A stretch of 38,435 bases of DNA from a virus, in the IMG/VR virus record IMGVR_UViG_3300010370_000008, positions 1 to 38,435 of that record; one strand, 5' to 3'. The notes under the pieces are model-generated. The model searched no databases. It was not told the origin of the DNA and saw only the letters and a program-made list of their open reading frames with translations. Every line of letters starts with the position of its first letter. Within the stretch, counting starts at the first letter, position 1. This document shows positions 1-38,435 of this stretch, piece after piece. The position numbers and the translations under genes are program-made.

Positions 1-123
1 TGTCCTGTACGCGTTTCCGTGGGGGCAGGCGGGGACGCCTCTTGAGCATTTTGCAGGCCCGCGCCGTTGGCAGCGCGAAGTGCTGGCGGAACTGGCGGCG
101 CATATAGAGCAGAACAACGGCAA
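1..123. repeat. Terminal direct repeat, left copy (contig circularisation overlap)
   Basis: These 123 bases are identical to 38313-38435. Joining the copies restores one uninterrupted terL reading frame, so the repeat most likely reflects a circular or circularly permuted molecule assembled as a linear contig. A true packaged terminal repeat inside terL coding sequence would be odd for a P22-like phage. The non-redundant genome is 38,312 bp. Confidence 0.95.
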
Positions 124-1435
124 GATTGACTTCGACACGTTCAGGATGGCGACCAGTTCGGGGCGCGGCATCGGCAAGTCGGCGCTGGTGTCTTGGCTGG
201 TGATCTGGATGCTATCGACGCGCATCGGGTCCACCACCATCGTGTCAGCTAACTCGGAAGCACAGCTCAGGTCGGTGACGTGGGCGGAAATAACCAAGTG
301 GCTCAGCATGAGCCTCAACAGTCACTGGTTCGAGATCAGCGCCACCCGCGTGGCTCCGGCCAAGTGGCTGACGGAGATTGTAGAAAAGGATCTTAAGATG
401 GGCACGCGCTACTGGGGCGCGGAGGGGCGGCTGTGGAGCGCGGAGAATCCCGACGCCTACGCGGGGGTTCACAACTTCCAGGGCGTGATGTTGGTGTTTG
501 ACGAGGCCAGCGGCATCGAGGACAGCATCTGGTCGGTGGCGGCGGGGTTCTTTACGGAAAACACGCCCAACAGGTTCTGGATGGCGTTCAGCAACCCGCG
601 CCGCAACAGCGGGTACTTCTACGAGTGCTTCAACGGCAAACGGGACTTCTGGCGCAACAAGATCGTGGACGCCCGGTCGGTCGAAGGAACCGACAAGGCG
701 GTGTACCAGCAGATCATCGATGAGTACGGGCCGGACAGCAATCAGGCTTACGTCGAGGTGTACGGGCAGTTTCCCAGTGCGTCGGACGATCAGTTCATCG
801 GCAGCCACTTGGTGGACGAGGCGATGGCTCGCAACAAATGGAAGGATCAGTCGGCTCCGGTGGTGATCGGCGTGGACCCGGCGCGGTTTGGGGCGGACTC
901 GACGGTCATCGCCGTGCGGCAGGGCCGGGACATCGTGGCGATCAAAAAGTATCGGGGCGACGATACGATGGAAGTCGTTGGGCGCGTGATCGAGGCTATC
1001 GAGGAGTACAAGCCCGCGCTGGTAGTGGTGGACGAGGGCGGGCTAGGGGCGGGGGTCGTGGACCGACTTAAGGAGCAACGGTACAAGATCAGGGGCGTCA
1101 ACTTCGGAGCCAAGAGCAAGAATCCGCTGATGTGGGGTAACAAGCGGGCGGAAATGTGGGGTGAGCTGCGGACATGGCTCAAGACGGCCAGCTTGCCCAA
1201 GGATCGCTACCTCAAGAGCGACCTGATCGGCCCCATGATGAAACCGGACAGCCGGGGGACAATCTTCTTGGAAAGCAAGAAGGACATGAAAGCGCGGGGG
1301 CTGGCGTCGCCCGACGCGGCGGACGCTATTGCTGTCACGTTTGCGTTCCCGGTGGCGCACCGGGAGTACGTTGACCGGGGGCCTAGAAGAGGTTACTCTG
1401 CGGGCGGAATTACAACCTCATGGATGGGATCGTAA
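2..1435 (+). CDS. terL: Terminase large subunit, 3' portion (ATPase and nuclease)
   Basis: This is the DNA-packaging motor: its ATPase pumps DNA through the portal and its nuclease cuts concatemers. The frame is open from base 2 and continues the gene that begins near 38224-38257, giving about 496-507 aa overall, a normal TerL length. Counting from the Met codon at base 80, a Walker A-like GRGIGKSA lies at residues 28-35 and Walker B LVFDE at 138-142. An SNP coupling-motif candidate follows near 171-173. The RuvC-like nuclease shows GVDPARFGAD (Asp266), VVVDEGG (Asp318) and SPDAADAIA (Asp412/Asp415). All catalytic acids appear intact. It is the first large gene of the late operon, ahead of portal. 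Confidence 0.97.
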   Translation, partial: VLYAFPWGQAGTPLEHFAGPRRWQREVLAELAAHIEQNNGKIDFDTFRMATSSGRGIGKSALVSWLVIWMLSTRIGSTTIVSANSEAQLRSVTWAEITKWLSMSLNSHWFEISATRVAPAKWLTEIVEKDLKMGTRYWGAEGRLWSAENPDAYAGVHNFQGVMLVFDEASGIEDSIWSVAAGFFTENTPNRFWMAFSNPRRNSGYFYECFNGKRDFWRNKIVDARSVEGTDKAVYQQIIDEYGPDSNQAYVEVYGQFPSASDDQFIGSHLVDEAMARNKWKDQSAPVVIGVDPARFGADSTVIAVRQGRDIVAIKKYRGDDTMEVVGRVIEAIEEYKPALVVVDEGGLGAGVVDRLKEQRYKIRGVNFGAKSKNPLMWGNKRAEMWGELRTWLKTASLPKDRYLKSDLIGPMMKPDSRGTIFLESKKDMKARGLASPDAADAIAVTFAFPVAHREYVDRGPRRGYSAGGITTSWMGS

Positions 1436-1437
1436 TC

Positions 1438-1848
1438 ATGACCTCCAGCACCAAATCAATCGGCGCCGCGTTTGAAGATCAGAACATCATCGGCTCTGAT
1501 TTTGTTTTGGCTGGCGGTCAGCTTGGCTATTCGACTGACGCTCAAGGCGCAATTACGCAGCTTACCAGCAAGTCAACCGGCGTGACGCTGGACAAGTCTT
1601 GCGGTCAGATTACCATGAACAACGCCGCACTGGCGGGCACAACCAACGTGACGTTTACGCTGACCAATTCGCTAATTGGCATCAAAGACGTGCTGGTGCT
1701 AAACGTGTACGGCGGCACAGCTGGGTCGTACAATGTGTGGGTAAGCGGTCTGGCTGCGGGTTCTGCCACGATCACCGTGCGTAACATTACGGGCGGTTCG
1801 CTGTCGGAAGCTATCGTCATCAACTTTGCCATCATTCACGGACAATAA
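1438..1848 (+). CDS. Small beta-rich virion protein candidate
   Basis: A 136-aa protein rich in Thr, Ser, Gly, Asn and Val, with no Cys-His motif or membrane segment. It has the alternating hydrophobic pattern of a small beta-sandwich (for example VTFTLTNSLIGIKDVLVLNV). Similar short proteins sit between terL and portal in many podovirus-like genomes and are usually unannotated; a decoration or tail-associated role is inference. It starts two bases after the terL stop. An in-frame ATG at 1420 would overlap terL by 16 bases and add six residues; I prefer ATG 1438 because the MTSSTKSIG start looks more natural, although neither start has a strong ribosome binding site. Confidence 0.75.
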   Translation: MTSSTKSIGAAFEDQNIIGSDFVLAGGQLGYSTDAQGAITQLTSKSTGVTLDKSCGQITMNNAALAGTTNVTFTLTNSLIGIKDVLVLNVYGGTAGSYNVWVSGLAAGSATITVRNITGGSLSEAIVINFAIIHGQ

Positions 1849-1849
1849 T

Positions 1850-1993
1850 ATGCCCCTTAAAAAATCCGCGTCGCCCAAGGCGTTCAAAGCAAACGTGGCG
1901 GCTGAGATAAAGGCTGGCAAACCGCCTAAACAAGCGGTTGCCATTGCCTATTCGGTTAAGCGAGCAGCAGCGAAACCGTCAAAAGGTAAGTGA
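1850..1993 (+). CDS. Small basic phage protein (47 aa)
   Basis: A 47-aa Lys/Ala-rich protein beginning MPLKKSASPKAFKANV and containing AGKPPKQAVAIAYSVKR. The pattern of a lysine-rich start, then AGKP-KQAVAIAYS, is one I recognise from tiny unannotated proteins next to portal genes in other podovirus-like phages. Its function is unknown; the charge would suit nucleic-acid or virion contact. It begins one base after the preceding stop and ends one base before the portal ATG, so it is tightly packed in the late operon. The portal ribosome binding site lies in its last codons (AAAGGTAAG). Confidence 0.75.
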   Translation: MPLKKSASPKAFKANVAAEIKAGKPPKQAVAIAYSVKRAAAKPSKGK

Positions 1994-1994
1994 C

Positions 1995-4214
1995 ATGGAC
2001 TATTCAGGGGTAGCTGCGGCAGGCCGTGTGTCTAGCGGGGGCGGGTCTCGTAAGAAAGACCCGGCGACTGTGCTTGACACCATGCGTAGCCGTCTGACGA
2101 TGGCTATTTCTGCTTATTCTGAAAGCCGCGAGGACGAGCTGGACGACCTGCGGTTCTTTGCCGGATCGCCCGACAACCAGTGGCAGTGGCCTGCGGACGT
2201 GCTGGCTACTCGTGGTTTGGTGCAGGGGCAGACAATCAACGCCCGGCCTTGCCTGACCATCAACAAGTTGCCCCAACATGTGCGCCAGGTAACCAATGAT
2301 CAGAGACAGAATCGACCCAGTGGTAAAGTCATCCCTGTCGATGACAAGGCGGACGTGGAAGTTGCTGAAATCTATGATGGTATCGTGCGCCATATTGAGT
2401 ATATGTCGGACGCAGACGTGGCTTACGATACTGCTTGCGAAAATCAGGTAACCTATGGTGAGGGATACATTCGGCTGCTGACGGAGTATTGCGGCGATGA
2501 CACGTTCGATCAGGACATCCGCATCGGGCGCATTCGCAACTCTTTTAGTGTGTACATGGACCCCACCATCCAAGATCCATGCGGCTCTGACGCCAAATGG
2601 TGTTTTATTACAGAAGATCTCACGCGTTCTGAGTACGAGCGCCTTTTTCCCGACGCCATGCCCGTCTCGTCCATCCAACAGCAAGGCGTGGGCGACGAAA
2701 ACCTGTCCAACTGGCTGAATGAAGACGTAGTCCGCATTGCAGAGTACTTTTACATCGACTACGAGCCCGCCAAACTCAATTTGTACCCCGACAATCGCAC
2801 CGCATTTGAAGGAAGCCGCGAAGACGCCATGTTTAAGGCGTCTGGATTGACACCGCTCAAGAGCCGCAACGTGGACCGCAAGCGCGTTAAGTGGTGCAAG
2901 ACCAACGGCTACGAAATGCTGGAAGAAAACGATTGGGCGGGCCAGTGGATTCCGGTCATTCGCGTCGTTGGCAACGAATTTGAGGTTGATGGCCGTCTTT
3001 TTGTGTCTGGATTAGTGCGAAACGCCAAAGACGCCCAACGGATGTACAACTATTGGGTATCCGCCGAGACCGAAATGCTGGCTTTGGCTCCCAAAGCGCC
3101 ATTTATCGGCTACGGAGGCCAGTTTGAAGGCTATGAGCAGCAATGGAAGACCGCAAATGTCAATAACTGGCCTTATTTGGAGGTCAATCCTGACGTTACG
3201 GACGGCCAAGGTGCTGTTTTGCCTCTTCCGCAGCGCGCAGCGCCTCCAATGGCTCAGGTTGGCCTTATTCAGGCTAAGGCAGGCGCGTCTGACGACATCA
3301 AATCGACCACTGGTCAGTACGACAGTAGCCTTGGCGCGACCAGCAACGAACGGTCTGGACGAGCAATATTGGCTCGTGAAAAACAAGGCGATACAGGCAC
3401 ATATCACTACGTTGACAATCTCGCCCGCGCCATCCGATATACGACGCGTCAGATCGTAGATATGATTCCCAAAATCTATGACACCCAGCGCATCGCTCGC
3501 ATCATTGGCATTGATGGCGAAACGGGCATGGCTAAGATTGACCCGACGCAACAAGAGCCCGTCAAGAAAATTGTAGCGCCCGACAATCCGTCGATTGTCA
3601 TTGAAAAAATCTACAACCCCGGCGTCGGCAAGTATGATGTGTGCGTCACAACCGGCCCAAGCTACATGACCAAGCGTCAAGAAGCTCTTGATTCCATGTC
3701 GCAGCTTCTTCAAGGCAACCCGGCTCTTTGGGCGGTCGCTGGTGACCTGTTCATCAAGAACATGGATTGGCCTGGCGCGCAGGAAATGTCCCAGCGGTTT
3801 GCCAAGACCATCGACCCCAAACTTCTTGAGACGGACGACAAATCTCCGGCGCTTCAGGCTGCTGAACAGCAGATGCAAGCGATGGCGCAAGAAATGGAAA
3901 TGATGCACAAGATGCTTCAGAACGTCCATCAGTCCGTCGAAGTGCAGGATCTTGAGCGCAAGAACTTTGAGGCGACAATCAAAGCGTTTGACGCCGAGAC
4001 CAAGCGCCTTGCCGCCGTTCAAGCGTCTATGTCTCCAGAACAAATCCAAGACATTGTCATGGGCACTGTCCACGGCATGATCACCAGCGGCGATTTGGCG
4101 GGCGAGATGCCCGGCCAGCAGTTGCTAGGCGAAGAAATGCCAATGGAAATGCCGCAAGGAATGGCCCCCGAAATGCCGCCCCAAGGAATGCCACCGCAGG
4201 GAATGCCGCAATGA
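1995..4214 (+). CDS. Portal protein, P22-like
   Basis: A 739-aa portal protein, close to the 725 aa of P22 gp1. It forms the dodecameric ring at one capsid vertex through which DNA is packaged and ejected and to which the tail binds. The recognisable N-terminal part includes DDLRFFAGSPDNQWQWP and RPCLTINKLPQHVRQVTND, then FSVYMDPTIQDPCGSDA, all typical of this family. The C-terminal third is helical and Gln/Met/Lys-rich (coiled-coil-like, about residues 620-690), matching the barrel region of P22-type portals. It ends in a short Met-Pro-Gln-Gly repeat. ATG 1995 is preferred over an upstream TTG-like start because AAGGTAAGTGAC precedes it. Confidence 0.95.
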   Translation: MDYSGVAAAGRVSSGGGSRKKDPATVLDTMRSRLTMAISAYSESREDELDDLRFFAGSPDNQWQWPADVLATRGLVQGQTINARPCLTINKLPQHVRQVTNDQRQNRPSGKVIPVDDKADVEVAEIYDGIVRHIEYMSDADVAYDTACENQVTYGEGYIRLLTEYCGDDTFDQDIRIGRIRNSFSVYMDPTIQDPCGSDAKWCFITEDLTRSEYERLFPDAMPVSSIQQQGVGDENLSNWLNEDVVRIAEYFYIDYEPAKLNLYPDNRTAFEGSREDAMFKASGLTPLKSRNVDRKRVKWCKTNGYEMLEENDWAGQWIPVIRVVGNEFEVDGRLFVSGLVRNAKDAQRMYNYWVSAETEMLALAPKAPFIGYGGQFEGYEQQWKTANVNNWPYLEVNPDVTDGQGAVLPLPQRAAPPMAQVGLIQAKAGASDDIKSTTGQYDSSLGATSNERSGRAILAREKQGDTGTYHYVDNLARAIRYTTRQIVDMIPKIYDTQRIARIIGIDGETGMAKIDPTQQEPVKKIVAPDNPSIVIEKIYNPGVGKYDVCVTTGPSYMTKRQEALDSMSQLLQGNPALWAVAGDLFIKNMDWPGAQEMSQRFAKTIDPKLLETDDKSPALQAAEQQMQAMAQEMEMMHKMLQNVHQSVEVQDLERKNFEATIKAFDAETKRLAAVQASMSPEQIQDIVMGTVHGMITSGDLAGEMPGQQLLGEEMPMEMPQGMAPEMPPQGMPPQGMPQ

Positions 4215-4576
4215 AGAAAGCTTCTGATTTTGTAGGGTATCTGTTCCTTGCACGGGATGTGGCTCACTCGGTCCATCTCAACACCCGCAGCTTTGCCAAA
4301 CATATGGCATTGCAAGGGTTTTATGAGGGGATTGTTGGTTTGGCGGATTCTTTTGCCGAAGCTTATCAAGGCCGTCATGGCTTGATCGGCGGCATCAGCC
4401 TTCAAACGGCCAAGAAAACCACCAACGTCGTTGAATTTTTGGAAAACCAGCTTCAAGAGATTGAAGACTGCCGATATGACGTAGTAGACCAAAAAGACAC
4501 CGCGCTTCAGAATATCATCGACGAAATCGTAGGGTTGTATCTGTCAACTCTGTACAAACTCAAATTTTTGTCGTGA
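4211..4576 (+). CDS. DUF5856-like helical protein
   Basis: A 121-aa, almost entirely helical protein with an early histidine/aromatic stretch (ARDVAHSVHLNTRSFAKH) and FYEGIVGLADSFAEAYQGR, ending TLYKLKFLS. This matches my recollection of DUF5856, a ferritin/Dps-like four-helix family found in phage structural clusters. A function is not established; a virion-associated or DNA-binding role is possible. The ATG overlaps the portal stop by four bases (ATGA), so translation is probably coupled to the portal. Confidence 0.75.
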   Translation: MKKASDFVGYLFLARDVAHSVHLNTRSFAKHMALQGFYEGIVGLADSFAEAYQGRHGLIGGISLQTAKKTTNVVEFLENQLQEIEDCRYDVVDQKDTALQNIIDEIVGLYLSTLYKLKFLS

Positions 4577-4583
4577 GGCGCTA

Positions 4584-5000
4584 ATGCCCACCGCCTCGTA
4601 TGTCAAATATACGGCAGCTATTGAACCTCTTTTAGAGGGGATTAACGCTGGCACAGATACGTGGAAAATAGCTCTCGCGGCAACTGTCAACGCGGCAGAC
4701 ACGACATTTACGGCAGGCACCACGGATCTGGCTACGGCTGGCGGGTATACGGCGGGCGGCAATACCGCCAGCATCACGTCCGCCACCCAGACGGCTGGCA
4801 CTTACAAACTGGTGCTGGCAAGCCCCGCTGTCTGGACAGGATCTGGCGCTGGATTTACGTTTCGATATGCGATACTTTGGGATGCTACGACCAACACCCC
4901 GGTAGCGTATTGGGACTACGGGTCCAACGTAACCGTAGCTTCTGGTGATACCATTACCGTGACCCTTGATGCTACGAATGGCGTGTTCCAAGCTACCTGA
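4584..5000 (+). CDS. Beta-rich phage structural protein
   Basis: A 138-aa protein with an N-terminal amphipathic part (KYTAAIEPLLEGIN) followed by Thr/Ala/Gly-rich beta segments including GGYTAGG and AGTYKLVLASPAVWTGSG, then YAILWDATTNTPVAYWDYG. I recognise this layout from small proteins in many tailed phages, encoded near portal or tail genes and generally called hypothetical or structural. It lies seven bases after the DUF5856-like gene with GAGGCGCTA before the start. A decoration or tail-collar role is inference from position and fold type. Confidence 0.8.
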   Translation: MPTASYVKYTAAIEPLLEGINAGTDTWKIALAATVNAADTTFTAGTTDLATAGGYTAGGNTASITSATQTAGTYKLVLASPAVWTGSGAGFTFRYAILWDATTNTPVAYWDYGSNVTVASGDTITVTLDATNGVFQAT

Positions 5001-5012
5001 TAGGATAGATCT

Positions 5013-6521
5013 ATGGCCTTCATAACCGCAGATCGTGTCAAGGACACGTCCACCACGACGGGTACGGGCAGCATTACGGTTTCGGGTGCGGCTCCCACGG
5101 GCTATCGGACTTTCTCTACCGTTCTGAGCGCCGGGGACACGTTCTATTACTGCATTCAAGGCCAAACAACAACTGAATGGGAAGTAGGCGTCGGCACCTA
5201 TTCCAGCGCCAACGTGTTTGCCCGCACAACCGTTTTGGCGTCTTCGAACAGCGGCAGCGCAGTGTCGTTTTCGGCAGGCACCAAGAATGTGTTTATTACG
5301 TTGGCAGCTAACAAAACGCTTCAACTTGCCCCCAGTGACACGCTTACGGCGGGGTCTGTCCCTTACGGTACGGGTTCCGCGTTGGCCTACACGGCTGCGG
5401 GTACAGCAGGCCAGGTGCTTACATCTGGCGGCGCGGGCGCACCCACATGGACTTCCGTAAGCGGCACGGGCACCGTCACCAGCGTCGCCGTTAGCGGCGG
5501 CACAACCGGCCTTACGACTAGCGGTGGACCGATTACTACATCCGGCACCATAACGATTGCTGGTACACTTGCCATTGCCAATGGCGGCACCAACAGCACG
5601 GCTACCGCTACTGCGGGCGGCGTTAGCTACGGCACCGGCACGGCATACGCGTTTACATCCGCAGGCACAGCAGGCCAAGTGCTTACGTCTAATGGTGCTG
5701 GCGCGCCTACATGGACGACAGTGTCGGGATCTGGCACCGTTACCAGCGTGGCGCAGTCGTTTACCGGCGGTTTGATTTCCGTTTCTGGATCGCCCGTTAC
5801 TACCGCTGGCACCCTAGCCCTTACGGTTGCGGGCACATCTGGTGGCGTTCCATATTTTAGCGGTTCTGCTACCTGGGCTTCCTCAGGGGTTTTGACTGCA
5901 AGCGCCATTATGGTCGGTGGTGGGGCTGGCGCAGCACCTTCAACCATCACGACCGGCACAGGTGTGGTAACGGCGTTGGGCGTTAATACGGGATCTTCTG
6001 GGGCTTTTGTTGTCAACGGCGGGGCTCTTGGTACGCCGTCTAGCGGCACGCTTACTAACGCTACCGGGTTGCCTATTTCAACAGGCGTATCTGGTCTTGG
6101 AACAGGTGTAGCTTCCGCCCTTGGATCTGCCGTAACGGGTTCTGGCGGCGTAGTGTTGGCGTCAGCACCTACCGTGACCAACCCCACCGTCACCAACTAC
6201 GTTGAGTCTGTAGTGGCGATTGGAACTGTTACCAGCTCCAACACCATCGCGTTGACCAACGGCACAGTGCAGACAGCTACGTTAACAGCTTCAACCGCCT
6301 GTACGTTTACAATGCCAACAGCTACGGCGGGTAAATCGTTTGTGTTGTTGCTAAAGCAAGCTGCAACTACCGGCAACGGTACGGCCACATTTACGGGCGT
6401 CAAATGGGGCACGGCAGGCGCTCCGACTATCACCGCAACCGCCGGTAAAATGGACATTCTTACTTTTGTTGCTGACGGCACCAATTGGTACGGCAGCGCA
6501 GCGCAAGGATACACCCCGTAA
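5013..6521 (+). CDS. Tail-fibre-like repeat protein (TF1)
   Basis: A 502-aa Thr/Ser/Gly/Ala-rich protein. Residues 1-110 form a head domain (MAFITADRVKDTST, IQGQTTTEWEVGVGTYSS, FSAGTKNVFITLAA) shared almost verbatim with the protein starting at 7402. Residues 115-290 hold tandem repeats built on GTAGQVLTSGGAGAPTW and GTGTVTSVA, typical of phage fibre shafts. The C-terminal quarter has CTFTMPTATAGKSFVLLLK and GTNWYGSA, resembling terminal beta modules of fibres. The likely role is host recognition or a fibre/spike component. AGGATAGATCT precedes the ATG. The next gene starts on its stop (TAATG). Confidence 0.85.
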   Translation: MAFITADRVKDTSTTTGTGSITVSGAAPTGYRTFSTVLSAGDTFYYCIQGQTTTEWEVGVGTYSSANVFARTTVLASSNSGSAVSFSAGTKNVFITLAANKTLQLAPSDTLTAGSVPYGTGSALAYTAAGTAGQVLTSGGAGAPTWTSVSGTGTVTSVAVSGGTTGLTTSGGPITTSGTITIAGTLAIANGGTNSTATATAGGVSYGTGTAYAFTSAGTAGQVLTSNGAGAPTWTTVSGSGTVTSVAQSFTGGLISVSGSPVTTAGTLALTVAGTSGGVPYFSGSATWASSGVLTASAIMVGGGAGAAPSTITTGTGVVTALGVNTGSSGAFVVNGGALGTPSSGTLTNATGLPISTGVSGLGTGVASALGSAVTGSGGVVLASAPTVTNPTVTNYVESVVAIGTVTSSNTIALTNGTVQTATLTASTACTFTMPTATAGKSFVLLLKQAATTGNGTATFTGVKWGTAGAPTITATAGKMDILTFVADGTNWYGSAAQGYTP

Positions 6522-7402
6522 TGTTTGCGGCAAAAAATTTCTTTTTGGCTGCGGTTGCTGCATCGGGGGCTACCCCTACCGTTGAGTATCTTGTTGTTGC
6601 GGGCGGCGGCGGTGGTGGTACAGGATACGGCGGCGGCGGCGGCGCGGGCGGGTATCGAACAGCTACTGGGTTTTCTGTGACCGCTGGGTCCGCTATTACC
6701 GTGACCGTTGGCGCAGGCGGTGCAGGCGGGGCAGCCCCTACTGCGGGCACATCTGGTACGGCAGGCAACAATTCTGTTTTTGGTTCTATTACATCCGCTG
6801 GCGGCGGTTTTGGTACAGGCGTCAATTATGGCAGCGCGGCAGGCAGCGGCGGTTCAGGCGGCGGTTCAGGCGGATCGTCTGTCGCAGTTTATTCGGGCGG
6901 GGCGGCGTCGCCGTCGGGTCAAGGTAACGCTGGCGGTAGTAACGGCACTGTGGCAAGCCCATATCCTTCTGCGGGCGGCGGTGGAGCTGGTGCTGTTGGT
7001 TCGGATGGTTCTGGTTCGCAATGCGGCGCAGGCGGCAACGGTTTGGCGTCGTCTATTAGCGGGGCGTCTGTTACTTATGCTGGCGGCGGTGGTGGTGGTT
7101 ATGGTGCGCAAGGCGGAACGCAAGGCGCAGGCGGTTCTGGCGGCGGTGGTGCTGGCGGCTCTGCTGGGACAAGCAGCGTTGGCGTATCTGGAACCGCTAA
7201 TACTGGCGGCGGAGGCGGCGGTGGGTCGTTTGTCAGCGGTTCTACGTATGGTGGCGGCGGTACGGGCGGATCGGGCGTTGTTATAATACGCTATCCCAAT
7301 ACGTATCCGGATGCTGCTTCAACAACTGGATCACCTACGTTTACCAATACGGGTGGTTACAAAATATACAAATGGACTAGCAGCGGGAGCATCACCTTCT
7401 AA
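6521..7402 (+). CDS. Glycine-rich fibre/adhesin-like protein
   Basis: A 293-aa protein with very long Gly runs interrupted by Ser, Ala and Thr. After a short hydrophobic N terminus (MFAAKNFFLAAVAA) comes EYLVVAGGGGGG, the usual entry to phage glycine-rich domains, then many GGGGGAGG-type blocks. It ends with GTGGSGVVIIRYP and YKIYKWTSSGSITF, a closing beta element commonly seen in such fibres. Polyglycine-sandwich domains of this kind are known in receptor-binding tips of T4-like phages; here that role is inference. It is coupled at both ends through TAATG overlaps. Repeated GGC/GGT codons make it recombination-prone and sensitive to assembly error. Confidence 0.85.
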   Translation: MFAAKNFFLAAVAASGATPTVEYLVVAGGGGGGTGYGGGGGAGGYRTATGFSVTAGSAITVTVGAGGAGGAAPTAGTSGTAGNNSVFGSITSAGGGFGTGVNYGSAAGSGGSGGGSGGSSVAVYSGGAASPSGQGNAGGSNGTVASPYPSAGGGGAGAVGSDGSGSQCGAGGNGLASSISGASVTYAGGGGGGYGAQGGTQGAGGSGGGGAGGSAGTSSVGVSGTANTGGGGGGGSFVSGSTYGGGGTGGSGVVIIRYPNTYPDAASTTGSPTFTNTGGYKIYKWTSSGSITF

Positions 7403-8385
7403 TGGCTTTCATAACCGCAGATCGTGTTTTAGATAGCTCCACGTCCACCGGAACGGGGCCTTTTATCGTGTCTGGTACGCCTGCGGCAGGTTACCGAACA
7501 TTTTCTGCGGTCATGTCGGTTGGCGACACTTGCTACTATTCGATCCAAGGCCAAACAACCAGCGAATGGGAAGTGGGGCTTGGCACCTATTCGTCAACCA
7601 ACACCCTCACACGCACCACCATTTATTCGTCGTCAAACGCTGGTTCCGCAGTTACGTTTTCGGCAGGTACAAAAAATGTGTTCATTACAATGGCGGCGTC
7701 TAAATCGCCTCAACTAGATCCTTCCGGTAATGTGACGGCGCTTGGTACGCCTGCGTCTGCAACATTGACCAATGCCACTGGTTTATCTTTGACGACCGGC
7801 GTTACCGGTGTTTTGCCGTCTGCTAACGGTGGCCTTGGCGCAAGCGTGTCTCCGACGACGACAGGGAATGTGTTGTTCACAACCAACGGAACGTCTTGGT
7901 CATCGACTGCGAAGATTGTACAACCAGCATCTGTTTCACCTTCAGGAACCGCAGCCGCATCCTTTACTGGGCTACCGTCTTGGGTGAAGCGTGTGGTGTT
8001 GCAGTTCTCTGCGCTTACTAGCGCCACAGGGGGCGCTAGTATGGTGGTGCAGCTTGGGACGGGCGCAACGCCAACATATACAACATCTGGATACACGGGC
8101 GCACTTGGTCTTACTTTTAACGGAACCGCCAGCGCGGCTTCTGCGCTTTCGTCTGGTTTTACCATTAACACTGGATATGCGGCCAACGCTGCAATCTATG
8201 GGACCGTCACCTTAACCAATTTGACTGGGAACACTTGGATGGGAAATATGAATTTTGGCCGTACCGGCACACTTATGTCTGGCGGCGGTGGCGGTATCAT
8301 TGCCCTTGGCGCAACTTTGACCGCTGTGCAAATTTTGAGTTCTGCCAACTACAACGGCGGAACTGTCAGCATCCTGTACGAATAG
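7402..8385 (+). CDS. Tail-fibre-like protein (TF2) with shared N- and C-terminal modules
   Basis: A 327-aa chimeric-looking protein. Its first 110 residues repeat the head domain of the protein starting at 5013, and the first 24-26 bases of the two genes are nearly identical. A short fibre stretch follows (SANGGLGASVSPTTTGNVL). The C-terminal 160 residues (LPSWVKRVVLQF, QLGTGATPTYTTSGY, TLTNLTGNTW, ending SILYE) match the C terminus of the protein starting at 15645. Head attachment and receptor-facing modules therefore appear combined differently in three genes. The start overlaps the preceding stop (TAATG). Confidence 0.85.
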   Translation: MAFITADRVLDSSTSTGTGPFIVSGTPAAGYRTFSAVMSVGDTCYYSIQGQTTSEWEVGLGTYSSTNTLTRTTIYSSSNAGSAVTFSAGTKNVFITMAASKSPQLDPSGNVTALGTPASATLTNATGLSLTTGVTGVLPSANGGLGASVSPTTTGNVLFTTNGTSWSSTAKIVQPASVSPSGTAAASFTGLPSWVKRVVLQFSALTSATGGASMVVQLGTGATPTYTTSGYTGALGLTFNGTASAASALSSGFTINTGYAANAAIYGTVTLTNLTGNTWMGNMNFGRTGTLMSGGGGGIIALGATLTAVQILSSANYNGGTVSILYE

Positions 8386-8394
8386 GAGACTCAC

Positions 8395-8589
8395 ATGGAA
8401 CGCATAGAGGTCAACGTCGAGACTGGTGAGGTCAAGGTCATCCAATTCACGCCGGAGGAGGAGGCTGAAGCCTTGGCCTACGCCGCCACAATTCAGGAGC
8501 CTGTGCCGGTGAAGCCGACGCTGGAGGAGCTTCAGGCGCAGCTTGCCGCTATCTCGGCGCAGATACAGGAATTGGCAGTTGGAGTTTAA
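8395..8589 (+). CDS. Small acidic coiled-coil protein, fibre-associated candidate
   Basis: A 64-aa acidic protein: an N-terminal beta hairpin (ERIEVNVETGEVKVIQFT), a Glu/Ala-rich helix (PEEEAEALAYAATIQ) and a C-terminal heptad helix (LEELQAQLAAISAQIQEL). Short proteins of this pattern often follow tail-fibre genes and are suspected fibre-assembly or trimerisation helpers; that is inference from family resemblance and position. A good ribosome binding site, AGGAGACTCAC, precedes the ATG ten bases after the fibre stop. Confidence 0.7.
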   Translation: MERIEVNVETGEVKVIQFTPEEEAEALAYAATIQEPVPVKPTLEELQAQLAAISAQIQELAVGV

Positions 8590-8594
8590 CTTTT

Positions 8595-8966
8595 ATGTCT
8601 CACTTTGCAAAAGTTCTGGATGATAAGGTCATCCAAGTCATCGTCGCTGAACCAGAGTTTTTTGATACGTTCGTGGACTCGTCACCGGGCCAGTGGATAC
8701 AAACCAGCTACAACACCCGAGGCGGCGTCCATTACGGGCCAAACGGGGAGCCTGACGACGGCGTTGCTCTGCGCGGCAACTACGCCGGGGTAGGGTACAC
8801 TTACGATCAGGCAAACGATGTGTTCTACGCACCGCAGCCATATCCGTCATGGACTTTAAACCAGACCACATGGATGTGGGAGCCGCCGGTGGCATACCCC
8901 GCTGATGGGAAGTTATATGTTTGGGATGAAACTACGGTTGGTTGGAAACTTGTAACTGAAGGATAG
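8595..8966 (+). CDS. Conserved phage protein, MSHFAKV/QVIVAE type
   Basis: A 123-aa protein with the pattern HFAKVLDDKVIQVIVAEPEF near the N terminus, QWIQTSYNTRGGVHY in the middle, LRGNYAGVGYTYD, and a Trp-rich end (YPSWTLNQTTWMWEPP). I recognise this architecture from cyanophage, pelagiphage and T4-like virion-cluster proteins, where its function is unassigned. The repeated aromatic turns suggest a small beta protein, probably a virion or tail-fibre accessory. GGAG in the tail of the preceding gene serves as the ribosome binding site. Confidence 0.85.
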   Translation: MSHFAKVLDDKVIQVIVAEPEFFDTFVDSSPGQWIQTSYNTRGGVHYGPNGEPDDGVALRGNYAGVGYTYDQANDVFYAPQPYPSWTLNQTTWMWEPPVAYPADGKLYVWDETTVGWKLVTEG

Positions 8967-8975
8967 GTTAATTGA

Positions 8976-9272
8976 ATGGCTTTCGCTCTTACTGGATACG
9001 GCATTGCGTCGCTACCGATTGCAGCCGCGCCGTTAGCGGGAAGCCCCCCGGTTCTTTCGGTCGCCTATACGCTGACTGCCTCCAGCGGCTCCTACACGCT
9101 TACCGGGCAAAGCATAACCATCACAAGGGGCTTCTTGCTTTCCCCACAAAATGGCCTATACTCCTTAACCGGGCAGGCCGTAGACATCACGTATACCCCC
9201 GCTCCGCCGGTTACAGGACCGACGCAGTACTTTATAGAAATTCGGTCCTTCACGGAATCTAGGAGAATATGA
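8976..9272 (+). CDS. Small beta protein with YTLTGQ-type repeats
   Basis: A 98-aa protein with a hydrophobic N-terminal segment (MAFALTGYGIASLPIAAAPLAG) and two imperfect repeats, SGSYTLTGQSITITRG and NGLYSLTGQAVDITYT. This SYTLTGQ repeat occurs in small phage structural proteins whose role is unknown. It ends FIEIRSFTESRRI with its stop overlapping the next ATG by one base. No clear lipobox or strong transmembrane helix is seen. GGATAGGTTAATTGA upstream gives a moderate ribosome binding site. An overlapping frame starting four bases earlier has poor composition. Confidence 0.7.
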   Translation: MAFALTGYGIASLPIAAAPLAGSPPVLSVAYTLTASSGSYTLTGQSITITRGFLLSPQNGLYSLTGQAVDITYTPAPPVTGPTQYFIEIRSFTESRRI

Positions 9273-9577
9273 TGTCGATTAACCTGAAAGCCATCACGAC
9301 CCGGCTAGGCTATCAGCAAATCACTTCCCTTAGCTCTTCCACGGCGCTAACGGTCCCTTATGTCGATCTTAACGGCCTAAACTGCCGCCCTGTGATCGCC
9401 CTCATTACCCCCGAAGGTCAGGCTGTGCGTTGGCGCGACGACAATGTTGCCCCCACTTCGTCCGTTGGGATGCCTCTTCCTGTTGGTGTGACGCTTCAAT
9501 ATGATGGCGACCTGACCATGATTCGGTTTATTGAGCAGGTGGCTGGAGCCAAGCTCAACATCAGCTACTACGCCTAA
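9272..9577 (+). CDS. Small beta-rich head/decoration-type protein
   Basis: A 101-aa protein starting MSINLKAITTRLGY, with STALTVPYVDLNG, then QAVRWRDDNVAPTSSVGMPL and TLQYDGDLTMIRFIEQVAGA. The VRWRDDG-PT-SVGMPL-(G)-TL-YDGDL pattern is one I have met in many short podovirus and siphovirus proteins near capsid genes. Function unassigned; decoration or tail-tube association is speculative. I choose the second ATG of the ATGATG pair because TAGGAGAATATG then has the same spacing as the leader of the gene at 12181. The first ATG (9269) would add one Met. Confidence 0.78.
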   Translation: MSINLKAITTRLGYQQITSLSSSTALTVPYVDLNGLNCRPVIALITPEGQAVRWRDDNVAPTSSVGMPLPVGVTLQYDGDLTMIRFIEQVAGAKLNISYYA

Positions 9578-9586
9578 AGGTGCCCC

Positions 9587-10075
9587 ATGAACGTCTCGCA
9601 GGATAGCGCCCCAATGGACTACATGGACTACTTTCTTAACCAGCTTCCCAGAAACCTGGCTACAATGGCCGCTTTGCGGGATGAGTTGGCTGTTCGCCAA
9701 GGAGCTTTGTCTGCTGCACAGGACGCAATTGCCGACCGCGCCAAGGCAGCCGACGAATTGGCTGCCGCTAAGGCTACTGCCGCTGAAATGGTAGCTGGGG
9801 CTCAAGACGCCCGCGCAAAATTAAAAGCGGATCAGGCTAAACTTAAAGCTGACCGCGCAGCGTTTGACGTTGCTAAAGCCGATTCAGACGCCGCTGCTGC
9901 GGCTCGCGAAGATCTTTTGGCCCGCAGGGAAGCTTCCTGCAACGCCAACGAGTCCCGTCAAGCTGCTATAGCGGCGTCTTTGGACGCCCGCGCGGCAGCT
10001 CTTGACGACGCTACGCAGGCTCTTGAAGCCCGCGTGAAGGCTTTCCAGCAAAAGGTGGCAAGTCTTTCCGCTTAA
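9587..10075 (+). CDS. Long coiled-coil protein preceding scaffold
   Basis: A 162-aa protein, over one third Ala, with continuous heptad-like Ala/Leu/Lys/Glu/Asp periodicity from about residue 28 to the end (LAAAKATAAEMVAGAQ, ARAKLKADQAKLKADRA). The N terminus (MDYMDYFLNQLPRNLATM) is distinct and may be an anchoring segment. There are no catalytic motifs. Its position just before the scaffold suggests a head-assembly helper or internal head protein; this is inference. A short RBS-like AAAGGTGCCCC precedes the start. Confidence 0.75.
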   Translation: MNVSQDSAPMDYMDYFLNQLPRNLATMAALRDELAVRQGALSAAQDAIADRAKAADELAAAKATAAEMVAGAQDARAKLKADQAKLKADRAAFDVAKADSDAAAAAREDLLARREASCNANESRQAAIAASLDARAAALDDATQALEARVKAFQQKVASLSA

Positions 10076-10113
10076 CCGACTGGCCGGTAGCCAGGCGCTC
10101 CTCGGAGTAACCC

Positions 10114-10881
10114 ATGAACGACGAAGACCTGAATGCCCCAGTGGACGCCCCGGCGCCCATGCCAGAACCGGAAGCTACGGCGGCTCCTGTTGCTGACGAC
10201 ACAAGGCCGGAAGAACAAACGACTGAAACGACCAAAACCTTCACACAAGAGGAATTGGACGCCATAGTCGGCAAGCGCCTAGCAAGAGAACAGCGTAAAT
10301 GGGAACGGGAGCAGGCTCAAAAAGCCGCAGCCCCCGCCGCACCTTCTGAATTACCGCCGCCTGATCAGTTTGATTCGGTCGAAACTTACGCAAAAGCGTA
10401 TGCCGAACAAATGCTTAAGGAGCGCGAGCTTCAGAAACAGCGGTCTGAATACGTTGAAGCCTACCACGACCGTGAAGAGGACGCGCGGGCCAAGTACGAT
10501 GACTTTGAGCAAGTTGCGTACAACCCCAATCTCCGCATCACGACCGTGATGGCCGAAACTATTCAGACATCGGAAGTTGGCCCTGACGTAGCGTATTACT
10601 TAGGGTCTAATCCAAAAGAAGCTGACCGCATTTCCCGTATGCCGCCCATCTTGCAGGCCAAAGAAATTGGCAAGATTGAAGCCAAACTGGTTTCAAACCC
10701 GCCCGTCAAGAAAACTTCGACCGCGCCAACGCCTATTTCACCTGTTACGGCTCGAAGCAGCGGAGCCCCCGCATACGACACCACTGACCCTCGGTCTATC
10801 AAAACGATGACTACGTCAGAATGGATCGCCGCTGAACGCGCTCGACAGATAAAGAAGCTGGAAGCGTCGAAATATCGTTAA
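10114..10881 (+). CDS. Capsid scaffolding protein
   Basis: A 255-aa acidic, strongly helical protein directly upstream of the coat gene, the normal scaffold position in P22-like phages. Residues 1-40 are Pro/Ala/Glu-rich and disordered. Then comes TFTQEELDAIVGKRLAREQRKWEREQ, the acidic/basic helix seen at the start of many phage scaffolds. The middle carries YVEAYHDREEDARAKYDDF, and the C terminus (SEWIAAERARQIKKLEASKYR) ends in a basic helix like the coat-binding helix of P22 gp8. It guides coat assembly and exits before or during DNA packaging. Confidence 0.88.
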   Translation: MNDEDLNAPVDAPAPMPEPEATAAPVADDTRPEEQTTETTKTFTQEELDAIVGKRLAREQRKWEREQAQKAAAPAAPSELPPPDQFDSVETYAKAYAEQMLKERELQKQRSEYVEAYHDREEDARAKYDDFEQVAYNPNLRITTVMAETIQTSEVGPDVAYYLGSNPKEADRISRMPPILQAKEIGKIEAKLVSNPPVKKTSTAPTPISPVTARSSGAPAYDTTDPRSIKTMTTSEWIAAERARQIKKLEASKYR

Positions 10882-10906
10882 CCTCTTACGCCTGAAAGGC
10901 TGACCA

Positions 10907-12121
10907 ATGGCTAACAGCATTCTTACAATCGACATGATCACCAGAAAGGCTCTGGAGATCCTTGAAAACAATCTGGTGCTTACACGCAACGTGAACCGCC
11001 AGTACGACGACAGCTTCGCCGTTGAAGGTGCGAAGATTGGCTCCACGCTGCGTATCCGCCTTCCTGATCGCGCTCTCGTCACCAATGGCGCGGCGCTTCA
11101 GGTTCAGGACGACAACGAGCAGTACACGACCCTGACTGTTTCTACCCAGAAGCACATCGGCGTGAACTTCACCTCCGCCGAACTGACCATGCAGTTGGAC
11201 GATTTTGCTGAACGCGTTCTGAAGCCTCGCGTTAGCCAGTTGGCTGCCAGCGTGGACGCAGATGTGGCAAATGCCTATCAGAACATCTACAGCTCGGTTG
11301 GCACCCCCGGCACGACCCCTGCTACTTCGCTTGTCCTGCTTCAGGCCCAGCAGAAACTGAACGAGTACGCCGTTCCTATGGACCAGCGTTACGCTACTGT
11401 GAACCCCGCTGCCAACGCCGGTCTGGTCGAAGGCATGAAGGGCTTCTTCAACCCCACCAGCACAATCAGCCGTCAGTTCAAGACCGGCATGATGGGCGAA
11501 GGGGTTCTTGGCTATGACGAAGTCAACATGTCTCAGTCCATCGTGCAGCACACGACCGGTTCGCGCTCCACCTCGGACACGATCCTCGTCAACGGCGCTG
11601 TCACGACGCAGGGTGCGACCACCATCAGCCTCGATGGCGGCACCGGCTCGGCGACCATCAAGGTCGGCGACGTGTTCACCATTGCTGGCGTGTACGCGGT
11701 CAACCCGCAGACCCGTCAGACCACCGGCAGCTTGCAGCAGTTCGTCTGCACCGCCACCGCCACTGCTTCCAGCGGCGCTTGGACCGACGTGCAGATTTCG
11801 CCCCCGATCTTCACCGCCAGCCAGGCTCTGGCTACGGTGGATTCGTTCCCGGCGGACAACGCTGCTGTCACCTTCCTTGGTGCGGCCTCCACCGCGTACC
11901 CGCAGAACCTTATCTACAACAAGAACGCCATCACGCTCGGCACCGCCGATCTGCTGATGCCGCAGGGTGTGGATATGGCGTCTCGTCAGGTTCATAACGG
12001 CATTTCGATGCGTATTGTTCGTCAGTACGACATCAACAACGACCGTATGCCCTGCCGTATCGACGTTCTCTACGGCTACTCTGTGATTCGCGCGCCTATG
12101 GCCGTGCGTATGTGGGGCTAA
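10907..12121 (+). CDS. Major capsid protein, P22 coat family
   Basis: A 404-aa HK97-fold coat protein of the P22 gp5 family (P22 gp5 is 430 aa). Supporting segments are MANSILTIDMITRKALEILE at the N terminus, KIGSTLRIRLPDR, VNFTSAELTMQLDDFAERVL, and GYDEVNMSQSIVQHTTGSR. The Thr/Gly-rich stretch around residues 225-300 (TTISLDGGTGSATIKVGDVF) corresponds to the inserted domain of this family, and the C terminus ends RIDVLYGYSVIRAPMAVRMWG. It follows the scaffold by 25 bases. Codon use here is more biased toward C-ending codons than in neighbouring genes, consistent with high expression. Confidence 0.96.
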   Translation: MANSILTIDMITRKALEILENNLVLTRNVNRQYDDSFAVEGAKIGSTLRIRLPDRALVTNGAALQVQDDNEQYTTLTVSTQKHIGVNFTSAELTMQLDDFAERVLKPRVSQLAASVDADVANAYQNIYSSVGTPGTTPATSLVLLQAQQKLNEYAVPMDQRYATVNPAANAGLVEGMKGFFNPTSTISRQFKTGMMGEGVLGYDEVNMSQSIVQHTTGSRSTSDTILVNGAVTTQGATTISLDGGTGSATIKVGDVFTIAGVYAVNPQTRQTTGSLQQFVCTATATASSGAWTDVQISPPIFTASQALATVDSFPADNAAVTFLGAASTAYPQNLIYNKNAITLGTADLLMPQGVDMASRQVHNGISMRIVRQYDINNDRMPCRIDVLYGYSVIRAPMAVRMWG

Positions 12122-12129
12122 CCACTTTT

Positions 12130-12151
12130 ATCTGGGGCTGCGGCCCCAGAT
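12130..12151 (+). terminator. Hairpin downstream of the coat gene
   Basis: A perfect 9-bp stem, ATCTGGGGC/GCCCCAGAT, with loop TGCG sits nine bases after the coat stop. There is no T-run behind it, so it may act as an RNA-stability or partial termination element that sets coat expression relative to downstream genes rather than a full terminator. Confidence 0.55.
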
Positions 12152-12180
12152 CTCCCTCATCAACTCTTTAGGAGAATATC

Positions 12181-12573
12181 ATGGCTCTTCCGAATGGCGC
12201 TGGTGGTTACCAGCTCGGCGACGGCAACCTCACCGAAGTCACGATGGGCGTTCAGTCTACCCCCGTCGCAAAGACCGCTGCGGCTACGCTTACCGCTGCG
12301 GAAATCACTTCTGGCATCATCACCTACACGGGCGCTGTCGCCAACCTGACGTTCCCCACTGTTGCTCTTACCGAAGCTCTGGTTTCCAGCGCCAAGGATA
12401 ACAGCGCTTTTGAGGTGGTCATCATTAACATCGGCGCCACCAACACGGTGTCCGTCGTGGGCGGCACCGGCTGGTCCACTGTTGGCTCGCTGGCTATCGC
12501 TGCTGGCGTGTCCGCCCAGTTCCGCGCTCGCAAGACCGGCGATCTGGCTTGGACCCTGTATCGCATCGCCTAA
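12181..12573 (+). CDS. Head decoration-like protein
   Basis: A 130-aa beta-rich protein (MALPNGAGGYQLGDGN, LTAAEITSGIITYTG, LTFPTVALTEALV, IINIGATNTVSVVGGTGWS) with no membrane segment. It lies directly after the coat gene, shares the coat gene's C-rich codon preference and is flanked by a hairpin on each side, all suggesting an abundant virion protein. The likely role is capsid decoration or a head fibre; this is inference. TAGGAGAATATC is a strong ribosome binding site. Confidence 0.8.
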   Translation: MALPNGAGGYQLGDGNLTEVTMGVQSTPVAKTAAATLTAAEITSGIITYTGAVANLTFPTVALTEALVSSAKDNSAFEVVIINIGATNTVSVVGGTGWSTVGSLAIAAGVSAQFRARKTGDLAWTLYRIA

Positions 12574-12579
12574 TCAATC

Positions 12580-12605
12580 GACGCCCCGTCTACGGGCGGG
12601 GCGTC
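12580..12605 (+). terminator. Hairpin downstream of the decoration-like gene
   Basis: A perfect 9-bp GC-rich stem, GACGCCCCG/CGGGGCGTC, with an eight-base loop starts six bases after the stop. No T-run follows. With the hairpin behind the coat gene it brackets the decoration-like gene and may adjust relative expression. Confidence 0.55.
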
Positions 12606-12622
12606 ACCTCACAGGTACACCC

Positions 12623-12841
12623 ATGATCTATATGCGCCATCCGGTTCACGGCACCAAAGTTGCCGTCATGGAAGCCGAAGCGATTTATGATGAAGAGAAT
12701 GGCTGGAGCCGCTATACTCCCGGCGAAGCCCCGCCTTCTGACGAGTCAGAGCCGGTAAATGAACTTGCGCCCCGGCGACGCGGTCGCAGGCCATTGAATG
12801 AGGGAATAGCCAGCCATGACGACAGCCGGGGATCAGATTAA
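12623..12841 (+). CDS. Small phage protein (MIYMRHP type)
   Basis: A 72-aa protein whose first half (MIYMRHPVHGTKVAVMEAEA, then YDEENGWSRYTP) is a pattern I recognise from short proteins located between coat and gp4-like genes in podovirus-like genomes. The second half is charged, with Pro/Glu followed by a basic ARG cluster (APRRRGRRPLNEG). Function unknown. It overlaps the next gene by 26 bases in a different frame. Start chosen at ATG 12623, after ACAGGTACACCC; longer in-frame reading upstream would run through the decoration gene and is unlikely. Confidence 0.72.
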   Translation: MIYMRHPVHGTKVAVMEAEAIYDEENGWSRYTPGEAPPSDESEPVNELAPRRRGRRPLNEGIASHDDSRGSD

Positions 12842-13526
12842 CGGAGCCCTTCGCCTTCTGGGCGTTTTGGCCGAAGGGGAGACGCCGTCTGCGGCCACAT
12901 CGCAGGACGCGCTGTTCGCGCTCAATCAGATGATTGACTCTTGGGGTACAGAAAAACTTTCGACCTTTACGACCCAAGAGCAGGTTTTTAATTGGTTGCC
13001 TGGCCGCATCAGTCAGACGCTTGGTCCTTCTGGCGATTTTGTTGGCGACCGCCCCGTTTTGATGGACGACGCAACCTATTTTGTGGATACGTCAACCGGC
13101 ATTTCCTACGGTATCAAGCTGATCAATCAGCAACAGTACGACGGAATCGCGGTCAAAAGCGTCACCAGCACTTTTCCACAGGTAATGTGGATAAACACGA
13201 ATTTTCCAAACATCGACATGCACATTTATCCAGTACCCACTAAAATACTGGAATGGCATTTCATATCGGCGGCGCAACTGACCCAGCCTGCGACGCTCTC
13301 GACCGAGCTGTACTTTCCGCCCGGCTACTTGCGGGCGTTCCGGTACAATCTGGCTTGCGAAATCGCGCCCGAGTTTGGTATCGAACCGCCCGCCACTGTC
13401 GGACGCATCGCGATGTATTCCAAGCGCAACCTTAAGCGGATCAACAACCCCGACGACATCATGTCGATCCCCTACGCCATCGTCAGCACCCGCCAGCGGT
13501 TTAACATCTTTGCCGGGAACTTCTGA
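12816..13526 (+). CDS. Head-tail adaptor / tail accessory factor, P22 gp4-like
   Basis: A 236-aa protein with the typical gp4-family N terminus (MTTAGDQINGALRLLGVLAE followed by NQMIDSWGTEKLST) and an ending rich in RQRFNIFAG. In P22, gp4 binds the portal ring and begins tail assembly after packaging; the same is inferred here. It is longer than P22 gp4 (166 aa), as in many gp4-like proteins of environmental podoviruses. It overlaps the preceding small gene by 26 bases and its TGA overlaps the next ATG (TGATG). Confidence 0.85.
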   Translation: MTTAGDQINGALRLLGVLAEGETPSAATSQDALFALNQMIDSWGTEKLSTFTTQEQVFNWLPGRISQTLGPSGDFVGDRPVLMDDATYFVDTSTGISYGIKLINQQQYDGIAVKSVTSTFPQVMWINTNFPNIDMHIYPVPTKILEWHFISAAQLTQPATLSTELYFPPGYLRAFRYNLACEIAPEFGIEPPATVGRIAMYSKRNLKRINNPDDIMSIPYAIVSTRQRFNIFAGNF

Positions 13527-15064
13527 TGCAGACGCCCATCCTTGGCTCCGCGTATGTAGCCCGCAGCGTCAACGCTGCGGACAACCGTATGGTCAACCTG
13601 TTTCCTGAAGTGCTGCCGGAAGACGCGGGCGGTAAGACCTCGGCGTTTTTGCAACGCGCACCAGGTCTGCGGTCGCTCGCCACCATCGGCACAGGCCCGA
13701 TCCGTGGACTGCACTCATATGGCAACTACATGTATGTCGTCTCCGGCAACAGCCTGTACCAAGTCGATAGCAGTTACCGTACCGTTCTGCTGGGCACCGT
13801 CGCCAACGACGGCCCCGTGTCGATGGCGGACAACGGCATCCAGCTTTTTATTGCCTGCGCCGGTCCCAGCTACATCTTCAACAACACCACCAACGCCTTC
13901 GGCCAGATTACCGACCCCGATTTCCCCGGCGCAACAACGGTTTCCTATCTGGATGGCTATTTCGTCTTTATCGAGCCCAACAGCCAGCGTGTGTGGACCA
14001 CGGCCATTCTCGACGGCACGTCGATTGACCCGCTGGATTTTGCAAGCGCGGAAGGCTCGCCCGACAATCTGGTGTCGTCCATTGTGGATAACTCCGAAGC
14101 CTGGCTGTTCGGCACTAACACCATCGAAGTCTGGTACAACGCCGGAAACGCCGGGTTTCCGCTCCAGCGCATCCAAGGCGCGTTCATGGAGATCGGTTGC
14201 GCGGCGGCGTTTTCGGTCGCCAAGCTTGACAGCACCGTCTTTTGGTTGGGCGCGGACACACGCGGCAAGGGCATTGTCTATCGCGCCAAGGGCTACCGAG
14301 GCATCCGCGTTAGCACCCACGCCGTTGAGTGGCAAATCCAACAGTACGCCAACATCAGCGATGCAACGGCTTACACCTACCAGCAAGACGGCCATGCGTT
14401 CTACGTGTTGTCATTTCCGTCCGCCAACGCGACGTGGGTCTACGATGTAGCTACAGGCGCGTGGCACGAGCGCGCAGGGTTCGCTAACGGCGAATTTACC
14501 CGTCAGCGCGCGGCGTGTCAGACGTTTTTCAATAACGCGGTGACGCTGGGCGACTACCAGACCGGCGAAATTTACGCCTACGATTTGACCCTGTTCGCGG
14601 ACGGCGGGCGCACCCAGAAATGGTTGCGTTCGTGGCGGGCGCTGCCGACAGGCACCAATAACCTGCGGCGCACCGCGCAACACAGCCTGCAACTTGATTG
14701 CGAGTCGGGCGTGGGTCTAGACGGTGGAACGCCTGCCGTAACTATGTACGTCAGCAGCATCTCGTCTACGGCGGTGTCTGGCGACGCCATCGGCGGCGAA
14801 ACGGAAGAAACCACGGACGAGATAATCGTGCAGGGCACGAACCCTCAAGTCATGCTGCGTTGGTCGGACGACGGTGGGCACACATGGTCTAATGAGCATT
14901 GGAAATCAATGGGTATGATCGGCGAGTACGGCAAGCGCGTCCTGTGGCGCAGGCTTGGCATGACTCAGAAGATCCGCGACCGCGTGTACGAGATTTCCGG
15001 TACTGACCCGGTCCCTGTCTACATCATGGGCGCGCAACTGATTGTGAGCCCCACCAATGCTTAA
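13526..15064 (+). CDS. Tail hub / packaged-DNA stabilisation protein, P22 gp10-like
   Basis: A 512-aa beta-propeller-like protein, near the 472 aa of P22 gp10. The start (MQTPILGSAYVARSVNAADN followed by NLFPEV) and APGLRSL are hallmarks of the gp10 family. The middle has VSYLDGYFVFIEPNSQRVW, NTIEVWYNAGN, and a C-terminal segment ending DPVPVYIMGAQLIV. In P22 it plugs the tail channel below gp4 and binds the needle. Starts on the preceding stop and overlaps the next gene by eight bases. Confidence 0.92.
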   Translation: MQTPILGSAYVARSVNAADNRMVNLFPEVLPEDAGGKTSAFLQRAPGLRSLATIGTGPIRGLHSYGNYMYVVSGNSLYQVDSSYRTVLLGTVANDGPVSMADNGIQLFIACAGPSYIFNNTTNAFGQITDPDFPGATTVSYLDGYFVFIEPNSQRVWTTAILDGTSIDPLDFASAEGSPDNLVSSIVDNSEAWLFGTNTIEVWYNAGNAGFPLQRIQGAFMEIGCAAAFSVAKLDSTVFWLGADTRGKGIVYRAKGYRGIRVSTHAVEWQIQQYANISDATAYTYQQDGHAFYVLSFPSANATWVYDVATGAWHERAGFANGEFTRQRAACQTFFNNAVTLGDYQTGEIYAYDLTLFADGGRTQKWLRSWRALPTGTNNLRRTAQHSLQLDCESGVGLDGGTPAVTMYVSSISSTAVSGDAIGGETEETTDEIIVQGTNPQVMLRWSDDGGHTWSNEHWKSMGMIGEYGKRVLWRRLGMTQKIRDRVYEISGTDPVPVYIMGAQLIVSPTNA

Positions 15065-15635
15065 CGAGACCCGCATTCCCGGCCAGCGCGTCCCCATCGC
15101 GGAGGACGAGAACGGGTTACCAACGCGGGAATGGTTTCGGTATTTCGAGTACCTGTATACTGTTGCAGCCACATCGGCGACCAACGCCGGGTTCTACGAC
15201 ACCACTAGCACGGCTTGGACGGCGAACACCCCAACCATCGTACCCGTAGGGTCCACCTACGCCGCGCACGGGTTTACGCTTGCTGCGTCTCGTATCACCG
15301 TAACGGGCGCTGGGCGCTGCATCATCAACGTCTCGCTCCAACTGACCAACAACAACGCCTCCAACGACGACGACATGACCCTCTGGTTGCGCGTGAACGG
15401 TGCGGACGCCGTCGCTACAGCCAGACGCGTGACGGTGCCTAAGCAACACGCAAGCGTAGCGGGCAGCGTCTTAATGACCGCGAACTTTAGCTACACGTTT
15501 GCTGCTGGCGACTATTTCGAACTGTACGGACTGTCCAAGCTAGGCTATGCTCAGATCGCAACCTACGCGGCCAGTAGTTCGCCAGCCTATCCCGCAGCTC
15601 CAGGCACGATCTTGTCCGTGGCTCAGATACTATAG
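15057..15635 (+). CDS. Jelly-roll tail protein in the P22 gp26 position
   Basis: A 192-aa protein. The N-terminal 40 residues (RIPGQRVPIAEDENGLPTRE, then WFRYFEYLY) form an anchoring module I recognise from proteins encoded after gp10-like genes. The remaining 150 residues look like a C1q/TNF-type beta jelly roll (RITVTGAGRCIINVSLQLT, VTVPKQHASVAGSV, FAAGDYFELYGLSKLG). P22 has the needle gp26 at this position; no long needle coiled coil is present here, so this protein may be a shorter plug or receptor-facing knob. It overlaps the hub gene by eight bases. Confidence 0.75.
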   Translation: MLNETRIPGQRVPIAEDENGLPTREWFRYFEYLYTVAATSATNAGFYDTTSTAWTANTPTIVPVGSTYAAHGFTLAASRITVTGAGRCIINVSLQLTNNNASNDDDMTLWLRVNGADAVATARRVTVPKQHASVAGSVLMTANFSYTFAAGDYFELYGLSKLGYAQIATYAASSSPAYPAAPGTILSVAQIL

Positions 15636-15644
15636 GATCGGACG

Positions 15645-16961
15645 ATGACAACCTACAACCTTTCGGCTTTTGCTGGCGCAGGCGCTCAGTTCTTCGATGA
15701 CAATGGTTCGCCGCTGGTCGGGGGCAAGCTGTACAGTTATGCGGCTGGCACCACCACGCTGTTGACGACTTACACGACCAGCGCCGGAACGGTAGCCAAC
15801 ACCAACCCGATTATTCTGAACGCGGGTGGGCGCACCCCGAACGAGATCTGGCAGGCTACAGGCATTCTGTTGAAGTTCGTCCTGTACAATTCGAACAACG
15901 AACTGATCGGCACTTACGACGGCATCCCGTCCATCAATGACCCCTTCGGCATCAATAGCCAGCTCACGTCAGTGGCGGGGACAAACTCCATCACTGCCTC
16001 GGCTACGCCTGCACTCACCGCGTATGCGACCGGCGCAATTTACAGCTTCATCGCCGCCAACACCAACAGCGGCGCGGCGACCCTGAGCATCGACGGCCTG
16101 ACCGCCACAAGTATCACCAAGAACGGCTCGGTGGCGCTGTCGGCTGGCGACATCCAATCCGGCAAAATGATGCTGGTTGAGTACGATGGAACGACGTTCC
16201 AGCTCGTCAACAACATCGTCTACGGCGGTTCGATTACGAACGGCAACATTGTTAGCCTAACCTCCCCCTTGGGCGTCGCCAACGGCGGCACCGGGGCGTC
16301 TACGCTCACGTCCAACAACGTCATTCTGGGCAACGGCGTTGCTGCTGTTCAATTTGTTGCCCCTGGCACATCCGGCAATGTGCTGGCGTCCAACGGCACA
16401 ACATGGACCAGCGCCACACCAACCATTATCGCGCCCACCGCGATAGGTCAGGTTCCCTTTAGCACTGACGGCACCACGTACACCGCCACACAAAAAATCA
16501 CGCAGGGCACTGCGGTTGCGTCCACCAGCGGAACCAGCATCGACTTTACGAGCATTCCATCTTGGGTGAAGCGCATTACTCTTATTTTTAATGAAATCAG
16601 TACTTCAGGTTCCGCAGGAACAGTGGCCCAACTTGGAACAGGCGCGACCCCAACCTACACAACTTCTGGCTACCTAAGCACGAGCGTTGGAACCGCCGCA
16701 GTCCCCGGCGCGACAAGCTACACGAATGGGTTTGGGATTCGGAACGACAGCGCGACCTATGTCCTGTCTGGACACATGGTTCTAACAAACATTAGCGGAA
16801 ATATCTGGATCTCCTCTCACATCGCAAAAGCGTCTGTTGGCATTTGCCCAGTAGGGGGTGGCTCCGTTACGCTTTCAGCGGCATTAACTGCGGTTCGGTT
16901 TGCTTCGGCTAACGGCACCGACACCTTTGACGCCGGTAGCATCAACATTTTGTATGAGTGA
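15645..16961 (+). CDS. Tail fibre/spike-like protein (TF3)
   Basis: A 438-aa protein with a conserved virion-binding N terminus (GAGAQFFDDNGSPLVGGKLY followed by SYAAGTTT, and GGRTPNEIWQ), common in podovirus tailspikes and fibres. A middle fibre repeat follows (NGGTGASTLTSNNVILGNG, GTSGNVLASNGTTW). The C-terminal 150 residues (IPSWVKRITLIF, QLGTGATPTYTTSGY, LTNISGNIW, ending SINILYE) are homologous to the C terminus of the protein starting at 7402. No glycosidase motif is seen. Likely receptor binding. AGGATCGGACG is the ribosome binding site. Confidence 0.85.
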   Translation: MTTYNLSAFAGAGAQFFDDNGSPLVGGKLYSYAAGTTTLLTTYTTSAGTVANTNPIILNAGGRTPNEIWQATGILLKFVLYNSNNELIGTYDGIPSINDPFGINSQLTSVAGTNSITASATPALTAYATGAIYSFIAANTNSGAATLSIDGLTATSITKNGSVALSAGDIQSGKMMLVEYDGTTFQLVNNIVYGGSITNGNIVSLTSPLGVANGGTGASTLTSNNVILGNGVAAVQFVAPGTSGNVLASNGTTWTSATPTIIAPTAIGQVPFSTDGTTYTATQKITQGTAVASTSGTSIDFTSIPSWVKRITLIFNEISTSGSAGTVAQLGTGATPTYTTSGYLSTSVGTAAVPGATSYTNGFGIRNDSATYVLSGHMVLTNISGNIWISSHIAKASVGICPVGGGSVTLSAALTAVRFASANGTDTFDAGSINILYE

Positions 16962-16969
16962 GGCGGCGG

Positions 16970-17329
16970 ATGGTGACGCGGTTGGTGGATAACCGAGAAC
17001 TGGCGTTGGAGGTAGGTTTCCGCGCTACGGACTGGTCAACGCCGATCGCGTATGAGGATTATGAGCGTTCTTTGCAAAACTGGGACGTTAAGGCTATAGT
17101 CCGCAACGATACCTGTGTTGGAGCGGCGTACTTCAAAGATGGCGAAGTTCATGTGTCAGTTTTGCCTGAGTGGCGGCGGCGGTGGGCGACGCGAGGAGTA
17201 CTGGCGGAATTGTTCGCGCATGAAGACGCCCACACGCGAATCATGCCGGGGCACGAGTATATGTATGGTATCTTTGACCGCCTTGGGTTCAAAACCCGCG
17301 AAGACGGCGCGCTGGTGAGGGGCAACTGA
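16970..17329 (+). CDS. GNAT-like acetyltransferase-fold protein
   Basis: A 119-aa protein with a GNAT-like core: strand GAAYFKDGEVHVSVLPEWRR, then a helix region (RWATRGVLAELFA) and a final segment (YMYGIFDRLGFKTREDG) resembling the closing beta-alpha unit of these enzymes. Proteins of this sort often sit among podovirus tail and ejection genes. The N-terminal half is short, so it may be a minimal or non-catalytic member. ATG 16970 has GAGTGAGG six bases upstream; a GTG at 16958 would overlap the fibre stop. Confidence 0.65.
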   Translation: MVTRLVDNRELALEVGFRATDWSTPIAYEDYERSLQNWDVKAIVRNDTCVGAAYFKDGEVHVSVLPEWRRRWATRGVLAELFAHEDAHTRIMPGHEYMYGIFDRLGFKTREDGALVRGN

Positions 17330-17330
17330 T

Positions 17331-18107
17331 ATGGGTATCGAAACTGCCATCTTAGGGTCTGCCGTTCTAGGCGCAGGCGCGGGGCTGTACGGCTCCAGCA
17401 AAGCTTCTCAGGCCCAGCAGAACGCCGCCAATCAGGCGAACGCCACGCAGTTGCAGATGTACAATCAGCAGCGCGAGGATTTGGCCCCTTACAGCGGCGC
17501 GGGCGTCGAAGGACTGAACGCCCTGCGAACTTACCTTGGTGTGGGCGGCGACACGTCCGCAGCCAACTACGGCGGGTTCAACCAGCGGTTTGGCATGGAC
17601 CAATTTACGGCGGACCCTGGCTACGCCTTTCGGTTGAGCGAGGGCATGAAGGGCCTGAATGCCAACGCCGCTGCACGCGGTGGCCTGATCTCTGGGGCGG
17701 CGCTCAAGGCCGCGACGAACTACGGCCAGCAAGCCGGATCGCAGGAATACACCAACGCTTTCAATAGGTTCATGCAGCAGAAGGAAGCCGAACGTTCTGG
17801 CTACAGCGATCTGACGCGGGTTGGTCAGGCGGCGGCGGCAGGCACCGCAGCGGCTGCGGGGCAATACGGCACGGCTGCGGCGCAGAACATCGGCAATGCA
17901 GGGCAAGCGCAAGCGTCCGGTTACGTTGGTGCGACTAACGCTATCAACCAAGGTTTGAGCCAAGGCATCAGCCAGTACCAGACAAATCAATTATTGAGCG
18001 GTATGCGAAACCCCGGCGTAAACCCTATGGCTAACTTTGCGGGTACTGGCAATCCATACGCATATGGTTCTGGCGGGTATAGCGGCGCAGGCCCTTACCA
18101 ACCCTAA
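17331..18107 (+). CDS. DNA ejection/transfer protein, P22 gp7-like position
   Basis: A 258-aa protein with a hydrophobic Gly/Ala N terminus (AILGSAVLGAGAGLYGS), a Gln/Asn-rich helix, and the signature FTADPGYAFRLSEGMKGLNA plus AARGGLISGAALKAATNYGQ. I recognise this as the family often named DNA transfer protein p32-like. The C terminus is Ala/Gln/Gly-rich and likely disordered. Virion internal proteins like this are injected to help DNA cross the envelope. It is the first of three successive ejection-type genes. Confidence 0.78.
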   Translation: MGIETAILGSAVLGAGAGLYGSSKASQAQQNAANQANATQLQMYNQQREDLAPYSGAGVEGLNALRTYLGVGGDTSAANYGGFNQRFGMDQFTADPGYAFRLSEGMKGLNANAAARGGLISGAALKAATNYGQQAGSQEYTNAFNRFMQQKEAERSGYSDLTRVGQAAAAGTAAAAGQYGTAAAQNIGNAGQAQASGYVGATNAINQGLSQGISQYQTNQLLSGMRNPGVNPMANFAGTGNPYAYGSGGYSGAGPYQP

Positions 18108-18122
18108 TAGGGATTTACGACA

Positions 18123-19469
18123 ATGGCAGACTTTAGCATTGCATCGCGGATCCAACCGTATCAGGCCCCCAACGTGCTGGGCGTGGCCGAACACGTACAG
18201 AAGATGCAAACGTCCAACATGCTCATGCAGCAACGGGCGGCGGAACTTCAAAAAGAGAACGCGCTGCGGGCCGCTGCGGCGCAATACGGCGTCAATTCTA
18301 GAGCGTACGCAGAAGCAGCAGGGCGTATTGACCCCGAAGCCGGGCTCAAGGCGTTTACTTATCAACGGCAGCAACAAGCAGCAGGCGCGTCAGCAGCGGC
18401 GGCTGCGCGCGCGGCTGAATTGGACCGCATCCGCGCCGACACGGCAACCGTTGAACTTGTCAACAAACACGGCGACAGTTTTGAAAAAGCACTTCGCGTT
18501 GTTGAATCGTATCCCGAAGATCAACGCGCGGGCGTATATGGTAAACTGTACGAGGCGCTTCCGCCTAAGCTAAAAAATTTTTACAACCCGACTTACTCGC
18601 CTGAAGCCGTCAATCGCGCAATGATGACGACCGCTGAAATTGTATCGTCCCTTAAGCCCAAAGAACCTAAACTTATGGTAGACCCAATGCTTGGCGTTAT
18701 GGCGGTTGATCCGTCTGGCGCTTCGCAACGCCGGGTGCCAATGGCCGTGCCAAGCGGCGTCGGGGGTCCAGCCGTAAACAATCTTGCGCCGCAACCTCCA
18801 ATAACGGGGGCTGCGCCTAACGTTATGCTTCAACCGCCGCCCGCGCAACGCGCACCTATGATGCTTGGTCAGCAAGGTAACGTGCCCAGTTTGTCCGTTT
18901 TCCCCGAGCCTCAAACGCGCGGCGAAGCTGAACGTCAAGCCGACATTCGTAAGGTAGAAGTTGCGGGTGCAACAGACACCGCCAGACTGGAGTCAAAAGC
19001 TAAGTTTGAAGCTAGCGAAAAAGTGCCTCAATACGACGATTTGATCCGGCAGTTAAGTGACGCCATTAAGCCCAAAGGGTTGCTTGATAGGGCTACTGGC
19101 AGCGACATTGGCGCGGGCGTAGACCGCGCATTGCAAGCGTTTGGTGTATCTACGGCGGGCGCCAGAGCCAATGCGGCGCTTGAACCTCTTGCAGGTGCGT
19201 TAACTTCGTTGGTGCCGCGTTTTGAAGGCTCGCAGTCAAACGAAGATCGCAAATCTTACGAACGTCAATCTGGTCTTCTTGCAGACAAAACTCAACCTGT
19301 TGAGACGCGGAAAGCTGCCGCTAAGGCAGTTCTCGACATTATGAAGCGCCGCCGCAATCAATTCGAACTTAAATCTGGGGTTACCGCACCGGCCGTTGAA
19401 ACGCCTCCCGCGCAAAATTTTACGTCGCCCGAAGCTGAAGCCATCTTCAATAAATACAGGGCTCAATAA
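18123..19469 (+). CDS. Internal virion / ejection protein candidate, P22 gp20-like position
   Basis: A 448-aa protein with an N-terminal helix-rich, Gln/Ala-rich part (NMLMQQRAAELQKENALRAA, QQQAAGASAAAAARAAEL), a Pro-rich middle (VNNLAPQPPITGAAPNVMLQ) and a helical C terminus (SYERQSGLLADKTQPVETRK). I see no catalytic motif. Identification as an ejection protein rests on order (third position after the hub and fibre genes), size and helix-rich composition. The next gene starts directly at its end. Confidence 0.65.
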   Translation: MADFSIASRIQPYQAPNVLGVAEHVQKMQTSNMLMQQRAAELQKENALRAAAAQYGVNSRAYAEAAGRIDPEAGLKAFTYQRQQQAAGASAAAAARAAELDRIRADTATVELVNKHGDSFEKALRVVESYPEDQRAGVYGKLYEALPPKLKNFYNPTYSPEAVNRAMMTTAEIVSSLKPKEPKLMVDPMLGVMAVDPSGASQRRVPMAVPSGVGGPAVNNLAPQPPITGAAPNVMLQPPPAQRAPMMLGQQGNVPSLSVFPEPQTRGEAERQADIRKVEVAGATDTARLESKAKFEASEKVPQYDDLIRQLSDAIKPKGLLDRATGSDIGAGVDRALQAFGVSTAGARANAALEPLAGALTSLVPRFEGSQSNEDRKSYERQSGLLADKTQPVETRKAAAKAVLDIMKRRRNQFELKSGVTAPAVETPPAQNFTSPEAEAIFNKYRAQ

Positions 19470-22349
19470 ATGCCGACATTTCAAGAGCTGGAGGCCGCGC
19501 TCGTTAACGCGGACAAAGCGGGCGACGCAGCGGGGGCTAAGGTTCTCGCGGGTGAAATGTCGCGCATGATGGCTGCGCCGCAGGCTACCGTTTCGGGGGG
19601 CGTGCCCGTCGGTCGTCGGTCGTGGGCGGATGTGCCAGGTGAGGCTGTCTCTAATATAGGCCCATCCGCCGCCAAGTTTGGGCAAGGCCTGTACGAGGCC
19701 GTTTCACAACCGCTGACTACGCTTGGCGGCATGGCGGATCTTGCTGCGGGGGGCTTGCGCGTTGGCGCGCAAAAAGTGTTGCCGCAATCCGTGTTTAATT
19801 TCATAGACCAATACGACAACCCTGAAGCCGCCAAACGGATAACCGAACTTGCTCAGTCTGTTGGCGGGCAGTACGCGGCGGAATACGGCAGCGAAGACGC
19901 TATAAAAAACAAGATCGCTACTGATCCTGTCGGTTTTGCTTCCGATGTAAGTACGCTGTTGACCGGCGGATCGTTAGCAACGGCTAAACTTGCGCCTAAA
20001 GTGTCGGGCGCGTTGCGTACAGGTGCTATCGCCACTGACCCGCTGTCGCCCATTTTGTACGGAACGCAAAAAGCAGCCAACGTAGTTGCAAAGTCAACCC
20101 CATACGGCACACTGTCTAGGGTAGTTGCGCCGCTGGTCGCCCCTGAGCGAGTAGCAGCCAACGCGCTTCTGGAAGCTGAAGACGTTAATAAACTTGTGGA
20201 AGCTCTGCAAGCATCCAAAGGGATGAAGACGACCCCCGGCGCACCTACGCCTACGATGGCGGAACGTGCTTTGGCGGGCGGTCTTGAAAGCCCAACGCTT
20301 GCGGGGTTGGAGCAGGGGCTTGGCGCAGCTAGTCCTGAATTGGCGCGCAAGACGTTTGCAAACCAGCAACAGAAGATCGCAGCAATACAGGGGCAGTTGC
20401 AGCGTATCGACGCCGATCTGGCGACGCGTGCGAACACAATGGCTCCTGAAACGGTTCAGCTAAAGCAGGTGCGCGACACACTGTTGCGCGAATTGGCGGA
20501 CGAGCGGACGGCGCTTCAGAATACGGCGCAGGGTCTCCCTGCGGCGCTCCCTGACGTAAGTCCCGCCGAGACCGGCAAGGTTATCGCTGAACGTGCGCGG
20601 GCGGCTAAAGCAGGATTGCAGACCGAAGTATCTACACCACTGCAAAAAGCTGAAGAACTCGCGGGCAATGCTACGACAGACATTTCCGGCGTTGTGTCTG
20701 AAGCCGAACGCATTCTTGGTAAGCCGTTGTCGCAGATAGACCCCGCAACTGCGCCTGCGACAGCTCGTTTGTTGGCAGGGTTGCAAGGACCGCCGACGCC
20801 TGGCGCTTGGACCGAACTTGCGCCCGGTGCGGGGTTTCGTGAGGCGGCTGGACCGCCCACTGCTCCGCAAGCCGATCTGCGAACCCTCAACGCGTTACGT
20901 GAAGCTGTCAGTGCTGACGTTAGTTCGGCCAAAGCCGTCGCAACTACAAACCCGACGCGCGCTCGCGAACTTAGCAATCTGTACGAACTCAACAGGTCCA
21001 TAAACGCGGCGATCAAAAACAGCGATGTGTTCTCTCCTGAAGTGAAAGCACTTCATGAGCAAGGCATGGAAATTTTCAAAACGAAAACCGTTCCCCAGAT
21101 CAAAACTGGGCCTGTCGTAGATATACTTCGCACGACAAAAAAGAACGAGCCGGGGATGCTTCCCGACTTAACAGTAACTAAGTTTCTTGAGGCGCCGACA
21201 CGCGCAGAACAGTTCTTGACGACATTTAAGGGCGATCCCGCCGCGCTGGATGCTATGAAAACCGGCGTGTTGAGCAAGTTCCGTAACCAGATAACAGATC
21301 CGCTTACAAAGACAGTCAAACTTGATGACGCCGCAGCGTTTCAACAGACGTATGCCAAACAGATAGACGCGCTTGAAAAAAGCGGCGTCGATGTTCGCGC
21401 GGCGATGGAAGCGACGTTGAAAGACGCGCAGACCGTTGAAAGAGGCATGAAGGATTTGGAGTTGGCGTCTAAAACGTTTAAGGGCGTTGAAGGAAAGCCT
21501 TTGAGCGCGCAAGGTATCGTCGATCTTGCGCTGGAATCGCCGGTTCGCATGTCCTTTGTGCAATCTAAACTCAAGGGATCGCCGGGGGCTATGGACGCGC
21601 TGAAAGGCGAGTTAACTGACCGCGCGGTCAAACTGATCCAAGCTAACGAGCCTGAGAAGGCGCTTCAATATTTGACCGACAACGCCAAGGCGCTGAAAGT
21701 TGGGCTGAAAGACGGCAAGACTTTTGACGAATTGAAGCGCATGGCTGAGTACCAACGCGATGTCCGCGCGGTCGCCAAGGAAGCGCCGACGACCAAACTT
21801 ACCACAGAGATCAAACTGGCGGACACGTTTACCCCTGCGGAATTGACGGATCTCACGGTTGTCGCCAACGATGTGAAACGTATGCAGCAGATCGCGGAGC
21901 TGACAAAAGGCGGCGCGGCTGAACGAGGCATGGCGACAGACCTAGCAACAGAGCAGGCGCGTAAGATGGGTGCGTCGGTTAGAGACGCGCCGCATTATTT
22001 TACGCCTGTGTACACCACCATTCGTAATCGTCTTGTAAAAATGGAAGAGCGCGTCAACCGCAAAGCTGCGGTCGAGCTTTACAAAATGATGGTTGAGAAT
22101 CCTGACGGCGCTATAGAATTGCTTACCAAAGCGCAAGAGCGCGTGGCGAAAGCAAAAGGATTTCAACCAAAGATGCCGCCGACTGCGCCTGCGTCTACGG
22201 CGGGTAACGTCATCACAGGCCCGCTTGCAAGCGAAGAGCTACAGCAGAGCGGCTTGGAAGACATCTCTATCCCCCGCACCATTACGATACGCAGGGGTAA
22301 CAACGCGTTGTCGCCCGGTCGCAATCAAAATTCGTTGGCAGGTCGATGA
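19470..22349 (+). CDS. Large internal virion / ejection protein, P22 gp16-like position
   Basis: The largest protein, 959 aa. It starts MPTFQELEAALVNADKAGDA and is Ala-rich and mostly helical. There are possible membrane-active helices around LTTLGGMADLAAGGLRVGAQ. A long repetitive helical region (KIAAIQGQLQRIDADLATRA, DTLLRELADERTALQ) fills the middle. No lytic transglycosylase or peptidase motif was found by eye. Large terminal ejection proteins in podoviruses build a DNA channel through the periplasm; here this is inferred from position and size. It abuts the previous gene with no gap and overlaps the next start. Confidence 0.68.
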   Translation: MPTFQELEAALVNADKAGDAAGAKVLAGEMSRMMAAPQATVSGGVPVGRRSWADVPGEAVSNIGPSAAKFGQGLYEAVSQPLTTLGGMADLAAGGLRVGAQKVLPQSVFNFIDQYDNPEAAKRITELAQSVGGQYAAEYGSEDAIKNKIATDPVGFASDVSTLLTGGSLATAKLAPKVSGALRTGAIATDPLSPILYGTQKAANVVAKSTPYGTLSRVVAPLVAPERVAANALLEAEDVNKLVEALQASKGMKTTPGAPTPTMAERALAGGLESPTLAGLEQGLGAASPELARKTFANQQQKIAAIQGQLQRIDADLATRANTMAPETVQLKQVRDTLLRELADERTALQNTAQGLPAALPDVSPAETGKVIAERARAAKAGLQTEVSTPLQKAEELAGNATTDISGVVSEAERILGKPLSQIDPATAPATARLLAGLQGPPTPGAWTELAPGAGFREAAGPPTAPQADLRTLNALREAVSADVSSAKAVATTNPTRARELSNLYELNRSINAAIKNSDVFSPEVKALHEQGMEIFKTKTVPQIKTGPVVDILRTTKKNEPGMLPDLTVTKFLEAPTRAEQFLTTFKGDPAALDAMKTGVLSKFRNQITDPLTKTVKLDDAAAFQQTYAKQIDALEKSGVDVRAAMEATLKDAQTVERGMKDLELASKTFKGVEGKPLSAQGIVDLALESPVRMSFVQSKLKGSPGAMDALKGELTDRAVKLIQANEPEKALQYLTDNAKALKVGLKDGKTFDELKRMAEYQRDVRAVAKEAPTTKLTTEIKLADTFTPAELTDLTVVANDVKRMQQIAELTKGGAAERGMATDLATEQARKMGASVRDAPHYFTPVYTTIRNRLVKMEERVNRKAAVELYKMMVENPDGAIELLTKAQERVAKAKGFQPKMPPTAPASTAGNVITGPLASEELQQSGLEDISIPRTITIRRGNNALSPGRNQNSLAGR

Positions 22350-22582
22350 TGGACACGCAGAATCTTTTTAACCTGGCGGCAGGCGCAGCTATTGGCATTG
22401 GCGGCTGGTTTGCGCGGCAATTGTGGGATTCCGTGCAGATGCTTCGAAAGGACGTTCATGCCATCGAGATCGATCTACCCAAAAGCTACGTCATGAAGGA
22501 CGATCTCGACAAGCGCATGGCGCACATTGAAGAGATGTTCCAGCGCATCTATGACAAGCTGGACGGAAAGGCGGACAAGTGA
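22349..22582 (+). CDS. Small one-TM membrane protein, holin-like candidate
   Basis: A 77-aa protein with one N-terminal membrane helix (about residues 6-22, LFNLAAGAAIGIGGWFA) followed by a charged coiled-coil tail (VQMLRKDVHAIEIDLP, then DDLDKRMAHIEEMFQRIYDK). It lies directly upstream of the endolysin and overlaps it, so a holin or lysis regulator is plausible but unproven; the long soluble tail is unusual for a canonical holin. I use the second of two tandem ATGs (22349) because AGG of GGCAGGTCG is then better spaced. A start at 22346 would add one Met. Confidence 0.72.
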   Translation: MDTQNLFNLAAGAAIGIGGWFARQLWDSVQMLRKDVHAIEIDLPKSYVMKDDLDKRMAHIEEMFQRIYDKLDGKADK

Positions 22583-23313
22583 TGGAGATGAGCCCGCCCG
22601 CCATCGAAATCCTTGTCAAACAGTTTGAAGGCTGCAAGCTGAAGGCGTACCGCTGCCCAGCGGGCGTCTGCACCATCGGTTACGGCCATACGTCTGACGC
22701 TGGGCCTCCCAAAGTGGTGGATGGCATGACCATCACGCAGGCGCAGGCGGACCAGATCTTGCGTCAGGATCTGATCAAATATGAGCGTTCCGTTCAGGAT
22801 CTGGTCAAGGTAAAACTGACACAGAACCAATTCGACGTGTTGGTGGATTTTGCTTACAACGCGGGCGTCGGAAACCTAAAATCTTCGACAATGCTGAAAA
22901 AGATAAACTCAGGTCAGTTTGACGCAGTGCCCGCCGAGTTGACGAAATGGACCAAAGGCGGCGGCAGGGAGCTGCCAGGGCTGGTGCGGCGCAGACAGGC
23001 CGAAATAAATTGGTGGATCGCTCGTTCAGGATACGCGCATGATCAGCAAGAGGACCGTGCTACACCTGACGCTCCGCCGCAAAGAACTATGGCAGTCAGC
23101 AAGCAAGGTAACGCAGCGCTACTCACGGCAGGCATTGGAACGCTGGGTGCAGCTAAGGAGATTACTGCGCAGGCAAAGGACGCGGTTGACGTGGCGGATC
23201 AGTTCGCTGGTCTACTCAACAACCCAAACTTTGTTGCTATGGCGGCTGTTGTGGGGCTTGGCGCCGCTATCTGGTACTGGCGTAAAAAGAACATGGACCG
23301 GGACGGTGTTTAG
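22582..23313 (+). CDS. Endolysin, GH24 lysozyme with C-terminal membrane segment
   Basis: A 243-aa lysozyme-type muramidase that cleaves peptidoglycan. The GH24 active-site pattern E-x8-[D/C]-x5-T is present as Glu16 (in FEGCK), Cys25 and Thr31 (in CTIGYGHT). The rest of the catalytic domain extends to about residue 148 (VDFAYNAGVGNLKSST, PGLVRRRQAEINWW). A linker of about 65 residues leads to a hydrophobic segment near residues 217-233 (NFVAMAAVVGLGAAIWYW) followed by RKKNMDRD. There is no N-terminal signal or SAR helix. Start by TGATG overlap with the preceding gene; a GTG three bases upstream is possible. Confidence 0.93.
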   Translation: MEMSPPAIEILVKQFEGCKLKAYRCPAGVCTIGYGHTSDAGPPKVVDGMTITQAQADQILRQDLIKYERSVQDLVKVKLTQNQFDVLVDFAYNAGVGNLKSSTMLKKINSGQFDAVPAELTKWTKGGGRELPGLVRRRQAEINWWIARSGYAHDQQEDRATPDAPPQRTMAVSKQGNAALLTAGIGTLGAAKEITAQAKDAVDVADQFAGLLNNPNFVAMAAVVGLGAAIWYWRKKNMDRDGV

Positions 23314-23536
23314 CCTGCTGTTCACGCCGGTCGGGCGCTACTTCATCATCGCACTGTTAGTCCTTGGGCTAACAGGTTCTGTCTATTACAAGGTTCGACG
23401 TGATGCAGTGGCTGAGGTTGAAGCCGCCGCGACGGCGGACGTGCTACGGAGGACACGCAATGCGGTTGGCGCTTCTGATGCTGTTAATATTTCCCCTGAC
23501 CGGGTGCGTGACCCTGACCAGCACCGTCGAGACTAA
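23306..23536 (+). CDS. i-spanin-like inner-membrane protein (Rz-like)
   Basis: A 76-aa protein starting at a GTG that overlaps the endolysin stop by eight bases. A membrane helix spans about residues 10-27 (GRYFIIALLVLGLTGSVYY), followed by a basic KVRRDA and a short helix (VAEVEAAATADVLRRTRNAV), then a polar tail. Its position after the endolysin and the out-of-frame overlap with a lipoprotein gene fit the Rz/Rz1 arrangement, which fuses inner and outer membranes at lysis. It is shorter than lambda Rz, so the periplasmic reach would be limited. No ATG start exists in frame near here. Confidence 0.65.
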   Translation: MFSLLFTPVGRYFIIALLVLGLTGSVYYKVRRDAVAEVEAAATADVLRRTRNAVGASDAVNISPDRVRDPDQHRRD

Positions 23537-23651
23537 CGGCGCGGTCTGCACCGTCTGGAAGGACGTGTCGTGGTCATCCAAAGACACCACGGCGACTATC
23601 ATCGAGGTCAAACAGAACAACGCCCGCCGCGAAGGTTGGTGCGCTAAGTAA
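23460..23651 (+). CDS. o-spanin-like lipoprotein (Rz1-like)
   Basis: A 63-aa lipoprotein. Its signal peptide MRLALLMLLIFPLTGC carries a lipobox (PLTG before Cys16). The mature part has VETNGAVCTVWKDVSW, SSKDTTATIIEVKQNNARRE and a terminal WCAK, a layout I associate with Rz1-like proteins after phage endolysins, though without the Pro-rich region of lambda Rz1. The first 77 bases overlap the i-spanin-like gene in another frame, and ACGGAGGACACGCA is a strong ribosome binding site inside that gene. An upstream ATG at 23400 would bury the signal peptide and is disfavoured. Confidence 0.7.
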   Translation: MRLALLMLLIFPLTGCVTLTSTVETNGAVCTVWKDVSWSSKDTTATIIEVKQNNARREGWCAK

Positions 23652-23853
23652 GCGCCATCACCTTGGGAAACTCTATGTCGCCGAGGATCTCCATACGCTC
23701 CCGCGCCGCCCGCAGCATCGTGTAACGTTGGTGCAGGCGCACCAGCACCGTAACGCGCTGCTCGCCCTTGCGCTCTTCGTCCAACAGACGCAGGACGGCA
23801 TCCTCATCCAGTTCAGGCAACATCCGATTAATTTCCCGCCAATTATGTCTCAT
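23644..23853 (-). CDS. Small conserved helical phage protein
   Basis: A 69-aa charged, helical protein (REINRMLPELDEDAVLRLLD, then EERKGEQRVTVLVRLHQRYT and MLRAARERMEIL). The ELDEDAVLRLLDEER...VLVRLHQRY layout is familiar from short phage proteins of unknown function. It is the last gene of a leftward block and its stop overlaps the o-spanin stop by eight bases from the other strand, so the late operon and this block converge with no spacer. It overlaps the HNH gene by four bases (ATGA). Confidence 0.7.
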   Translation of the reverse strand: MRHNWREINRMLPELDEDAVLRLLDEERKGEQRVTVLVRLHQRYTMLRAARERMEILGDIEFPKVMALT

Positions 23854-24329
23854 TTGCCCCTCGCAAAGTTGCCATGCAGATCTAATCTGGCCTGCGCCGC
23901 TGTTGCGGCGGCGTCAGATAACGAAGCGAATGCGCCGTAATAATGCGACTTTCCGTTTTGCACTACCGACACCTTCCATTTTTTACTAGTTTTGCATAGC
24001 GATACGTTTTTTACGCCAGATGAACTGTTAACGTTTATTTTACGGTTATATCCATTAACGCTGGAATCTGCCGCCCGTAAGTTTTCAGCCTTGTTATTCA
24101 AAGGGTTGCCGTCTATGTGGTCTACTTGTTTTGGTATGTAGCCGTGAAACATCAAGAATACAACGCGGTGAATCCCGTAAACTTTTCCCTTTATGCCAAC
24201 TTCGCGGTACCCATTACCATGTATACAACCAGCTTCATCGCCGATCTTTAACCGCCGATTAGCCGCTACGCGCCAGTACAATTTACCTTGATCATACCGC
24301 CAAAGTTGATGGGCTTCTTCTTGCGTCAT
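23850..24329 (-). CDS. HNH endonuclease with AP2 domain (homing-type)
   Basis: A 159-aa free-standing HNH endonuclease. The nuclease core is residues 53-85: IHRVVFLMFHGYIP (His54), QVDHIDGNPLNNKAENLR with Asp70-His71, Asn75 and Asn79/Asn83. Residues 104-157 match an AP2-type DNA-binding domain (SGVKNVSLCKTSKKWKVSVV, HYYGAFASLSDAAATAAQAR). Such enzymes cleave cognate sites and spread themselves. Its base composition is more AT-rich than either neighbour, as expected for an acquired gene. It overlaps the helicase stop and the next gene by four bases each, so it did not break the operon. Confidence 0.93.
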   Translation of the reverse strand: MTQEEAHQLWRYDQGKLYWRVAANRRLKIGDEAGCIHGNGYREVGIKGKVYGIHRVVFLMFHGYIPKQVDHIDGNPLNNKAENLRAADSSVNGYNRKINVNSSSGVKNVSLCKTSKKWKVSVVQNGKSHYYGAFASLSDAAATAAQARLDLHGNFARGK

Positions 24330-25666
24330 GCTTTCAGTTCCTCAAGTGCTATGTCTGAGATCGCTCGCTTGTCTTGAAGCGCCGCCCAGATCCGTTCGTC
24401 TATAGTTTTATTACAAATCAGCAAATAGCACCAGACATCCTTCGTCTGGCCGCTGCGGTGCAGCCGTCCTACCGTCTGTTCGAACAGCTCCAGCGACCAC
24501 GGCATGGACAGGAAAATTATCTTGCATCCGCCAAACTGAAGGTTCAGGCCGTGCCCCGCCGACTTGGGGTGGATCAACAGCAGCTCGATCTCACCCGCGT
24601 TCCACCGCTTGATGGCGTTGAAATCGTCAATTGTCCGCGCATGTGGATAGCGTCGCATCAGCTCGGCCAGCTCTTCTTTGTAATTGTAAACGATGATCGT
24701 ATTGTCGCGCTGGTTTTCCGTCAGAATTTCTTCAAGCAAATCAAACTTGTGCGTAGAAATCCAGATGGCCTTTTGTTTCACATGAAACTTGCCTGGCTCT
24801 AGTGATGCTTCCGTTTTGGTGTCGTAGACAAACCCCGACGCCATCTGCTGGAGCTTGTTCGTCACGGCGGCGGCGTTTGCCGCAATAACGGTGTCGCCGC
24901 CATACTCCAGCATCAGATCCCGCTTCATTTTCTCGTAAGGTTTGCGGTCGGACATGTCGCAGCGCATTTCCACAACATTTAACTGCGGCAGTTTGTCGCT
25001 GTACTCGCCTGGTTCCAGCACAAAGGTCGCCGGGCGTATGGCATCCATGACCTGTTCCAGCGCGCCCTTGCGCGGCTGCCAATCGCCGAAGTCGCGGTTG
25101 ACGCACACGAAGTACTTCTGGAGGAATGCGCCCTTGGCGCGGCCTAGCAGCTTCTGGTCAATGACCTTGCATTGGCCGAACACGTCCTCAAGCCCGTTGG
25201 ACGTGAACGAGCCGGTTAGGCCCCACCGGAACGGGATCTTATCGAGGTGCGCCAGCAGCGCCTTGAAGCGTTTGCCGCTGGGGTTTTTCAGCCGTGTCAA
25301 TTCGTCAAAGACAATGCCCTCAAAACTCGACAAATCCGGCAGCGATTGAATGTTATCGTAGTTCGTCACCACGATAGGCGCCGCGCTGTCAAACGCCGCT
25401 TGACGCTGCGCTGGCGTCCCGGTGGCGATGGCGATCTCGAAATCCGGCGCCCACTTGGGTTGCTCGACCGGCCACACGTCCGTGCAAACGCGCTTGGGGG
25501 CCAGCACCAGCCACCGTTTGACGTGCCCCTCAGCAATCAACTCGGTCATGGCGGTCAACGTGATAGCCGTCTTGCCTGCGCCCACGGGGGCAAGGATCAT
25601 GGCTCGGTCACGTTCGAAAAGGAAATCAGCGGCTTGTTCTTGGTACGGACGTAATTGGAGGCCCAT
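24326..25666 (-). CDS. SNF2-like DNA helicase/translocase (SF2)
   Basis: A 446-aa superfamily 2 ATPase. It starts with a Q-motif-like LRPYQEQAADFL, Walker A APVGAGKT (residues 26-33), motif Ia VLAPKRV, motif II DELT (121-124, in place of DEAH), motif III WGLTGSF, then a C-terminal RecA-like domain with AGHGLNLQFGG (motif V) and QTVGRLHRSGQ (motif VI, about 397-407). SNF2-like helicases next to VRR-NUC genes are common in phage replication modules. ATG 25666 is preceded by GAAGGGGTGGACAC; a TTG at 25690 is less likely. It overlaps the VRR-NUC gene by 70 bases. Confidence 0.93.
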   Translation of the reverse strand: MGLQLRPYQEQAADFLFERDRAMILAPVGAGKTAITLTAMTELIAEGHVKRWLVLAPKRVCTDVWPVEQPKWAPDFEIAIATGTPAQRQAAFDSAAPIVVTNYDNIQSLPDLSSFEGIVFDELTRLKNPSGKRFKALLAHLDKIPFRWGLTGSFTSNGLEDVFGQCKVIDQKLLGRAKGAFLQKYFVCVNRDFGDWQPRKGALEQVMDAIRPATFVLEPGEYSDKLPQLNVVEMRCDMSDRKPYEKMKRDLMLEYGGDTVIAANAAAVTNKLQQMASGFVYDTKTEASLEPGKFHVKQKAIWISTHKFDLLEEILTENQRDNTIIVYNYKEELAELMRRYPHARTIDDFNAIKRWNAGEIELLLIHPKSAGHGLNLQFGGCKIIFLSMPWSLELFEQTVGRLHRSGQTKDVWCYLLICNKTIDERIWAALQDKRAISDIALEELKA

Positions 25667-25920
25667 GTGTCCACCCCTTCTTTGGACCAAAGGCAGGCGT
25701 ATCGCTGCCCCAACCGCTGCATGTCAGCGGCGAACAATTTCTGGAGCGGCGCGAGCCGCCCGCCCTTCGTCTTGAGTTCCACGAACCACGTCTGACCGTC
25801 CGGCAAACACGCAATTCGGTCGGCCACGCCGCGTTGCGTGGGCGATTTGAATTTGTACGTGACGCCGCCCAACGATTGGACGGCCCACACAAAATATCGT
25901 TCGATCTCGCTTTCTTTCAT
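25597..25920 (-). CDS. VRR-NUC domain nuclease
   Basis: A 107-aa single-domain protein of the VRR-NUC family, the PD-(D/E)XK-type nuclease seen in FAN1 and phage proteins. Key segments are SPTQRGVADRIACLP (Asp in GVADRI), TWFVELKTKGGRLAPLQKLF (the E-x-K pair in VELKTK, plus Gln), and YACLWSKEGVD. Such phage enzymes can act on branched DNA. It is the first gene of the leftward block, starting 72 bases from the divergent nuclease gene at 25993, and its end overlaps the helicase gene in another frame. Confidence 0.93.
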   Translation of the reverse strand: MKESEIERYFVWAVQSLGGVTYKFKSPTQRGVADRIACLPDGQTWFVELKTKGGRLAPLQKLFAADMQRLGQRYACLWSKEGVDTWASNYVRTKNKPLISFSNVTEP

Positions 25921-25992
25921 AAAAAATTTTATTGCATGTTCGTAAAGGAAAGTCTAGTATCTGATTCGTCAACAGTCCACTGAGGTAATCTA
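25921..25992. promoter_or_regulatory. Divergent intergenic control region
   Basis: This 72-bp spacer separates the leftward VRR-NUC block from the rightward replication block. On the + strand, TTGCAT (25932-25937) and TAGTAT (25955-25960) lie 17 bases apart, a good sigma70-like match that would drive the replication block from about 25967. The leftward start is preceded by an AT-rich run (complement of AAAAAATTTTATTGCAT) with no convincing paired hexamers. This arrangement suggests host RNA polymerase use. Confidence 0.6.
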
Positions 25993-27123
25993 ATGGCACA
26001 ACATTCCAGCATCGTCGGCGGTTCGACCGCCAAGCGCGTCATCAACTGTCCTGGCTCCGTGGCGCTCGTCGCCCAGATGCCGCCCAAGCCCTCCAGCATC
26101 TACGCCGACACCGGCACTCTGCTCCACAACGTCATCGCTGACGTGCTGGACGGCAAGGCTACGCCGCAAGATTTTCTTGGCGCTGTCCATGCGGACGTGA
26201 CGCTCGATCAGGATCTGATCGACCGCAAGCTGATGCCCGCGCTGGCGGCGCTGAACGAGATCGATCCTGACAAGCAAATGGAATACGAGACCGAGGTGAT
26301 TGTCGGGTTTGGCGATCTGCTGCCCGGCGTGTTCGGGTCTGCTGACATCGTCGGTCGCATTGGCGACACAGCGTATATCGTCGATTGGAAGTTCGGCGAT
26401 GGCGTCGCCGTCGATGTCGAAGAGAACCCACAGCTTATGTTTTACGCCGCTGCGGCCATGCGAACGCCTGTTGCTCAGTGGGCGTTCGAAGGCGCGACCA
26501 AAGTCGAACTGGTCATTGTGCAGCCGCCCTACGTCAAGCGTTGGGAGACGACTCCCCGCCGCATCCAACTGTTTGAAAAGGAACTCATGCAAGCCGTGAA
26601 GATCGCCCAGCAACCTGATGCGCCGCTGGCGCAGGGCGACTGGTGCCGTTGGTGCGCCGCCAAGGCGGTCTGCCCCATAATGACCGGCGCGGCAGACCGC
26701 GCGTTGGTTGCTGCGTTGCAAAACGTGGATGCCGAACAATTGTCAGATCATTTACAGATGGCGGATCAATTGGAGAACTGGATCAAGGAAGTGCGCGCGC
26801 TTGCGATGCAAAAACTTGAGTCGGGGCAGCCAGTGCCAGGTTACAAACTTGTCCCCAAGCGCGCGTTGCGCCAGTGGGTAAGTGAAGGAAAGGCTCTTGA
26901 CGCCATGTGCGATATGGGGCTCGATGTCAAGGAATTGACAGAAACGAAACTGTTGAGCCCCGCGCAGGCCGAGAAAGTGCTGAAGAAGCACAAGCTTGCA
27001 CTGCCTGAAGGCCACGTCGTCGCTGTCTCATCGGGTAACACGTTGGCAACCGAGGATGATCCTCGCCCAGCGGTGTTGCAGATCGGCGCACAACTGTCCG
27101 CCGCTCTTGGTAAAATCGTCTAA
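25993..27123 (+). CDS. DUF2800 RecB/Cas4-like nuclease with four cysteines
   Basis: A 376-aa PD-(D/E)XK nuclease of the DUF2800 type. Motifs in order: Cys19 (INCPGS), GTLLHN (41-46), the GSAD acid Asp118, DWKFG (Asp131, Lys133), and Gln147 (ENPQL). Later, WCRWCAAKAVCP supplies Cys218, Cys221 and Cys227. One N-terminal Cys plus a C-x2-C-x5-C cluster after the nuclease core is the pattern of the 4Fe-4S-binding AddB/Cas4 enzymes. Likely a DNA-processing exonuclease in replication or recombination. First gene of the rightward replication operon. Confidence 0.9.
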   Translation: MAQHSSIVGGSTAKRVINCPGSVALVAQMPPKPSSIYADTGTLLHNVIADVLDGKATPQDFLGAVHADVTLDQDLIDRKLMPALAALNEIDPDKQMEYETEVIVGFGDLLPGVFGSADIVGRIGDTAYIVDWKFGDGVAVDVEENPQLMFYAAAAMRTPVAQWAFEGATKVELVIVQPPYVKRWETTPRRIQLFEKELMQAVKIAQQPDAPLAQGDWCRWCAAKAVCPIMTGAADRALVAALQNVDAEQLSDHLQMADQLENWIKEVRALAMQKLESGQPVPGYKLVPKRALRQWVSEGKALDAMCDMGLDVKELTETKLLSPAQAEKVLKKHKLALPEGHVVAVSSGNTLATEDDPRPAVLQIGAQLSAALGKIV

Positions 27124-27135
27124 GGAGAAACGGTA

Positions 27136-27789
27136 ATGTCAAGTCTTACAGCCTTCGGTAACGCTAATCTTCCTTCCGTTCAGTCGCTTGCTTCCAGCCT
27201 GCGTTCGATCAACGCCGGGGTGCCTGACGGCGCGGGTTCTGTCATCATCAAGATGGACAAGACCGGCCATTGGGTGTTTGGCGCGGATCAGACCGAGGTC
27301 GAGGACGACTCGACTTGGGCCATCAATCCCTTCAGTTTCGTTCACGGCTTTATTGCTTGGGGCGAAGGTGAGGTTCTCGGCGAGAAGATGGTGCCGGTGT
27401 CGCAGCCGCTGCCTGAACTCGACGTTGCGCCGCCCGCCGCAAAGCGCGGTTGGGAAGTGCAAGTTGGCATGTCCCTCAAGTGCATGTCCGGCGAGGACAA
27501 GGATCTGGAAGCTCGCTACACCGTCACGTCGGTCGGCGGCAAGAAGGCGGTGCAGCAGCTTGCGCTGACCATCGCCGCGCAGGTTGACAAGGATCAGTCT
27601 AAGCCTGTCCCCGTGGTGCGCCTCAAGAAGGAGCATTACGTTCACAAGTCCTACGGACGCATCTACACTCCTGTCTTCGAAGTTATCGAGTGGGTCGGGA
27701 TGGACGGTGCGGCTGCGGAATCCGAGGCGGCGGAAGCCGCAGCGGACGAAGCCCCTTCTGAGTCGCGTCGCCGTCGTCGCAGCGCGTAA
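27136..27789 (+). CDS. Possible ssDNA-binding protein (unassigned family)
   Basis: A 217-aa protein: a helical N terminus, then an OB-like beta-rich middle (GSVIIKMDKTGHWVFGADQT, FSFVHGFIAWGEGEVLG, EKMVPVSQPLPEL, RGWEVQVGMSLKCMSGEDKD), and a C-terminal acidic Ala/Glu stretch closing in a basic cluster (SESRRRRRSA). It lies between the nuclease and polymerase genes, where phages usually carry an SSB or annealing protein, and I recognise the FVHGFIAWG/EKMVPVSQPLPE segments from unnamed proteins in that position. An SSB role is inference; canonical SSBs end in an acidic tail, whereas this one ends basic. Confidence 0.82.
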   Translation: MSSLTAFGNANLPSVQSLASSLRSINAGVPDGAGSVIIKMDKTGHWVFGADQTEVEDDSTWAINPFSFVHGFIAWGEGEVLGEKMVPVSQPLPELDVAPPAAKRGWEVQVGMSLKCMSGEDKDLEARYTVTSVGGKKAVQQLALTIAAQVDKDQSKPVPVVRLKKEHYVHKSYGRIYTPVFEVIEWVGMDGAAAESEAAEAAADEAPSESRRRRRSA

Positions 27790-27802
27790 GGAGGAGTGAA
27801 AG

Positions 27803-27837
27803 CGGGCGTCAGCGGTTCCTCCCCCCGCTGACGCCCG
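27803..27837 (+). promoter_or_regulatory. Strong hairpin before the DNA polymerase gene
   Basis: A perfect 13-bp stem, CGGGCGTCAGCGG/CCGCTGACGCCCG, with loop TTCCTCCCC, lies 20 bases before the polymerase ATG. There is no T-run, so it is more likely a translational or RNA-stability element than a simple terminator. The loop contains TCCTCC, complementary to GGAGGA located just upstream after the preceding stop codon, so a pseudoknot-type fold is possible. Confidence 0.6.
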
Positions 27838-27856
27838 TGAGTATCTAAAGAACCCC

Positions 27857-29827
27857 ATGACCATACTTTGGCTTGATTTCGAAACGCGGAGCAAGTGCGA
27901 CTTGCCTTCGCGGGGCGTGTACAACTACGCCCAAGACCTAAGCACCGAGGTGCTTTGCATGTCCTACGCTTTCGATGACGACGAGGTTGTGACTTGGACG
28001 CCAGACCAACCATTTCCCGCCGCTGTCGCCACCTATACAGGCCAGATCCGCGCGCACAACGCCGCGTTCGAACGCCTCATGTTTTGGTTTGTACTGTGCC
28101 CCGAACATCGTTTTTCTGAGCCCAAGCTGGAGCAGTTCTACTGCACGGCGGCGCAGGCTCGCGCCAACTGTGCGCCTGGTTCGCTTGAAGACGTGGGTCG
28201 GTTCGCTGGCGCGTCCATGAAAAAGGACCATCGTGGATCGCAACTGATTCGCTTGCTGTCCGTCCCGCAGGCGGACGGGTTCTTTCGGCAAGACCCCACG
28301 TTGATGACCGAGATGATCGCCTATTGCGAGCAGGACGTGCGCGCCATGCGAGCGATCAGCAAATGTATGCGCGATCTGTCCGCTGACGAGTTGGCCGACT
28401 ACCACGTCAACGAGCGCATCAATGATCGCGGCGTCCGCGTCGATGTCGAGTTGTGCCAGGCAGCTATTCGTTACGCTACCGACGAGCTGAACGAGATCCA
28501 ACAGATCGTCCGTGAGGTGACCGGCGGCGCGATCACCAGCGTTCGCAGCCCTAAGATGCGCCAGTGGGTGCTGGACCGCGTTGGGCCGCAGGCGCTGGAG
28601 CTAATGAAGATCTACAAGGACGGCGAGGCCAAGTATTCTATAGACAAATCCGTGCGCGGCAACCTTTTAATTTTAGCGGAGGAAAACCCTGATGAAGTCC
28701 CGCCCGATGTCGCTGAAGTCATACAATGTGCGGACGACTTATGGGCGTCGTCGGTCGCGAAATTCCAACGAGCTGCTAGTCTTGCTGACGCAGATGATGG
28801 ACGAGTGCGTGGGGCGTTTGTCTTTTCTGGGGGTTCAGCAACGGGCCGTGCTTCGAGCTTTGGACTGCAAGTCCACAACTTCCCCCGCAAGTGCGCGAAG
28901 GAACCTGAACTAGTCCGCGCTGCGATGGCGCAGGGCGGCGCAATTGTGCCGCAGTACGGCAAGCGCGTCACGGACGTGCTGAAGCAGATGCTGCGCCCGG
29001 CGTTGCTGGCGGAGGGCAACAACAGCCTCGTCGTCGCCGATTGGTCGTCCATCGAAGCGCGCGTTAATCCGTGGCTGTCTGGCCGGGGCGATGACAAGCT
29101 GGAGATATTCCGAAATGGCGGCGACGTTTACAAGGTGAACGCATCAGCAACATTTCATGTCCCAGTCGCCGAGGTGACGGGCGATCAGCGCCAGGTCGGG
29201 AAGGTCCAAGAACTCGCGTGTGGCTTTGCTGGCGGGGTGGGGGCCTTCGCTGCGATGGGCCGCATTTATGGCCTGCTGCTGCCGGAACCAGAAGCCCAGC
29301 GCATGGTGCAGGGCTGGCGTCGGGCCAACCCGTGGGCGATACCGTTTTGGGATGGTCTGGAGCGCGCCTACACCGCCGCCATGCGGCACAAGGGCAAGGA
29401 ATTTACCGCCGGGCGCATAACGTACCTATTCGATGGCGTTCACCTCTGGTACGCTTTGCCGTCTGGGCGCGTTCTTTGCTACCCATACGCCAAACTGGAA
29501 GAAGGAGGCGTCACCTACGCCAAGGCGGCGTGGAAGCCTGCCGCAGACGCCAAGGAATGGCCGCGCGCGCGTCTGTGGCGCGGTCTGGCCTGCGAGAACG
29601 TCACGCAGGCGACGGCCAACGACATCCTGCGCCATGCGCTGCGCAAGCTGGACGAATGGGGCTTCGATCCTGTCCTACATGTGCATGACGAGATCGTGCT
29701 GGAAGCCGCAGACCCTGAAGCAGCCGAGGACGCCATGCAGCGCGCCATGTGTACGCCGCCCGCATGGGCCGCAGGTCTGCCGCTGGGGATCGAGACGCAT
29801 ACGATGACACGCTACGGGAAGGGGTAG
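27857..29827 (+). CDS. DNA polymerase, family A, with 3'-5' exonuclease
   Basis: A 656-aa replicative polymerase. Exonuclease motifs: Exo I LDFET (6-10), Exo II HNAAFE (67-72, with Glu where Asp is usual) and Exo III YCEQDV (156-161). Polymerase: TGRASS (329-334), motif A VADWSSIEAR (Asp395), an O-helix-like motif B R445-QVG-K449-VQELACGFAGG, and motif C HVHDE (608-612). This short phage form lacks a 5' nuclease domain. It sits between the SSB-like and primase genes; the RBS is weak (TAAAGAACCCC) and a strong hairpin lies just upstream, which may restrain translation. Confidence 0.96.
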   Translation: MTILWLDFETRSKCDLPSRGVYNYAQDLSTEVLCMSYAFDDDEVVTWTPDQPFPAAVATYTGQIRAHNAAFERLMFWFVLCPEHRFSEPKLEQFYCTAAQARANCAPGSLEDVGRFAGASMKKDHRGSQLIRLLSVPQADGFFRQDPTLMTEMIAYCEQDVRAMRAISKCMRDLSADELADYHVNERINDRGVRVDVELCQAAIRYATDELNEIQQIVREVTGGAITSVRSPKMRQWVLDRVGPQALELMKIYKDGEAKYSIDKSVRGNLLILAEENPDEVPPDVAEVIQCADDLWASSVAKFQRAASLADADDGRVRGAFVFSGGSATGRASSFGLQVHNFPRKCAKEPELVRAAMAQGGAIVPQYGKRVTDVLKQMLRPALLAEGNNSLVVADWSSIEARVNPWLSGRGDDKLEIFRNGGDVYKVNASATFHVPVAEVTGDQRQVGKVQELACGFAGGVGAFAAMGRIYGLLLPEPEAQRMVQGWRRANPWAIPFWDGLERAYTAAMRHKGKEFTAGRITYLFDGVHLWYALPSGRVLCYPYAKLEEGGVTYAKAAWKPAADAKEWPRARLWRGLACENVTQATANDILRHALRKLDEWGFDPVLHVHDEIVLEAADPEAAEDAMQRAMCTPPAWAAGLPLGIETHTMTRYGKG

Positions 29828-29830
29828 GAC

Positions 29831-32173
29831 ATGCAAGAACAACAATTCTACGAGTATATCACGGGGCTTGCCCCAGCAGGCGAGACGGCACTGCTGGTGC
29901 GCCAGAAGCCCGTCATGCGCGACGGCGAGCAACAGACGTTCCTTGACGGTTCGCTAAAGTACACCTGGCCCGCGTACATGCCCACCAAGCCGCGCGAGGA
30001 AGGCGAGGCGTGGTATCTTAACACTGGCTCGTTTATGGCGTCACGCTTCCTCGACGGTAGGCCCAGCGCCAGCGCCGCCAACTGCGATTACGTCCTTTGC
30101 ATGATGCTGGATGATATTGGCACCAAGTCCAAGGTGCCTCCGTTGCCGCCGACGTGGATCATGGAGACCAGCGAAGGTTCTTTCCAGTGGGGCTACGGTT
30201 TCAGTGAGCAGCCATCCAAGGGCGAGTTCAGCGCGGCCATTACCGCCATTGCGGAGGCAGGCTACACGGACCCCGGCGCAATCAACCCAGTACGGAATTT
30301 CCGTATTCCCGGTTCTGTCAATCTGAAGCCCGGTCGCGATCTCTTTCGTTCGCGTTTGGTCGAGTTTCACCCAGATCGTGAGTACACGTTACCTCAGATC
30401 TGCGAGGCGCTGGGCGTCACGCCAGCGGAGGCCGACACGGCGCGCGTCCTGTCGTTCAAGCTGCGCGACACCGGCAAGGACACCGTGCTGGAGTGGCTCA
30501 ACAACGCCGGTCTGGTGCTGTCGCAGACGAATGCAGAGGGATGGATGGGCATTGTGTGCCCCAACCACGCCGAACACACGGACGGCCAGATCGGAGCCCG
30601 CTACAAGCCGTTGGATCGGTCGTTCTGCTGCTACCACGGCCACTGCGAGGGATTCAATTCGCAGATGTTTTTGAAGTGGGTGCATGAAAATGGCGGCCCA
30701 CGCGTCTCGCCAGGTCTGCGCGACGAGTTGCTGGCGCAGCACATGCAGTCCACGCTATCGAAACTGTCGCCCACAGAGGCGTTTCCTGACGAGGCCGCCA
30801 AGGTTATCGCCGAAGTGGAGCGCAAGGAAATCGGACGCGTGGACAAGGCGAACTGGTACGAACGGTTCGCCTACATCATGGAAGACGACGCCTATTTCGA
30901 CATGGACGCCCGCACCGAGATCAGCCGGAGCAGCTTCAACGCCATCTTCCGTCACGTCACCTGCAAGTCCATCCACGTCACCGGCAAGGGCGGACGGCGC
31001 ATCGAGGCCAGCGTGTGCTATGATGAGAACCGCGCCGCCGCCAACGCCCGGCTGCTGCGCGGCATCACATACGCCGCCGGTGATGGGGTGCTGGTGTCGC
31101 GTGACGGTGACGTGTACGGCAACCGCTGGCGCGACGCCCGGCCTGACCTGAGCGGCGTTGCGTCCGGCGACGTGTCCCAGTGGCTCGATCATTGTCGGAC
31201 GCTGGTGCCCGAAGAGGCTGAGTTAAACCATTGCCTCGACGTGATGGCGTTCAAGCTCCAGAACCCGCGCGTCAAGATCAACCATGCGGTGCTGCATGGC
31301 GGCGACGAAGGCTCCGGCAAGGACACCATGTGGGCGCCGTTTATCTGGAGCGTTTGCGGGCCAGGACTCAAGAACAGGGGTCTGGTGGACAACGACGGAC
31401 TGACTTCGCAGTGGGGCTATGCGCTGGAGTCGGAGATCCTGATCCTGAACGAGCTGAAGGAGCCTGACGCCAAGGAACGCCGCGCGCTTGCCAATAAACT
31501 CAAGCCCATCATCGCCGCGCCGCCGGAGACGCTGCCGATCAACCGCAAGGGTCTGCACCCCTACGACATGGTCAATCGCATGATGGTGCTGGCGTTCACC
31601 AACGATCCCGTGCCTATCTCGATCTCGTCCGGCGACCGTCGCTGGTTCTGCATCTGGTCCGCAGCGGGGCGCATGGACCCAAGCGCGGCTCAGAAGCTCT
31701 GGGGCTGGTATCGTAGCGGCGGGTTCGAGACCATAGCTCGGTGGCTCGCAGACCGCGACGTGAGCGCCTTCAATCCGTCTGCGCCGCCCATGTGGACCGA
31801 GTTTAAGGAGAACCTGATCGAGAACGGCATGAGCATCGCCGAGAGTTACATCTTGGACCAGATCCGGTCCAAGACCGGTGAGTTCGCCAAGGGCGTGGTC
31901 GCTACGCCGTTCTTTAACCTATGCCAGTATTTGACGGTGAACGCCCCCGGCGGCGTTAAAATCCCGCAGGCCGCATTGCTTCACGCTCTTAAAGAGGCCG
32001 GATGGGTGGACATGGGGCGCATAGGATCGTTCGAGCATTCCAGCAAGCGCCACATCTACGCTGCGCCCGATCTGGCGCGGACGCAGACGAAGAGCTATCT
32101 GCGAAACCTGCTGGAAAGCGGAAACGGCGGCGGCGGTAATGTAATCGGCTTTCCTGGCCGTACCGCAAGCTGA
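29831..32173 (+). CDS. Primase-helicase (RepB-like primase plus SF3/D5-type helicase)
   Basis: A 780-aa fusion. The N-terminal primase half has an acidic motif MMLDDIGTKS (91-100) and RNFRIPGSVNLKPG (155-168), typical of RepB/AEP-like phage primases. A Cys/His cluster follows (Cys243, His246, Cys266, Cys267, His269, Cys272), a probable zinc site. The C-terminal helicase has Walker A GGDEGSGKDT (490-499), then ILILNELKEP and a segment ending MMVLAFTNDP, as in SF3/D5-like ATPases (DUF5906-like). It begins three bases after the polymerase stop with GGGGTAGGAC as ribosome binding site and ends the replication operon. Confidence 0.93.
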   Translation: MQEQQFYEYITGLAPAGETALLVRQKPVMRDGEQQTFLDGSLKYTWPAYMPTKPREEGEAWYLNTGSFMASRFLDGRPSASAANCDYVLCMMLDDIGTKSKVPPLPPTWIMETSEGSFQWGYGFSEQPSKGEFSAAITAIAEAGYTDPGAINPVRNFRIPGSVNLKPGRDLFRSRLVEFHPDREYTLPQICEALGVTPAEADTARVLSFKLRDTGKDTVLEWLNNAGLVLSQTNAEGWMGIVCPNHAEHTDGQIGARYKPLDRSFCCYHGHCEGFNSQMFLKWVHENGGPRVSPGLRDELLAQHMQSTLSKLSPTEAFPDEAAKVIAEVERKEIGRVDKANWYERFAYIMEDDAYFDMDARTEISRSSFNAIFRHVTCKSIHVTGKGGRRIEASVCYDENRAAANARLLRGITYAAGDGVLVSRDGDVYGNRWRDARPDLSGVASGDVSQWLDHCRTLVPEEAELNHCLDVMAFKLQNPRVKINHAVLHGGDEGSGKDTMWAPFIWSVCGPGLKNRGLVDNDGLTSQWGYALESEILILNELKEPDAKERRALANKLKPIIAAPPETLPINRKGLHPYDMVNRMMVLAFTNDPVPISISSGDRRWFCIWSAAGRMDPSAAQKLWGWYRSGGFETIARWLADRDVSAFNPSAPPMWTEFKENLIENGMSIAESYILDQIRSKTGEFAKGVVATPFFNLCQYLTVNAPGGVKIPQAALLHALKEAGWVDMGRIGSFEHSSKRHIYAAPDLARTQTKSYLRNLLESGNGGGGNVIGFPGRTAS

Positions 32174-32182
32174 TATGAAAGA

Positions 32183-32302
32183 CCCCCGGTAGCGTTAGCT
32201 GCCGGGGGCAAGTCATCGAACAAACACTAGGGACTAGACCGTCAGACAGCCTGTCTGACGCGCCGGGGCGGATGCCCCGACGATCCGGCTCATCACCGGA
32301 TC
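32183..32302. terminator. Four consecutive hairpins at the convergent junction
   Basis: Between the end of the primase-helicase and the end of the convergent accessory block lie four inverted repeats: CCCCCGGTAGC/GCTGCCGGGGG (32183-32193 and 32198-32208, one G-U pair), CGTCAGACA/TGTCTGACG (32240-32248 and 32252-32260), CGGGGC/GCCCCG (32264-32269 and 32274-32279), and GATCCGG/CCGGATC (32282-32288 and 32296-32302). None has a T-run, but together they probably block transcription in both directions. Confidence 0.65.
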
Positions 32303-32667
32303 TGTTTAGCGGCATGAGCCGCAAACTCATCATCTTCGCGTAACGTGTTGGTCGCTTCCGTCCACGCCGCGTCTCGTTCACGGGGCGGCAGCCGCTCTAT
32401 TGCGCGCAGCCCGGCGCGCAGGTTTTCAATGCGATACTCTAGCGTTTCCGTCGCTTCGTCAATGGCGAGCGCCGTCGCGCGTTTGTCGATCTGTAGCAGC
32501 GCCAGCAACCCATCCAGCTCGCGTTCCATCTCGTCATGGAACATTTGCTTCTTGCGGCCTTCGCAGTAATAGGCAAGCAGCGCCGCTTCATGGATGGCCT
32601 TAGCCGCAATCTGAATGCGGACGTAAGCGACCTCGTCATGGTCACAGATACCGATTTTAAATGTCAT
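32293..32667 (-). CDS. Helical phage protein of unknown function
   Basis: A 124-aa mostly helical protein: MTFKIGICDHDEVAYVRIQI, then a long alpha region with Ala/Glu/Arg (ALAIDEATETLEYRIENLRA, ERLPPRERDAAWTEATNTL). No catalytic motif recognised. It is the promoter-distal gene of the leftward accessory block. Start chosen at ATG 32667 with AGGGGAGCCTACC just upstream; an in-frame ATG at 32781 would overlap the neighbouring gene by over 50 bases and lacks a good ribosome binding site. Its 3' end overlaps the last of the convergent hairpins. Confidence 0.7.
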   Translation of the reverse strand: MTFKIGICDHDEVAYVRIQIAAKAIHEAALLAYYCEGRKKQMFHDEMERELDGLLALLQIDKRATALAIDEATETLEYRIENLRAGLRAIERLPPRERDAAWTEATNTLREDDEFAAHAAKQIR

Positions 32668-32725
32668 GGTAGGCTCCCCTTGGTTGACGGTGAACCATCG
32701 CACGTCGGCGCGATGGTGTAAAGCA

Positions 32726-32956
32726 TTATTTAGCATCCAGTGCTTTAACGGCGGTGTATCCGCAATCAACAACTTTTTCAAAGTTTGAGCATATTAAATC
32801 GCAGCCACAAGAATAAAACCGCAGCGCCGCCTCCAGCTTCTCGATGCGGTCGGCGGCTTTGCGCGCTACCGTGTAATCTTCCTCAAGGTTCTGCGATTGC
32901 GCGCCAATGATGACGCCAGCCACATCACGCAGCCGCTTCACAAGATCGTTAGTCAT
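32726..32956 (-). CDS. Tandem paralog 5: DLVKRL coiled-coil protein
   Basis: A 76-aa protein: N-terminal MTNDLVKRLRDVAG, heptad core ARKAADRIEKLEAALRFY, and a C-terminal part with three Cys (CGCDLIC) and a fourth in VDCGY, ending AVKALDAK. It is the last copy of a five-gene tandem family. Its ATG lies in the last codons of the preceding paralog (ATGACTAA overlap). Function unknown; the coiled-coil core suggests oligomerisation. Confidence 0.75.
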   Translation of the reverse strand: MTNDLVKRLRDVAGVIIGAQSQNLEEDYTVARKAADRIEKLEAALRFYSCGCDLICSNFEKVVDCGYTAVKALDAK

Positions 32957-33227
32957 CTTTCCCCTCCAGTGCTTTGCGGGCGACGTACCGACGGCGGTTT
33001 ACTTGACCAGCATAATACTCCGCCTTGTTTTCCGGCGTATCTGTGCCGTCTTCAATCATTCCTTGTAGCCCATAGTCGTTCTGCGCGATTAGCCGCAGCG
33101 CCGCCTCCAGCTTCTCGATGCGTTCATCGCGTATCTTTGCTGCATATTTAGCAGCAATTTGCACAGTATTGATCTGTGATCGAAGCTCTGCGTTTTCCGC
33201 CCTTAGCTTCACAAGATCATCAGCCAT
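32949..33227 (-). CDS. Tandem paralog 4: DLVK coiled-coil protein
   Basis: A 92-aa protein: MADDLVKLRAENAELRSQIN begins a longer coiled coil than in its relatives, followed by IRDERIEKLEAALRLIAQ, a unique middle (GTDTPENKAEYYAGQVN), and the shared end YVARKALEGKDD. The closing codons LEGKDD form the GGAGGGGAAAG ribosome binding site and contain the ATG of the next paralog. Overlap with the upstream paralog is also eight bases (ATGGCTGA). Confidence 0.78.
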   Translation of the reverse strand: MADDLVKLRAENAELRSQINTVQIAAKYAAKIRDERIEKLEAALRLIAQNDYGLQGMIEDGTDTPENKAEYYAGQVNRRRYVARKALEGKDD

Positions 33228-33450
33228 CTTTCCCCTCCAGTGCTTTGCGGGCTATAAATGCATTTTGGCAGCTATTTGGTCGGCAGTGCTCACATGTCTT
33301 GCCGTTGCAATCCCATGCGGATGCTGCAATTTCCCGCAGCGCCTCCTCCAGCTTCTCGATGCGGTCGGCGGCTTCACTCATCGTCACCGCCGTTTCGTAA
33401 TCATCTCGCAGTGGCCCCTTATGCAGCCGCTTCACAAGATCATCAGTCAT
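33220..33450 (-). CDS. Tandem paralog 3: DLVKRL coiled-coil protein with Cys/His cluster
   Basis: A 76-aa protein: MTDDLVKRLHKGPLRDDYET, then SEAADRIEKLEEALREIAA and a distinctive CNGKTCEHCRPNSC segment, then AFIARKALEGKDG. The CNGKTCEHCRPNSC spacing could bind zinc but is short. ATG 33450 is used because it aligns with the start of the other family members; a longer frame to 33525 would overlap most of the neighbouring gene. Overlaps of eight bases on both sides. Confidence 0.77.
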   Translation of the reverse strand: MTDDLVKRLHKGPLRDDYETAVTMSEAADRIEKLEEALREIAASAWDCNGKTCEHCRPNSCQNAFIARKALEGKDG

Positions 33451-33649
33451 CTTTCTTCTCCCCAGCAAGAGCATCTTCCGCAACACTGGCTGCCCATTGA
33501 ATGCTAAGATGCCATTGATTTTCAATTATGTTTCGCAACACCGCTTCTAACTCTTTAATGCGGTCAACTGCGGCTTTGGCATCTTGCGGCATAATTCTTT
33601 CATTATGCGTGTTGTACCATTCAATTCGCTTCACAAGATCATCAGTCAT
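33443..33649 (-). CDS. Tandem paralog 2: DLVKR coiled-coil protein
   Basis: A 68-aa protein: MTDDLVKRIEWYNTHNERIM, then AAVDRIKELEAVLRNIIENQ and AEDALAGEKKDD. It is the most diverged of the DLVKR-type members in the core but keeps the same start, heptad and end. Its stop overlaps the next paralog start by eight bases (ATGACTGA), and its own ATG overlaps the preceding stop by one base (TAATG). Confidence 0.75.
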   Translation of the reverse strand: MTDDLVKRIEWYNTHNERIMPQDAKAAVDRIKELEAVLRNIIENQWHLSIQWAASVAEDALAGEKKDD

Positions 33650-33828
33650 TATTCATCCTTCCCTAGCACTGCATCAACCATATCAACGGTGCGATTATCA
33701 TCAGTCACGCAACGTATCTCCCGCAGCGCCGTCTCCAACTGCGCGATGCGGGCGCGCATAGGCTTTACATCATCCAGCTTCACATAAATCACACCGTCTA
33801 CTTTTACTGCGATATGATCATCTGTCAT
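33649..33828 (-). CDS. Tandem paralog 1: diverged MTDD coiled-coil protein
   Basis: A 59-aa protein: MTDDHIAVKVDGVIYVKLDD, a heptad core (RARIAQLETALREIRC) and an end VDMVDAVLGKDE. It shares the MTDD start, the R-I-x-x-L-E-x-x-LREI core and the GKD(D/E) end with the four downstream genes, so I regard it as the most distant family member. ATG 33828 follows the preceding stop by one base and GGGAGAAACTTAAC supplies a ribosome binding site; longer in-frame starts would overlap the zinc-ribbon gene. Confidence 0.68.
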   Translation of the reverse strand: MTDDHIAVKVDGVIYVKLDDVKPMRARIAQLETALREIRCVTDDNRTVDMVDAVLGKDE

Positions 33829-33829
33829 G

Positions 33830-34042
33830 TTAAGTTTCTCCCGTTTTTTTAACATATTCTGAGGATGTGTTAATTTCATCGACAGGTGCTGGGCCGCAGA
33901 AAATCCCCATCGCATTCGTTTCGCACATAGGGCAGCGCAGCGACTTTCCTATCGCCGCAGCTACATCAAGTGGCATAGGCAAATGGAATGCAGCCCATTC
34001 GTGATTGCATTCGCCGCAGTGGACGATGAATGGGGTTTTCAT
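33830..34042 (-). CDS. Small zinc-ribbon protein
   Basis: A 70-aa protein with two Cys pairs: CGECNHEW near residues 9-16 and CPMC near 37-40, with a further Cys at GIFCGPAP. The spacing matches a zinc ribbon. The region between (FHLPMPLDVAAAIGKSLR) links the two pairs. Likely a small nucleic-acid or protein-binding factor; function unknown. Its ATG is within the closing codons of the upstream gene (GAAATGAAAA overlap). Confidence 0.75.
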   Translation of the reverse strand: MKTPFIVHCGECNHEWAAFHLPMPLDVAAAIGKSLRCPMCETNAMGIFCGPAPVDEINTSSEYVKKTGET

Positions 34043-34251
34043 TTCTTTTCCTTTCGCGCTTCAAGCATGGCGTCGGCCATTTCATAAGCTTTCTTAGGAA
34101 CGCTGCGATAATCAGGGCCATTTGGGTCGGCTATCATTCCCGTCAGCGCAGCCATTGCGAACTGATCGCGCAGAGTTGTTTGCTGCCAAAACTTTGCGTA
34201 TTCACTTGCAGTTAGCGTTATAGTTGGCTCAACTATCATTTCTTCCCCCAT
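34039..34251 (-). CDS. Small conserved phage protein (TLRDQFAMAAL type)
   Basis: A 70-aa protein with TLRDQFAMAALTGMIADPNG, then KAYEMADAMLEARKEKK. This TLRDQFA-A-AL-G...A-(Y)-(E/M)-ADAM--ARE pattern is common in short proteins of phages and prophages with no assigned function. Starts within the end of the tiny membrane protein gene (16-base overlap), and its last codons include the ATG of the zinc-ribbon gene. Confidence 0.8.
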   Translation of the reverse strand: MGEEMIVEPTITLTASEYAKFWQQTTLRDQFAMAALTGMIADPNGPDYRSVPKKAYEMADAMLEARKEKK

Positions 34252-34343
34252 AATGTTCCAATCATACGCGCTACAAACAGAATGATGCCAGCCAGCACCA
34301 TGCAGGCGGTCATCGCGAGCATGATTTCGATGACGATGATCAT
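34236..34343 (-). CDS. Tiny membrane protein (35 aa)
   Basis: A 35-aa protein consisting mostly of one membrane helix: MIIVIEIMLAMTACMVLAGI, then ILFVARMIGTLWGKK with a basic end. It follows the stop of the next upstream mini-gene by four bases and overlaps the gene downstream by 16 bases, so it fits the operon packing. The composition is strongly hydrophobic. Function unknown. Moderate confidence because of its size. Confidence 0.55.
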   Translation of the reverse strand: MIIVIEIMLAMTACMVLAGIILFVARMIGTLWGKK

Positions 34344-34347
34344 GGGT

Positions 34348-34467
34348 TTACCCCGTGTTGGATGGAGAGATTGCTGCCAAACAGCACAACACAATTATGC
34401 CGGTGACAGGATCGTAGTGCATTCCAGTAAGAACGGCACCGATCAATGCGCACCAAGGCTGCATCAT
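34348..34467 (-). CDS. Tiny hydrophobic protein (39 aa)
   Basis: A 39-aa protein, MMQPWCALIGAVLTGMHYDP followed by VTGIIVLCCLAAISPSNTG, with two short hydrophobic stretches separated by HYDP. The stretches are 10-12 residues long, short for full membrane spans. A strong ribosome binding site (GCAGGAGACTAAGTG) precedes the ATG and starts at the preceding stop. Likely real by operon context; function unknown. Confidence 0.5.
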   Translation of the reverse strand: MMQPWCALIGAVLTGMHYDPVTGIIVLCCLAAISPSNTG

Positions 34468-34482
34468 CACTTAGTCTCCTGC

Positions 34483-34791
34483 TTAGGCGGCTCTGGTAAG
34501 GTCATCCAATGGGTGGGGCATGGCGACGGGCGCCTGCGTCAGTTCGCGCAGCGCCAGTTCGAAGTAGCCCGCGCCGTCCTGCCAGTGGTCGGGATGAGCT
34601 GGGTCGCCGCACAGGATGCGCGCCATCTTGTCGGCGATGACCTCCAGCGCCTGCGCCTGCGTCACGTCGAGGCGTTCCCAGTTGCGCGACGAGCGCAACA
34701 GGTTCTTGATGGCTTGCGAGTAGCCCGCGACCTCGCGGAAGGAGCCGTGGGTTAGCTCGCGGTCGGCTAGTATCTGGTCAATCATGGTCAT
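34483..34791 (-). CDS. DUF6378-like protein
   Basis: A 102-aa protein with the DUF6378-type pattern: ILADRELTHGSFREVAGYSQ near the start, QALEVIADKMARILCGDP, then HPDHWQDGAGYFELALREL. The His/Asp arrangement (THG, GDPAHPDHW-D) resembles small phage proteins related to MazG-type nucleotide hydrolases, but I would not assign an activity. It overlaps the upstream DnaA-like gene by four bases (ATGA), which fixes the start at 34791 rather than the longer frame. Confidence 0.8.
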   Translation of the reverse strand: MTMIDQILADRELTHGSFREVAGYSQAIKNLLRSSRNWERLDVTQAQALEVIADKMARILCGDPAHPDHWQDGAGYFELALRELTQAPVAMPHPLDDLTRAA

Positions 34792-35192
34792 GGCGTGTTT
34801 ATCCAGTTCTGGAGGGCGTTCATCACGGTTGTGTGGTCGCGGTTGCAGTAGATCGCAATCTTTTTGAGGGACCATCCATGCCTGCGCAGGGCGACGTAGA
34901 CGGCGGTGCGCGCGGCTATGTAGGGCATGGTTCGGCTTGGCCCCATAGCCTGCTCGAAGGTCATGCCGTGGGGCGCCAGCGCCTCGCGGACGATGGCCTT
35001 GGCGGCGCTGGGCGTGAACCGGAACGCCGGACCAGGCGGTTCGCGTTCCGGTTCGGGCGGCGGGGGCTCCGGTTCGGGCGCCGGTTCGGGCGGCGGGGCG
35101 ACCAGCGCCGGGCGGGGCGTCGGGCGCGGGGCGTTGAGCCTGGCGCGCACGGCCTTGTAGTGGTCGGTCAGGGCTAGGAAGTAGTCGCTCAC
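34788..35192 (-). CDS. DnaA domain IV-like DNA-binding protein
   Basis: A 134-aa protein in three parts: an N-terminal helix (SDYFLALTDHYKAVRARL), a Pro/Glu-rich linker (about residues 21-55) and a C-terminal domain (about 60-130) resembling the DNA-binding domain IV of DnaA. YIAARTAVYVALRRHGWSLK then KIAIYCNRDHTTVMNALQNW carries the RDHTTV signature (118-123), whose Arg, His and Thr residues read the DnaA box in the host initiator. No AAA+ ATPase domain is present. GTG 35192 overlaps the upstream stop (GTGA). It could recognise host DnaA boxes or the phage origin. Confidence 0.8.
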   Translation of the reverse strand: MSDYFLALTDHYKAVRARLNAPRPTPRPALVAPPPEPAPEPEPPPPEPEREPPGPAFRFTPSAAKAIVREALAPHGMTFEQAMGPSRTMPYIAARTAVYVALRRHGWSLKKIAIYCNRDHTTVMNALQNWINTP

Positions 35193-35383
35193 GGGACCAT
35201 CTCCATCAGCCAGCGCCGGGCGTCCGCTTCGTCGCGGGCGTAGCCCAGCGCCCCTAGGACGCTTACGCAGCGCCATGCGCGGGCGTGGGTGCGCTTGTAG
35301 CGCACGGGGCCGTAATGGCCCAGCAAACGCCCGTAGTAGCTCACGGTGCGCGTTGCGTCGGGGTGGGTCTGGACGGTTACCAT
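35189..35383 (-). CDS. Small basic protein of unknown function
   Basis: A 64-aa protein, MVTVQTHPDATRTVSYYGRL followed by LGHYGPVRYKRTHARAWRCV and SVLGALGYARDEADARRWL. It is rich in Arg, Tyr and His, with no catalytic motif recognised. Placed between two coupled genes: its ATG shares a base with the upstream stop (TGATG), and its stop overlaps the GTG of the DnaA-like gene. Longer in-frame reading upstream would overlap the preceding gene. Confidence 0.65.
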   Translation of the reverse strand: MVTVQTHPDATRTVSYYGRLLGHYGPVRYKRTHARAWRCVSVLGALGYARDEADARRWLMEMVP

Positions 35384-35658
35384 CACGCTCTCCGATTTTG
35401 AGCGCGCACCGCGCGCAGGATCTCGTGCCCATCGCTCGCCCACACGCCGGAGGCGCAGGGGCACGGGTGCGTCGGAAGCTCCCGCGCCAGTTCGCGGGCC
35501 TGTAGCGCGCGTATGGCGCTCAGGACCGCCTGACCGTAAGCGTGACGGTCGGCGGCGGGGTCGCGACGGTAACGGTCCAGCCCGGCGAGGGTCGGATAGG
35601 GTTTCTGATCGGCGTAGAAACCGTTCATGTCGTCATATGTGCGGATTTGCTTTGCCAT
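35383..35658 (-). CDS. Small phage protein of unknown function
   Basis: A 91-aa protein starting MAKQIRTYDDMNGFYADQKP, with RYRRDPAADRHAYGQAVLSA, then a C-terminal CPCASGVWASDGHEILRAVR. A Cys-x-Cys pair (CPC) near residue 68 is the only metal-site hint. TCTGGAGGTCTGACC gives a strong ribosome binding site for ATG 35658; an upstream in-frame ATG at 35703 lacks one. First of a run of five coupled genes extending to the DUF6378-like gene and the mini-gene after it. Confidence 0.68.
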   Translation of the reverse strand: MAKQIRTYDDMNGFYADQKPYPTLAGLDRYRRDPAADRHAYGQAVLSAIRALQARELARELPTHPCPCASGVWASDGHEILRAVRAQNRRA

Positions 35659-35674
35659 GGTCAGACCTCCAGAT

Positions 35675-35755
35675 CTATATAAATGCCATTGCCAGAAGGG
35701 CACCTGTTATTGCTAGGCTTACGATGGTCAGTATGGCTTCGATTATCGCGATCAT
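35675..35755 (-). CDS. Tiny membrane protein (26 aa)
   Basis: A 26-aa single-helix peptide, MIAIIEAILTIVSLAITGAL then LAMAFI, with GAAAGG upstream in a plausible position. Its stop lies 16 bases before the next ATG. It resembles the 35-aa membrane peptide at 34236 in size and the start MII/MIA-(V/I)IE, which hints at a shared origin or function. Too short to be certain. Confidence 0.45.
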   Translation of the reverse strand: MIAIIEAILTIVSLAITGALLAMAFI

Positions 35756-35790
35756 GTGCGGGGCCTTTCGGTTGTATCGGGAGCGGGGGG

Positions 35791-35812
35791 CGACGCGCCG
35801 GATGGCGCGTCG
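35791..35812 (-). promoter_or_regulatory. Intercistronic hairpin
   Basis: A perfect 9-bp GC-rich inverted repeat, CGACGCGCC/GGCGCGTCG, with a four-base loop, in the gap between two leftward genes. No T-run. Similar gaps at 36215, 36558 and 36939 also carry hairpins. Confidence 0.55.
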
Positions 35813-35836
35813 TGGGGGCGATGGGACGGATAGGCG

Positions 35837-36169
35837 TCACACGCATGTGGCGGCTTGCTTCCATTCGCGGGGCGTGGGGTTGCGTTCCCATGAAGCTTTA
35901 GCGTGGGCGTCAAGCTGCGCCCATGACCGGCGGGGCGTTCCGCCGTCATAGTAGGGGCGGCGGCGCAAATCCTCATGATAAGCCCATTCGCCTGGCGTGA
36001 TGACGCCTAGCGCCAGATCCAAGGCGTCGAACGCCGCTTGTTTGGTGGACCATACGCCTTCGGTCTTACGAATCAAATCATAGCCAATGCGTTCGCGCGC
36101 GCTTGTAAGACAATCAATATACCAGTCGCCGCTAGAACCTTGGTAAACGTAGAAGCCGGGGTTGTTCAT
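35837..36169 (-). CDS. Small phage protein of unknown function
   Basis: A 110-aa protein, MNNPGFYVYQGSSGDWYIDC, then LTSARERIGYDLIRKTEGVW, STKQAAFDALDLALG and a C-terminal Arg/Trp-rich tail (HAKASWERNPTPREWKQAAT). The first 65 residues have the strand-helix look of a small alpha/beta domain. Start ATG 36169 follows AAGGATCGAACAAC, nearly the same leader as that of the gene starting at 36527. Function unknown. Confidence 0.68.
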   Translation of the reverse strand: MNNPGFYVYQGSSGDWYIDCLTSARERIGYDLIRKTEGVWSTKQAAFDALDLALGVITPGEWAYHEDLRRRPYYDGGTPRRSWAQLDAHAKASWERNPTPREWKQAATCV

Positions 36170-36214
36170 GTTGTTCGATCCTTGTTTTTGTGGTGTACAG
36201 GATTGTTTTACAGT

Positions 36215-36240
36215 ATGGGGCTTGCATTGGCAAGCCCCAT
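36215..36240 (-). promoter_or_regulatory. Intercistronic hairpin
   Basis: A perfect 11-bp inverted repeat, ATGGGGCTTGC/GCAAGCCCCAT, with a four-base loop, lies in the 79-bp gap between two leftward genes. On the - strand, TTGCCA and TAAAAC fall 17 bases apart across it, so a weak promoter for the downstream gene is possible. Confidence 0.6.
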
Positions 36241-36248
36241 GTTGCGGA

Positions 36249-36527
36249 TCAGGCATAGATGCGCGCGCGGCGCAATTCCCATTTTTCGTGGATCGGGCCG
36301 CCATCGGGCGTTTCGTCAATCACTACATACGCGACCGTTTTCAAAACGAGCGCGGCGCGGTCGCCATCGCAAGTGAAGATTCGATGAGGATAGCCGGGAA
36401 ACGCGCCGTCACGGTCGCCAGCCGGGCGTTCAGAATATTGGAACCACGCGCCGCCTTGCACGTTGAACTCGCCTAGCAAGCGCGGATCGGTCATGTTAGG
36501 CGTGTTGTAATAGGTTGCCATAGCCAT
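36249..36527 (-). CDS. Small phage protein of unknown function
   Basis: A 92-aa protein, MAMATYYNTPNMTDPRLLGE, then FNVQGGAWFQYSERPAGDRD, GYPHRIFTCDGDRAALVLKT and VAYVVIDETPDGGPIHEKWE, mostly beta with several aromatic residues. No recognised domain. Start ATG 36527 follows AAAGGAATCGAACA; longer in-frame reading would run through the hairpin region and into the neighbour. Function unknown. Confidence 0.65.
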   Translation of the reverse strand: MAMATYYNTPNMTDPRLLGEFNVQGGAWFQYSERPAGDRDGAFPGYPHRIFTCDGDRAALVLKTVAYVVIDETPDGGPIHEKWELRRARIYA

Positions 36528-36557
36528 TGTTCGATTCCTTTTTTTTGGTCTCATCAG

Positions 36558-36591
36558 ACGGCGCGTGACGCCGTGACGGGCGGGAGCCCGT
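36558..36591 (-). promoter_or_regulatory. Two adjacent intercistronic hairpins
   Basis: ACGGCG/CGCCGT (36558-36563 and 36569-36574) and ACGGGC/GCCCGT (36576-36581 and 36586-36591) lie one base apart in the gap between two leftward genes. On the - strand they are followed by GACCAAAAAAAAGG and the next ribosome binding site rather than by a T-run. Confidence 0.5.
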
Positions 36592-36600
36592 TTCGACCTG

Positions 36601-36906
36601 TTAATACCTTGCGACAGAGGCCGTGAAGGTGCACCTTTTGCAGACAAGATCGATCATGGACTGATCTTGTCCGTCGCGCACAACAGGAAAACAATCCTTT
36701 GCTGCGTATATATCATAGGTAGCTTTGGCGTCGTATTTGTCCGTAATCTCATATTGCATTTCGCTCATATCGTTGGAAATGGATTGATCTAAAGATCGCG
36801 CCGATTCTAAGGGGCCGACCGGTGGCAATTCATCCATGCGCCACCAACGGTCTGCGGTATCGCCCCAGATAAAGCCAGAATTGCGATCGATAATAATGTA
36901 GCGCAT
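36601..36906 (-). CDS. Small phage protein of unknown function
   Basis: A 101-aa protein. The start MRYIIIDRNSGFIWGDTADR resembles other short phage proteins with an IIID-x-x-(S/T)G-x-(I/V)WGDT beginning. The middle is acidic (ISNDMSEMQYEITDKYDAKA), and the end holds LVCKRCTFTASVARY with a Cys-x2-Cys pair. AGGGAACCGGACAA is a good ribosome binding site. Second gene from the promoter-proximal end of the leftward accessory block. Confidence 0.72.
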   Translation of the reverse strand: MRYIIIDRNSGFIWGDTADRWWRMDELPPVGPLESARSLDQSISNDMSEMQYEITDKYDAKATYDIYAAKDCFPVVRDGQDQSMIDLVCKRCTFTASVARY

Positions 36907-36938
36907 TTGTCCGGTTCCCTAGTCGGCGCCTTGATTGG

Positions 36939-36975
36939 CGCTCTATGACGCCCCCCGTGAGGGGCGCTTAGAGCG
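36939..36975 (-). promoter_or_regulatory. Intercistronic stem-loop
   Basis: An interrupted hairpin: outer arms CGCTCTA/TAGAGCG (36939-36945 and 36969-36975) and inner arms CGCCCC/GGGGCG (36949-36954 and 36961-36966) separated by a small internal loop. It lies just behind the first gene of the leftward block. Confidence 0.5.
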
Positions 36976-36979
36976 TCGA

Positions 36980-37159
36980 TCAAAAGTTCCAAGGCTTGAT
37001 CCCGCGCACTCTACAAATTTCGCGGGCAATCTTTTTGCTTGATGCGGGCACAATCTCCGCGTTCTGCAATTCTGCGCCATTGCAGGGTTGCGCGACAACA
37101 TGAAGGATGAATTTGTAGGTTGCGTTGCGGAGCGGGTTTTTGAACAGATAAGCTACCAT
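36980..37159 (-). CDS. Small basic protein, first gene of the leftward accessory block
   Basis: A 59-aa protein: MVAYLFKNPLRNATYKFILH, then VVAQPCNGAELQNAEIVPAS and SKKIAREICRVRGIKPWNF. The second half has a helix with basic residues. No recognised family. CAGGGGACGTAAG gives a strong ribosome binding site. Being first after the 634-bp gene-free region, it would be the earliest translated product of a leftward transcript from that region. Confidence 0.65.
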   Translation of the reverse strand: MVAYLFKNPLRNATYKFILHVVAQPCNGAELQNAEIVPASSKKIAREICRVRGIKPWNF

Positions 37160-37292
37160 CTTACGTCCCCTGGGTTGTGGCGCTCGTTTGCGCCGGTTCG
37201 ATGAGAATCACTGTAAAGGATTTTCTAGCATTAGCAAGCGGAAATTGCAGGATAGCGAAAAAAAAGATTTTTGGTCTGGTGTTTGGTCGGGA

Positions 37293-37621
37293 TTAGGCGC
37301 GTCTTTAGGCGTGCGAATTGCCCGGATTTTCGGGCTGTTAGGCTATTTAGGCTATTATCTATATATACCTTTAGAAATTTAAATGTATATTGTATAGCTA
37401 GAGTTGACGTGTAATTCTGGGAGCGACTGAAACCTGATAGCCTAAAACGACTAAATGACTATGCCCCGCGCTGACACCATTGCCCGCGTTTCATGTCGCC
37501 GTTTCGCATAGGTCATTTAGGCTATCGTTTGCCCATAGCCTAAATAGCCTAACGCCACGCGGGCGCCCGGCAAGCATCAAACGCAATGCGCGACAGTCTG
37601 CTGATGGCCTAAATAGCCTAA
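37293..37621. repeat. Iteron-like array of the 9-mer TTAGGCTAT
   Basis: Perfect or near-perfect copies occur mostly as head-to-tail pairs in both orientations. Sites: TTAGGCTAT twice at 37338-37355 (+); ATAGCCTAA at 37437-37445 (-), followed by a weaker copy; ATAGGTCAT plus TTAGGCTAT at 37508-37525 (+); ATAGCCTAA twice at 37535-37552 (-); ATGGCCTAA plus ATAGCCTAA at 37604-37621 (-). Seven copies are exact. Two extra TTAGGC cores lie at 37293-37298 and 37305-37310. Arrays like this are typical of replication initiator or repressor binding sites. Confidence 0.85.
37350..37405. promoter_or_regulatory. AT-rich stretch, possible unwinding element or leftward promoter
   Basis: This segment is strongly AT-rich compared with its surroundings (TTATCTATATATACC, TTTAGAAATTTAAATG, TATATTGTATAGC). 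It directly abuts the first iteron pair. It could be the melting element of an origin. On the - strand it contains GATAAT and TACAAT, both -10-like, so leftward promoters for the accessory block are also possible, although no good -35 is paired with either. Confidence 0.55.
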
Positions 37622-37793
37622 TGCGCCCATGCCCCAATCTTATTGCTGTGCTTATGTTGCTATTGTCTTGATTGTGTTGGTATTGCCTAGGCCATGTAGT
37701 AATTGCTCAGGTTAAGCTCAAGGGGGGGGTAGGGCCTGCTGCCGCCCGGTCACGGTCACGGAGGGATTGCAAACAATTTTTATTTTTTATAAA

Positions 37794-38300
37794 ATGTCTT
37801 ACATGACATGGCACACCCTCCCACACGAACCGCGCAAACTTCAGGCAACTGAGGCGCGGCTTGACGCCATCTATTGGGCGGCGCGCAATGGGTTGAAAGG
37901 TGACACGCTGGCGTTGGCTGCGGGTATGCGTCCATCTGAGTACCGGCAGCTTTGCGAGTTTGATCCACTGGCGGAGATGGCGGAGCAAAAGGGCCGCGCT
38001 GATGGCGAGATGGAAGTGTCCGGCATATTGCATGAGGCGGCGCGGGCTGGGGACGCCAAAGCGGCGCTGGAGATCTTGAAACACGCGCATGGTTGGACGG
38101 CCAAGACGGCTGTAGACATCAGCATCGACCAGACCATTTCGGTCAAACACGCATTAGAAATGGCTCAACAGCGAGTGCTGGAAGGGGCGTTTACTGTCGT
38201 GGAACAGTTAGAGGACATGGACCGTGCAGGCACCGATATACTCGGCCCAGGACGAAATGGAATTGATGTCGCGGTTATGGACGCCGGGGCTGAAGAATGA
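37794..38300 (+). CDS. terS: Terminase small subunit
   Basis: A 168-aa DNA-recognition subunit of the packaging terminase. Segments LQATEARLDAIYWAARNGLK, LALAAGMRPSEYRQLCEFDP and AEMAEQKGRADGEMEVSG match the small-terminase type of many podovirus-like phages; AARAGDAKAALEILKHAHGW and an oligomerising helix (SVKHALEMAQQRVLEGAF) follow. It lies directly before terL and overlaps it. Start uncertain: ATG 37794 and ATG 37803 have no ribosome binding site in their T-rich leader, whereas GGAGGG at 37760-37765 is better placed for codons further upstream. Confidence 0.85.
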   Translation: MSYMTWHTLPHEPRKLQATEARLDAIYWAARNGLKGDTLALAAGMRPSEYRQLCEFDPLAEMAEQKGRADGEMEVSGILHEAARAGDAKAALEILKHAHGWTAKTAVDISIDQTISVKHALEMAQQRVLEGAFTVVEQLEDMDRAGTDILGPGRNGIDVAVMDAGAEE

Positions 38301-38435
38301 TCCGCTGAAGTTTGTCCTGTACGCGTTTCCGTGGGGGCAGGCGGGGACGCCTCTTGAGCATTTTGCAGGCCCGCGCCGTTGGCAGCGCGAAGTGCTGGCG
38401 GAACTGGCGGCGCATATAGAGCAGAACAACGGCAA
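38224..38435 (+). CDS. terL: Terminase large subunit, 5' portion (continues at base 2)
   Basis: The N-terminal part of the packaging ATPase, open to the contig end and continuing in frame at base 2. GTG 38224 has AGAGGA eight bases upstream and gives the N terminus YSAQDEMELMSRLWTPGLKN followed by DPLKFVLYAFPWGQAGTPLE, a start typical of TerL proteins. An ATG at 38257 is an alternative, 11 codons shorter. It overlaps terS by 77 (or 44) bases in another frame. The last 123 bases duplicate the first 123 of the window. Confidence 0.93.
   Translation, partial: MQAPIYSAQDEMELMSRLWTPGLKNDPLKFVLYAFPWGQAGTPLEHFAGPRRWQREVLAELAAHIEQNNG
38313..38435. repeat. Terminal direct repeat, right copy
   Basis: Identical to bases 1-123. 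It marks the point at which the contig closes on itself within terL. Confidence 0.95.

Follow-up and report, generated by a model that had tools for sequence, protein, structure and literature searches.

What does a phage gain from the DNA-reading domain of the bacterial initiator DnaA once the ATPase motor is gone? The question is raised by a small gene in one virus record from IMG/VR, analyzed here over its whole length of 38,435 bases (the window). The record belongs to a tailed phage, as judged from a P22-like portal (phrog_156), a family A DNA polymerase, a DUF5906 primase-helicase, and an exonuclease (Pfam, PHROG). Stand-alone readers of DnaA boxes are common in phages, where they are named replication initiators, while a relative, GafY, is a transcription activator. 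What is new here is the anatomy: a conserved N-terminal segment, a nonconserved Pro/Glu linker, a gene linked to a clade, and a lack of box enrichment.

A stand-alone DnaA domain IV

The 134-amino acid open reading frame (ORF) is real, and the coordinates and frame given in the initial annotation are right (Table 1). Translation starts at a GTG at 35192, and the stop codon is at 34788–34790. The ORF overlaps both neighbors by 4 bases, at the stop codon of the upstream gene and at the ATG of the downstream gene, which makes the GTG start plausible. Against the relative L011, codons of the DnaA-IV domain differ by 6, 6, and 14 changes at positions 1, 2, and 3 (74 codons), and in five relatives compared the changes in the domain are mostly in third positions. 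In the linker, second-position changes nearly equal third-position changes in some of these pairs.

Table 1. Positions of the gene, its parts, and its surroundings in the window
Feature	Position	Strand	Basis or remark
Stand-alone DnaA domain IV protein gene, 134 aa, GTG start	34788..35192	(-)	ORF reading and Pfam
N-terminal helix, residues 3–19, motif HYKxVRxRL at 11–19	35136..35186	(-)	AlphaFold2, alignment
Variable, probably disordered linker, residues 20–60, Pro/Glu-rich here	35013..35135	(-)	AlphaFold2, alignment
DnaA domain IV fold, residues 61–132	34797..35012	(-)	Profile, AlphaFold2, fold comparison
RDHTT, residues 118–122, start of predicted recognition helix (120–132)	34827..34841	(-)	Alignment
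Upstream small gene, GTGA overlap	35189..35383	(-)	Scanned as 35189–35392
Downstream gene, DUF6378-like/phrog_16943, ATGA overlap	34483..34791	(-)	Scanned as 34483–34806
Seven copies of TTAGGCTAT, noncoding region upstream of terS	37338..37621	both strands	Candidate context

The upstream neighbor had no match in Pfam, PHROG, or PADLOC, and the downstream neighbor resembles DUF6378 at a level under the cut-off (E = 0.00071). The order of small gene, DnaA-IV gene, and DUF6378-like gene is also found in L040. The DnaA-IV gene sits in a leftward run of small genes, convergent with the primase-helicase gene (29831–32173) and divergent from terS, which is at the right end of the window. The gene at 37767 is called terS because it precedes the terminase and resembles terminase small subunits; family searches gave it no name. 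Within the window, PADLOC gave no match, and no Rfam families or tRNAs were found. Small adjacent ORFs at 32726–33915 have MTDDLVKR..., IEKLE..LR..., and ALEGKDD-like stretches in common and are probably tandem paralogues.

The C-terminal part of the protein is a DnaA domain IV, as had been recognized from its sequence, which includes RDHTTV at residues 118–123. PF08299 (Bac_DnaA_C) matched 34809–34973 with 32.3 bits (E = 3.5e-9; cut-off 31.5 bits), and an hmmscan of the whole protein gave 31.1 bits (E = 2.5e-7), 0.4 bit below the cut-off. The match is not due to chance, because all 38 proteins of our alignment (A3, the window protein and 37 relatives) matched this family at E ≤ 0.01. No AAA+ family was detected by Pfam at E ≤ 1, and NCBIfam DnaA models align to the C-terminal part only, in agreement with the annotation of the ATPase part as absent.

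AlphaFold2, run with the 38-row alignment, predicts helices from residue 61 to 132, mostly with pLDDT of 87–93. The closest solved folds are the DNA-binding domains of DnaA, which make up the top five VIA rows (Z 9.2–10.1), followed by ParB/Spo0J (Z 6.7). Among the bacterial domain IV structures with this fold (Mycobacterium tuberculosis 3pvp and 8btg; Aquifex aeolicus 1l8q), 8btg_C gave Z 10.1 and rmsd 2.1 Å over 76 positions, and 3pvp_B gave Z 9.2 and 1.9 Å over 73. Foldseek assigned 3pvp_A a probability of 1.00, with a best E of 0.017 for this small domain. Unlike bacterial DnaA, the window protein has neither an AAA+ domain nor domain I.

In DnaA, bases are contacted by R399, P423, D433, H434, T435, and H439, as described in part of PMC7561715. 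TnCACA is recognized by the helix-turn-helix, and the TTA end by R399 through the minor groove (excerpt of PMC5742627); the same basic loop and helix are described in an excerpt of PMC11511705. The E. coli numbering was carried over by means of part of the E. coli sequence together with an alignment to M. tuberculosis. By this alignment, the protein keeps four of the six base-contacting positions (R87, D119, H120, and T121, equivalent to R399, D433, H434, and T435) and differs at the remaining two, P423 being K110 and H439 being N125. Over the 38 rows, D433 and H434 are found in all, T435 in 32, R399 in 31, P423 in seven, and H439 in four. Given the published contacts and the four that are kept, the protein would most naturally be expected to read a DnaA-box-like site, although the two changed positions leave some doubt.

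A conserved N-terminal segment and a variable linker

The initial annotation had also suggested that the N-terminal helix and the Pro/Glu linker tether the protein to a partner. The helix has pLDDT blocks of 73 and 80 in the AlphaFold2 prediction, and the linker is of low confidence (57–62). H11, Y12, V15, and R18 occur in 37 of the 38 rows, the other row having a gap. The 12-residue segment that holds HYKxVRxRL is better conserved than the DnaA domain itself: among relatives found through the primase (21 rows, 20 of them usable for residues 8–19), mean identity to the window protein is 0.80 for residues 8–19, 0.53 for the domain, and 0.40 for the linker. In 11 rows the domain falls below 0.45 identity, and the segment still has 0.58–0.92 in the ten that possess it; L074 is without the motif. 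The linker is charged and ~67 residues long in L002, L014, and L015, and only ~25 residues long in L022. The helix side of the tethering proposal is thus strengthened, whereas a Pro/Glu-rich linker is not characteristic of the family.

A profile of the motif, run over 27,489 ORFs, gave E < 0.3 only for ORFs holding a DnaA-IV domain and for L109, an amidohydrolase with a chance HYKAVRARL that had been fetched by this motif itself. A tblastn search of phages with the N-terminal 30 residues returned two irrelevant matches (E = 7). For bacterial or prophage relatives in genome contigs, a first search found none and a second found one, this same amidohydrolase.

Protein-based searches yielded 3 loci and then, with patterns including HYK, 23 loci. 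A primase-based search, independent of the motif, yielded the best 80 of 364 loci. By profile, a DnaA-IV domain is present in 68 stop-to-stop ORFs from 109 records, several of which overlap or repeat. Presence of the gene was scored in primase loci having at least 4.5 kb after the primase, the other 34 of 80, with shorter sequence, being excluded regardless of whether they showed the gene. Among those scored from the best 80 of 364, the gene is present in 13 of 13 loci with primase identity of at least 82%, in 6 of 6 with 68–73%, and in 0 of 27 with 64–67%, some loci being near-duplicates (L044 and L045; L030 and the window). The gene therefore tracks the phage clade, with 19 of 19 nearer relatives and none of the 27 more distant ones carrying it.

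A third search, with a broader alignment that used HYK partly as a pattern, yielded the best 80 of 383 loci, all 80 with a DnaA-IV ORF. By pattern, a Walker-type motif is found in the same ORF in eight of these 80, and a ninth ORF (L136, 401 amino acids) is of AAA length and was missed. The N-terminal motif occurs with no Walker pattern in 22 of the best 80 of 383, a frequency biased by the use of HYK. Three AAA+ DnaA-like proteins (L163, L120, and L152; PF00308 and PF08299) on contigs classed as viral have LM[RQ]HY(K/E)E(V/L)R(A/R)RM ~20 residues from the start; L120 and L152 are 92% identical. They match the N-terminal profile weakly over the 27,489 ORFs (E of 0.4, 14, and 110 for L163, L120, and L152, respectively). 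Judged only among the eight AAA+ ORFs, chance would be a less likely source of this motif match, and our case is not rested on it. O-like replication genes are found close to L163 and L120, and in the case of L163 a phage repressor gene is nearby as well.

Stand-alone phage DnaA-C proteins are a known kind, already named in UniProt, PHROGs, and GenBank. The best relative, A0A6J5TDM3 (BFVD), belongs to a set from uncultured Caudovirales phages with the UniProt name 'Chromosomal replication initiator, DnaA C-terminal', which comes from the database only; it is 61% identical to the window protein over 129 columns, nearly the whole length (E = 2e-10). Stand-alone DnaA-C genes are also annotated in GenBank for the pelagiphages Skadi, HTVC203P, and HTVC024P and for MW202711 and MW202483, and according to an excerpt of PMC6811365 DnaA occurs in all HTVC010P-related genomes. 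Unlike the window protein, two of the pelagiphage proteins and that of MW202483 are without HYKxVRxRL; the MW202711 copy has HYKQVRNRI if translation is begun upstream of the annotated start. The literature searches made found no test of the function of phage stand-alone DnaA-IV proteins, and excerpts of PMC9437464 and PMC6209633 had no bearing on it.

Candidate DNA sites

A search for matching DnaA boxes showed no enrichment of them in these phages. With at most one mismatch, TTWTNCACA was found 34 times in the window versus 43 expected. The window has three exact boxes, compared with a mean of 1.09 in 400 third-order Markov simulations, 10.5% of which had at least three. In 18 related records, exact boxes number 38 versus 32 for a reversed control pattern (our sums). 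Two exact boxes close together, at 13172 and 13186, form a pair that recurs in the record of L035; no close pair arose in the 400 simulations. We rejected this pair as a site. It lies inside a well-conserved structural gene, where it encodes STFPQVMWI, and the second box is lost through a synonymous change (ATA to ATC) in L191–L193, which argues for a coding by-product; the first box is retained in L190–L193, and L196 had no match to the peptide filter in this comparison.

Within 1 kb upstream of terS, TTATCCACA with at most one mismatch occurs in none of 13 carriers of the gene (the window and 12 loci, including the near-identical L030) versus 9 of the 24 noncarriers listed, some of which have four to seven copies. 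L099, a noncarrier in which the terS pattern was missed and which is outside the count of 24, contains TGTGGACAA nine times. In several relatives without the gene (L099 at about 13404–13700, L105, L106, L101, L102, L081, and L093), the region upstream of terS contains arrays of (T)TGTCCACA-like boxes, which have a single mismatch to the E. coli DnaA box.

In the window itself, some of the TTAGGCTAT copies are in 9-bp tandem beside an AT-rich stretch, as in an iteron-like control or origin region. Other carriers have differing repeats in the same place (CCCTGCCC, CGCCAATC, AGGGCAGG, and others), while the recognition helix is constant in the close clade, RDHTT(V/I)(M/L)NAL. Because the repeats change and the helix does not, the protein is unlikely to be their general reader, and we rejected them as its general sites; they could be sites in single phages.

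A block just upstream of terS (about 37735–37800 in the window), GCCGCCCGGTCACGGTCACGGAGGGATTGCAAACAATTTTT, around GCCCGGTCACGGTCACGGAGGG and with the element GGTCACGGTCACGGAGGG, is nearly invariant in 11 of 11 carriers. The 9-mers CGCCCGGTC, GCCCGGTCA, and ACCGGGCGG are exact in 11 of 11 carriers versus 0 of 25 noncarriers; with one mismatch allowed, they occur in 1, 6, and 3 of the 25 noncarriers, respectively. L066 and L068, which have more distant DnaA-IV proteins, have a degenerate form of the block. The block could be a promoter, a packaging site, a translated leader, or inherited sequence.

Possible functions

We tentatively favor, at a probability of about 0.38, a sequence-specific DNA-binding adaptor with a docking helix that switches phage promoters, its most likely partner being RNA polymerase. 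DnaA domain IV would be bound to a 9-bp DnaA-box-like site, and the flexible linker would leave the HYKxVRxRL helix free to dock there on a partner protein. The polymerase would be reached through its sigma factor, as by the Caulobacter GTA activator GafY. We infer from the anatomy described above and from precedent that the protein binds DNA, which site it recognizes, that it docks and on which partner, and that activation follows.

A phage transcription regulator is the leading guess because GafY, a stand-alone DnaA-IV protein, is a sigma-70-binding activator. Among the functions the initial annotation put forward, transcription control has the best precedent, in GafY and GafA. As described in parts of the sources, Caulobacter crescentus GafY (earlier called HdaB) shows homology to DnaA domain IV and is proposed not to act through oriC (PMC9632790); it contacts RpoD domains 3–4 directly and co-activates the GTA promoter with IHF (PMC11150451), a model repeated in PMC13236601. 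GafA of Rhodobacter capsulatus was reported to bind 75–125 bases upstream of the TerS start codon, and activation of the GTA promoters to need its DnaA-like part (excerpt of PMC9638019). By published description, GafY and the N-terminal part of GafA are DnaA-IV-like and are found in phage-like elements; the window protein likewise has a stand-alone DnaA-IV-like domain in a phage context, given by the portal, polymerase, and primase.

By analogy with GafA, the nearly invariant block upstream of terS may speak for transcription, but it may also reflect shared descent, a packaging site, or a translated leader, and nothing ties the protein to it. Other points go against this reading. GafA departs from DnaA at R399 (E8) and T435 (S43) according to an excerpt of PMC9638019, and the window protein does not depart at these positions. 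The mutated GafY site contains ACTATG (excerpt of PMC11150451), which is not a DnaA box. A GafZ-like (DUF6456) partner, as would be expected beside a GafY/GafA activator, was not found by Pfam in the three neighboring genes scanned. The AAA+ proteins with a similar motif, two of them near O-like genes, point to replication, and the repeats upstream of terS vary although the recognition helix stays the same. With modest confidence, the literature would tip the choice toward transcription.

The kept base contacts would also suit a protein directed at the host, which would occupy DnaA boxes at the host oriC and at DnaA-controlled promoters and so block or mistime initiation, its helix perhaps contacting a second host protein. 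Such blocking would be compatible with boxes not being enriched in the phages and with the absence of TTATCCACA upstream of terS in carriers. However, absence of boxes from the phage is negative evidence, the contrast between carriers and noncarriers amounts to one clade split and is not independent, and copy-number effects of GafY overexpression are ascribed in part of PMC9632790 to GTA production rather than to oriC. We regard this reading as somewhat less likely than the promoter-switching adaptor; if true, it would be a simple way of shutting down host initiation. About as likely is a replication recruiter, in which the protein would sit at the phage origin and its helix would bring in the phage primase-helicase or host DnaB, in the way that DnaA domain I recruits DnaB. 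PHROG 27829, matched at E = 0.0076, is named DnaA-like replication initiation protein, and both the AAA+ proteins near O-like genes and the seven 9-bp repeats next to an AT-rich stretch fit such a role. The repeats differ among carriers whose recognition helix is constant, though, and the matches of L163 and L120 to the N-terminal profile are weak. Moreover, since none of the 27 phages with 64–67% identical primase carries the gene, that replisome does not need it. Recruitment of host DnaA to phage DNA, also raised by the initial annotation, finds no support: domain IV would compete with DnaA for boxes, and the control region shows no cluster of them. The prophage protein YfdR is reported to bind DnaA.

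The putative docking helix is the feature most worth pursuing, as a conserved helix with a partner that can be fished makes the question of function decidable. A broader proposition is somewhat less likely still in our judgment: a widespread phage adaptor family in which a fixed HYKxVRxRL docking helix accompanies a DnaA reading head, either bare or with an AAA+ motor, so that the host DnaA-box code would be reused to bring a single shared partner to the DNA of host or phage.

Plasmids gave weak matches to the DnaA part only, in seven actinobacterial records. Two Nocardioides plasmids have stand-alone DnaA-type helix-turn-helix matches near the start of the record (NZ_CP124682.1, 548–724; NC_008697.1, 2273–2449). 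L071 has two different DnaA-IV ORFs (13473–13802 and 14383–14931), with an HY.xVR.R motif in one only. In MW202711.1 (L005:17815–18228), the annotated dnaA, of 40 codons, starts too late, and an upstream ATG gives a full protein of motif, linker, and domain.

Follow-up and report, generated by a model that had tools for sequence, protein, structure and literature searches.

PICI origins always contain two iteron sets placed around an AT-rich region (PMC6092414), and the Rep protein of SaPI recognizes its iterons by means of its C-terminal domain (PMC7581432). Cch2 of SCCmec, a D5-type helicase, offers a comparable case: its C-terminal domain, taken in isolation, binds direct repeats present at its putative origin (PMC7581432). 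Here we describe an array of 9-bp repeats in a P22-like phage (IMG/VR record IMGVR_UViG_3300010370_000008, analyzed over all of its 38,435 nucleotides and referred to below as the window), and propose that this array is probably the iteron origin of the phage, whose own primase-helicase, of the NrS-1/D5 type, would recognize it through its C-terminus.

Like the SaPI/PICI module, the window array has two iteron sets around an AT-rich region. Unlike in SaPI/PICI, where the origin lies directly 3' of rep, 5.1 kb separate the proposed phage origin from the initiator gene (gene end 32173, array start 37338), and because it is not 3' of that gene we have not filed it as a SaPI/PICI origin. Further differences are that the array occurs in autonomous P22-like phages, upstream of terS and across the leftward early genes, and that the phage units are 9-bp tandem pairs. 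Cch2 is likewise a D5-type initiator helicase, and its C-terminal binding to repeats parallels the binding proposed here, whereas its iterons are 5 bp long and follow immediately after the gene, and its primase is a separate protein. In satellite phage P4, replication is driven by a single primase and helicase protein, alpha, which binds the origin (ori/crr) by its C-terminus; the window phage may be analogous in this respect, although sequence and origin repeats differ. The helicase core is also related by sequence to that of the NrS-1 phage polymerase (PrimPol-helicase, PDB 6k9c/6lrb).

The phage (38.4 kb, from a freshwater family) encodes P22-like coat and portal proteins, and its map is circular, given that the contig carries a 123-bp terminal direct repeat and that the joined ends align to relatives. 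Replication genes occupy 25.9-32.2 kb and encode a PD-(D/E)XK/DUF2800 protein, DNA polymerase A, and the primase-helicase. A DnaA-domain-IV-like protein is encoded at 34788-35432 on the - strand (Bac_DnaA_C, E 5.9e-7, just under the Pfam cut-off); it is proline-rich with a C-terminal DnaA-domain-IV-like HTH (RDHTT). Every close relative encodes it, as does MW202483.1 (where the annotation reads 'dnaa protein helix-turn-helix'), but most of the family is without it. The array-bearing, gene-free region proposed as the replication origin (37160-37802) lies at the same place in relatives, with small early genes transcribed leftward on one side of the array and terS and late genes transcribed rightward on the other. 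Its left border is a conserved 59-aa gene that starts at 37159 and runs leftward, and its right border is terS, for which an ATG at 37803 is a more likely start than a TTG at 37767. Right before terS, at 37722-37768, a G-run followed by TAGGGCCTGCTGCCGCCCGGTCACGGTCACGGAGGGATTGC is strongly conserved to distant relatives (GGGGG..GGGCC..TGACTGTCACGGG) and may serve in packaging (cos/pac) or as a terminator-like element. One contig of the genome collection falls in a Methylococcaceae bin, which is too little for a host call.

Scanning the window confirmed the 9-mer repeats reported in the original prediction, namely seven exact copies of TTAGGCTAT (37338+, 37347+, 37437-, 37517+, 37535-, 37544-, and 37613-) and a copy with a single mismatch at 37604-. 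At up to one mismatch to TTAGGCTAT the window holds 13 matches, compared to 3.4 expected and a maximum of 9 in 100 shuffles. Across the whole 38.4-kb window there are no exact copies outside 37338-37621, and the possibility that the 9-mer is just as common elsewhere, which had been named as grounds for abandoning the prediction, is thus removed. The 18-bp site is a tandem pair of 9-mers, TTAGGCTAT-TTAGGCTAT or a near variant of it. Allowing up to three mismatches, five such sites were found in the window, in both orientations and all within 37338-37621; a reversed control pattern of the 18-mer yielded none in the window at the same threshold.

These sites are pair 1 (TTAGGCTATTTAGGCTAT, exact; 37338-37355, +), pair 2 (TTAGTCGTT-TTAGGCTAT, three mismatches; 37437-37454, -), pair 3 (ATAGGTCAT-TTAGGCTAT, three mismatches; 37508-37525, +), pair 4 (the exact 18-mer; 37535-37552, -), and pair 5 (TTAGGCTAT-TTAGGCCAT, one mismatch; 37604-37621, -), so that the exact 18-mer was recovered in both orientations, as predicted. 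A weak half copy, TTAGGCG, occurs twice at about 37293-37311 (+), at a distance of 12 bp, and is kept in relatives. Pairs 1 and 2, in opposite orientations, stand on the two sides of a 50-bp AT-rich stretch (37353-37402, GC 0.18), a proposed melting site or promoter, and pairs 3 and 4 are inverted relative to each other, 9 bp apart. The array therefore displays what is looked for in an iteron origin, that is, multiple short direct repeats gathered in a single part of the replicon with an AT-rich region alongside. GC skew, which had been suggested as a further check, shows no turn at the array and is uninformative as an origin signal.

Relatives were gathered by primase-helicase, 18-mer, and terS searches (about 200 loci). 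The intergenic region upstream of terS is common to more than 130 of them, and most carry arrays of 9-bp period there; in every case within the family, terS lies downstream of the array. Over 128 sites the 18-mer consensus is TTRGGCNNT-TTAGGCTAT. Alignments reveal that the order of + site, AT-rich stretch, - site, and further sites is kept in close and distant relatives alike, and in 24 of 34 non-redundant arrays the AT-richest 50 bp have tandem sites on either side. The region is thus kept along with the replication genes; its loss from relatives that retain those genes would have spoken against the prediction. The 9-mer itself differs by clade (ATAGCCTAA, ATGACCCAA, TTGTCCACA, ATTACCCAG, ATAGCCTAG, and others), a drift detected by a motif-free 9-bp periodicity test. 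Relatives devoid of TTAGGCTAT mostly have other tandem 9-mers at the same place with the 9-bp period intact, and nearly all clade units have a CC core, by which the register was in part chosen. Each clade's own 9-mer is confined to the array place in 11 of 12 genomes checked, the twelfth (L131) being without a tandem array. The iteron-like reading is supported by these observations, and we infer that the array is an origin and not a regulatory site alone.

Exact 18-mer matches were found in 45 viral contigs. More than 20 of these represent a single AT-rich coding family (LGYLGY, 469-aa ORF), which led us to reject the 18-mer as the site of a widespread host factor. The match in L088 looks like chance, and the remaining contigs other than L102 are relatives with the 18-mer upstream of terS. 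L102 has one exact 18-mer beside an AT-rich stretch (3084-3101, -) and no detectable relative of the window primase-helicase. In some relatives a second cluster with the local iteron core, its sites spaced about 10-12 bp (GGACGTCATT, AATGACCCAGAA), is present upstream of the main array (-700 to -560 from terS in L143 and L160; -715 to -640 in L162 and L198). The early region of L055 and L063 encodes a roughly 200-aa protein that, by eye, resembles the DNA polymerase III beta sliding clamp.

The proposed iteron-binding initiator, a 780-aa DUF5906 protein with an NrS-1/D5-like helicase (29831-32173, +), was characterized through sequence and fold matches. Residues 520-608 of its helicase core match NrS-1 primase structures by sequence (E 1.3e-4). 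In an AlphaFold2 model of the C-terminus built from 67 sequences, residues 661-763 (codons at 31811-32119, +) are confidently predicted as a winged helix (pLDDT about 90), with a helix at 713-722 and strands at 726-731 and 740-744. Segment 717-751 (codons at 31979-32083, +) comprises the end of that helix and the beta-hairpin wing; the helix QAALLHALKEAGW is almost invariant, and the residues that covary with the array sit in the hairpin. In the viral library, the fold is matched best by an NrS-1-like helicase protein (E 4e-14). A Foldseek search of the C-terminal model against the PDB returned no match below E 0.001, its list being rich in winged-helix proteins, including the N-terminal domain of pPS10 RepA, and the C-terminal profile found no relative when searched by sequence against the PDB. 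A single-sequence fold of the whole primase-helicase was useless (pLDDT 36).

Wing and array sequences covary. Among 46 non-redundant genomes, a sample that excludes about 280 further primase matches, the four 20-aa primase segments whose partial correlation with the array is strongest fall within residues 717-751 (r 0.43-0.45), while the best segment before residue 690 reaches 0.26, and the maxima for TerS and TerL are 0.25 and 0.35, respectively. When arrays were permuted inside four clades, the correlation of segment 717-751 was matched in 0 of 5000 permutations; the rest of the primase-helicase showed no correlation with the array under within-clade permutation (471 of 2000). The maximum statistic over all 35-residue segments within clades was 0.76, at residues 715-749, compared to a top value of 0.59 in 2000 permutations. 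Individual pairs display the same pattern: genomes with different units (L058 vs L060/L073 and L198 vs L133/L148) have about 11-13 differences around residues 703-755, whereas those with very similar units (L060 vs L073 and L133 vs L148) have none or almost none there and about 30 elsewhere.

Wing classes were assigned by the residue after GR[IVL] in DxGRxXS. Since these classes and the motif cores were set post hoc, the following match counts are descriptive and the permutation tests alone are inferential: class G accompanies CCTAA/CCTAG arrays in 39 of 40 cases; class K accompanies TCCACA in 9 of 11, with TTGTCCATC in the other two; class A preceded by DL accompanies ACCCAA/T in 13 of 13; class H accompanies ACCCAG in 2 of 3; and class N, which is poorly resolved, has the expected core in 2 of 9, although L143, L160, L168, and L196 have GACGTCA in common. 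Exceptions include L152 (N-type wing, CCTAG array) and L144 (H-type wing, GACGTCATT repeats), in which the disagreement may reflect either recent exchange or misassembly, as well as L017 (A at the G position, CCTAA array) and L012 (G-type, decayed array). Taken from sequence comparison, this covariation suggests that the docking specificity for iterons resides in the C-terminal winged helix, making this part of the primase-helicase a strong candidate for the array binder.

The stretch from primase to array holds early genes that vary greatly and have often been replaced, and block exchange of this region might by itself make wing and array covary. L198 and L133 argue against such hitch-hiking, which we regard as very unlikely: their wings differ and their arrays are completely different, yet the two genomes are co-linear across the primase-helicase gene and the 1.7 kb that follow, with 94-98% identity before the final 300 bp of the primase gene, 73-83% within them, 94-99% over the 600 bp after the gene, and 72-91% thereafter. 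Because the intervening 1.7 kb stays in conserved order at 72-99% identity, the wing and array changes are not one recombination block; wing and array thus appear to have changed together without replacement of the DNA between them. The wing-array correlation also falls outside residues ~700-770. Packaging offers another reading of the position of the array, which always lies directly upstream of terS, in that TerS could bind the repeats beside its own gene as a pac/cos site, and some phage packaging sites do contain repeats. Between L058 (unit TTGTCCACA) and L060/L073 (unit ATGACCCAA), however, TerS is 98% identical and its N-terminal HTH does not differ at all; the unit does not change with TerS, and we rejected this protein as the array reader. 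A packaging signal is better sought in the G-run element at 37722-37768, and we regard a packaging role of the array as extremely improbable.

We also consider it improbable to a high degree that the 9-mers are bound by the phage DnaA-domain-IV protein or by host DnaA. All close relatives encode the Bac_DnaA_C-like protein, and TTGTCCACA of some clades is a canonical DnaA box; however, the protein is missing from most array-bearing genomes, including L107, L117, L122, and L125, which have strong arrays of the window's unit, and its absence led us to reject it as a general binder. The window unit ATAGCCTAA does not match TTATNCACA or close variants, as units of some other clades do; ATAGCCTAA, ATGACCCAA, and ATCGCCTAG are without the CACA part of the DnaA box, which is also broken in the commonest units of L070 and L078. 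Of the binders named in the original prediction, the primase-helicase therefore gains from the wing covariation, while the DnaA-like protein finds no support as a general binder. The iterons of L076, L078, L082, and L058, upstream of terS, read TTGTCCACA, and no phage DnaA-like protein was detected in these four genomes; host DnaA might be recruited at the array of this clade, or the match might be coincidental. Unlikely, though less so, is that a regulator on the 18-mers controls the divergent promoters of the leftward early and rightward late genes, with replication secondary. The array does sit between divergent operons, site 1 adjoins a promoter-like -10 (GATAAT, 37359-37354, - strand), and the AT-rich stretch may act as a promoter. 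Promoter matches are, however, at chance level, no small early protein common to all array-bearing genomes was found, and the sole segment that tracks the unit lies in the primase-helicase. This protein could itself repress the early genes, the operator and origin readings not being exclusive, and an operator role of the same sites could coexist as autoregulation. A 110-aa early protein of L125 and L117, compared by eye as a diverged DnaA HTH, was rejected as not universal.

For an iteron origin read by the primase-helicase, we infer iteron binding, melting, and origin activity along the following lines. The C-terminal winged helix would dock on the tandem iterons that flank the AT-rich stretch, with the beta-hairpin wing (residues about 717-751) reading the variable 9-mer positions, and wing and array would therefore change together. 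By analogy to SaPI Rep, Cch2, and PICI origins, on which the steps after docking rest, the helicase would assemble at the iterons and load itself, as does SaPI/PICI Rep, the assembled helicase would open the AT-rich stretch at 37353-37402, and the primase would then begin synthesis.

This reading offers a specific candidate answer to the question of which protein reads the repeats, and places a SaPI/PICI-like layout in a large P22-like phage family in which initiator gene and origin are widely separated. Wing types and unit types form a natural series that can serve as a data set on how winged-helix DNA specificity changes, and pairing origins with initiators from sequence alone could become possible in uncultured phages. 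More tentatively, and as a possibility that we would not yet favor, the family may use satellite-type (SaPI/PICI-like) origins whose iteron specificity was switched at least five times through exchange of a wing of roughly 35 residues at the tip of the primase-helicase. If this is true, the wing/iteron pairs would provide a readable protein-DNA recognition code and would define replication compatibility groups among co-infecting phages.
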